NCBI RefSeq assembly: GCF_010093815.1
Contig: NW_022985552.1
Span: 1,411,943-1,475,942, forward strand
Direction: 5' to 3'
DNA length: 64,000 nt
Source of the DNA: Pseudovirgaria hyperparasitica
Taxonomy: Eukaryota > Ascomycota > Dothideomycetes > Acrospermales > Acrospermaceae
Below the pieces are notes generated by a model. The model saw only the letters and a list, made by a program, of their open reading frames with translations, searched no databases and was not told where the DNA came from. This document shows positions 1-64,000 of the stretch, one piece after another. A program made the translations under genes and the position numbers. Position 1 is the stretch's first letter, and each line of letters opens with the position of its first letter.

Positions 1-3000
1 GACAGTATCTAAGCATTGAAGAACCTCTATGATCGTCGTCATGCGAGATGCTGCTGGGATTATCCAGGTAAACATTTGCGAGGTTGCTCATGATATTACG
101 GCATTACGGGCATTAAATGTTCGCATTCTCGGTCGTTCGGAAACCTAGAAATGTCGCGTAACATTGAGTCTTTGACAATGTCAAGTTGTGCTCGCCCTCA
201 TATTGTACGGTTGGTTGGGCGATCGCAAATGATTTACGGCTTATACTAAATGCCGTCAAGTGGCAAGTTTACTACTGGACCATCGAGTCTCTCCAGTGCT
301 AGACATAGCCGCCCTGGGAGACCTCGCGACGCAGATTTCGCAATTGTGGCACAGTTGCCCTCTTGTCGTACCACGTAAGGTCTTGCTTGCAGTTACCGTT
401 TCTAGTCCTGGAAACGTTAGTCCATGCTTTAGCCCCAGATCTGCGATCACAGAGGCAGGCGTATTATCTTTATAGACCCCATTTGCAATCTCAAATCACT
501 ATGCTCGAGAGTGTTTGCTCAAGATGGCACCTCTCTTGCTATAAGTACGGTGTAGGCTTAGACGATGGTCGGCGTAGGGCATTGCTAGCGAGAAATGCTC
601 ATACTCCTACGCATCGTATAGCTCTTTAGGTAGGCCTAGCCTCTAACGCCTTATAGTTTAGCATGATATAATCCTTTGGAAAAACAAGTTGAACATCAAG
701 ACTATTGAAAGATGGCTGAAAAGGGAGCTGTTATTGGTCAAAAATCTCACTAGCAGATCTTCAGCATCTATCGAAATGACACGTTTTCGTACCTCTTAGC
801 AGTGTTGCAAACGTTCAGCATGTATTTCTCACAAGACTGTGATAATTTTGCGAGAATAATGCCAGCATCTCAGCGAAGCCCAGCAACTATGGTAGTCAAT
901 ACCTAGTCCGAACAATTAGCTGCTCATTCGGGCATCACTTGAGCACTACATCTTTGCGTGCGACGGTGCGTCCACATGTTGGTGTCGCGTGCTCACCGAC
1001 AGTTCCGCTGCCTTACCCTCCTCATTGTGTGAACTAGTGTCTATACAAACGCGTTCGATCACGTAAGGTCGCAGTATCATATTGAAGACTCTCAGCGCCA
1101 GTTGTTGATGATACAGGTCGTCGTGGTGTTTAGTGTTTGAGATTGAATAGATAGTCAAGGTCTGACTGTACTAGGTAGCTTTTCACCCGTGCTTATTAAT
1201 TCACCCATCCGGATGACTTCCGAGTCAATTGAGGTACCGTTCCATCCCCGGCCGCCTAGACATCCGTCAGCTGCCAAGCTTTCTTGGATTTCTTCCTCCT
1301 AGCCCCTACACTCGAGTCACCGTGCCGTCTCGACCATTGTCTGAGTACCCATTCGGCCGTGCTACATGCTCTGTTCTAAAGCAGAAGCTAGGAACCGATA
1401 TTGTGTGCACTATTTTCAGTAATCTTTCTCTATGTCGCCCCCGATGTGTCTCTGGAGTTTTGTTGCATCGCACGCAATATTAGACCAAGTGACGTGCTGG
1501 AGGGTATAAAAACACCCTCACTCCTTGATGATATTTAGCCTGGACTGAGCAAAACAGGATACTGTGGACTCTACTACCGATTGTTGAACTGTGACATAGT
1601 CATGACCAGTGCGACGAGGCATGAGCAAGAGCTTGGATGTGGCTAGTTTGACCAGGCTCCGAGGGTCCCCACCAAAACGCTTCAGCAGGTCTTCGAGATC
1701 CGTCACTACGTCACAGACCATGAGTTCCTTTCTTGACCAGGGGAACTTCAGCTACTTCGCCCAAAAGCATCTGACCGGCTTCTACAGGGGCCTTCCCTTC
1801 GCTCGAACGTCTAAGAGAACGAGGCTCCTTCCCTACAGTACGCCCTAATTATCCCGAAAATGTCGAATCAATCCAGCTCTCTTTTTGGTTCTGGCCAAGA
1901 TGCAATGTGTTTTAAAATGGAGAACAGGAGCATTTGAATCCGGATGAGACCGAACACTCCGCGCGTTTGAGACTCATTCCGTGCTCTGTTGGTTGCCTCC
2001 ACAGTCAGATGAACATGGGATTCAAGATATCGTACGTTTGGCAGCCTGACAGAACTTGCCAAGGCCTTATGGCCCATATATCACGTCTTGCACATTGCGC
2101 AGCGATATACAGCTTTGGATGAACATACTGGACCATATAAGACCAGGGGAAGCTATCATGCAGACACAAATAAACCGCAAGGATCACGACGGATAATCTC
2201 TACTCACCAATCATGCAACACCAACCTACCCGCTGTGTTGGCATCGACTGTTTTGTGCAGGTCTACCATATGAGGGCCCTTGCAGCCCCGAAGGTACTGG
2301 ACGATTGGTGAAGCCCCGCAAGCCATGTGTCTGAATTAAGCCTAAGGCGTAAGGCCTTTCTCTGAATGAGAAGGTGTTCGAGCTGCAGCAGGAGCCGCGC
2401 TCACTTACGCGGAGCTGAATCCTGTCTAGGACTACTTTTTCCGCTTAAGGCTTCATGGTTCCCCGCGATGACCACTCTCTTTACCGGGGCTGCGTCCAGA
2501 TGAGTCTGACCAGGCAAAACCCTGCCCCTGCAGCTTACCGCATATACTATGTACGGAACATGGTCTAGACGAGCACTCTTCTAATTTAGGTCCCCGGCCG
2601 GTTCGGGACGGTGGCTCCGCGGTGATCAAATCCGGCTCTTCTTGAATGGGTCCTGTATCATATCACCCAATCCTTCGCTGGACGGAGGATCAGATATTGT
2701 CAATTTTTGACAGACTCAACGATGGAGCTTCAATACTTCTCCAAGATGAGCGAACAGTGGTCCTGTGCAAATTCATCCAGCTTCAAGACCGAACTCAGGT
2801 GCAGGCTCTCAGGAAGCTATATCAATTATCAGCGTCCTAGTCATCTGCGTCACCTCTTCGTGCCAAGCACCGCCGTTCGATCGTAAACTTGGCCTGCATT
2901 CCTGCAGGATAGCTAGTTATAGTTGTTTGTCACTTACCTGGGTCGAACAACGGCTCCGAGGGATTGCTTTATCGGCTGATGGCCTCGTGCGTTGCTACCC

Positions 3001-3622
3001 CTAAAGTATTGGACACAGGAAGCCGTAAATCTACGCCATGAAGCAATTCTTGACTTGTTCTTATGTTGCTGGTCATAGCAGCTGAACGACACACCTGGCA
3101 AAACTCATCTTGGATGGAACTTAAGCCGGAGTGAGTTCATGGCTTGTCGAACTTGTAGATTGGCGCAGCATCCTGATGTGTGCAAACATCTAAAGGCCTG
3201 GCAATGTATCTAACTGGTAGAATCACCCTTACCTGCCATGCGGCCAACTTTCTGACATATCCTAAAAGTCCCCTTCACCTGCGATGAACGTTGCTTCGCT
3301 TATATGCTTGGAGACCCAGCCTACATGCAGATGTTGGCTATACGGGCGTCCTCGCTCACACCGAGCATGGATCAGGACCAATACTAGACATAAAACCACC
3401 TTCAATCGATCAAAGCCGAATGATTCGATGACAAGTCCGACTCAGTCGCTTATGCTGTTTGCTAAAGTAGCGTCCAATAAATCGTGGTCCTATTCTGGCA
3501 ATGTCCGTAGAACAGCTCGGGTGTTGGCAACAGGCGTCTCCTGAATATGCCAGGTCTGAGCCGAGAATGTCTTCGTCGGCTGAGTCTGAATGACCACAAG
3601 GAAAAGACAGGGCATAGGAATC
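1..3622. other. Gene-poor left flank
   Basis: No convincing gene was seen here. Both strands carry only short ORFs (none above about 90 codons) without recognisable motifs or splice-linked continuations. Base composition is near balanced, so this is not an obvious AT-rich mutated repeat. The right edge contains the promoter of the hydrophobin gene. Confidence 0.6.
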
Positions 3623-3628
3623 TATAAA
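3623..3628 (+). promoter_or_regulatory. TATA box of the hydrophobin gene
   Basis: The hexamer TATAAA lies about 120 bases before the hydrophobin ATG, followed by a pyrimidine-rich stretch. A TATA box with a short leader fits a strongly expressed secreted structural protein. Assignment rests on position and sequence only. Confidence 0.5.
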
Positions 3629-3743
3629 GTCAGCGCAAGATGCCCTTCTTCGTTATCACCATTATACTCATCAATCTTCTCTCCCCATCTTCAGCAGCCA
3701 ACAACTTTGAGATCCAAATCCCAACCACAAAGTCAGCACAATC

Positions 3744-4183
3744 ATGCAGTTCAATACCATTCTTGTGGCTCTCTTCGCATCCATGGCCTTTGCCCTCCCT
3801 ACCGATGGCGATGGCACCGAGCCCACCCCTCCCACAGAACCAACTTGTCCTCCCACAGGTCCTTCAGCTCCTTATGCTGCATGTGCCGGCCTATACTCTG
3901 AGGAACAGTGCTGTGCAACTGACGTCCTTGGCGTCGCCGACTTGAACTGTCTTACTCGTATGTATCGCCCTCGACCATGTCTGCGTCTCACTAACAGTTG
4001 CAGCTGGTGCCATCCCTTCGAGCCCAAGTGACTTCCAGAGCATCTGCGCTGCTGGTGGCCAGCGTGCACGCTGCTGTGTCATTCCAGTCGTAAGTGGTGT
4101 CGCTATCGAAAACGACTTGTACTAACAAATTTGCACAGGCGGGCCAGGCTGTTCTCTGTACCACCCCTATCGGAATCTCCTAA
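3744..4183 (+). CDS. Class II hydrophobin, secreted
   Basis: Three exons: 3744-3957, 4004-4089 and 4139-4183, with introns of 46 and 49 nt; the spliced protein is 114 aa. It begins with a clear signal peptide (MQFNTILVALFASMAFA), then an acidic Pro/Thr-rich spacer. The mature part has the eight-cysteine pattern of class II hydrophobins: C-x8-CC-x11-C-x16-C-x8-CC-x10-C. The spacings match the class II family closely, including the CC pairs and the short interval between C3 and C4. One extra cysteine lies in the Pro-rich spacer before the core. Such proteins are secreted and assemble at air-water or hydrophobic surfaces, coating hyphae and spores. The start is the only ATG giving a signal peptide. 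A TATA box lies about 120 bases upstream. Gene and class are secure; the role in development is inference. Confidence 0.95.
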
Positions 4184-5486
4184 ATGTGTGGTATCGCTAT
4201 AAGGCTTTTGTCCAGGAAGGTCGTCAGCTCAGTCCAGCTGGGCTCCCTTGCTTGGGAGACGAAATGAGAGGTTGCCCTTAACGCTACTGGATTTTGAGAC
4301 GAGGGTTTTGGAGTAGTATTCAAATATAATATATGAGGCTGTCTTTACCACGTGCTTCTCCATTCAAAGTGTGCATAATAGTGAATGGTTCAAGACTTAA
4401 AGCTCTGAATACCTAGGTGCCTGAGAAGCTATTCGTGTGCAAAGTTTCAAGCCGAGGTCAGCATATCTATAGTCAGCATACTCATATAAATATAATACAA
4501 GATATCGAATTTTACCTACATGTTAGATCCACAAATCTTAAAGTTAATTGTCGGTAATAAAGAAGAAGAAAAGGAGAAGTCCATGGACTATTTCTCTGCG
4601 AAGTGTGGTTTTCTCTCATTTTGCACTAGATTGAGGGAACTAAGGCTTGGAAAGATATACAGATCTAAGTACCTTATCTTACCCTAGAAGTCTATATATA
4701 AAAATCATGAGATCTTTTTAGAGGGTAAACAGATTTGGTATAGGTGATGGCGCGAAAACAGTAATTGAGGTACTATAGAATGGTGCTAGAATAGATAAGC
4801 TTGGACCGATTGGACATGCGTAATAATAAGGAGGAAGCCAGGTAGAAACGAAATGCACGGACATAAGTAGCCAGGATTGGAAATCTGTTGAAATCCGTGA
4901 TGACATCCCCATGTGGTCTAGGCTCAGATAGGCCTAGCTTCCGCTCAGGCTCCACATTTAATGCAGGATGACTGTGGGCAACCGCGTTCCATTGTTTCCC
5001 TGCGTTGACTAATCTTCGCGTATACCTCTTACGAGCATCATGCCATCTTTATGCCGGCTCTATCGGGGCCTCTATCGGGGTCTCTATCGAGGGGTTCGAA
5101 AGCCGTTAAACTATGTCCGGGTAGTCACAGAGCTGTCCAAGGGAAAACGTTGAGATTGGGCCAAGAAATGAGGATTAGACTTGACGCGGGTAAGGATGGA
5201 TCCATGAAAAGCATAAGGGGCAGCCTCGAAACAGTGGGCCTGCATCATGAAAAAAGATCTGTCCACAAGAATATTCATCTGGACTGTCGGACCCTGAAAG
5301 CAATGCTACTTGACCTATAAATCTCCTACGCGGCTTTTATTCTTCCTGGAATCAATTGAACTTAGATACTACCGGCGCCTCTACCACAACACTTCGCATG
5401 GTAATCTTGGACGTCTACTCGATCAAAGATCCGTCGACAAGTCTTCCACCCAGAAATTATCCGCTAGTGCAGTCTCATCCTCTGTG
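4184..5486. other. Intergenic, with AT-rich patch
   Basis: Spacer between the hydrophobin and the desaturase. The part from about 4300 to 4760 is AT-rich and has almost no coding potential. The desaturase frame stays open upstream of its first ATG back to about 5310 but has no ATG there, so a leader exon cannot be excluded. No other gene was seen. Confidence 0.5.
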
Positions 5487-6768
5487 ATGAAAGATTCTAC
5501 GACAGTAGAAATGCCTCCGAGCCAAGATGTTCCGGACATGAAAGTTCTTCGAAGTCTCATACCAAAACACTGTTTTAAGTCCTCATTCGTACGGTCTATG
5601 TCCTATGTTATTCGAGATATTATTTTAATGAGCATGCTGTTCTACGCCGGTTTGAAGCTCACATCTCTGGCTCCATCGATATCGCGCGCTGCCATGTTGA
5701 CTGCATACGGATTCACTCAGGGCCTCGTTTTCACTGGAATTTGGATCTTGGCACACGACTGTGGCCATGACTCGTTCTCACCGAACAAGAAGGCCAACTC
5801 CGTGGTTGGCTTCGTCCTGCATTCCATACTACTCGTGCCGTTCTTCAGCTGGAAGTATAGCCATGCGAGGCATCATCGATACACGAACCATATGGAGAAA
5901 GACACAGTCTTCGTGCCGCGCAGGGAGTCGGACCAGCGCAAATCGCTCCTGTCGAGGTCGTTAGAGCTTTTAGGCTATGCAGAGGATGCGCCGGTCGTAA
6001 ATGCTGGGACTTTGGTTATCCATCAGCTCTTTGGTTGGCCGGCGTATATCCTGCTCAATGCTGGGGGTGGGCAGCGGAGTTTGGTGACATCGGACAGATC
6101 GAAGTCATTGCGACAAAGTCACCTGGATCCTGGTGCCGATCTGTTCTCGACGGCCGAACACCCGTTTGTATTCCTGTCTAATGTGGGTATTGCGGTGGTT
6201 TTTGTAGCATTGTGGTTTGCCGCAAATGCTATTGGCGCCTACAACGTTTTCCTGCTTTATGGAATTCCGTATCTGTGGATGAATCATTGGATCGGTGAGT
6301 ATCATGCTGTCTTATATGTATTGTTAACTGACAAAGCTGCCAGTCGCAATTACGTATCTGCACCACACCCACCCTGAAGCGCCTCGCTACGAGCAAGAGT
6401 CGTGGACGTTTCAGAAGGGTGTTCTCGCAACAGTTGACCGTGATTTCGGGTTTATCGGACGCCACCTCTTCCACGGTATCATTGAATACCACGTCATCCA
6501 CCACATGTTTCCGTAAGAACTCCATCTTTGATTTGCGCACGTACTTCGACTAACACTCCATAGACGTATTCCCTTCTACCATGCTCAAGAAGCAACAGAA
6601 GCGATCAGTCCTTACCTAGGCAAAGCCTATATTCGGCAGAAATCGTCTTTCATCGGAGATTTGTGGACGACATACTCGACATGCACTTACGTGGCTGAGA
6701 GAGAGAAAGCCTCGGGTGAGGTTTACTGGACGAGTGCAAGCCTTAAAGCTGCCGCCCCCATTCGCTAG
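5487..6768 (+). CDS. Delta-12-type fatty acid desaturase, membrane-bound
   Basis: Three exons: 5487-6294, 6344-6512 and 6564-6768, giving 393 aa. The three histidine boxes of membrane-bound acyl desaturases are present: HDCGH and HARHH in exon 1, and HVIHH in exon 2 just before the second intron. Around them are fungal delta-12 signatures, including VAITYLHHTHP, created exactly by joining exons 1 and 2, and HVIHHMFPRIPFYHAQEA, joined across intron 2. Hydrophobic segments between the boxes fit an ER enzyme that bundles di-iron and converts oleate to linoleate. The chosen ATG is the first in frame; it gives a shorter N-terminus than many fungal homologues (often 440-480 aa). The frame is open for 59 codons upstream without an ATG, so an upstream exon is possible. 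Substrate specificity (delta-12 versus omega-3) is not decided by sequence alone. Confidence 0.9.
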
Positions 6769-9700
6769 GACTGACGGTCAAACGTGTTGCCTTCTAAGTT
6801 ACTATTATAGATTATAGAGAGCGGTGTATACATTTCGGCTCACATGTTCTAAGAAATAGGACAAATATAGAATTCTAACTTTATAGAGAGCTTGGGTGCC
6901 GCACGGGAAGCAGCTCTCCGACATTCTTACTTATATAGACGTACTCTTCACGGTTATGTCTACGTTTTGGTAGATATAGAGCATTGCTTAAAAACACCGT
7001 GCGATGCTACATCATTCACCTGCGGTAATCTACCATCAAAAGCTGAGATGAAAAGTGAGTAGCCACAGATCATATCGCGCTCATCCTGTCCCAGTCTGAC
7101 GTTTTCTGTGGCCCCTTGTTTATAGACAGCAGTCTTTGGGGCCCATCTCGCCTCCTATACTTTTAAAATACAGTAGATATCTGCTGGTGCACATTGCTCT
7201 TCGCTTAAAAATGATTGCGTAAATCTCATGTTCTACAAAACACGTCCCAGATGGAATCCCAATGCATTCCCGGGTTTCTTTCACTCCATATAGGCATCTT
7301 TAGACGGACTTATTCAATCGAACTACTCCAAATATACCCACCAAATCATAGATCTGAAAGGGCCTCTTAGGGAGTTCTACATCATGTTCGTGGCCACAAG
7401 CTACGGAGATTTGTGGTGACGTCACACCGCTTCACCGTCATCCCTCATCTATACCATCAATAACGATATAGAGAGCATCATCAAAGCTGCACGTCTATGC
7501 AGTCCATGAGCTCACACGAGGTAAAGTCCTCATGTTGGGCTCCCAACATAATGCTTGGTTCTCTGTTCTTCTAGTCCGGCGAAAAGGACCATATCATTAT
7601 CTTCGCCACATGGCCTGATCTCCTAAAAGCATGTAGTGAACCTAGGCTTGCTGTAACATCGCTTATGGACTAGTCTAGGAGGTTTAAGTAGGCTATAAGG
7701 TGATACTCCTATCGCCCTATTGGTCGATTACTGAAATAGACTATAACCATAGCTGGGGTTCAACTTCGGGACCTTGGATTCCTGATCTACTTTACTACAG
7801 CGACGGCGCATAACGTTATAGATTCCATGGCCATTACTCCGACACTACTATAGGTATAGGAACCTTGAAAAGTTTGAAGGAGCAGGGCCTGGTTCAGTCG
7901 ATTTTCGTCCACGGTGTTCTCTTAGACTAAAACAAGACAGAAATTAGCCCGCGTTCACGATGATAACACCAAATGCACGACTTGAAAGGTATACAAAATT
8001 CCACAAAAATAGCTTTCGATCCCTGCTCCGACAATATTTGCAGATTACCAATTCGTGTACTTGGACAGATGTTGAGTCGACCATTATTACATCTTGTGTA
8101 GCTCTCTATCGATGATGACTTAATAATATATCATTTGGCGATATTGGCGAGTCGATCTGATGGCGCAATCAGCACCATGACAGTCTTTTAAAAGTCTTTG
8201 TCATGGGTGCCTTGCACATTGTGGGCTGCGTACCCTTGAACACAGTCTCGACACTCCTGGGCACAGAGAATAAGAATTGTACTCTTGGCGACGAGGGAGA
8301 GAAGGTATGCCGTTGATGTGATGGGACTTCCTTACTGACTTGCGTGATGTCCACGTCTTGCTCACTTTTCTTCCCAGGAATTCATTTCGGTAGAACGGTC
8401 TGTCTGTTGGCGGTTGAGCAGACTCTTTGTTCTCTCCACGTTGTCATGGGCGCCTGCTGGTACTCTCCTATGGCGTGCTCGCGCTGATACTATTCCTCCT
8501 TGTGCAGCTGTGAGTAGGTCCACAGTGACTTGGCTTCGCCTCCCCATTGTATAGCAGCATGTTGTCTGCTCGTATATCATTGCCACTGAGTTATCGGTAA
8601 GGCTCAGAATTGAGTAAAAGGGAGTAGCGCTGCACAGTCCACAACACTGTGACTCGGATGACTTCAACAGGACGTGTAACGCTGCAAATGTCTGGCGTAT
8701 CGTGCAAGCTAGAAACACTCCCAAGAATTGTGTAGCATTCGTTCGACTTTGGCTGGTCATAAGAGGCAATGCCCTCAAAATTATGTTCCGTGTCTCATAT
8801 ATTTCTATCATTTGTTTCAATGATTCCCTTATCTCTTCCTGAAGATCTCTTTAACTTGTCTCTTACTATCACTTGTCTGCAATCTGATGCTTCGACCAGG
8901 CGGCTGCTGTATCCACGGGGCATGCAGTCTCTTTCTTAGTTACCTTTTCCAGTCCCTTTTTCCAGTCCCTTTTTCCAGTCCCTTTTGTCTGATGGTCTTT
9001 TCTACGCCGGTACGAATATAAGCCCTCTAAGCTCCAAGCACCGAACCTTTCGCCTTCCCTGCGCGCGAAACACTCTTCTAGCCCTCTGGCCACTCCACCC
9101 CCGCTCACAGAGTCAGCAAGGAAGAGCAATACTCTTCGACAGAGGATGCTCATCGAGCTGTACTCACAATGGCTCATAGTGCTCTTTATGCCGTCTAGAA
9201 ATGTTCGAATTGGAGCGACACGTGTCGGCATACTTTGCTTCGTGGTGAACCTGTAATGCTGTTACTCTTGGACCTCGACGCCTAGAAAAGGGGATATTAG
9301 TCTGTATTTCCTGTTACTCTGTTTGGTACATGGTATGGGGTTGGTCTGGCTCGCATTCGGCTGCGTGCGTGTGAAGATCAGGAGTAACGGAAATCTTGCC
9401 CATCCTAGGCTGCTTGAATGTGAGTAGGCAGGAAGAGAGCCAAGAGGGCGACCGGGTACTAACAGCAGTCTTAGTAGCGCCGAGTGTTGGATCTGCCCTC
9501 TTGCTGCGAGGTCGAATTATCGCTAAGTTGTGTTGGGAGAGGCTTTCCGCTTGTTGATTCTGAGATGCGGGACGCAAATAGTCAGGGAGTAACTGGGATA
9601 AGGATCTCGTACTCAGCGCGACAGAGAGTATAGAAGCTTGCGATACTCGATTTGCTGTTGGCCTACAGAGAGACCGACTTGTAATTATGATCAATAGTAG

Positions 9701-11108
9701 AAAGGTGGATGCCGATGGTTGCTTGGGTTGCACGGATGTGTCCAAAAGTACAGGAAACGAGTTCCTCTGTGGGCTCCAAGTCGGAAAAGTGCTGTTGCTG
9801 TGCTCTGCCTAACAAGGGGTGTGTGCATTGTGAAACCCTGACAACTGTTGTTTGCTTGAACGGCTATAAGTCCGTGCGTACGTTCTGTATATCCGTAGCT
9901 CATGCTGACTTGGCTTGCTTTAAATCCCTTCACGGCATCGTCGCCTTTGAATTGTTTTAGCGTACCTTCCGTACTACCTTCATCTTCTATTTCTCTTGCT
10001 GCTCAGCTGAGATGTCACAAATTACATCATATACAGTGTGATCACCTCACAAAAAACGATAGCTGCTTGCTGATCTGCAAGGGGAGTCTTATCCAAGGAT
10101 CTACACGATAACGTCCAAAGATGATCTTGCGACCAGCAACATCAAAGGACTCGCGTCTGCTGTATCTCACCCATCTTCAAGTCGCAATTCTAGCCTGTCC
10201 AAGGACCAAGGTGGATGAGCTTCTCCTCTCTCCAGGTGAAATTTAAGCGCGGTAGATCCGTCCCATTCAACTGCCCTACTCGAATTGATCTCCTCGTGCT
10301 TCTGATCCTTGACCGTTCAGTCACCGGGTCTAGTGAGCATGGCTAACCCGTGTCATATCCAGGGCATCCATTCCATGACTACGAAGACTCGCCATGTAGC
10401 GAGCTGCTGTAGCTAATCTGCTTTGGCTGAACTGGTAGGTACGGTCGCAAATTAGGATGGTACAGGTTGTGTGTCGATTCGAAATCAGTATCATGATGCA
10501 CGCTTTCTGCCAGTTACGTCCTACTGTGCAGCTTACACAAAAGGAGGACTGGTTAATTCTATAAGGTGTGTATGGAAAGGAACTCATGGAATGCAGGTAT
10601 ATAATAGATGTAAGAATAAAGAGCAAGAGGAGGCTGGAAGATTAACGGCAAGGAGTCGAGGCGTTGGCTCTTGACATGACACAACCAAGGTGAGAACCTC
10701 AGGTATTACCAGACTGGTCTATGATACATCAGGGATGCGAGATCTACTGGAGAATTACGAGTCTCTGGCGGGAGTTCATTATATCAAATCAGGCTAGTTA
10801 ATGATTTGTGCACCTCTTGATATTGTGGTCGTGTAAAATCGTGTGTGCGATGTGACGTAGGCTGCCCGGGAACTTTGAAGCTTCACGGGGGGCCAAAGAG
10901 ATCCCCAGATGGTGCCAGACTCCTTGAGTGTCAATTACCTTGATATAGTAATCAAAAGACGAGTACTAAAGTCCCACTGCTTTGTATCTCTCTTCCTGGA
11001 AAGCTAACATGCCGAAGTAAAGAATCAGTAGCTGATGTCCATGGCCCTGGGACACGTCCAAGATCCTCACCCGCACGCAAGGATAAAAACAAAAAGAGGT
11101 GTACCGCT
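6769..11108. other. Gene-poor region of 4.3 kb
   Basis: No gene is supported. Minus-strand ORFs at 8362-8820 (152 codons), 8869-9231 (120) and 9314-9745 (143) are the longest, but they show no domain, signal peptide or splice-linked extension and look like chance openings. The part from 6780 to 8160 is rich in TATAGA-like words and has many stops in all frames. A small tandem repeat lies at about 8944-8986. Confidence 0.5.
8944..8986. repeat. Short tandem repeat, 13-base unit
   Basis: About three copies of the unit CCAGTCCCTTTTT follow each other. On the other strand they give a repeated GTKRDWKKGL-like peptide in a doubtful ORF. The repeat is too short to suggest a satellite. Confidence 0.7.
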
Positions 11109-11110
11109 GG

Positions 11111-11121
11111 GAGCTTGAACC
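11111..11121 (-). promoter_or_regulatory. B-box-like pol III element downstream of U6
   Basis: On the minus strand the sequence reads GGTTCAAGCTC, close to the tRNA-type B box (GGTTCGANNCC). It lies about 14 bases beyond the U6 terminator T-run. In budding yeast the U6 gene uses a TATA box plus a B box downstream of the terminator; here the B box would be far nearer. The match is imperfect at the last positions. Confidence 0.5.
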
Positions 11122-11134
11122 CGGAGCCAAAAGC

Positions 11135-11143
11135 AAAAAAAAA
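11135..11143 (-). terminator. Pol III terminator of U6
   Basis: A run of nine T on the minus strand (A on the plus strand) directly follows the U6 3' region. Runs of T in the coding strand end pol III transcripts. Confidence 0.85.
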
Positions 11144-11246
11144 TGTTGTTATCTCTTTGATTAAGTCATAGTCATCCTTGTGCAGGGGCAATGCTAATCT
11201 TCTCTGTATCGTTTCATATTGATCAAATGCCCGAAGGCGAAGGATT
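11140..11246 (-). ncRNA. U6: U6 spliceosomal snRNA
   Basis: Read on the minus strand the segment contains the invariant core of U6: GAAACGATACAGAGAAGATT with the ACAGAGA box, followed by AGC (catalytic triad), CCCCTGCACAAGGATGAC of the internal stem-loop region, and a 3' part ending in a T-run. The 5' end forms the expected short stem-loop (CCTTCGCCTTCGG-like), followed by the CATTTGATCAAT block. U6 base-pairs with U2 and the 5' splice site and forms the catalytic centre of the spliceosome. Length is about 105 nt, as usual. The exact 5' end (about 11243-11246) is estimated from the TATA box distance. Identity is certain from the conserved core; no intron is evident. Confidence 0.96.
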
Positions 11247-11260
11247 GTAGAATAAAATAA

Positions 11261-11268
11261 TATATAAA
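11261..11268 (-). promoter_or_regulatory. TATA box of U6 gene
   Basis: TTTATATA on the minus strand lies about 15-25 bases before the estimated U6 start. A TATA box at this distance is typical of fungal U6 promoters, which recruit TFIIIB. Confidence 0.7.
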
Positions 11269-11614
11269 GGCCATGAGACGTGGTTGTAGTGTGGGTGGGG
11301 ATCGAAACTTGGGACTAGCGCTGTTGTGAAGTCCTGCCAGGTACGCAGTTCTCATGTCACTTGCACGGGCCCCTACTTCTGCACTTCTCTCCTCATCCAC
11401 CATCTTCTCTCCCCTCCAAAATATCGAAGAGAGATCTGATTTCTCTCTACCTGCAAGTCTTACTCTACTAGATTCTCTGTCCTTTCAAGTGTGAGCTAAC
11501 TCTAAGAAGCATCTACAAGATAAAAGCATACCAAGATCCCACCAACTCTCACTCAACAAGTTCGTTCTCTAATCCTCACATCTATAGATCCATTCAAGCT
11601 AAAGAAATCCTAGA
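11269..11614. other. Shared upstream region of U6 and small hypothetical gene
   Basis: The two genes diverge. At about 11297-11309 the minus strand reads AAGTTTCGATCCCC, a second, weaker B-box-like word upstream of U6. The rest, toward 11614, is pyrimidine-rich and probably the 5' leader of the gene at 11615. Confidence 0.4.
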
Positions 11615-12199
11615 ATGGACTCCAGGGCGTCAACCCCGCTGTCTGATATCGACGAGGCCATCATTGCAGCCGGAGATCCCTCAACAAAACATGAATCTCC
11701 TGCTCAGGGAGAACGCGAAAAGGGACCGGGAGGTAAAACTCCACTCGTAAGTAACCTCAATGATGCACAGAATAGTAGTACCAAGCACAGTGAACAGCCG
11801 TACTCTCACCTTTCAATACCTTACTATCATATCTCCTGGAGAAGGTCTGCCTGTTTCCGAGGCTTGCTAACGTTTATGGTATCTAGGTCGTCGCGTCAAA
11901 GGATTCTAAGACGCAGGATGCGGAGGAAAAGAATGTGTTAAACAGAAAATTTGATTACACGGAAGTGGATAAGAAGAATATCCTACCGGATGGCTTCAAG
12001 CGCCCTAAGCCGCCTCTCAGGGGCGATCTTGTTTCAGGCATGGCAAGCGATAAAGAGGTGAGACTTCTCTAATACGGACGTTTACAGGTGCTAAAGATTT
12101 TGATAGGTCGCACGTAGTGGCACTGATGAGGAGAAAAGATGGGTTGAGCGTAAGAACAGTCGCCTCACCGGTCAGGGCAGCAGCTCAAAGCGCCAGTAA
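11615..12199 (+). CDS. Small hydrophilic hypothetical protein, three exons
   Basis: Exons 11615-11746, 11887-12057 and 12107-12199 join in phase 0 (44 + 57 + 31 codons including stop) to give a 131-aa protein. The introns have GTAAGT..TAG and GTGAGA..TAG ends. The protein is highly charged and probably disordered: it begins MDSRASTPLSDIDEAIIAAG, contains a Lys/Asp-rich middle (FDYTEVDKKNILPDGFKRP) and ends in RLTGQGSSSKRQ. There is no signal peptide or membrane segment. I do not recognise the family. That three open segments join in one phase with good splice sites makes it a likely real gene. It diverges from the U6 gene. Confidence 0.6.
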
Positions 12200-15100
12200 G
12201 TCGACAAGTCAGATGCTAGGTGCTTGGAGGGCGCAGCTACATGGTCATTTCATGTCAACAATTGTTGGGCCTGCAATTACTCTATGATTGTTTGAACAAT
12301 AAGGACATCTGTGAGCAGTTTGGTGGGAAAGGGATAGTCATTTGCAGAGAATGCGAGATACTCGGACCAGACCCGGCGAGCTTGAAGCTTGCCACCTTAC
12401 AATGGAATATATCTGCATCTATGGCATAATCTTTATGACTCCAAGTTTTCTGTGACAAACAGTGTATCTACCACGCGTGTGCCTTTACACGCCGTATTGA
12501 ATATTTGAGTGTTGTCCGTGCCCAGTCAAATCTGGCCGACCTCTGAGCTTTTCCTTTCCTCCACCAACATTTGCTCCATCTCTACCTTAATGCATCGCCG
12601 CCTGTTGCCGCCTTACCGCAGCGCTTGCTCTTTTTACTAGGCACGCTCCCCTTGAATGTGAGTGCTTCAAGCATCTCGAAACTCTGACAGTACTGCCTCA
12701 AGAAACGAAACATCTCGAATCTCTCGACCGAGGTCATTTGGACTCTAAAGTATCTCATGGTAGTACCTACACTGATCCTAGCAGCTCTCCACCGTATTGG
12801 AAGACTTCCAGCAAGCAAGCCTGTCCTTTCCTTTTGCTCTTGTGCGATTCTCGTCACGGACTTTGCTCGAAACAAGCTTTACAATCACTAAAACCATCAC
12901 AGCATGGAGGAATATGCGACGAAGTATTCTTAAGACCTACTAACAGCCGCAGGTTGGTGACGGAGCGTAGCTCACTCGTTAGGAAGTATTGTAGAAATGG
13001 GAAACAGACAGTGAGTGTAATCTACATCTCACTGAACTTGCTAACACCTATTCTTGCCGTGCGAGCACGTCTGCTGGAGAACAACCAAGAACAACCTCGG
13101 CCAGTCTACCGCCGAGATCCGCCATCAAAAAGAGACAGTCTTTGCGACTGGCGGTGGTAGACTCTAAGCTGCAGCGAAACACAATCGTGTAGCACATATC
13201 CATTGGTATCAGGCCTTGTCATACTAACTTCCTTGCAGAGACTCGTTTGAGGCATTCCGTTCGGCGTAAGATACATATGACTGGAAGTGTCACTACAATT
13301 AACATTGTACATGACCGGATCGCGGTAAGAGAATATGCAACCTTACGAAGCTTAAAGACATCGACAACACCACAGGGGACGGACAGCCAGCTCTTCAAAT
13401 CGAGTAATTTGACCTTCGAGTACTGTAGTGGACACTCCCTAATATCTCCGCTTTTTGGATAGAACACGCGAGCACAGCAACGGCCGTTTGCCGACTTCAA
13501 GCGGACGTGTGTTCTCTCTTCTAGTAACACCCTAACTCTCTGTAAGTCTGTAAGTGTCTCACAATCCTTCCACCGAGATGCCTATACTAACGATATTTCA
13601 AAGCATCTCGAAAATATTAGGAACACACATAACCATACCCCAACCTCCTACACAAAAATCACAGCTTTCCTGCCCCCATTGGGAACCAATCCAAACCTCT
13701 CGCCGTCCTCTCTCCTACAGCGCCCTGCATACATACAGATAACTAGAATGGGTCAAGGTAATATTGTTACAATACATAAAAGGCTACACAACAGACCATG
13801 CATCTGCTTCGAAGAGCCTATAGCTAGAAAAGAATGGCACCTGTGCCGCAGTGTAAGTGCTGAAGCGCACCCGAACCGTCACCCACAACAAACACTCGCA
13901 CCGCATAGGCCGCTCTGCTACACAAGTAAACATCTTCTAGGCATTCATCAAGGACAGTTGTAAGAGCCATGCCGGCCAAACTACCAGCGTGCAGTGCCAA
14001 ACCCAGCGGAGCCTCAGGGGGGGTGGTAGGTCGAAGGAGTCCGCCACACACAGCCTATAAAAGAACAAGAGACCGACTCACACAGGGCAGACTGTAATAC
14101 AGCGCTATACTCCCATTCAAGATGCTGTGTATTCCCTCGAATACTAGCATCCGCACGAGAGTGTCCACACCGACTGGCAAACCCAGCCCGGCACATGACT
14201 ACCAAGCAGACTGAGCAATACCTTGTACATGTATCACAACTCGATGAAGACTGATGAATTGTTTAGCTCGCTACCTCCCACTGAGTCCTGGATAACAAAG
14301 TTAAAGAGCGGAGTGGGTATATTCCGTGGCGGGACGAAAGAGACGGCATGGAAGGGGTTGAGCATCACTCACTCGTCATGTCAAGCATGACGAGCTGCTG
14401 GGCACATTGATCTACAGTGTCTCAGTATCTGTGAGTAGATGTAGAAACTTGCGACCTCTATGCGTGTCACTGTTTTTGAAACTCCTAGCATCCAAAAGCC
14501 TCGGTCGTCGAACTAGGTAAGTCCTCCAAGGGCATACATCTCAACATCATAGCGTAGCACGGTGGGACATGGACACGCTTCTTCCTAAGAGACCCCAGAG
14601 CGCCGACAGAACAGATACATCAAGACCACAACGACTGCCTCCTTCATCTGCGTACCGCCCGCCACATCGCCGCACCCGCCATCCCATCCTACCTTCCGCC
14701 TCATATATCCACACTCCTCAAGTCAAAACGGTATCTAGCTAGGTACGTACAACAGAACCCAATCCACCTAAAAGCGCGTGCATAATGATGATTCATATAT
14801 TATGTTGAGTTCCATGAGAGATATTTCTTCGTTCTGATAGTGCGGTTACTTATTAGGAAGTGGATTGGATTTGTGTTGGGTTGCTTGCTAATGGTTTCTA
14901 TAGTCCGTCGATCATGGGGAGGTGGAGTAGGGATTGGTGTGATGTGGTGTAGGGATGATGTACGGTGGATGGGATGCTAGGTTGGTGTTTTGAGAGAGCA
15001 TGAAAGGAGGTTGGTTTGGTGTGATGCCGGGAGTGGATGCGCTTGGCTACGCACACCCTATCTTTACTATTTAAGGAACTGACTCTTGATATAGTATAAT

Positions 15101-15315
15101 ATATAAACGAAACAAAATCCTCTCCACGCCTCAAGATCCCATAAATTCAAGACTTCACTAGTCTGATTCCTCCGCTCACACCCTCATCCTCATACCTCCC
15201 ACATCACCACCACCAAACCCACAAGTCCAACACAGTCCACACACAACCCCCCAAGCACTATCCAGCCACCACCTCCCTCTACAACTACATACAATATAAC
15301 ACGCTACACATCTCC
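12200..15315. other. Gene-poor region of 3.1 kb
   Basis: No gene is supported. A plus-strand stretch at about 12692-12890 reads like an exon with a hydrophobic segment (KYLMVVPTLILAALHRIGRL), preceded by a possible acceptor (CTGACAG), but no joined gene could be built. An ORF at 12738-13160 overlaps it in another frame. The part from 14560 to 15315 shifts between C-rich and G/T-rich patches. Confidence 0.45.
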
Positions 15316-16495
15316 TCACACCCCACGCCTCGTAAGACCATAAAAATCCCTCCGCTGAGCCTCCGTCACAGGCGGCGCATTAACACCCGGGAGACGCAGG
15401 GCCGAGAGACTAGATATAATGCTATGCACAGCACTACCACGAGCGCGAGTCTAGCAGTTGTCAAGAGGCGGCAGGCGAGAGGAGGGGCGCGTACCTACCT
15501 ACCGGCTGATGAGCAGGATCGTGCGCGTGGTACCGACGTTTTCGTCTGCGTGGGTGGACATGTATATTGTCATAGGATGCGTCGGCATGGCGCTCGGTGG
15601 ATGCGGTGTATCGTGTCGGCGTGCTATCCTCATACACGAACCTAGTCCTGCCTCGCTCGTCGCGGTAACTGTGGCTTTGTGCATCTCGTCTGTGTCGTGC
15701 GCGGCCACGCTGTCTGTCGGACTCGGTACCACTCTCTGCGTATCCGTGCTCGTATCCTTCGTCCTTGCTCGCGCGGTCTTCATTTTCACCCGTCCCACTG
15801 CCCTGCTCACTGCCACCGCCCCTGCTCGCTCTCTCCTCCTTCTTCTGCGCATGCCGCACCTTATCTACTTCCCATGCCACTGTCTCGCGCACAAACGCGC
15901 CTAGCCCCTTTCTTACGCTGAAGCGCGGCGGTGAAGGCCTCTTATACCGTCTGCTTCTGCGGCGGCGGCGGTGCTGTCGAGATTGTGTCACGAACCCATC
16001 GTCGTCGGCGGAGTGGGGTTGAATAGGGCCTGTGGCGCGGGGGTCGTCGGCGGCGAGGGCGCCGGACATGTGGTGTTCTGGCGGGGCGTTGTGCGGGTCG
16101 GGATATGGGCGACGAGAGCGGGAGCGTTGGCGAGGGGGTGATGGGGACTGGGAGGGCGGACGCGCATGCCGCGGCTGCTGGGGATGAGAATCGGGATGCG
16201 CCAGGGTGCGAGGATTGTGTGCGGCGCGTGGATCTGGAGAACGGTGTTTGGCGGGCTGCTGAGAATGGGCGGTGGATCTTGACTTCTCGGCCAGGACGTC
16301 TTCGCGGTGCTGGAGGAGCTCGTTTAGAATCGGGTGGGACGGGGTGTCTTCTGTGGTTGCGGTGAGGAGGGTTGCGATGTCGTAGTTGACTTTGTCGAGC
16401 AGTGGTTTGCCTTGGGGGGTTTTGCGCAGGAGCGTAGCGATACGGGCGATGATGTTGAATGCTATGATGCGGTTTTCGCGCGCTTGGGCAGGCAT
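15316..16495 (-). CDS. Hypothetical Arg/Ser-rich protein, two exons
   Basis: Exon 1 is 16495-15495 and exon 2 is 15409-15316, giving 364 aa. Residues 1 to about 75 look folded and helical (starting MPAQARENRIIAFNIIARIA). The middle is Pro/Ser/Arg-rich and disordered, with an RRRRRSRRYKRPSPPRFSVR cluster and then KGLGAFVRETVAWEVDKVRH, likely an amphipathic helix. The C-terminus comes from exon 2 (LPGVNAPPVTEAQRRDFYGL). That peptide is protein-like, and its phase fits only the third of three overlapping donors (GTAGGTAGGTAC). Without splicing the frame ends shortly after, at 15461. I do not recognise a named family. Basic clusters suggest a nuclear or nucleic-acid-associated protein, which is inference. 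Confidence 0.65.
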
Positions 16496-18004
16496 GGTGG
16501 AATACCCAAGTACAGGCTGGGCTGTAGACGGCGGTTAAGAAGGCTGAGGGTGATGATGGCAGTCATCATGGCGATGGACGTTGTTTGGCAAACAGTGAAG
16601 AAGGATATGGGGGATGAGTGTGATTCCACCAGCGCATGCGGAGTGCGACAATGTACACATGACGGTATGTGAGTATTCGTGATGAGTGTAGACTGCTGAG
16701 TGTAGGTATTTTGGTAGCCAAAGCAAGACCGCAGGCATGTGCGGTCGTATTGTGGTTTTTGAATGTGTTTCATGTTGGAGGCAGAAGCCACAAGACGTGT
16801 GAGTGGTCGTGTGACACACTCACACGACTTGAAGAGCAGTAGGTATGGACTTCAGGAAAAGACATGATGATGTTTGTGAATGATGGAGGACTTCAGGATG
16901 AATATGAACAGATATCAGAACTGGAATCTAAAAAGAAGGTTGTAGTTACCGTCACCGTCGCGCATTGTCCCAGTCCCTGTGCAGATCAGTCTTCCACATG
17001 CCGCAGCTGGTCAAACCTTCTTTACTTTTTCTACTGCCGGCCCGCTGACACGACCTTGTCCTCGGCCTCTGTTATCGTCTGTTGATTGTGATTGTAAGCT
17101 TATGCATGTTGCCAGGAGAGCAAAAGCCAAAGGTACATTCCATCAGATGGATGAATCTGATCCCGGGTATTACGGTGTTGCAGCCTCGCATATACGTCCT
17201 GGGACAAAGAACGGTAGGAGTATTTGTCAGAAGCCTTGTTTCTCATTCTTTTTTTCATTTACCCCATTCCCTACTCTCTTTTCTATTTCCCATTCCATAT
17301 TTCCTATTTCCATTTTCCCCTTTCACTCGTTCCCGGTTTCCCTTTTTCCCGCCCGTGCACGATCCGCTGATACCGAATCGAGATGCCGAAAGTGGGGCGG
17401 CCAGGCACACGTGGCACGTGCGCTGATTGGTGTGTGGCTGGGATGTGGCTGCATGTGGCGTTTCTGCATCAACATCAACAACCAGCCTTGCTTCGATATT
17501 TCCGAACATGGTAAATGGGATGATCGAACAGATGAGAATAACACTAGTCGGACGATGAATCTGGCAGATCATAAATGCTCGTTACCTCTTCTCCAAGCCT
17601 CGTTTTCACTGAATAAAGTATAACTGTCGTTTGCCCGTATCCCGCCCGTTAGTAGTCACAACGCGGCATAGAACTCCAACTAGTAGCCTTTCCCCCCAAC
17701 CTTCAAGCGCCTCGCACTAGGTATATATAGTGTGCGCCATCTTAGTATATACTTAGTACCCCCTTTCGGAACTACAGCGCCCTGACCTTATTATCACCAC
17801 TTTTTCTACTCCAGTTCCAATTTCTATCCCCCTCATCCGTCTCCTTGCAAGTTACCTCGCCTAGCTGTGCGCTTAGAATACAAGACGGCCGCCCATCTAT
17901 TCTACCACGTCTTCTCCTGACACTCAAACCGTGTCTGCAAACCTCTCGCAGTCCTCGACCATCTACCTTTGCTGACCGCGCCTTGCTGCGCCTGAGTCAG
18001 AAAC
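16496..18004. other. Intergenic, with long polypyrimidine tract
   Basis: No gene is supported; overlapping ORFs at 16979-17623 and 17082-17426 run through a 110-base polypyrimidine tract (about 17235-17350) and look spurious. A TATATA word at 17722-17727 lies about 280 bases before the next gene and may be part of its promoter. Confidence 0.45.
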
Positions 18005-19290
18005 ATGCCCTGTTCCAATCTGCCAGGAATGCCACTGAGGGCAAGTCAAACACTCTCCCGTCTTCCGACCACAACTAATCTTCGCCTCCATCACAGCCTC
18101 CTCTCCCACGCTCCGCATCCGGTCCCGCAGACACCCGTCCAAGACCCAATATCAACGCCCCAGTCGACCCCAACGACCTCGCCCGCCGCCTCGAAGTCGC
18201 ACGCCTCGAGGCCGTCGCCACAGAGCTCCGACACCGCCAAACCCGCTCCTCCGACGCCACCTCCAAACAACAACCCACAGGCGTCCACTTCAAAGTCACC
18301 TCGCAAGACGTCAAACACCACGTCCTCCTCCACGCCCTCCCGGACCCCATAGCCCACACCCGCCGTCCACGCCACACATCCAAACCACCACCCCTCCCCC
18401 TACCCACCACCAACCCAGAAGCCCTCATCCAAGACCTCGCCGCCTTCCAACGCAAAGACATCCCCAGCCCGCAAATCACCCCAATGACAACCTCCTTCCC
18501 CCACCTCCACCCCCAAACCCAAACCCGCCCCCGCTCAAAATCAAAACCAAAGCCCAAACCAACCTTCCTCTCCCCCTATCCCACCACAGCCACGGCAACA
18601 ACACCATCAACCCTCCCCACACCCCCCCTCTCCCCCCAACCCGCAACCCTCTCAATGTTCCCCACCGCCCTCCGCGCCAGCCCCTTCTCCTCCTCCATCC
18701 GCCGCCCCCGCTCCGCCCCCCTCGAAAGCATCCCCATCTCAGACTTCTCCCGCTTCCACCTCCTCCTCCACCCCCTCCTCCCCGCCGCCCCCGACCCCAC
18801 CGCCTCGTCCCCCGTCATCCCACGCGGCTCGCTCGATCTCGGCCGTCCCTCGTCATCCGCATCCGTATCCTCATCACTAACGACGAAAACACACCTCGGA
18901 CTACCGCGGATGCGCACGCGAACACGGGCTTTCTCGTCGCTTTCGGGGCGCGCGAGGCCGGGCACGGCGCCACATGCGGAGCGTCGGGATGGGGAGGGGA
19001 AGAGGGGGGAGAAGGAGGATATGACGCCTGAGTGTCGGGCGTTGCTGGCGGAGCAGGAGCGGTGTTTGGCGGATTTGCGGCGGCTGCGGCGGGGGGCGGG
19101 GGCGAAGCGGGGGAAGGAAGTGGGGGTTGAAGGCGGGGAGGGAAGAGATGTAGAGGGAGAAAAGGGGTTGGGGAAGAAGGAGGGGAAGGAGGGGGAGATG
19201 CCGTGGTTGGAGAAGCAGCCGGGGCGGCGGTCGGGGTGGGGATGGCGGAGGTGGAAGTGTTTGCTGTTTTCGGGGGCACGGACGAGGTAG
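18005..19290 (+). CDS. Hypothetical Pro/Ser-rich protein with likely GC-AG intron
   Basis: The frame is open from about 18079 to the stop at 19288-19290, but its first ATG inside would be at 18484, leaving about 130 protein-like codons upstream (for example NDLARRLEVARLEAVATEL, helical). An upstream exon 18005-18040 (MPCSNLPGMPLR) joins in phase 0 to 18097 across a 56-nt intron that begins GCAAGT, has ACTAATC as branch site and ends CACAG. This gives 409 aa. The N-terminal third is predicted helical, the middle is Pro/Ser/Thr-rich, and a short helical segment (TPECRALLAEQERCLADLRR) lies near residue 300, followed by a Gly/Lys/Glu tail. No family is recognised. Codon third positions are almost all C up to about 18890 and almost all G afterwards. 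The GC-AG intron is inferred; the open frame is seen. Confidence 0.55.
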
Positions 19291-19516
19291 GTGGGGATGG
19301 AAGGGGGTGATGGAAGGAGGAGGGGAGGCGATTGTATGTGTGTGTTTGTGTGGTGTTGGGGTGCTGGATAGCATTTGATGTCCGTGGTGTTTGAAACAAA
19401 AGTAGCGATACCCCCTGACCTCAAAAGGGACAAAGGCGATTTACATAGACTCGTACATGTTGTACCATATATGTATACATACGTCTATTACCAGCGGGTC
19501 TATCGACTCGCCTCGA

Positions 19517-22500
19517 CTACTTTACAACTATTCCCTTCTTTCTCCTCCCCTTCCTCACACTCGCCCTCTTCCTACCCCCTTTACTCTCCGTATCGTCACC
19601 ACCATCGTCATCGTCGTCAATCTCATTAAACGCCTTCCAGTTCTCCCTCCCGAAGATCTTCTGCGGCACAGCTAGTCTGGCCATCGCACGCAGCGGCTCA
19701 TGCTCGCGCTCCCCCACGGGAATGATCTTCGCGTTCAGCAGAACATCCCTGATGCGCTCGTTCCGCGCCATGCCCTCGCCCAGCTCCTTGCGCGTCATCT
19801 TCATGCTCATCTCGAACAGCTCCTCCTCCACGGTGCCCTTAAGTATCAGCGTCTCGACGAGCACGCGTCTGGTCTGCCCGATGCGATGCGCACGCTTGAT
19901 AACCTGGGCCTCGAGCGCTGGCTGGCAGATGGGATTCACAATCAGCACCACGCTTGCGGCGTTCAGATCTAGGCCCTCACCGCCAAGCTTGACGTCGATC
20001 AGCAGCACTCTCACGAGCGGGTTTTCCTGGAAGTCGGTCTTGTTCTTGGCGCGTGTGCGAGTCGGCATGCGGTATGCGAAATGGCGGGAGCCGATGTGTA
20101 GGAGGTCGAGGAGGGATTGGATGTAGCGCGCGGTGGTGATGCAGTCGAAGAAGACGAGGACTTTTTCGTGCGGCGTGTAGCGGGTGAAGGCGTCGATAAG
20201 ATAGCTTGCTTTGGCGGAGGTTGTGCCGAGGAGAGTGGAGGAGTGGAGTTGTGTCAGATTCTTCTGTGTGCCGGAGTCAGTCGATGGACCTGTTGATGAG
20301 GATGTGGCTATCGATGGCTTGAGAATGCTGGGCTTTTGAGGTTGGCTCTTTGATGAAGAGGACTGTGGCGTAGCGTGGCTGTTTGATGAGTGGCCTAAGG
20401 ATTCCGTTGTGATTCGCATCGGGAGGTCGCTGGCAGAGCCTGCGCTTTTCCGTGGTTTCGTTGGTGATTGCGATGGCAGTTCGTCAGTGGTGAAGCCGAC
20501 ACACTTTCTAGCGGCGGATAATGAGGCAGATGTGGATGTGTTTGATTCCGCATCCTCAAACTCAGGGCTGGCGACCGCGACATGGCCAGGCGTGAGGTTG
20601 AATTTGGGCCGCTTTGACGGTGATGTAACTTCTTCAAACTCATCCATCGCTTTGCGCTTGAGTAGATTGGGTGACTTTTTTCCGGCCTTGTTTGGGCTTC
20701 GATTCGATAAGATGCTCCTTCGCGCTCCCCCGTCCCCGTTGCTAGTGAGAATGGAAGACGGAACGCCCGAGTTGAGGATCTTCCCTGCCGACTGCGACGT
20801 TTTTGCGTCTTTTGGATCCCTTTTGTGCTCCGTTTCCGCCTTCCGATCCTTGAACCTGCGTTTCATATCAATGCCAATCGCATTGAAACGCTCAAGCGGA
20901 TCCTCATGTGCAGATTCAGCGCTGTTCACATGAATTTGTGCCTGGTACAGCGACTCAAGTCCGATCGGAGCGGGCTGATCTTTGTGATTCAGAGCCCATA
21001 TGTCTAAGTAATCTTCGGGCCATGGGTCTACATATATTCCAAGCTCATGCGAGAAGCCCATCGCTTCCCATGTACTGATCCCAGGCAGTCTTTTGATTGT
21101 GTCCATGCTTTCCAACAATGCCTTGCGATCCTCTGCTGTGCATTTGGCTTCTGCTTTATCAAGATAGGTACTGCAAACATCAAGGGACGATGCAACGTCA
21201 TCGGGGCTGAACCCGGTCCAGAAGAAGTTGGCCTGCCGAAGATTTCGAATCAATTCATGTCGTGGCTTTTCGTTGTCCTTGTGGAAGAGATAGTCACGAT
21301 CGGCCCGTTCACTGGTGATGGCGTTTCCGCGCATGACTTGTACAAACATGTTGGTCGTCATCTTGTCGTAGAATGAGGGTTCTAGCCGAACCACTCGGTG
21401 GTTTAGTGGAGGCAGCTGGAGGTCTTTCTCTACATCTTCTGGGCGAGTCTTGATGATCAGCCTCTCCAGTGTCCTGGATAGACAACTTGAGTAGCCCGAT
21501 AGTCTCGCGTCCTTTCCTGTCCCTCTATAAATATAGTCATTCCAATTGGCCGCGTTGTCGCCCTTCAAAGCCCCGGTAAATGGCTGTACTTTGAGAAACC
21601 GTGAGGCAAGCAGTCCAAGAGCTTGAGCGCCGTGCGTCTCATCAGGCGTGCTAAGAAATCCTTTCCTTGCCTCTCGAACAGCTTTCCAGCGCTCAGAGGC
21701 GGTGGCATGGTCGCTGAAGTCCAAGTTCTCATGGTAGTGGTCGTCAATCTCCACGCCGACTAATCCTTTGGCCGGAGTCCCGGACACGACCCACCGTCGC
21801 TCTGCCTGCAGTTGATTCGCCACCCGGACGGCCGCAGACGTAGGCGAGGCGAAGCCATGTCCTTCGTCAACGACTATGCGGAGCCAATGAACTTCTTTGA
21901 GAGGAGATTTATAGATTTCCTCAGGCGTAAGACAGGTACAATCTCTGAGACGAGATGCTCCTATGTACGGACACCTGTGTGAGCGGCTGTCAGATCCTGA
22001 TATCCATGCTAGGAGCAGAAATTCAACTCACTGGCAAGAAGTTTGTGGTCCCTGGCCCAATGATCGACCTTGGACATCTTGACCATCCAAGATCTCCAAT
22101 TCAAACCTCGATTTTGTGAACAAAATAGTGTCATAGGTAACCAGTTCTGAGGCGCATGGTAATTTTTGGGTCCTTTCACCAATGTACAAGACGGAGAGGA
22201 CTCCAGGTTCTACGTGACTGTGGATCTGACTGATCCATTGATCAAACAAATGATCCGGTACAACAAGCAGCGTGCAATGTGAGAGCGTGAGATGGCGTAT
22301 AGGTAGCTTTGAGGGATTTCGATTGAACCGTATCGGGTCCGGTGGTATATTATAGGCTGGCACATAACTCTGGAGCAGCTCCACAAGATGAGGAGGGACT
22401 TTCGATCTTCTCCACGGAAGTGCGTGGCGAGCTATATTGGCTGCTGTCATAGAGAGCAGAGATGCGGTATGTTCTCTCTTTGGCATGATGGGAGGATACT

Positions 22501-23505
22501 CAACAGGGAAACGGGGCATGTGATGCTTCGTGGCTACTATAACCGCGAGGCAAATCAACGTCTTGCCGTAACCCTTGGAGACATTAGTATTAGGCGAAAA
22601 GATAGCGAAGGCATGCCAGCTCACCATAGACTCGGCCAATATGCCGCCCCTAGTCGTCTCGTACTGTTGCGGCTCGCGGAGAAAGACGGCGTCTTTGGGA
22701 GAGAAATAGTATCTTCGACCATCCTGATCGGTCCGTTCTTCGAACCGGGGATCAAGATAACTTTCGGGCGCGGTCTCCCGTTCAACCTTGTTTAGTGTTA
22801 GTACATACAAGACACCCCAAAGATTTGTGGGAAGATATCTACCATTGCTGCTGCGGTTCGAGCCTGAAACGGATAAAGCTGAGTCTTGATGCCATCCAAG
22901 GGTCCATATAACAAGTCCTGCATTGATTCTGAGTCGTGAGACGCGATTGGTCTGTCTACATCCGGCGCTGGTGAAGGCACGGTGTTGAAGATGTACCACA
23001 GTGAACGGTCACCGCCGTTAGCAGCACGCGGCCGAGGGTCCAACCGCTCTCCAAAACGGCCATCATCTTCCGTTTGGAGGCGAGAAAGGAGTTTCTTCAA
23101 CTGCCTTCGAAGCTTAGAGCTACTTCTGTCTACTGTCGCTCGACTTACGTCCTCTGAAAGGAGATAAATTCTGATTGCAGAGGTCGTTTGATCAACGTTC
23201 GTCCGCAAGAATAAGCGGAGCCATCCTGTGCTAACAAGAGGGAGTAATAAGACGCCCAGGGAGTTGGAAGCATCTAGATCGGAGGTTGCGACCGCATCCA
23301 GTTCAGACCAGCTTGTGGAGTCATACGATTGAGCATCCTTCCATGATTCGCATTTGATGACAAGTGTGCCGATGGCTATATATTTGTCAAGATCGAATTG
23401 TTGGAGAATGCTAGACAGAGTGAACTCTTCAGTTGTATTCGATGTAGCGATAGAGGGGGTTGTAGCTGTAGAATGATATATAGATGGCGAAGGAGACGCT
23501 TCCAT
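19517..23505 (-). CDS. SNF2-family DNA-dependent ATPase/helicase-like protein
   Basis: Four exons (23505-22843, 22786-22625, 22573-22032, 21974-19517) give 1274 aa. Introns are 56, 51 and 57 nt. Motif I is split by intron 2: GGILAESM before it, GYGKT after it (residues about 268-280). Motif II is DEGH (about 492-495), followed by motif III SGTPAKG. A linker of about 500 residues, rich in Ser, Thr, Lys and Pro, separates the two RecA-like lobes. The helicase C lobe has VLVFFDCITTARYIQ, LLIDVKLGGEGLDLNAA (motif V) and RAHRIGQTR (motif VI, about 1150). The C-terminus is acidic then basic, probably nuclear. SNF2 enzymes use ATP to translocate on DNA and remodel chromatin or repair complexes. No RING finger of the Rad5/Rad16 type is visible. 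The precise subfamily is unresolved. It diverges from the small gene at 24523. Confidence 0.93.
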
Positions 23506-24522
23506 GTTGAGTCACTCGAGTGGCGATTTACGCCTTAGGCGACAGGCATCACCTCACCGGTCCGAAATACCTCGATATACATGGACAGATCCTAGTGAGT
23601 AATACGTGTTGATGAAAGAATCCAAACTTGAGATGTCAGGGCAACAGATAACCTAAAGTGTAACAACATCTAGCAAAGCCACAGCCTGCAGGCGTCAACT
23701 TACGGACACTCAGATCGCGTGTCCGCAGATGATGCGCTACGCCGTATTCGTGCATGTCACGTGTTGGTCGATTTCAAAACGTTCTCGCCGTCGGGACATC
23801 TGTGAGAGAAGTTGTTGATCTGACAACACTCAAGTATTGATGAACTTGGATTGTTCATATAGTTGTTCATCGGTCTCCCCGGCGGAGCGTGTTGGGAAGA
23901 AGTTGCTGGCCGTCAAGAGTTTGGCCGTGGACCGAGGGGACGACGCTAAGAGTGAGGAACTTGAACGACGATAATCCATCCGCTTGTGGACTCGATCACT
24001 GTTCCATCGTGACAATGAATGGAGCTGCTCGGCTTCGTAAATGGAAGCAGTATATGAGCAGTCTATGCCATCCGCGCTCTAGAGCTACGCAAACCAATCT
24101 GGTCGTGCACCGTGCATGGTACTCGTCTCGAATCCCAGACAAATGGCTCTGTCGAGCAACCAGCAAAGCCATTACAAGGCATGCAGCAACTCGGCGATAT
24201 GACCCGTCAGAGCGTGAGGACGGGCAAGTTGTTCCGTCTGAACAGGGGGAACAGAGCTCATGGATCAAATCCTTGTAGGCCGTTAAGTTGCATCCTGGCC
24301 CTGTCTTGCGTCAGTCGACAGACTCCTGTGGCTTGACCAAGCACACCCATTCCAAAAGCTGTGTAAGATGTAATCTCCAAGCAGGTTCTTGTAACCTTGC
24401 ACAGCCTTTTTCTTTCCAATTACTCTGATTCTTGTCCTTCCCTCTGCGTCACTTAACTTCTCCCTGCTCCGAAGCCCCCATAATACCCTGTCACGTAATT
24501 GTTTCACCCATTCCCATATACG
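23506..24522. other. Divergent intergenic region
   Basis: About 1 kb between the starts of the SNF2 gene (minus) and the small charged protein gene (plus). Overlapping ORFs on both strands around 23889-24278 have no recognisable content. It probably holds both promoters. Confidence 0.5.
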
Positions 24523-25308
24523 ATGGCGGATACAACCACCGAAGAATCCAGTCTCAACGCCGGCGCAGAAGCTCAAGGCCAGGCTCAAGCACAAGGTGGC
24601 ATTGGACTGAACAGCTCTAGCAAGAAGACAACTGAGAAGAAGACACCAAAGAAGCTTGGAAAGAAAGCTCCCGAGCCTCAACAGCAACCTACGCCTGGAC
24701 CTGAAACCGACGACGGCACTGAAGGAGAAGTCAGTGTCGAACAAGAAAAACCAAAATCAAACATGTCGGAGAAGGAGCAGTCAGTAGCTCCTAGTCAAAG
24801 TCGTCGTCGCCAGTCGCGCGGCCGTGGTCGACGAAATGCCCCAGAGAGTGATGCTGAGTCGGTCGCTCGCTCTGATGTCTCTTCTGGCGGTGGAGGCCGT
24901 CGCAACCGACAACGCCAGCGCCAACAACGGCAAGGAGGCCAGCAGACACAGACACAGGAGAAGCAGGGCGGCGGCCCCTTGGATGGCATCACTGAAGACC
25001 TCCCCGGCGGCGAACTTGTGAATGGCGCCGGCGATATGGTACAAGACACAGCTGGCAAAGCTGTTGGCCAAGTCGGCGATACTGCAGGCAAAGCCCTCGG
25101 TGGACTTACTGGTGGTGGCAAGCAATCAAAGGGAAAGGAAGACGGGGATGAGGGTGGTGGTGAGCAGCTTCGTCTGCGTCTCGAGCTCAATCTCGATATC
25201 GAGATCCAATTGAAAGCGAAAATCCATGGCGACCTGACATTAGGACTGCTGTAAGTGCCCGAGGCATTCCATTATCCCAACCTTACTGATGATATGACTA
25301 GGAACTGA
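24523..25308 (+). CDS. Charged low-complexity protein with LxLxLE..GDLTLxLL C-terminal motif (first paralogue)
   Basis: Starting at ATG 24523 (MADTTTEESSLNAG), the frame runs without an intron to TAA 25252-25254 (243 aa). The TAA lies inside a strong 5' splice site (CT-GTAAGT). A 51-nt intron 25251-25301 with a TACTGAT branch-like site and TAG acceptor would replace the end by one Asn and a TGA at 25306-25308 (244 aa). The N-terminal half is Gln/Ala, Lys and Glu-rich; the middle is Arg/Gln-rich; a Gly/Asp/Ala helix-like stretch (GDMVQDTAGKAVGQVGDTAG) resembles LEA-type repeats. The last 28 residues form a regular alternating pattern LxLxLExNLxIEIxLKAxI followed by GDLTLxLL, repeated in the gene at 26594. 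Function unknown. Confidence 0.8.
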
Positions 25309-26593
25309 GAGTTATCGCATCGATCTACCTTATGGAGCTCTTAAGCACTATCGCATTGCTCAATTGTTAGATTCAGTGAAGGGGTTCTTGAAAGACATAA
25401 TCATATCTAGCTTTGGCCATATAGGCATAGTTGAACAGAATACCATCTCTTCACACACCTTCTCTCCATGACCTTTGTTAATGATGCTATTGTACTAAGC
25501 CAGAATATAGTCCCCGTGTTGTGACCAATTGGATCTGTTTGCCCCATTCCCGCTGTCTCTTTCCACGCGCTCGCAACGTCGTTGTCGATACTCGTCTTCC
25601 CCCTCAATCTAAGCCTAGCCCCAATGAACGTCTAACCTATACTTCTACATTCACGCAAAAGCGCGCATCAACTTGGCGAGTTTGTTCTCACTTTCACGAG
25701 CCACAGCACCCCACAAGCATTGACTGATCACACGTCATCGGTGGGGCCGCGTCAACGAGGGAGCTGTAAGGACAGGGATATAAGCAAGCTCTGAGAGCGC
25801 CACAATAACCGCAAATGTTGTGCACGGTCTAGTTGTGGCGCGGGCATCAGCGATTACACTGCTTTTACCTTCATCTTAATCCCTCGCAATAGGTCTGTCG
25901 ACGACTCATACACTCGATCATCGGAAACGCCAGAACTGGGACGCGCGTGGATGTGCACTCACAGGGCAGGTGGCCACATCAAAGGCGGATACCTCGCTGT
26001 TACTCTCGACTACTGAGTAGTCTCTTGCCGCAGCGCAAGGATGTAGTATCCTGGCAGATGTGGACCGATGATGGAACAATAATGGCTCCTAAGCGGGATG
26101 ATATGCCGCATGCGTCCATGCCCGCAGCACAACCAGGATGCGCGGAAGAGCTGGGAAGCTGCCATGATTTATGTGCTTCATGGCGTAAGCAGACGTCAAT
26201 CTGTGGTATCGTCTCGGTGCGGTGCCGTCGGCGGGTGTCACGACCCCCTGCTGGGACCGGGTGTGGGTTGGAGAGGTGATTCCTTGGTTTAGTGGAGGCT
26301 GTAGGTGTTTGGATCTGACTGAGCTTGGAGTACGTTTTGGCCTCACAGCGTTTCTTGCGTTGGTACTGCTCTGCATCAAGCTTCGTTGGAGTCTCATCGT
26401 ACTGCTGTTGCCATCTACTCCTTTTTTCTCTCGTACCGTACTGGTACCACTACAGGGAGCGGCACCACGAATCGTCATATCTATTCTTGCTCTGTTCGAA
26501 CAGTCCTCGTTATCCTGGTCGCTATCTAGACGAGCATTCTCTTACTGTCTCCCACTCCTCTACGCTGTGATATAGCATAGAGCATTGTCAATC
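25309..26593. other. Intergenic region between the two paralogues
   Basis: About 1.3 kb. ORFs at 25947-26279, 26089-26478 (minus) and 26222-26575 overlap each other and have no recognisable content. It probably carries the promoter of the second paralogue. Confidence 0.45.
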
Positions 26594-27133
26594 ATGGCAG
26601 ACAAGGAGAACAACGACCCTCGAGACTCGGGCAACGAAACCGGAGAAGAATCCAGCCACTCAGAATACCAACACCGCACCGTTCAACGACAGAAAAAGCA
26701 AGAAGAAGCAGTGAAGAAAGAGCAACGAGACGCCGGCCAAGAAACAAACCGCACTCGATCAGCGTCCCGGAGAGCGCGACGCAAGCGGATCCAGAAGGGC
26801 ATAGACGAAGGCAAATACATGAAGACCAGCAGTCTGGAAGCCCTCGAGGAAGCCGACGCCAACGGCGAACTGAGCACGATGCAGGCCTTTGAGCGCATAG
26901 GGCCCGATAGCACAAGTATGGATGGTCCGGTAACGAAAGCGAGGGCGTTGAGAGGAGAAATACCCATGCGTGGTACAAACCCCGATCAGCCTTACAGAAT
27001 GGATCCGCAAGAGGCTAAGAAGGGAGGACTTGACGAGCAAGATGGACTGAAGCTGAAGCTGGAGGCTAATCTGGAAATCGAAATCGAGCTCAAAGCCAGC
27101 ATTCGTGGCGATTTAACTCTTTCTCTGTTGTAA
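26594..27133 (+). CDS. Charged protein with LxLxLE..GDLTLxLL C-terminal motif (second paralogue)
   Basis: An intronless frame from ATG 26594 (MADKENNDPRDSGNETGEES) encodes 179 aa. The N-terminal half is highly charged, with a long probable coiled coil (QRQKKQEEAVKKEQRDAGQE) and a basic patch (RTRSASRRARRKRIQKG). A middle acidic/helical section follows (SLEALEEADANGELSTMQAF). The last 28 residues carry the same alternating motif as the gene 2 kb upstream: LKLKLEANLEIEIELKASI, then GDLTLSLL. Outside the start (MAD) and this tail the two proteins hardly align, so the motif is the shared functional part. The stop TAA again follows a G to form GTAAGT, a potential 5' splice site. Function unknown; an amphipathic beta structure or membrane- or partner-binding tail is possible. 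Confidence 0.8.
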   Translation: MADKENNDPRDSGNETGEESSHSEYQHRTVQRQKKQEEAVKKEQRDAGQETNRTRSASRRARRKRIQKGIDEGKYMKTSSLEALEEADANGELSTMQAFERIGPDSTSMDGPVTKARALRGEIPMRGTNPDQPYRMDPQEAKKGGLDEQDGLKLKLEANLEIEIELKASIRGDLTLSLL

Positions 27134-28070
27134 GTTTGACCCTTTTTCGAACCTTTGTTTCCCAGATCACTCAGAACCACTCCATCACTCTCCGGTCTCT
27201 TTGTATACTTCTTTCGGCACGCTGCTCAGATGCTTAGCTCCGAGTTACTCCCTGATTTGAAGATCTCACTTCCTCATCTTCTCTCTTGACCCTGACGCAC
27301 ATACAAAGTAAATAACCGTTGACAACACAGTGCATGAACGAGGCTGCTGACGACGCCTATCGCAGGCAGTGATCGACTCAATGGGTTCCGACGCAGAAGT
27401 CATGATGCGAACGCGATAGATATTATGTACACGCAGACGTGGTTGAATTTTTCCGATGCTGGGAGTCTTGGCTGGGATAGTCAAGTTACAATGCAAAATA
27501 CATGCATTGGCGTATCTCCAATCCACTTGAACTGTGTTTAATACTTATCCTGGAACCTCGAATGAGCTATCTTCGGCCGTGATATATGACGTAACGTCCC
27601 AAGTCGAAGTGTGAAGCCGTTTCATCCTCTAAGCAGGCAACCCATTATGTAGGAAGAAGGTAATATGCTCTTGATTTTGGACCTCATACATTCATTTTCA
27701 AGTCCGTTAAATTATCCGACAACAGTTCCGAATGGACGGACAATGTATTGCTTCATTGTAACTATCCAATAGAACGGCGCTAGCGGAACTGGAAAGTGTA
27801 GAGGCCCGTGCTTTCTGTAAATCTTGCCTGGCTTGTCCGTGACGGGTATTCACATCGCACAGCGCAACACCAAACAACCTACAACCGCCGCGCCACTGTC
27901 CTCGTACGCGTAGGACTCATGCTTGGGTGCTTTACTAACCACACAGATTTCCGACGACCCCATCTTCATGTCCCATACCAGTATCAAACTTCGACAACGC
28001 CGTCGCGCCTGGCCCACGTCACTTTTCCCCGCGCTTGTTCCTCTCCGTCGACATCCTTCGCGAGCCTGCA
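27134..28070. other. Intergenic region
   Basis: About 0.9 kb without a supported gene. It is the upstream region of the GAR-domain gene; the last 250 bases are C-rich. Confidence 0.5.
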
Positions 28071-31000
28071 ATGGCTGAATTGACCTCGAAAACACGCTTT
28101 CTGCCGCCTTCATATGACTCGCGTGCCATCTCACCAGGTCTGTCGCCTCGCCGTGGGCACCGCAGATTACACTCTACCAGCGACGAGGCGCCATACGACG
28201 TGTCGCCCGTTGCAATCCTAGACGCATTCTCCGAGAACGTCTTCCCAAACAACGACACAGAAGAGTACCGCTATCTAGCCTGTGCAGAGGGTGCGAGCTC
28301 GGCGCAGAAAGGACTTGCGATCAAAGCCGCAAAGGTCGCAATCAGTGCCCAAGACTGGTACCTGGAGTTGAAGCGGTGGAACTGGCCAGGCAGCTTCGCA
28401 CAACCAAATGTACAGGATGGAATAGACACGGTGGATATCACCGGGAATGATGGCCGTGTGCAGAGGATCCCACTGGAATATTGGGGGTGTTTGCCCGCAG
28501 CCATGGTTGAGGCATACGAAACGAGAGTAGAGGAAATATTGAAAGAGATGGCAGAGTTGGATATTGACGAGCTCAAAGGATACGTACTTGATATACATGG
28601 CTCAAGGTCGAGACCTTCCAGCAGCTACGAGCGCCGGACACGGGCAACGCTCAACCTCATGGATGATGTGAGCTTGCTTGTTACAGGAACCATAGTCCAA
28701 GCTCTCCCGGTATTGAACTTGCTGAATGGACTCCTGGATACATGGTCAATGCGGTTAGGGATCTTGCGAGATATCCCCACCTTTCTGTCAGACTTGAACG
28801 AGGCAAAGCGCGCCTTAGAACTGGCCTGGGACGCGATCCAGTTACCAAAAGACGAAGCGATGGACCCACTGAACATCAAGAAATGGAAAGGGGCAACAGA
28901 CACCATAGCGACAGTACTAGATGGGAAGGCCTCAAGCCTGGGACAACGCCTAGACGGCATGTTGGACACACTAGAGGGACGAGATGATGTCATCCCGGAC
29001 GATTGGATAGATGAGTTTGAAGCTTTGGAGACTGATGTTGGACAATGGAATAGTGAAGCACGGCGAAAGAGATTCCAACTAGACTGGTCATGGCCTGCCA
29101 GTGCTCGACCGGACCCTGTACTGGCCACATTACCTGAAGTCACTGAGAAGAGACGACCAACACTAACCCTCCAAGAGACTGCGAGTGGACATCTCTTGAC
29201 TCCAAGCGAGGATTCATCGGTACCTCTTGTGACACCAACAGCCGAAAGCTTCCCGTCTCCCCCGACCTTTTCGCCCTTGAGACAGGCCCAATCTCCGCAA
29301 ACCCCTTCGAGGGGTTCACGAAGTTTTGCATTGGCTAGTCCCTCTACACCTCAAGCTTCTTACTCTGGAAATACTGTGAGGGATCAACAATATGATGATG
29401 ATATCCTGAACAGGCCCCTTGACACAGACAATGAGGTGGATCCCGACAATCTCCAGAAGACGCCAAGGGCTAGGATGTCCGTCAACATGTCACCGGAAAG
29501 TGGTTGGAAGCGCTCCGGCATGGTGTGGGTAAATGAGTCTAATGACAAGTACGAAGAAGAAGACGAAGAGAAATCAAGTCAAGCAGAGGCTAGACCTGTT
29601 ATGATGAAGCGTGCCTCGACAACTTCCATTGAGTCATTTTCTCGGGATAAAGTATGCTTAATATATCCAATGTCATAATAAACCTACTAATCTATATACA
29701 GGTAAAGACGGTCACGTTATCACGACAAAACTCTACTAGCTCCATAGCTTCAGGACGCCGTAGCATCAGTGAAAGACGTGTGTCCGTGGGATCTGCTAGT
29801 AAGGAGAATGTTGCCGCTTCGAGTGGACGCCTTGGGAGAAGCTCCGTGTCGCTTCCATTCACTGAAGAGGAGGACGCAAGACCTGTATTTCCACAAAGTT
29901 CGCCAAGCAGACCGCAAACACCCGATTCGAGTCCACAAACGCCTGATCGTTCATCCTCACCAGTCACACCATCTCGTTCACCAGATGATGTATTTGGCAA
30001 CGAGTCCCCTTCATTGAGACCTGGGAGACTAAATCCTTTACGCGCCCATCCACCTCTCAATGCGTCGATCAAGAAGTTTCGAAGGGCAGAGGACCGTAGT
30101 AGTGAGAGCCCTACAGACTCCCTGGGAGCTCCGCCAAGCGTATTGCTATCCGAAAGTGAAAATGGGGGCTCCGTATCCCATCCTGCCTCGCTGAACAAGA
30201 CTCGACAAGGCCGTAGTTATAGCACTACTTCTAACGCCGAGCTGAACAAACAGATATCGGAAATCTTGAGTTCTGTTCCTGCAAATATTCGACTGACAAC
30301 AGGGGCGGTGGAGTCAGATGCAACATCTTCTGTCGGCGCCCAAAACAAGTCTCCTCGTTCAAGCTCTGGGTCGCATAGATTTTCAGCCTCTACACTGTTC
30401 CGCTCGTCACGTTCTGCTGTCAAGTCTCCTGAGATGACTCTCTCTCCTGTCAAGAACGACGAGTTACCCTCCCTACGCCGACAGGGTGGTTCTGAGCACT
30501 CGGACATCAAACTATATCATCTCATCCAACCAGGCCGCGACAAGCCCATTAAGTTGTTCATTCGCCGCGTGGGCGACAATGGAGAGCGTGTCATGGTTCG
30601 CGTCGGTGGCGGCTGGGCAGACCTCGGTGACTACCTCCGTCAATACGCAGGCCATCACGGACACCGTACTGTCTCGGATGGGAAGTTCGAGGTTCTCGGT
30701 CTTAATATTGATCCAGCTTCAGGCACATCCAGCGTCACTCCACAAGGCACACCGACAAAGACGACCTCCAGGAGCGTATCGCCCCTACCGGGTGCGGCAG
30801 CAGCCCACAACGGGGCCATCATTGCAGCACAAACAGCTGCTGCAAATCACGCGTTGACTCCAGGCAGCGCAACCGCACACATGTCCTCGCGTCTCGTCAG
30901 CGGCAGCCACGCAAACACGCCAGACTCGGTGAGGAGCGATACATCGCGTGGCTCATGGCGTGACGAAGGTAACGTAGGTCTTGCGGGCCCGGCAGCGAAG

Positions 31001-31237
31001 AAAAAGCTGGATCTCAGTGAAGAGAAGTTGGAATGGATCGACAACATGATGAGCCAGGCACGGCGCATCAGCGGCGGCGTGAAAGACGGAAAAGATTTGG
31101 GGAGGGATGGCAAGGACAAAGAAGGTGTACAGGACTTGGGAAGAGTCGGTGGGACGAGGAGAGTGTTTCTGAGGGGCACTGGGAATGGCAGTGGGCGTGA
31201 AAGCGCGGCTGGAGACAGAAGCGGGAAGGATCACTGA
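28071..31237 (+). CDS. GAR/GAS2-domain protein, probable microtubule-associated protein
   Basis: Two exons, 28071-29651 and 29702-31237, join in phase 0 across a 50-nt intron (GTATGC..CTACTAAT..ACAG) and give 1038 aa. Residues 1 to about 370 are largely helical and well ordered (for example EYWGCLPAAMVEAYETRVEE and NLLNGLLDTWSMRLGILRDI), probably a spectrin-like or fungus-specific helical domain. Residues 370-790 are Ser/Pro/Thr-rich and disordered, with many SP and TP sites. At about 796-860 lies a GAS2-related (GAR) domain: IKLYHLIQPGRDKPIKLFIR, then RVMVRVGGGWADLGDYLRQY. GAR domains bind microtubules, and in animals occur in GAS2 and spectraplakins. A C-terminal basic tail follows. The ATG at 28071 is the first in frame. 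A cytoskeletal role is inferred from the domain only. Confidence 0.9.
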
Positions 31238-34200
31238 AAGGGAGGGCAAGATATGGGCGCATTGATACGGAGTATTGAAGAGGTATGCATACATGGCGTG
31301 GCCGGAGTCCTGCTTTGGGATTTTGTATAATGGATGGCACATGCTTGATCCTGCAATGATGCGGCGTTGGACTTAACGCACAGCATACATAGGAGGGCGT
31401 TGGTCGATAAGGGCAGAGTGTGGCACTAGCAATACGGAGTCTTCGGTCTTGGTAAATCTGCTATACTTGTTGGAATAGGCGCGAATTCGTCTTCATTAAG
31501 CTCTTACACACTATCTAATCTTAATCAACACAATCTGGCTGATCGTTTCCTTCATCGCCGGATTCTATCTTCTACCTTCAATGTAATTATCTGGTCTCAT
31601 TGCTATTTATGGCATCATTTATACTCATACATGGATTAGCCTCCGATAGTCTATCTGCCCTGATTGGCGCGGCCCGGCCTCCGAACCGTCCCGACGCGAG
31701 TTAGTTACTTCTGTGCGCCCATCACGACCTCTTACCAAGATTTGCGCACGCTACTGTACTACGTAGTCAGCCCTACCATCCCGTTGCATTGAGTTAAGGC
31801 AGAAGGAAGCCCCGCTACGCCATTTTCGGAATCTCGAGCCTGGCTAACCTGAGTAATAGACATGACGGCCGGTGAGTGGTGAGCTGAGGCGAACGTGTCG
31901 ATTGGCCTTTGAGCCGGGCGTGTCTCCGACACGAAGACCGACGACTGTGCAGCGGTCTTTCGATTACCTCTCAGCATCATAGCCCAGCCAATGAAGGTCT
32001 ACTCCTGACTGACGAATGCGTCCTGGTGGTTTTTCTAGGGGGCTGGCCCATGGAGATAGGCGGGTTTGGCTGGTATGATATGACAGGACGTTTTTACTTT
32101 GCTGCTGAGGTCTTCTTCCGGGGAGCGGTATCATTGGAAGGCATGCCGGTGCTGCCTCCGACACGACGTTCAACGACAACACAGCAGGCTCATTATTTCC
32201 TTCTGAGAGCCCGCCTGGACCATTGACAGACCGAGTTGCGAAATCAAGACTTATCATTAACGGTGTGGATCCTGGCGCGTCTTGCATGGGGCCGGGTTCT
32301 GTCAAGTCGAGAGCTGAGCAAAGGCACCACTGAGGACCATCACGGCACTGCCTCCGGTTCACGAACTTCCACGATGAACGGGGGGTCGTAGTTCTTGCCA
32401 GATTGAAACGCGCGTGGCCAATGAAAGAAACAGATGGAGTGCGCATCGTCACGACGCTCCTCGACACTCCCAGGGGGTAGAAGGATACGAATGTGGAATG
32501 TGCCTGACAGCGCTTTACTGATATGCTAAGCACCAACGGCGCTGATTCCGGCACGCAATACCACGTTTGTCGATATCTGCCAGCGGACACAAGGGCCTTG
32601 GCCGATGACTAGTCATTCTAGAGCCATCGGATTTTGCAAAGACGGTCCAGGCTATTTGCAGCACTCTACACCCGACGGCGGCTCATTGGAGTCACGTCGC
32701 GGTGGCAGCTCCGGACGACATCCGACGATATCCAACGCGGACTGTATTGCCTCGTTGTGTAGCACAGGGCCAATGGAAAGGCATAGGGCCCTGAAAGGTG
32801 GCACAGAAACGCGAATGACGCGGTGTGCGGTAGCCGATGGATGGCATTTCAAATTTCACGGTGCTCGTGTCGTGCCAGGGCCTGGGGGCAGATTGGGTGT
32901 TTCAGGGCAGGACGAGCAAGGCGTCGATGGGCATTTCTATTGACGCATCGGCGATCGGACCGTAACGACATTCCATGGCCCTGTGAGAAATTACCAGTTT
33001 GGAGGGAAGAAGGGCCAATGACTGGGTGTTTTCACATGTGCGTGTGTCACGCTGGGGATCGCTTGGTTCGACTGTGCTTTCGTCGGTGTTGGATTTGGGT
33101 TATTCGTTATTTGTAATGACGATGCTTCGATGGTACGATATGCAGGGCGCGTTCGATATGACATGACTGTATTTGCGACTGGTTGTGGATTGAGATGATG
33201 GCGTCGCGTATCGAGGCAGGTCCACCCCTAAGGGTAATCTTCACAACGGGTATCTCAGAAAAAAGTCGTAGGGACCCTTATAACCGAAGACGTGGCACTA
33301 ACTCCATCGACACGTGGGTAGAGGATTTTCGAGCAGACAGCCCTATCGAAGAAAGGGTTCTAAGGGTCTTTACTATACCAGTGTTCATCAACAACATCAT
33401 CAACCACATATGCACTCGCCCAAAATCTGCACCACGAATCAAGCCCCGCCAAACCCATCGCCAACACGCACCACCGCACACGCAAACATCACATCACATC
33501 ACATACTCTACATGTGTAATCAAGCCGCATGTCATTCTCCAAACCCTGCTCGGCTCCATACTCCCTGCATCCACCACTCGGCTCGCCGCACGCCGCCGCA
33601 CGCTCGCCATTTTCGGAAAACATCTCCCGGGCCCCCCTGTCCCCCCGTCCCGGTCCCGCTCGGACCCACCGCGTAGCAAATCCTGTCCTGTCCTGCCCTT
33701 CCTTCCTTCCTTCATTCTTGGCTGGCGAACATAATTATCCCCGACCATACTAGTTTGCCCCTCCGCCAATCAGTGCCGGTCCGACGTCGCGCCCGCGGCC
33801 ACCCTCCCCCCCCTTTCAATCGCAGCCGCTGCTGATGATCGAAGATGCGAGTCGGGGGTTGAAGGGGAGGGGGACATGGGTCTGATGGGTCTGATATGTG
33901 GTTCTCCGAGCAGCGGCGGCGTGATTACGAGTCTTGGGTGCTGACCTTGGCTGTGTGTGTGAGAGATGGGCATGGCTGGTTATTGGTTGTTTGGGGCTTT
34001 ATTGAGGAAGTTTTGTGCTTCGGCGTGAGAGTTCGTGGGGAGAGACGCCGTGAGTGTGACCGAGATGTGGATAGGGGGGGGTTGATGGGTGGTGGGTGTG
34101 GGTGTGGTGTTTGTGGCTGGTTGCACAGTCATCAGTGTCGCACAGAGAGTTGAGCGATGGAGGGAGAGGCCGCGCTGGGTGGACGAGATGTGGTGATGAT

Positions 34201-37200
34201 GGTGGTGCGCTGTAGCTTGCGAGTGTTTGGTGTGTCGAGATGATCAGCCCCTTATTTGGTGTATTGAGATCAGTCACTGTGGTGTTGCTTGCTTGGTGAT
34301 CCGTATATCGACTCTGCGTCATTGCCTCTTGCTGCCTATCGTTCTCCGGTGCATCCATACGATGAGAAGCGCAACGTGGGCAGCCTACTCTTGTGATCCT
34401 GTCATCCACTTTTCAGTTTCTGCATTTCGAGAATGATATAGACAGAGAGCATCACGCTTAAAACGACCATCACACTCGACAAATACCATCCAAGCCCATC
34501 ACATCTTGCCACTGACCTCACTCTTCATCATCTGCCCCTGTCTACAGTACCCCAAAGTCCGCTTCCATTCTGACCACATCACCTCTGCCAAAACTAAACG
34601 CTTTTGCTCAACACACAACAGCATCACCTCCTCCTAGAAGATCCATCGCAGCATACTCGCGTATCTCCAACCCTTACCCACGCCACTCTACCCACCCGCC
34701 CACACAGATGTCACGAAGATGCACATACATACGTACACACCCTTCTTTGCCACGACCTCGAACGCAAATGATGTATCCATCAACCCTAACAGTCCTACCA
34801 TACTCCAGTCTTTACCTCATCGAGACCGGCCACACAATCCAGCCCTCCCAAGCAGAGTAGAAAAGAAGAAATACAACAGCACACACGCGTCATCACAATA
34901 TCCATATTCATCCGCTAAATAATCCGTGTAGTCTTGTTGCGTGCCCTCGACTAGACTCCCTCCACTTCACACACACACACCCCACACACTGAGGTCCAAG
35001 ACTTGAGTACACTAGCTGGGGAATGTCACGGTGTGACGTTAACGTCGGCTGGCTCATCATAAACATCCTGACTACCATGTCGTCTAGAATGGCAGAATGG
35101 AAGAGAGTATACCTTTGCACTCTTCAACATAGGTTTCGTCTTGGGACACGTCGTCACTGAACCTACAACTGTGTCCGACGGGCACGGGAACCCTAACCTT
35201 GAGCGTGAGATCATCAAGGCTAACCTCGTACCTAGCCAGACTGAGATTAACTATTCCATCTCGAGCGTCATCGTGGATGGTATACGCACTATTAAAACTC
35301 GCGTCTGTCTGTCAAATCTCGCCTTGGCATCGTCCTGGTGCTGCTATACTCTACATTAATGGCAAGATACAGTGCGTCGTTTCGCCTAAACTGACTTTGA
35401 TACTAGATACCCACCAGCCCGATCACCGGCGTCATCCCAGGCGTGTTCGACTCACGGTTAGCCTTCTTCATCGTCCGCGACGTAAAGTCGTCCGCTTGAC
35501 ACGGATATCTACCGCAAACACATTAGTGTTCCCAGCTCTTCAGTCCCAGCTCTTCGTTCCAGTCGTTCGGACCGCACTCAGCATACTACGCTCGATATAC
35601 CTTTGGTGGAAGCTGTATGAATAAACGAATTGAAGACACACACGCAAGAAAAGAGACTGTCCATCGTAAAAGAGGTCGAACCTAGCAACAGAGTGTTCTG
35701 CACGAAGTTCTCGGTAAAACGGAGCATGGACTGGAATAGATGTGTGGACACTCGCATTACAAAGAGCTATATGTGCACCACACCAAACATGCAGAATTAA
35801 GATGCGCAATGAGCGATACCATAACATCCAGAAAACGTCGTCTGCGTAGAGTCATTTACCTGTGCGTACCACGCAGCAACAACCTGTCTGGTCTCTGGAA
35901 TAGCGCATCATAGGACTGAATAACATCCTGAGGTGGATGGTGTCTCACAACATGAAATGTGTCGGTATACTGTCGGCCTGGCCGGGCTTGAACTTTTGCT
36001 GTCCCGATCTCGCTGCTGAAATCCGCGGTGTGCTATGCTGCTCGGACCATGGGACGACTCGTCGGTTCGAGATCAGTGGCACTTCAAAGTCAGTCATGTA
36101 GGTAAGGCAAGTCAGACTTCGTTTGACGTCCTTATTCGGTCGTCCTTCAAGAACTGGTTGTTTTAGAATTGATTGCGTTCCTTGACAATCAAACACAGTT
36201 GACCTAAGCATTTTCCATACGTACAATATAGCGCTGATATGAGAAACATGAGTAAGATCAGAAGGGTAGGAACATACGACTGACATTATTCACGACCAAT
36301 CCGCGCAGTGCTCTCTTTACAGGCTTCGAAGTCATAAGGTACTGGCAGAACACTGGCAACTAGCTCCAGCAATCATCTTCATCGACTGCGAAACTCTTGA
36401 GATGGAAAGATCTTATCGTGCTCGTGCTGGTCGATGCGGCTATGCAGTGCTGTGGCAGAGTGATCAGGAGCATGGATATTCATACCACTCTGCATCAGTG
36501 ATGGCGGCTGATTTGACTTACATGGGCGGCGTGAGCGTAGGCAATGATGGCGTCGTACAGTTCTCACGCTGGACGGAGGACTTTGACTTGTCAAGGATTG
36601 GTTGAAATATATACTAACACAGTGGATTTGGAAGTTCGCATGCTGAATGGCCGAGACACTACAAGACAAAACATGTGAGTCTGAGAGAGCTAGTGGTGCA
36701 GCTTTCGATCTACACAATCCGAAACGACTCTGCACCATATATTCACGCCGCACGCGTGCCACGATCCTCGCTGCAGCTGCAGGACAGGTGAGCAAGAACG
36801 CACAACGATCGGGCGGCATATAGAGATCATCTCGGCTCCATCTACATCTACATCGATTGCAATACTACAGGTCCTGCTACTACGAGAGGATATGCACAGT
36901 TGTGGGATAACGAGGAAGTATGAATCATAGAGACGGGCAGAGATTCCTCTTTGTAACTGCACCAGTATCGCATCGCAGCAGTGGCATGGGGTGGGAAGAA
37001 GGAAAGTATGTATTGGATACCTCCATATGTGCTATGGTGGAATGATATAAGGATACGTCCTGCAGTCGACTTGGGACCTGTGCATTCGTATATCAAGAAC
37101 ACAATTACATATCCTACAGCAGCTAAACGCATAAGATAGTCGCTCGCGAGACAGGACTCGAGTCGAACACAATGACAGTGTCAAGAGCAGTATCAAAAAA

Positions 37201-37382
37201 GGGACCTAGTGTGAATCCCGAACGCTTGTGTCAACGGACTCACTCCGTCCGGAAAAGTGGTCCCGCGAGCTCGGGAGCTCTGCCGATCTCGGCTCCGTGT
37301 GTCCCGCACTTCCTCAAAACATTCGTGGATCGCCAGTCCATGAGTGTTGCCAAACCTAACACGACCTTCTAAACAAAAAACA
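31238..37382. other. Gene-poor region of 6.1 kb
   Basis: The longest stretch without a supported gene. ORFs at 31964-32590 (minus, 208 codons) and 33183-33734 (plus, 183 codons) have no recognisable content. At about 35080-35359 a plus-strand frame reads like protein (WQNGREYTFALFNIGFVLGH and VPSQTEINYSISSVIVDG) but has no start or joining exon and may be a gene relic. C-rich leaders near 33400-33700 and 34440-34860 may be transcribed but unspliced; I see no further structure. Confidence 0.45.
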
Positions 37383-38460
37383 ATGAGCTCGCAAGCAAGA
37401 CCGAAACCGCCGCCTGCGGGCGTCTGGTAAGCCTCATACATCTACATATACCTTCTATCAAGTAAACCACCCACTAATCGACCACCCAGGTGTCCCGCCG
37501 TCACACTCTTCAACCCAGCAACCGACACCATCGACCACGAAGCCCAAGCAAAATGGTACACCTACCTCTCCACCACCGGCCTCACAGGCCTCGTAATCCT
37601 CGGTTCGTCGCACCCACCACACCCATCCCCAAGCCCACCCTAACCAACAAACCATCAACCCAGGCACCAACGCCGAACCCTTCCTCCTCACCCAAGCCGA
37701 ACGCAAATCCCTCATCCACCTCGCCCGCTCCTCCGTGCCCCCCAACTACCCCCTCATAGCCGGCGTAAGCGGCCACTCAACCGCCCAAGTCCACGACTAC
37801 ATCGCCGACGCCCACGCCGCCGGCGCCAACTACGCCCTCCTCCTCCCACCAGCCTACTTCGGACCCGCCACCACGCCCGCAGTCATCGAGCGCTTCTACG
37901 ACCGCATCGCCGCAACCAGCCCGCTGCCCATCATCATCTACAACTTCCCGGGCGTGTGCAACGGGGTCGATCTCGACTCGGACCTGATCGCGCGACTGGC
38001 GCGACGCAACGCGAATATCGTAGGCGTCAAGCTAACATGCGGGAGTGTGGCGAAGATCACGCGGCTTGCTGCTGTGTTGCCGGCTTCGGAGTTTAGTGTG
38101 TTTGGCGGGCAGAGTGATTTTTTGCTTGGGGGGTTGGCGGTCGGGAGTGCGGGGTGTGTGGCGGCGTTTGCGAATGTGTTTCCGAGGGCGATAGTGCGGG
38201 TTTATGGGCTGTATAAGGCGGGGGAGGGTGCGGAGGCGTTGGAGTTGCAGCGGAGGGTTAGCTTGGCGGAGACGCCGTGTAAGGCGGGGATTGCGAGTAC
38301 GAAGTTTGCGGCGGGGGAGTTTGCGGGGAGGAGGGCGGGGATTGAGGGGGCGGAGGGGAGGTTTGTGCCTAGGCATCCGTATGGGGAGGTGGGAGAGGAG
38401 GTGAAGAGGATGATTAGGGGGCATATGGCTGAGGTGGCTGCGATTGAAGACGGGTTGTGA
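37383..38460 (+). CDS. DHDPS-family aldolase (4-hydroxy-2-oxoglutarate / keto-deoxy-sugar-acid aldolase type)
   Basis: Three exons, 37383-37426, 37490-37602 and 37664-38460, give 317 aa. Joining exon 1 and 2 makes PPAGVWCPAVTLFNP, and exon 2 and 3 make LVILGTNAEPFLLTQAER, the GTNGE-like substrate loop of the family. The active-site tyrosine lies in IIIYNFPGVCNG and the Schiff-base lysine in IVGVKLTCGS. An (alpha/beta)8 class I aldolase of about 300-320 aa fits. Fungal members cleave 4-hydroxy-2-oxoglutarate or 2-keto-3-deoxy acids (such as the galacturonate route product) to pyruvate or glyoxylate plus an aldehyde; the exact substrate is not decided. The second intron has an unusual donor, GTTCGT. 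Third codon positions switch from C-rich to G-rich at about 38040. Confidence 0.92.
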
Positions 38461-41079
38461 TTTTAGTATACGCTTATGCGGACGTCGAAGGTATGGCTTT
38501 AGTGACGGAACATGGCCGATAAATGTCGACGTCTTTGTGTACTGTGTACATGTTAGTCTTGGTCGTGTGTTTTTGTTCGGACAGGAAGTGCACTCTCAGG
38601 TTTCTCACCCCTGAACAGAGCGAACTGGCACACTGTACGAGTATAAAGATGCAGAGGACCAGCTCTTCACAAGACAGCAACCTGAAAAAGACGAAGAGCA
38701 CCGGCGAGACATTTTAAAGAAGCATACATACCAGATCAAACAAGACAAGGTCTTTACCGTAAAACACAACAAGACCCGGCTGATGGGTATCGCAGGTAAT
38801 GACCTGTGCAATAACAACTCTCCCAATCTAGGAGAAGGTGGCATATATGATGACTAGGCTTGCTTATTGTTCTTGAATTTCTCCCTGATTTGACTTCCAA
38901 TATCAGATTTGCGCTCTGCAACCTACGTTCGACTCAGTTCTTATGACTTCTAGATCTTACTTCTGCCCACCTATGAAGAAAGGACTCTCCGTACGTCAAT
39001 CCATGCAATTGGAAACACCATCATGACTGACTCGGACGACTGTTCAGAGCTAAGATGCAATCGAGGAGAACGTACTATGGAGGTGGTGTATTGCCCTCAC
39101 TGAAAGCGTTAAATTCGAATGCAGCGCAGTGCGTTTCAGCTCTCAAAGTCTACACTTCGTATACGTTCTGAAAAGGGCTCAAGCACCAAGCGTAAGTTAA
39201 ACATCGGCAAGTTGGTCGACAATTCTTTACGGGGCTTCAGTAGCAATGTGGCTGATACTCGACAGCGAAGTCAATCACGGGTCACGGTAGGTTGAGGAAT
39301 CATTGTTTATGTCCAGGAATCATTTGTATTACTATGGAAGACTGGAGCCTACGGATCACTTGCCAGAAATGTTGGCCATTCATAATCTTCACGACCTACC
39401 TTGAGCTATGAATAGGTGACTGTAGTAGGGGATGCAAAAGGACGAGAGTGGTAAACCTGAGACAAACAATGTTAGCTTTTGGATCGAAAGAAACAAATGT
39501 AGCAAGATTGTTTGTGGGTGTGAGGATCAGACATCCAAGGAAGAATTTGCGCTCAACGACTCCTCGGTTGTAGGTTCAAGTGAGGGCTAGCGTGGAAACT
39601 GCGAATGTAGGAAATGTTTCATCATGCAAGACAAGATGTAGGAGGAAATAGGATAGAACTGACCTTCTCCTTGACTACGATGTATGCATGCGATGGGTAC
39701 TACGAGCGGTGCGAGAGGTCGACGTTAGCTATGTGCGCCCGGTGAGGGTGAGATCTGTGATAGTGAGTTAGCAACAGTTTTTCAACGCGCTAAGCAAAGC
39801 ATGTGTTCATCGTGGTTGTCAGACGGCATGTACTGGCAAGTAGCAGACCGCTTGCGAGGCAGTCCGGGGTGTGAGGCTCTTCATGGTCGAATCTGCTGGG
39901 GAAAGAAGAACTTTCTGTATATCATCACTCGAGGGTAGGAGGGGGACAGAGAGAAGCTTACCAGTGGAGTGAGCAATGCATGAGGAAAAGAAGAGACGCA
40001 TGTTGATGTTGTTGTGTGTGGTGGAAAGGTAGAAAAAGAAGAAAAATAGATGTGAGAGAATAAATAGTGCCGGGCGTGCGATAAAATACGGTAAGCGGTG
40101 AGGGTAAATGAGATGAGATCAGCCACACGTGACTAAAATACACGCACGGATCTGCACATGGCCTTGCCCTCACTAATTCCCTACACAGACCGAGACAGAA
40201 GACCGACCAGCCCGACAACAGCTGAGACTGACTGAGAGAGACACACAGACTCACAGAGAGACCACAGACAGACCCGCTACCCGCTACCCAAACTCGCTGC
40301 CTCACCACACAACTCTTAGTAGTCGTGATAGAACACCTGTTTCATCTCGCGACTCGCCCTCCATACACCTTTTCCTCTTGCTGACTTCGCTTCCGCTACC
40401 GTTGTTGCTCTTCCATCGCCATTCTGATCCCTTATCGCACGCGATGCCATAATATCCCCTCACCATCGCCATCCATCCGCTTCCTCAACTCGTCCAACGC
40501 TCGTTTCCCCAGCCACCCGGGAACGTACGATTTCGCGGTACGCGCGCATCCACCTGTCCACTGGCTACGTATCTTTGCTTTATTGCATTCTATTGCGATT
40601 GTCATCCGACGATATCCTCAACCTGCTCGTCCTGCTCGTCCTGCTCCAAAAGCGCATTACTTCTCCAGCCCACACAGCTGGCTACCTCCTCGCGCACGTC
40701 CTGCCCGCACTCTCCGCACTGGTGATCATTCACTAAACATACGCTGCTCTTCCACGGTACCCTTCCCGTAAGCGTTTTATTTTTCTTTTATTTTTCTTCT
40801 TTCTCTTCGATACATCTCTGATGTGATCTGATGCGTCTTTCATGATCGAGTCAATTCACACTGCTGACACCTTTCTGCTTATAGTGGCCATTTCTTAATA
40901 CCCATGGTCCTCGACACCGCATTGGAAGTGCACATTGGGACCCCCGACATCGTTCCATCAACCTATACATCTTAGCTCGACACAAGCCGGTAATAAGAGT
41001 GCCGACAGTGATAGCTTCGTGAGCCCAGAGGGCAGAGGGGGCGCATCTTGGCGTCAAACTGGCCGTATAGATTGCCAGG
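38461..41079. other. Long upstream region of the LIM-binding regulator gene
   Basis: About 2.6 kb with no supported gene between the aldolase stop and the next ATG. The last 1 kb (40150-41079) is C/T-rich, contains a CCTGCTCGT tandem (about 40622-40647) and a TTTTATTTTTC pyrimidine tract (40770-40815), both typical of promoters or long leaders. A long regulatory region would suit a developmental or adhesion regulator (inference). Confidence 0.45.
40622..40647 (+). repeat. Short CCTGCTCGT tandem repeat
   Basis: Nearly three copies of a 9-base unit lie in the leader region of the LIM-binding regulator gene. The function is unknown; it may be a simple slippage product. Confidence 0.6.
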
Positions 41080-43492
41080 ATGATGACCAGTGGATTCCCT
41101 CACCATGGAGGCGGTCCTGGTGGAGGGCCTCACCCCGGAATACCTCAAGGTATGGGACCTGGCATGGGTGCTCCAATGATGCATCCTGGCGGCCCAGGTC
41201 CAGGAGGGCCTCATGGACCTCAAGTCACCCAAGGTGCCGGCCCGCACATGATGGGTATGCAGCCTGGTGTAGGTGGACCACAAGGACAGCCAAGCCAGCA
41301 CGCCATGGCACATCTCGGGCCTCAGCAGCAACAGATGATGATGCAACAGCAGCAGAGTGCGTATGCTGACGAAAACTACGGGTGAATGGAAATGCTGACT
41401 CTGCTCCAGTGAACACCAATTTCCACATGCAACAGCAGCGTGCATTCATGCAGCAACAACAAATGCTGCGGCATCAACAGCAGCAACAACAGGCGCAGCA
41501 GCAACAGGCACAGCAACAGCAACAGGGCATGGGCATGGCCTTTCAGAATGGGCAACCCGGAGGCTTAACACCACAGCAGATGCATGCTATGCAGCAACAA
41601 CATCAGCAGCAGCTTGGTGGTGTTGGCGCTCTTCCTAACCTTCCTCCTCATTTCATTGAGGCACAACAGCGCCTGCGTCAACAGCAGCAACAGGCACAAG
41701 CCCACCAGGCTGCCCAGGCCCAGCAACAGCAGCAGATGCAACAGCAGATGCACGCCATGCAATCCCAAGGCAGCAATCAGGGACACCCCGTCTCGCAACC
41801 TCCACAAGGTCCCCAACCACAAGCACAGCAAGGACCCATGCGACCACCATCTCAGATGGGCGGCCCACGAGAAGCGCAACCGTCGCCAGCGCCGCAAGCA
41901 GCTCCACAGCAGCCTCCGACTCCGCAGCCACAAGGGGTACAATCAAATCCCGGTCAGCCTCAAGCGTCGAACAACCCTCAGCAGAACACGCCACAGCAGG
42001 GACAACCAGCGCCAGGTTCACAATCACAGCCTCAGCCTGGAACCCAGCCGACGTCTGGACCCCCAAACCCGCAGCTACAGCAACAGATGACCGCAACCCC
42101 ACTCCAGCAGCAACAAGCTCAGCAACAGGCGCAACAACAGGCCCATCAACGTATGATGATGCAACAAATGGCACGGGCGCAACAACAACGATCCAACAGC
42201 GGTCACCTCATCCTGAAACTTATAGCGTTCTCAGATCGACTCGGCGCGTTCACTGTATGATGGTACATGAAATCTTCAGGCTCGCATGCACTAACATATC
42301 CTAGGCTGAACACAACAAGATCGAGCTATGGCAGCAATTTGTTAGAACCTTCTTTTCAGAAGACGGAAGTTTCAATTACATTCTGGCCCACAAAGATAAC
42401 GGAAAAACGAAATTGTACGACATTTCCGCAGCGTCACTCCCGCGGTTCTACATGGCACACTTCGAAGGCCAAGAGCGAGTCGAGTCCATGCGCTTCTCAC
42501 TGGAAGGCCTACACGAGACCGTATCACAAACAGGAGGTGTGGTCCATGCCAGCCGTGCGAAGCTGATCTACGATTTCCAAAACGGCACCCAAGTAAGTAC
42601 TCCATGGCATGACAAGATAACGTAGCTAAGACTTCTGGTAGCTCATTTGCAGTGGCACACTCGCAGCTATCCTCACGACAGACGACAAGATTGAGGTCCT
42701 CCATTTTGAAAGTACCAGCTCGCAGGACTATGTTCCGCGCGATAGGCTGGCTGAACTTTTTGCTGAAGATTCGCCGGTGCAGACGATCAAGCAATCTCCA
42801 AAACTCAACAAGAACGCCAAAAATCGAAACCAGCGCCAACAGCAACCTCGTACCATCCGAGAGCAAGATATTCCCAGAGCGCCCGTCAACGAGTACGGTG
42901 TACTGAGAAAGGTTGGAGGCTTTTTGGAGGTAAGTAGTAGATGGATCTGCCACGTGTGAGTTGCGAGCTGAACTGTTGCCAGATCTCCGAGACGCTTTCC
43001 CATATGCAAGGACTCATGGGCCACTACGTAGCGAATCCGAATATGTCAGTCAGTGCAGCGTTGGGCGATTACGTTCAAAGGATGCAGGCTATGCAGCCTC
43101 AGCAGCAACTCGGACCAGGTAACATGCCAGGTGCGCGCACGCCTTCAGGCATGTCGAGTGGAAATTTCGGCCCTGGACCAGCCGGACAGTACATGTCTCC
43201 AGCTATGGCGAACATGGCACTGCCTCACCAAGTCAACGGTTCTCCCCATCTCATGCAGACTCATACTCCTTCACCTGCTCAGACACATAACCTCGCTACT
43301 CAACATTCTCAACAAGGTACCAACAGTTCCGCAACTGCAAGCGCAAACACCAGTCCTAATGTCTCCAATAAGCGCCGTCGTAGCACGGTGAAGCAGGAAG
43401 GCGACGATGGCGAAGTCAATGGCACAAACACCAAGACGAAGCCAAGTCCTCGAGTCGGAAACAATAACAAGAGGTTGAAATCTGGGGCATGA
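41080..43492 (+). CDS. ptaB: LIM-domain-binding transcriptional co-regulator (PtaB/Adn1 type)
   Basis: Five exons: 41080-41356, 41410-42254, 42305-42592, 42642-42929 and 42983-43492, giving 735 aa. All four introns have GTNNGT-like donors or GTATGA and clean AG acceptors, and phases agree. Residues 1 to about 340 are Met/Gly/Pro and then very Gln-rich. The LIM-binding domain follows (about 355-600): HLILKLIAFSDRLGAF, IELWQQFVRTFFSEDGSFNY, RVESMRFSLEGLHETVSQTG and a second half with VPRDRLAELF. The C-terminus has ISETLSHMQGLMGHY, then a Ser/Pro/Gln tail with a basic KRRR patch. In fungi such proteins (PtaB, Adn1, Mfg1) pair with Flo8/SomA-type factors to control adhesion and development. The symbol follows the Aspergillus name. 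Confidence 0.92.
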
Positions 43493-44676
43493 AACGGCCG
43501 TATCGACGCTTGATACGAGTACCAAAACGATCCTCCCACCACGTTCGAAAAAACGTCTTCGATCCATCATCATGGCCTTGACTCGTTCTCGACACCCAAA
43601 AATTCATCGCATCTGATGAACGGCGCAGCGCGGCATTGTCTTTTGCTCTCTCATACACACCATCTCTCATCTTACGCATTTCATTTCCACCATATACCTC
43701 GAGTCTCCAGGGCTCATCATGTTCAATTCCACTGGCGCGTCATTCGGCGCTCGCATGTCCGACACGACCGGCAACATGTATCGGCGCCGTTATATCCTCC
43801 GCATGGTTGATCATCTCAGCATTTGATCTCACGGGAAAGAGTGGGACTGCAGTGCCCTGCCTCTTCACTGATTTACTCATGCTGAATTCCTTGTACAATA
43901 TTACGAAGACTTCACCACATCTATGAGGTGCAGATGTCGCGACCGGCGTTATGGGGTCCATATCTCTACCAGGGCGGCAGAACACCTTGATGGGTGTTCG
44001 ATCTGTGTTTTATTTCGTCATGCGTCGTTGTGCTATTCTACTTTGGTACTTCTGTGTCTTGCATATGCGCTTTTTCTTACTGTTGTTGGACTACCGAGTC
44101 GTGGGGACCTTTGAGTAGTTCTATCCATACCTAGCCGGTGGTTGAAAGGAGGGGCTCAAACTTGGGTCCTAATGGGAAGTCGACTTTTGTCACGGCTTCC
44201 TGAATTTTATACGTTCCAAAATACAACTTAATGCATGCGCTTGTAACCCTGGTGACCGGGAGGATGATGATGATGAAGAAGCCTCGTGATGTTCAAACAA
44301 GCACGTTCATCAGTACGTACCTGAGGCTCCAGCTGCAGCACCTAATACCAACGGTCGCTAGCCGGAAAGGGTATAGCGCCATGGTAGAACAGGACCCTCT
44401 TTCACATGTCAGACGTCCCACGCTGCTCGCTGACGTTACGGATATGGCTTGAGTTCCAATGCACCTGAGCAGCATTCGTTCCCCATGTCTCTGCCACATT
44501 CACATGGCGGCTGATTCCTGACTTCGTGAATCTTCAGCCAACCTAAGCTCTCTTTGTCCTCCGCTCATACGCCTCACGCGCTGTACTGATGCAATGCATT
44601 CTTCCTGCTCTGCTTCGGTCTCTGCTTCCTAGGTCTCTGTGTGTCCTATACTCTGCTACTATAAGAGCTTGTGACC
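43493..44676. other. Intergenic region
   Basis: About 1.2 kb between two plus-strand genes with no supported gene. The part before 44677 includes the hydrolase promoter. Confidence 0.5.
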
Positions 44677-46985
44677 ATGATTGGTAAGTAGAAATCGGCC
44701 GTGGGTATGCAAATGCTCGAGCTAATGTGTTGTCTCAGATCATGTCTTGGGAAGGCCATCGGTCAAGTTCCGTAAGATTCAAGTCTTCGCCGTCCTTTCA
44801 TTTTGGTCTATATACCTCTACAAGTATGTTGACAGCTCTATAAGTCGTACAACGTGGCTAACGGTACAATAGAGGTAATCGCCATGGTCCTCCTGTCCTT
44901 CGCCGCATCTCCGCTCTCCTCCAGAATCGCCTCACGACTTGGCAAAGCCTTGTGATAACGCTTCTCTGGCTATACGTGGCTCGCAATTTCGGCAAAGTGG
45001 TTGGCCTCGAGTGCCCTGAACCTCTTGCAAATCTATACAGTCGCTCATACTTCCGAGCAACATGGGTGACAACGGCGCTGGACGCAGGCTTCTGGTCTGC
45101 GATGCGCATTCGCCGGAAATGGGCAAGAGACTTCCTCTCTCTCGTCTTCTCAGTATACTATCTGATATGTGCGGAGCAAGCGGATGAGAAGGTAAGAAAG
45201 GTTCGAGGATCCTTAACAGTGGAGCATATGCGCGTGAGCTGGAATAAGGGCACAACGCCATACCTGGGATTTCTCACGGGGGTACTTAGACCTAGACTGA
45301 TGAGATACCCACCGAGAGCTATTCGGATACCAAGACCACAGGAATCTTCTTATCAAGAGCCTGTACAAGCATGGCTTTACTTTGATGGACCTCTGTCAGC
45401 ATTGAAAAAGCAGCGTAAAGTGGTCTTGGACATTCCAGGTGGAGGCTTCGTCGCCATGAATCCACGAACTCATGACGACAAACTGATGGCCTGGGCCGGG
45501 AAGACAGGGCTTCCAGTACTGAGTCTCGACTATCGTAAAGCTCCGGAGTTTCCGTACCCGTACGCCCTAAACGAATGTTACGATGTATATCATATGATTG
45601 TGTCAAGTAGAGGGAGGTGTCTCGGTCTTTCAGGGGACGAATCTCCAAAGATTGTTGTTGCCGGAGATAGTGCTGGCGGGAACTTGGCTGTTGGTATGGT
45701 CTTGATGATTCTTCAAGCTGGTTCCACAGATAGTCGTCGCTGGCAAGGAGAACAAATGCTACCACCCCCCGAGGGCGTCGTCCTCATCTACCCGTCGCTG
45801 GATATGAACATTGGAAACTGGATGACGGACGAACAAATGGCACTGATTCGCGACCGTCGTGTCCGTAGGACCAATCAAGGTATCCTCCGACGTAAGAGCG
45901 ACGATTACCGTAATCTTGCCCCAGACACTCCCCACGTTTCGGACGACGAAGAGGACGCAAACCCTCCACTACACAAATCACCCTCTACACCTACCACCGC
46001 AGCGGGCCAGATCACTTCGCCGGTGACCGCAATTCATCTCTCTGCCGCCCACACTAACACCAACACCACTGCCGTTGCAACTCAAGACGCCCAAGCCCAG
46101 AAACCACAACCGCTCAAGACCCGCCTCGCAATGTCCTCCATGATATCTTACTTTAACGATCGCATCCTGACTCCTGAGATGATGCGCGCCATGATTGTCC
46201 TCTACATTGGGCCACACAACCGCCCAGACTTTTCCACTGACTACCTGCTCTCCCCGCTCCTTGCCCCGGAATCACTGCTGGCCCACTTCCCGAAGACATA
46301 CTTCCTGACTGGCGAGCGCGACCCCCTTGTGGACGACACTGTCATTTTCGCGGGCCGCATACGGGCCGCGAAAGCCGCGCGCCATGCAGATCGCATGGAG
46401 CTGGGTCTCGTGCCACGTGACCGTGAAGTCTTCTGGGAAGCAGAGCATGTCGAGGTCATGTTGATCCCGGGTATCTCGCATGGCTTTTTCCAGTTCATCA
46501 GTCTGTTTCCCGAAGGCTGGAAGTACGTCTTCCGCTGCGCGAAATGGATGCGTGAAATCTTCGAGCGTGCGGATGCGGATGACGCGGACGCTGAAGTTAA
46601 TAACCGCGAAGGGCATCATCGCGCAGGCGACTACTTCTCCTCCCGGTCCGTCGTCGCAAACGGAGCCGCTCGTGCCTATCCCACGCAGATATCGCTTCGC
46701 ACCGACCTTGACAACAATAAGCAGTCTCGCCATCACCGCCGTGTGCGCACGGGCGAGAGCTCGGGCGACGACGATAGACCGTTGGAGATGACGTTTGGAC
46801 GCGGGAGTCCGCCGCACAAGATCAATACGGATGCTGCGCCGCGTGCGAGACGGCGGCGGGCGCCGGGAAGGACGAAGAGTTTGGTTAGTTTGGCGAGTGA
46901 GGACGATTTGATGGGCAGGCGCATGAAGAGCCTTGCGACTGGGCTGATGGGCGGAGGGAGCGGAGAGGAGCCGCCGACGCCGTGA
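44677..46985 (+). CDS. Membrane-anchored alpha/beta hydrolase (fold-3/HSL-like esterase)
   Basis: Three exons: a 7-nt first exon 44677-44683 (ATG ATT G), 44739-44823 and 44873-46985, giving 734 aa. The spliced N-terminus reads MIDHVLGRPSVKFRKIQVFA and continues into two hydrophobic segments (VFAVLSFWSIYLY and LVITLLWLYVA), so it is probably anchored to a membrane. The catalytic core has the oxyanion motif as DIPGGGF (P replaces the usual H of HGGG, about residue 219), the nucleophile elbow VVAGDSAGGN (Ser about 297), an Asp in LTGERDPLVDDT and the His in IPGISHGFFQF. An acidic, disordered insert of about 110 residues sits between these. The C-terminus is basic and disordered. Substrate is unknown; HSL-type enzymes hydrolyse lipid esters. 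Confidence 0.92.
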
Positions 46986-47307
46986 ATGGTGCTGTGATGG
47001 GATGTGGGTGTGGTACGGTATGGGAATGCGGGATATATGCATTATATAGACTATGTGTGTGTGCATCGCTGCTTTTCTTCGGGGATAGAATATGCATTTA
47101 CAGTGATTGATTGCGATTCGATGATGAGTATGGTGCAGTGGAGTAGATGAAGATTATAAAACGCGGCTCGCGTGCCATTACATTATTACCTTGGTACTTA
47201 CTACTACTGTCTTGTCCTTGTTGCAAGAAATCCATCCTGTATCTCTTCATCGCATCGCCATGCGAATTGAGTCCGCCCTCTCTCTTCCCCCTTTTTTTCC
47301 CACAAGC

Positions 47308-47330
47308 CATACATACATACATACATACAC
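47308..47330. repeat. CATA microsatellite
   Basis: Five to six CATA units in a row between two converging genes. Confidence 0.9.
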
Positions 47331-47366
47331 CGCGCCCCATTATCTTTCCGCCTTATTATCCCTCAA

Positions 47367-47382
47367 CACACACACACACACA
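47367..47382. repeat. CA dinucleotide microsatellite
   Basis: About eight CA units, close to the CATA repeat and the poly-C tract. Confidence 0.9.
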
Positions 47383-47451
47383 GAATGAAGAAACATACAA
47401 CCAACCACACCATTCCATCATCCTCTCCCCTCCATATCAACCAACCCAACC

Positions 47452-47485
47452 CTACCCCAAATCCACCATCCCCACCACCCCCACA

Positions 47486-47517
<32 letters not shown>

Positions 47518-49867
47518 CCCCACTCCACCACCCCCCCCACCCCCACAAGAACCACCCCCCTCCAAAGCCCTCCCCCTCAAAAAAACCCCAATCTGAAACC
47601 TCAACGCCCGCACCCTCTCCTCCTCCACCCTCCTGCCCCCCCTCTCCTTGACAATCCGAATCGCATTACTCCGCGGCAGCAAATGCACCGCTTCCTCCCT
47701 GCCCAGCTGCGCTCTGCTGACGTCGCGCAGGTAGACGGTCAGGTCGGGCCCTGTGATGCCGCGCCAGAGACTGGCGAGGTGGGCGTAGTGTGCGTCGGGC
47801 GAGAAGGCGTCGTGGATGGGGATGAGGGTGGTGAATGTGTCGGTGGTGTGGAGTTGGTAGTTTGGGGTTAGGAGGACGGGGAGGGGGGATTGGGGGGTTG
47901 TGGGTTTGGGTTGGGGGGTGGTGTCGCTGCCGCGGAGGTAGGTTGTTATGGCGAGGTTGCGCGTGTGCCAGGCGGCGATTGTGTTGATGTAGTCGCGCAT
48001 GCTGAGTTCTTGGTTTGTTTCGCGTTTGCCTTCGGCTTCTTTTTCACTTTCTGCTTCTCTTTCTCCTTTTCCTTCCCCATCACGCTCTGTCTCTTCCACC
48101 TCCTCCCTCTCCTTCCCTTGTTCTTTGAACACATCCCCAACACCCTCCTCCAACCGCGTCACAAAATCCCCCTCCTCCCTCCCCAGCGTCGCATGCAACA
48201 ACCGCGCCAACGCCGCCGCCGCAACCGCGTCGTCGCCCTCAACGGCAATCAACACGCCTCGTGCCCCCGGGTAGCGCTCCCGCACGGGCCTACTGACGCG
48301 AGCGAGCCTTTCGATTTTCTCTGTAAAGGGGCGGCTTGTGGCGAGGGTTGAGGCGGGGGTGGGGCGGTCGTCGGGGGAGGAGATGTGGTGCTGGGCTGTT
48401 GTAGGGGTGGAGAGGGGGACAGGGGTTGAGGGGCCGAGGGGGGCGAGGCGGAGGCGGGAAGAGGGGTCGTTGGGTGGGGAGAGGAGGGGGGGAGGCATGG
48501 AGGGGGGCAAGGGGAGGGGGGAGCGCATTACCTCTGCGATGCCGGGGAGGTGGCGGGTTGGTGTTGTTGCTGTTGCTGTGTTTGAGGTTGGATTGGTGAT
48601 GCTGCTTCCTGGTCCGTGGTGCGTGGGTGTATGCGGGACATGGACGATGCTGCGCGCCGACACAGGGGGTTGTGATTTCGCACTCGGCCACTGCGCGGAA
48701 TTCGGCGGACGGAAGCCTGGCGAGGGGGCCTGGCTGGCTGCCACGTCGAGCGGTGTGCGGCGATTGTACATTGATGGCGGGGGCCCGTTATGGCCGGATT
48801 TGCTCTGGGGCTCGCGCTCGTGGCGGGCCTGGCGAGCGTGGTGGTGGTGGTGGAGGTTGTGGAGGTCGAAATGAGCGGTGTATGGCGAGTAGGGGGAAGG
48901 GGTGGGCGGGATCTCGTGGCTCATGCGGCGGCGCTTGGAGTCTTGGGTTGAGGTTCTGCGGTTGTGCGGGATGATGTCTGGTTCTGAGAGGCGTTTTGTG
49001 CGGGATGAAGGGGTTGTGCTGGGAGGGTGGTGGTGGTCGGAGCGACCGGTGAGGCTGTCCCGGTTGCTGGATGGGAGGGTAGAGCCGGTGGCGAGCATTG
49101 TGGGCGATTGGGGTGTTGAGTTTGGGAAGGGAGTTTGGAAGACTGGGCTTTGATATGCGCTGGATTGTGTGGAGGGCGAGGGCAGTGTATGCTCTGCGAG
49201 ACGCGGCGATGCATTCGAGTGAGGGCTACTCGGCGGCGCTCCGATCAGTCGTTTACCACAGACGTTACAGGTGCTGGCATTGGCGGAGCCGGAAGCGCGG
49301 TTCTTGCTCTTTGGTTGGTACTTGTAGTTCGGATACTGCTGTTTGTGGGAAGCTTTCCTCTTCTGTATGCACACTTTAGCTGTTTGGTGGTCTTGTGGAT
49401 GAACTTGGAGACCTACCTCAGCTTCTGCTTTCCAATAGTCCTTGACAGCAGGATCTGCTCTTTTCCAGAGGTCCCCTATTTTGATCGATATCTCAGGCTG
49501 GTTGTTGCCGCCAGATTCACTCAGCTGCTTCTGATGCGCCGACCTGAACAGTATGAAACCTGGCAAGGAGCGGTGTCAGCTTGAGTTCTTTGCCAGTGGT
49601 TTGACTCTGAGCTCGATTGAAGGGATAAAAAAATCTCAACTCACAATTTTCTGGCCTTGGCGGCTGTGGAGGACAACAGCAGTGGTCTTCACTACCCGAA
49701 CGACTAGGAGACGAGACAGGAACGTTGGACGTGACGGGCGAATGCGTATTTCGCAGGTCAATAGATGCTTTCTTCTCCTTGAGCGTCGGCCTAGAGACGT
49801 CTCGACTGGGTGAGCCGCAGTGAAGAGCGGACCCACGGACGATATTGAGTGGCGGCGGTTTCGACAT
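47452..49867 (-). CDS. HMG-box transcription factor with poly-Gly C-terminus
   Basis: Three exons: 49867-49645, 49559-49417 and 49362-47452, giving about 758 aa. The HMG box (about 71-140) is assembled from all three exons: RPENCFILFRSAHQKQL, then ISIKIGDLWKR, VKDYWKAEAEKRKASHKQQY and PNYKYQPK. This is the sequence-specific (MATA/Ste11-like) HMG type. A CxxC pair (CNVCGK) follows, then a long Ser/Pro/His-rich stretch with an RTKRLSEP/KRRRMS basic patch. A C-terminal ordered part (about 560-730) includes ARGVLIAVEGDDAVAAAALA and ITGPDLTVYLRDVSRAQLGR. The last 40 residues are almost all Gly because the strand runs through a 29-base homopolymer (47486-47514), so the true C-terminus and its frame are uncertain. 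Probably a nuclear regulator. Confidence 0.85.
47486..47514. repeat. Poly-C/poly-G homopolymer of 29 bases
   Basis: Twenty-nine consecutive C on the plus strand, flanked by other C-rich runs. It lies in the last exon of the minus-strand HMG-box gene, where it encodes glycines. Length in the assembly may be unreliable. Confidence 0.9.
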
Positions 49868-50848
49868 TCGAGCTGAGAGTGCGACTTTGTAGTCCAGTCG
49901 CAGCTTTGTCTCAAGAGTTTTCGGTTTATTTTAATATGACAGAGTTGCCATGTGAATGACCCTCGTCACAGGCATGAAATTAGTCGTGGACTTTTTTTTT
50001 CTGTTGACGACCAGACGCGGGCAGGGGACTGCGTCAATGTTTGCAATGACGAAATTCGTTCGCAGATTTGAGCTTCGCCGACTGTGGTTATGGTTATAGT
50101 GGGACGGGTAGAACGAATGCAGAACTATAGGGGACAGCGGTGAAGTGCATCGTCGTCTGAGCTCGTCTTTGTCATGGATCCGTGGTTAACACTGTTCAAG
50201 TACGCCAAGGCTTCTTTGTGAATACCAGAGACATACGGAACGCGGATAGTGTTGTCTAGGTAGCAAGGGATACTGTATGCCATGAGACAGGAATGCAACT
50301 AGTGATGTTCGGGCGCAAACAATGAGCAGCCCTTTGTTATCCTTACCGAACCCGCAAACAACAAGCGATTCATCTTTTATTGACATCACGAGACATCACC
50401 TAGACTCGTTGGCTGGTGCTGTTCCCGGTTCGCGATACTCGTCAGTTTTGGGAAACGGTCGAAGGCGATCCACGTGGAAACCTTCACTTTACAGTAAGCT
50501 GTGAACGCCCTGTCTTCCACCAGTCATCCCTTGGTCGAGAATTTGCCAGCCGGGATTCTTTGTTCAGCATGACCGTCAAAACAGGCAAACGTCATCTTGG
50601 GACATTCCACACTGATGCGGCACGCAAGATAAACATGGATACGTTTGCGCAACTCCACCAAAACTCATGGCTAGATCGCTGCCCAACACGTGGAGAATGC
50701 CGAAATGAATGTTTGTTTTGAACAGTTTTGGAAAGGTATCTTGGAATGTACTAACATGCCTATCTTTTAAAGCATGCAACGGGGATCTAAACTACGCAAG
50801 CCTGGTAAATTATATTCTGGCGGTCGCATCGCAATGTTTTCCACACGA
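49868..50848. other. Intergenic region
   Basis: About 1 kb upstream of the HMG-box gene and downstream of the SGNH-like gene. Small ORFs at 50322-50504, 50416-50721 and 50709-50921 (plus) show no recognisable content. Confidence 0.5.
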
Positions 50849-52146
50849 TCAGCGCAACTCCTCTGGTGGTAAAATAAGTGTGAAGTTTGTCGTTTCGGCT
50901 TCGCCATCTGCATTGTTTTGATGGCGCGCATTGGCATTGATCGTCTTGTTTTCATGTACAAGACTCGCGGCTTCGTCGCCAAACAGCTGGTTTGCTTTGC
51001 CTGACAAGTGCATTTCATCCCTAGTTGCAGTGTGTCAGCAAGGTGCATTCTTGAGGATGAGAGAGGCTTTTGAGATTGCATACCAGAACAAATGGTTGGT
51101 CGGTTCATCGCATTGCTGCTGCGATCCATGCGACGCTGCGCCGGCCGACTGGAAGTTTTCTAGAAACGGCAGTGTATCCGGCCGCAATAAACACGGCAGC
51201 TCGACGTTGTTGAAAACGGGACTCTGTCGGCCATTTCCAAATGCATCGCTGAGGTTGAGTTGCCAGAGCTGTTTCGACTGCACATTTGACACCACAAAGT
51301 GGTTGAGGTCTGGCATAAACACGTCGCCTCCAGTCCACTGCATTGCCGCGCGCATCAGCGCCGTATTCCAGTATGTGGACAAGTACATCGCGTGGTGCTG
51401 CAGTTGAGCCAAGGATAGTCCTGAGGTAGAGTTGGCTACTTGACTCGGGAACCCAGGAAGCAGAGAGATGTCTATCGTGAAGGGCAAGACTATGCGAACA
51501 GGAAAATTCGCGTGGTCTACGATCTTGTCCATTTGTTGAAATATCTCGAGGACCGCAGAGTCGATCGCTCGCTTTCCTGCTTCCTCCGACAGGTGCACGT
51601 AGTCGAGCAGATCCCAGAGCCCAAACATTATCGTGAAAAGCGTATCCTCCTTCTTCTTGTATCGTCCAGATGGTACCGAGCTCCTCTGTTTTTCATGTTC
51701 GATCCACTGGAGTACCTGCTCCTCCAAGTCTACATGTCTTCCAGAGCTGGCTGCCGGTCGACCATTAGCCGTTGCATCTTTATGCTCGATGGTAGATCCA
51801 TCTCGAGCAAAGTTGTCGATAGTGTCACAGAGCAGCTAATGAATGCACTTTAGTGCTAACTCAAGCAAGGATCATCAAGTGGCCTCACCTTTTTACTCAG
51901 AGACTCGGTCCAGATTTTCCCACTTGCGGGCTCTCGTATGAGTACGGATTCTGGACGTGGAGCAGCAATGGGAGACGTCCCAATGTCAGACCAGTCATCA
52001 CCAAACACCACTATCCGGCGCGCAGAGCCAGAGAAGACCTTTTGTAGCCGTGTTTTGACCTCCAGAGAAGGCCATACCCAGCCAAGGTAGAGTATGAAGA
52101 AAAAAGCGCAAGCAACGACAATATGCAGACGACGGAGAGGTCTCAT
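50849..52146 (-). CDS. SGNH/GDSL-like membrane-anchored protein, catalytic serine replaced
   Basis: Three exons: 52146-51889, 51835-51084 and 51020-50849, giving 393 aa. After the first few basic residues comes a signal anchor (HIVVACAFFFILYLGWVW). Block I reads RIVVFGDDWSDIGTSP; the family usually has Ser where the second Asp stands (GDS). The middle has LFTIMFGLWDLLDYV in the place of block III and ITLP-like segments. Block V, WDEMHLSGKANQLFGDEAA, is rebuilt exactly by joining exons 2 and 3 and holds the Asp-x-x-His pair. The fold is therefore SGNH-like but the nucleophile is apparently absent, so it may be inactive, use another residue, or bind carbohydrate or lipid. Topology would place the domain outside the cytoplasm (inference). 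Confidence 0.8.
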
Positions 52147-53476
52147 GTTGAAGACTGCGATGATGAACAATGTACGTTGTGCGCAAAGATGAGTCGGAAT
52201 CGCACGGTAGACGGGAATATCAGAAGAGTGGCAATCTCTAGACAGGAAACAGCAATGTACAGTCCTGCGAGTGCAGCAGCCAGCGAGACAACAAGGAAAG
52301 GACAGACAGTGCAAGTGAGTGAGGAAAGTTTAATAATAGATCACGCGACACAATGCGAGAATTTAGGGGAATGCTTGGTAGATAGGAAACGCACAATACC
52401 TCACCAGGGGCATTGGAAGCACTCGCAGTGAAAGCGAAAGAGAGAAACTGAGCACGCGACAGTGCTTACGTCTCTCGAGATATTATGGCATCCACCACGT
52501 TACAAGGCTGTAAGATTCGGGATAAGAGAGCCCCACGAGCGTTACATATCATTCGACCGACGATCAGAAGAATCCCTCTTGGCAGTTGGATATAGGACAA
52601 GGGCTACGACCCGCTTTGTGCGTGATTTGTTCGCCATGGTGGTAAGGTGAGGTGACGGAGCGGCAGTCTATATCCGGGACGCGTACATTCATGTATGTGT
52701 CAGTCTCGGGGTGCAGTGTGGGGACTAACTAGTGCACACGAATCTTGAAACCGCCAGCGTCTGCAGGTTGACCGTTGACGGGCTTCTCTTTGTTCGAGAT
52801 GTCGGATGTGTGATTCGACTTTGAGGCTCACGGGCAATGAAGGCATGTTATCAGTCACGCTGTGTCATCCGTCTGTCTGTTGGAATATCAGATCGGAGGC
52901 AGCCCCGACCGATGGTTTGCGGCTCATCGACGCGACTCAGCCTTCTAGCTGCCAAGAGAGGTGGAAGTGAGAACGGATACGAAGATGACATGCCTGTGGA
53001 TGCGGTGGTAGTGAGCGTTGAGCGTATAATAAAAGAATAACAATAGTTGGGTGATACGTACTAATTACATACAGTACTAATTAATTAGATGGATGAAGTC
53101 CTTGATTGTCCGCGTCCCCGTTCATGTCCCCGTCCCGCAAAGGCAGCCGCGGCCCCACAACTGGCTTCAGGCTAAATTAGGGGCCTTTTGCCGCTGCCGT
53201 TGCCGCTAAGTCGCCGCAATATCTTCGGCGGCTCATCCATATAATCTTCATCTCAGCCACCCGTCAACAACTCCTCAGCCGCTTCCTATACAATTACATG
53301 TAGACCTTCAATTCCGTGAAGTGACGAGAATCCCTGCTCAGCTATCTACGTCTATATCTACATCGACATCTCCGCCTTCAACGATGGATCAGTCTCTCGT
53401 GCTAGGAGTCGAAGGTCCAGAACCGCGATGCCAGAATCACCCTCATCATCCTCTTTCACCGTCCATCTCACAGCGA
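52147..53476. other. Intergenic region
   Basis: About 1.3 kb with no supported gene; small ORFs only. The segment near 53095-53215 has CCCCGT-rich and GCCGCTGCCG-like words. Confidence 0.5.
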
Positions 53477-55341
53477 TCACACATTGCAAGCTGCCAATCT
53501 CGCAACTAAACGCAAGCAGTCCTCCTCCTGTTGCATCCTCGCGTTCGGTCTCATGCTCTCTTTCGATTGCACTCCCAGACATGTCTGCACCACTGCCATG
53601 TATGTTTCGCCGCAGCAATGCTTGAGATGCGGCACAACCTGGCCTACAATGTATGCATGCACATCGTCGGCACTCCAATGTGATGTCTTAGCCGGCCCAA
53701 CATAGCCATCGAGATCTCTCCACAGCCCAATCTCGAGTAGGACCAGTCCCAAAGAGTACATGTCGTACGTAGGCTCGTATACTCGCGAGGGATCGTTCTG
53801 TTTGTCGGGATGCTGGTACTTGTCGAGCTTGATGAGTCTGGGCTGTGCGGAGCGCTTTGGACCAGGTGCTGCGTACTGTTGAACGAATTGTGTGTGGCGT
53901 GAAAAGCCCCAGCCCATGAGGTTGACGCGTTGCCATTCAATGTCGTTGCGATTGATCGGCCGCTGGTCCCTTGGAAAGAAGATGATGGACGTGGGTCGGA
54001 TGTTCTTGTGGATCCAGCCTGTGGCGTGCATTGCTGTCACTGCCTCCAGAAGCTCTTTGGCGAGAGAGAAGCGTCTGTTAAGAGACATGGCATTGAACGT
54101 GCGGAGTACTTCAGCTAGAGAGACAGGCGTGCGAGGTATGAGCGCATCAGGAACCATCCGGGCCCCTGAGATTGAGATCCCCAGATTTTGCGGTAGCTTG
54201 TACACGAAGCCTATACGGTGATGCTCCGAGTCCTTGAACAGCCCATAGCAGAAGCGAGAGAGAAGTGACGTTGGCGCTTGTTTCGAGGTCACCAGATACC
54301 CAAGCTTGAGGACATTGTCATGCGTATCTTGATCGGGCCTACCATGGTCGTCCAGGTAAGACTTGAACTCTATCAGTACGACCGCCTCAAATCCGCGGTC
54401 CATATCATTTCTTCCCCTCCAGATTGCCATACAAGACATTGGATTCGCGTCAAAACGGTTCTGGTGTAGCTCAAATTCATCTCTGCGGAGATTGACCAGT
54501 CTGGCCCTGCTTGTATCGTTGAGCGGCTGCGAAACGCGCTCTGCTAGGACCCGAATCGAAGTGAGATCTGCCATTGCATCGTATGTGCCTTTTGCCATTG
54601 GGCCCGCTTGTGCAGATAACTCTTCCGCAAGAGAGCGGTCCAGCGCTAGGCCGACCTTATTACCGCTCTGTCCTGCGACCAGGCTGGTCACAGAGAGAAT
54701 CTTCAAAGGTCCCAGCGCTCCATCAGGGCATAGGAAGTGAAGTGAATTGTTGTACGATTCAAGATCCCTAGTCAACTCTGCGACCTTGTCGCGGTCTTTC
54801 AGAACCCACGTGCAACGCCGGAGAATGGTCAGCCGCTGCCGCAGGAAAACAGCCTTTCTCTGTATCTGTTTCGTCTGATCCCGAGACGGCTGGGGTAATG
54901 CATCCCGATTCTTCTGACCCAGGAATCAGCGCGTGGTACATTAACATCACAGAAATTCCATACCATATTCTCACCACGCGGATATCTCAATTCCACCCCG
55001 TACTTCTTCAGTACATCTTTGTCCGAGAACAAGCTCGCGATACTCTCCAGCGCCAGCTCTACCCCCGTGATCTTGGCCGGATTCTGCAACAGGTACTCCC
55101 CAATCTTGCGATTGCGGTGCATCAACTCAAGCGACCCCTCATTTGCCGTGATGGCTGGATCATGCCGTGATATCTCCCAATAGAACCCCCAAGCCCACAG
55201 ACGGGACTTCTGGATGAGCAGTGAGCGCGTGAATTTGAGCGTGCTCTTCTCTGCACTCTTCACGTTCTCGTAGAAGAGGTAGCCGTCGCGACAGGCAGAA
55301 TACAGCCCGATGATGCCGATAGCAAGACCGGCAGCTTCCAT
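53477..55341 (-). CDS. HeLo-domain plus pseudokinase protein (MLKL-like layout)
   Basis: Two exons, 55341-54964 and 54889-53477, join in phase 0 across a 74-nt intron and give 596 aa. The N-terminus, MEAAGLAIGIIGLYSACRDG, is that of the fungal HeLo (prion-inhibition and propagation) domain, with helices continuing through VLKDRDKVAELTRDLESYNN to about residue 215. HeLo is the helical membrane-attacking domain of HET-S and related to the four-helix bundle of MLKL. The C-terminal half (about 290-590) is a protein kinase fold: a conserved beta3-like lysine (LIEFKSYL, about 302), then GWIHKNIRPTSIIFF where Asn 422 replaces the catalytic Asp of HRD, and NLMGWGFSR in place of DFG. YDMYSLGLVLLEIG is the normal alphaF region. 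It is therefore a pseudokinase. The role in cell death or incompatibility is inferred from the domains. Confidence 0.9.
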
Positions 55342-56669
55342 GGTTGGAAGCTCGCAAGTGTTGAGGTTCGGAGAGTGCAGCTCCAGCAGTCTTTATTCTG
55401 CAGCTGATACGAGGTTGCGCAGTCTGTGTTCCCATCAGCTGCATGGCTGGATTCCTCGCTAGTCGTCGGTGGCCTAGAACATCTTAGTGGCTTCAAAATA
55501 CGAGATGCTCCAGCCATGGGTGGCATTGCTTAGCATATGTGGGGTTGGACACTCGAATGTCAACTCTGGAGAGTCTGTAGTAATAACGTAACATGGCACG
55601 AGAGTCTCTTAATGAAGAGATTAAGTAGTTTCAAGGTCCACGACCGTCCAAACAAACGCAGCGCCAAGGCTATACGAACATGCATATATGGCCTCATCCA
55701 ATCGTAGATCTTTCTGTGGAACTCCTGTATCGAGCGCATCACCTTTATCATGGTATTCAGACTAGCAAGACGAACTATAAAACAGTCAACAACCTCTCAC
55801 GGAGCCGCCATTGTAAATGATGGACCTGAGTCCACCAATAACTTGTAAGCTGTGTTGAGGTTGTTCAGTCTCACGGTTAGATGATGCCTGTGCCGTATAC
55901 AGTCAATGTCACACTGAATGCAGCACTCCAACGTAAGATCATTCAAGAGACAGATCAGATGTCCAGTAGATACGCACCTTATATGTCCTAAAAAACTCCA
56001 GAACGATGGAGACAACGGTATGGGAGAACCTTCAGGTTGACGCCAAAAGCAAGCAAACAATGACAGAAGACAACATCCTACTACCAAAAAAATAGTATCA
56101 CCACTCTCCCCTGAAGCGTCCCCGACAAACGCAAAAAAATCCAGACTGTAAGCCCGCCTAGCCACCAGCCTCCTCCTCAACACCGCCCGAACAGCCGAAG
56201 AAGGCTGGCCGAACGGCTGAATACAATGAGAAGGAATGATGACCAGGCCCCGGGCCCGCTGATACAGGACACCCCCATGTGTGAGACGGGTTGTGAATGG
56301 AATCGAACCATCCGGCATCTTTGGTAAATAAGCGGAATATTGGGGGTACTACGAGACTCGAACCGCGTACCTCCCCGGGGTGCGTATGGTATGGACTAGG
56401 GCGTACAACTATAGTCGAGGCATCTATAGAGGGCAGCACGATACCATTGCACCAACGGAGAATATGGAAGCTGTACAAATTAAATAACCTATATTTTGTC
56501 TTTCGAGGAGACGAAGTGGTGTTGGGAGCGAGGGTGGGCGGGTGGATGGTGGACGTCGGCGTTGTGTTGTTGAGCGCGCTGTTCACCTTGCGGGAGGGTC
56601 TGTGCTTGGGCGTCGTCTGGTCGCGTGGCAGGTGAACTGGTCTCTTCTGTGTACCGACTAGTGTACCGA
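55342..56669. other. Intergenic region with tRNA-like relics
   Basis: About 1.3 kb without a supported protein gene. ORFs at 55797-56318 and 56158-56586 (minus) have no recognisable content and run through tRNA-like sequences (see separate entry). Confidence 0.45.
56283..56460 (-). pseudogene. tRNA-like relics (A box and two B boxes)
   Basis: On the minus strand TGGTGCAATGG (about 56446-56456) is a good A box. GGTTCGAGTC (about 56357-56366) and GGTTCGATTCC (about 56299-56309) are B boxes. The second sits in a proper T-arm (GATGG TTCGATT CCATT) followed by CACAACCC, like a tRNA acceptor strand. The first T-arm is disturbed but recalls TACGG TTCGAGT CCGTA before GTACCCC. No matching 5' acceptor strands were found, so complete tRNAs cannot be folded. 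The area looks like decayed or partial tRNA genes. Confidence 0.3.
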
Positions 56670-58096
56670 TTAGATAAAGCTAGAGACTCCCTCTGAAAAC
56701 CTGTCGAACAGCTCGAGAGGAAACGCGTCAGCCAACGCTTGGTAGCCCCTGACGTTCGGATGCAGATAGTCTCCAGAATCATATTGAGGATCCAGCATCG
56801 TCGAATTCCGCGGATCGCGTAAAACAGCATCGAAGTCCACCACGCGGTCAAATACACCACTTGTCCGAATCCACTCGTTCACCTTCGACCTCGTTGCCTC
56901 TCTGAGCGGATCTGAATACGGTTGAATTGTCGAGTTCGGTGCGCTAAATGGTGTTATCGTTGCTGCAAACAATGGTATACTGAAAGCATGAATACGAGTC
57001 GCTAATTGCTGGTATGCGAGAAGGAGACGTGAGTATACGGCGTTTTGAGCGGCAGTCGTAGCTGCGGCACTCCCAATATCGTTCACACCCTCGAAGAGCA
57101 TGGCATATCGAACACCACTGTGAGAAAGCACATCACGATCGATTCGACCCTGAGCGTTTGGACCGAGCCCGTCCGCGAGAACACGGTTCCCTCCAGCGGC
57201 TTGGTTGAGGACGGCGATGGGACTCGTGCTGGGCTGCTTTTGCATGCGAGCCAGTAAGAGGTCTGGCCATCTGCTGGCATGTCAGTATCAGCTTCCAATG
57301 AACGAGAAGACGAAGCTACCGATTATTCTTGTCTGTCTCGCTACCTCGACCGTCTGTGATACTGTCTCCTACGATAGCAAACGCCCTCGAAGTGTTGGGC
57401 AGCCAAGCCTCTACCGCGCTGAGATAATACCAATGAGCAACACTAGCCAGCCCGGTACTGGTCATATTGGCATCATTAATAGTATTACCACTAGTCAACC
57501 ACGACGTTGTACGGCTGCCAGGATGCGAGGTGATGGCAAAACCTTGTTGCCCATCTGAAAGATACATCGACACGGATATCATCGATCCGCTGTGAACCAA
57601 AAAGTCGATAGGATCTGATACCGCCAGAGCACCGTTCGGAATGACGATAGACTGACTGCCGCTGAATGTTAATGGCATGACTGTCTGTGGTTGTACTGCT
57701 GCGACGCCGGCAGAACCGTTGGCGGGCAGTGCAACTGTCATCGCCGTGACCAGGAGATCGGTCAGACCAAATACATTCGTCACACGGATGCGGATCTGAT
57801 CCGCTGAAAGGGTCATACGAAGCGTCTGCCGGATGGTCGAATTGGAGAAGACAGTTCGAGACCCATTCTATGGCAGGTCAGCCACTCGTTGTTGGCTCAG
57901 TACAATGATGGCAACATACAAATGGTGTTGGCGGTAAGTTACCAGGCTCTGTGAGCTGGGGCATGGACGTCCATATATCAACCCAATGTCCTCCACTGGG
58001 TCGTGGACCAGGTACAGATCGTACAAGACGCTCCGCACTCACCGACGTGACAACTATCGCTATGATGGCAGCCCAGCCGATGGCAAGGAACTGCAT
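56670..58096 (-). CDS. Secreted GDSL/SGNH hydrolase
   Basis: Three exons: 58096-57920, 57867-57320 and 57270-56670, giving 441 aa. A signal peptide (MQFLAIGWAAIIAIVVTSVS) precedes an N-terminal beta-rich part of about 180 residues (VDIWTSMPQLTEP, then MTVALPANGSAGVAAV). The SGNH core follows: block I AIVGDSITDGRGS with the serine nucleophile, block II NQAAGGNRVLADG, block III FEGVNDIGSA, and block V DSGDYLHPNVRGYQ with Asp and His. All four key residues (S, G, N, H) are present. Such fungal enzymes are extracellular esterases; substrates range from acylated polysaccharides to lipids, and this one is not decided. Several N-x-S/T sites suit secretion. Confidence 0.93.
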
Positions 58097-58404
58097 GACG
58101 GATATGATGGTTTCATATACTGTCGTCCCAGAATACCGACGAGCAATGACATTACGATGGGGACCATGGCTGTATATATATACATAACGCCGCGTTTGCT
58201 ATGTGGATGAGTCGATCGTACTCGGTATCCTCGGATGGAAATGAATTTGCATCCGAAACGAAACCGTGTTACGGCAGGTACTTTAGACCGGGTAAATCCA
58301 TGATGCTAGCCAGAGACGTGGGGGAAGTCGGCTAAAAGTTTCGACCCACTTCTCCTCACCACTTCAGGAAATTCTGATCAGATGTTGGATTTCAGTTCAC
58401 TGGT
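58097..58404. other. Short intergenic region
   Basis: About 300 bases between the start of the GDSL hydrolase and the stop of the TOK channel gene, both on the minus strand. It must hold the hydrolase promoter and the channel's 3' end; no other element was seen. Confidence 0.5.

Positions 58405-64000: not shown

What the first reader, a model, noticed from the sequence alone, without database searches (positions are those of the whole stretch)
53477..55341. HeLo domain fused to a pseudokinase: an MLKL-like layout in a fungus
The N-terminus matches the HeLo (prion-inhibition) domain; the C-terminal half is a kinase fold in which HRD is HKN and DFG is MGW, so phosphotransfer is unlikely. HeLo and the MLKL four-helix bundle are thought to be related cell-killing modules. 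MLKL couples that bundle to a pseudokinase switch. Here the same order (killer domain, then pseudokinase) is encoded in one 596-aa protein without an amyloid motif at the end. It may be a heterokaryon-incompatibility or self/nonself effector gated by the pseudokinase. Architectures of this kind have relatives in fungi, but this gene's gating is undescribed as far as I can tell.
Basis: partly seen in the sequence, partly recalled or inferred. Interest (0 to 1): 0.75.

Follow-up and report, generated by a model that had tools for sequence, protein, structure and literature searches.

The report
Fungal cell-death domain fused to pseudokinase
A fungal gene joins a domain of the membrane-attacking cell-death type to a dead kinase, laid out like the mammalian death protein MLKL; it is a real but uncharacterised example of a layout already noted in fungi.

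The parts
54964..55341 (-). Exon 1 (residues 1-126), start codon at 55341
54914..54963 (-). Intron, 50 nt, GTATGG...GGTCAG, with a CTGAT branch-like site 12 nt before its end (branch motif recalled, seen by eye)
   Evidence: the joined protein equals the public record
53477..54913 (-). Exon 2 (residues 127-604 and stop)
54722..55329 (-). HeLo domain PF14479, residues 5-190, split by the intron
55255..55335 (-). N-terminal helix, residues 3-29, hydrophobic (Kyte-Doolittle 1.83 over residues 3-17), low model confidence; candidate membrane-attacking helix by analogy with HET-S
   Evidence: function inferred
54497..54715 (-). Linker of four helices, residues 193-265, at the place of the MLKL brace (by position only); around it (191-285) identity to the Patellaria relative is 22%, against 48% in HeLo and 40% in the pseudokinase
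53480..54436 (-). Pseudokinase domain, residues about 286-604
54362..54364 (-). Lys310, at the place of the beta-3 (VAIK) lysine; K in 16 of 30 aligned members, itself included
54002..54010 (-). HKN (428-430) in place of HRD
53906..53914 (-). GWG (460-462) in place of DFG
53762..53764 (-). Asp510, structural Asp of helix F (role recalled), kept in 30 of 30

Best explanation
A fungal HeLo-pseudokinase: a candidate cell-death executioner working like MLKL. At rest the brace-like helices and the dead kinase domain hold the HeLo bundle and its hydrophobic first helix inactive. An upstream signal received by the pseudokinase (phosphorylation by another kinase, or a partner protein) changes its shape, the protein oligomerises, and the first helix enters the plasma membrane and kills the hyphal compartment. 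Shown here: the gene, the HeLo homology, the linker helices and kinase fold (predicted), and the loss of catalytic residues across the aligned family. Inferred: killing, restraint, trigger and biological role.
For: HeLo E 8.5e-18; profile match to solved HET-s HeLo, E 5.2e-12 over residues 2-195; hydrophobic N-terminus; helical linker and kinase fold; catalytic Asp absent in 30 of 30 and DFG Asp absent in 30 of 30 aligned members, yet helix-F Asp kept in 30 of 30, as expected of a conserved non-catalytic switch. HeLo and pseudokinase are better conserved than the linker in the nearest full-length relative. HET-S HeLo permeabilises liposomes and is cytotoxic in yeast and bacteria (PMC12881547, passages).
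Against: No toxicity or binding data. PMC10197012 (passage) names a natural HeLo-dead variant, HET-s, and a single substitution H33P (the sentence was cut; that it alone kills the activity is recalled), so homology does not prove killing. Lys310 is kept in only 16 of 30. One paralog in the same genome (L005) keeps an Asp at the HRD position (HKD), so the wider family is not uniformly dead. No upstream partner was seen among the window ORFs scanned.
Confidence: 0.6

Rival explanations
1. Signalling scaffold: the HeLo bundle is a non-toxic oligomerisation module and the pseudokinase a docking platform; no killing by this protein.
For: A HeLo-dead natural variant exists (HET-s, PMC10197012 passage); residues 1-30 have low model confidence; some relatives have no HeLo listed, for example P0005-P0008, though their gene models may be cut.
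Against: The N-terminus is hydrophobic here (1.83) and in the full-length relatives P0002-P0004 (1.46-1.70); HeLo identity to P0002 is 48%, higher than in the pseudokinase, 40%.
Confidence: 0.25
2. NLR-driven effector: an NLR-type receptor activates it, as NWD2 activates HET-S.
For: A paralog on contig C2 lies 1.6 kb from ORFs with NPHP3_N (a STAND-type domain, recalled) and ankyrin repeats on the same strand (L012); [quoted passage not shown]
Against: No such domain at E <= 0.001 in the 28 window ORFs of 180 aa or more other than this gene's exons (30 listed); shorter exons were not scanned. No C-terminal extension that could hold an amyloid motif; no PF11558 row at E <= 1.
Confidence: 0.1
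3. Catalytically active kinase or other transferase by an unusual mechanism.
For: Lys310 is kept; relative P0002 has Glu at the DFG Asp place; paralog L005 has HKD.
Against: This protein lacks the catalytic Asp, the catalytic-loop Asn (Ser435) and the DFG Asp, and no glycine-rich loop is visible ahead of Lys310 (sequence).
Confidence: 0.03

Closest known systems
Fungal HELL + kinase/pseudokinase proteins (one sentence in PMC12881547) and public HeLo + DUF7580 proteins such as Trichoderma simmonsii P0004
   Same: Same domain order; P0004 has also lost both aspartates
   Different: This protein scores below the DUF7580 cut-off; it lies with Patellaria and Coniosporium relatives inside an 11-row set that also holds P0004
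MLKL of mammals, AtMLKL and Pm13 of plants
   Same: Four-helix killer bundle, helical connection, C-terminal kinase fold; pseudokinase in MLKL and AtMLKL (PMC10951266 passages)
   Different: N-terminus is HET-S-type HeLo; the kinase half has no preferred match to MLKL; no RIPK3-like partner known; Pm13 keeps the catalytic residues
HET-S/HET-s of Podospora anserina
   Same: HeLo domain, profile match E 5.2e-12

Membership tests
HeLo domain (PF14479) | Profile match above curated cut-off at the N-terminus | tested here: met
   65.3 bits, cut-off 23.2
HeLo domain (PF14479) | Membrane-targeting, cytotoxic first helix | not testable with these tools
   Only hydrophobicity measured
DUF7580 (PF24476) | Score above curated cut-off | tested here: not met
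   22 bits, cut-off 27; not among the 3 own-genome places found with this family. E is 1.4e-4 and 28 of 30 aligned members match at E <= 0.01, some below cut-off, so related but not filed as a member
Protein kinase fold | Bilobal kinase fold | tested here: met
Pseudokinase | Loss of HRD Asp and DFG Asp | tested here: met
   HKN and GWG
MLKL | Order four-helix bundle, brace, pseudokinase | tested here: met
   the brace is equated by position only
MLKL | Kinase domain closer to MLKL than to other kinases | tested here: inconclusive
   Profile hits GCN2 E 3.9e-6, eIF2-alpha kinase 3 6.2e-6, MLKL 1.9e-5
MLKL | Activation by a RIPK3-type kinase, oligomerisation, membrane pore | not testable with these tools
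   needs experiment
HET-S amyloid effector | C-terminal amyloid signalling motif | tested here: not met
   Protein ends with the kinase C-lobe; no PF11558 row at E <= 1; other amyloid motif models were not run
Heterokaryon-incompatibility gene | Balanced allelic polymorphism and incompatibility between strains | not testable with these tools
   One genome held

The most novel reading that the evidence does not exclude
Fungi hold a necroptosis-like relay of their own: an active kinase switches a HeLo-pseudokinase executioner, as RIPK3 switches MLKL. Five relatives fuse a kinase with HHD and DFG intact, through a segment with at most sub-threshold HeLo resemblance, to the same pseudokinase type; these would be the fused record of a kinase-pseudokinase pair that in P. 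hyperparasitica acts in trans.
Probability: 0.22. Interest if true: 0.7.

Novelty: new member of a known kind. Interest (0 to 1): 0.35.

Why it matters
MLKL-type gating (a dead kinase holding a membrane-killing bundle) is established in animals, and MLKL-like proteins act in plant immunity. If the fungal HeLo-pseudokinases work the same way, the switch is either much older than animals or was invented repeatedly, and fungi would let that be tested directly. The kinase-pseudokinase fusions give a concrete guess for the missing upstream kinase.

Tried and rejected
Other splice choices (33 in-frame donor-acceptor pairs in the stretch examined): the 596-aa and 591-aa versions were set aside for the 604-aa one on the public record and the HeLo score. 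Missing aspartates in another register: none. MLKL as best structural match: the whole-protein structure searches returned kinases in general; MLKL is not in the 50 rows shown by either, which proves nothing. The HeLo part was not folded alone, because the folding tool names whole returned proteins or window DNA and this domain spans an intron; its fold rests on the sequence match to HET-s. A HeLo bundle in the kinase-pseudokinase fusions: weak support only. Pfam HeLo gives 16.2 bits for P0017 (cut-off 23.2) and no row at E <= 0.01 for P0020 or P0022; P0019 and P0024 were not scanned singly. hhalign probability is 5.1% or less. The P0020 model is poor (pLDDT 61.4, pTM 0.55), its stretch 452-620 being helical. 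A fused kinase-pseudokinase gene in the window's own genome: none seen; the kinase half of P0020 hits other places than the pseudokinase half, but the DNA upstream of the C6 paralog reads N from about 1.7 kb away (L010), so C6 is not fully settled. Literature on DUF7580: no paper in the library holds the term. Two nematode-fungus papers opened for 'pseudokinase' were irrelevant in the passages seen. NCBIfam gave only far-below-cut-off kinase matches.

Full report
What is there. The finding lies on the - strand at 53477-55341. Two exons joined by one intron give an open protein. The protein collection holds the same gene as EJ05DRAFT_287882 of Pseudovirgaria hyperparasitica (Dothideomycetes, Acrospermales), 604 aa and identical to the 50-nt-intron translation.

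HeLo half. PF14479 matches residues 5-190 at E 8.5e-18. A profile of five sequences (this protein, P0002, P0003 and two own-genome paralogs) matches the solved HET-s HeLo domain at E 5.2e-12 over profile positions 2-195; this protein alone does not find it (no HET-s among its 36 rows at E <= 1). The first helix (3-29) is hydrophobic (Kyte-Doolittle 1.83 over residues 3-17) and modelled with low confidence. Whether it kills is not known.

Catalytic state. Lys310 sits at the beta-3 lysine place. Among the 30 aligned proteins (P0001-P0030, this protein and near-copies included, so not independent) the catalytic Asp is kept in 0 of 30 (N 15, S 11, G 2, T 1, A 1), the DFG Asp in 0 of 30 (G 29, E 1), the catalytic-loop Asn in 17 of 30, the beta-3 Lys in 16 of 30, the HRD His in 30 of 30 and the helix-F Asp in 30 of 30. 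The pseudokinase state is therefore a property of this set, not of this gene. A result against uniformity: of three further HeLo + kinase-like genes in the same assembly, L001 has HKS and GFD, L003 has HKG and GFD, but L005 has HKD and SFD.

Family and spread. In the own assembly HeLo is matched at six places, two of which are the exons of this gene, and DUF7580 at three, on C2, C3 and C12, not here. A search with the whole protein finds this gene and three others, on C2, C3 and C6. For these three Pfam gives HeLo above cut-off; DUF7580 is above cut-off for C2 and C3 and below it for C6 (21.4 against 27). Database searches found 3 proteins with the whole 596-aa form, 4 with the five-sequence profile and 26 with residues 380-604, the gene itself included each time; the first two scored only about 8,000 candidates sharing most words, so numbers are lower bounds. 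Of the 30 proteins, 28 match DUF7580 and 16 match HeLo at E <= 0.01, sub-cut-off matches included. In a tree of the pseudokinase part (33 rows) the window gene groups with Coniosporium P0005 and Patellaria P0002 (93/89) inside a supported set of 11 (100/99), apart from its own-genome paralogs, of which L005 is a long branch and unsure.

Kinase-pseudokinase fusions. P0017, P0019, P0020, P0022 and P0024 carry a kinase part with HHD and DFG intact, then the same type of pseudokinase; in the three measured the stretch between is 186-203 residues. P0020 (Xylariaceae sp. AK1471, 944 aa) has most of a kinase domain (203-456, E 3.2e-29); in P0017 and P0022 the Pfam match starts mid-domain near the N-terminus, so those gene models look cut. 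All five fall on one side of a branch (84/84, not starred). The middle stretch resembles HeLo only weakly (16.2 bits in P0017, below cut-off; no row for P0020 or P0022; hhalign 5.1% or less), and the model of P0020 is of low confidence. No such fusion was seen in the own genome, with one place partly unreadable. This is a lead for kinase control of the pseudokinase, not proof.

Neighbourhood. Of 30 window ORFs of 180 aa or more (stop to stop, overlaps thinned), two are this gene's exons; in the other 28 no NLR-type, kinase or HeLo domain was found at E <= 0.001. Near neighbours include a GDSL hydrolase, an ion channel and ETF alpha. Shorter exons were not scanned. So this is not a visible two-gene NLR cluster. 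A paralog on C2 does lie 1.6 kb from NPHP3_N and ankyrin ORFs.

What is known. [quoted passage not shown] MLKL-type proteins of plants are described in PMC10951266 and PMC9950082 (passages). In the listings of seven searches (open-access library only) and in passages of eleven papers opened no experimentally characterised fungal HeLo-pseudokinase was seen; the 2016 HELLP paper was not held and may say more.

Verdict. Observation confirmed with two corrections. The MLKL-like reading is good as 'works like' (confidence 0.6, inferred) and unproven as 'is an MLKL'. New member of a known kind; the fusions are the part most worth following.

Noticed in passing
L012 (G000:C2:1084000-1093000), 2918-4786 and 6420-9000, both - strand: A HeLo + DUF7580 paralog lies 1.6 kb from ORFs with NPHP3_N (STAND-type, recalled) and ankyrin repeats, an NLR-like neighbour.
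   Followed up: partly
P0017, P0019, P0020, P0022, P0024: Proteins joining an intact-looking kinase (HHD, DFG) to a pseudokinase of the same type, with a middle stretch of about 190-200 residues in the three measured.
   Followed up: partly
L005 (G000:C6:81076-84351): HeLo + kinase-like paralog that keeps Asp at the HRD position (HKD) but not at DFG (SFD), with a long C-terminal extension.
   Followed up: no
L008 (G000:C12:937852-941385): A DUF7580 place (31.6 bits) without a HeLo match in the own-genome search; the ORF upstream starts with a HeLo-like hydrophobic stretch by eye.
   Followed up: no
L014 4039-5583 (+): A HeLo ORF (E 6.7e-29) without a kinase match and with a long low-complexity tail.
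   Followed up: no
window 11138-11238 (-): U6 spliceosomal RNA gene (Rfam RF00026, 79.6 bits).
   Followed up: no
window 59253-59918 (-): Ion-channel exon (Ion_trans_2), probably of a potassium channel by the look of the sequence.
   Followed up: no
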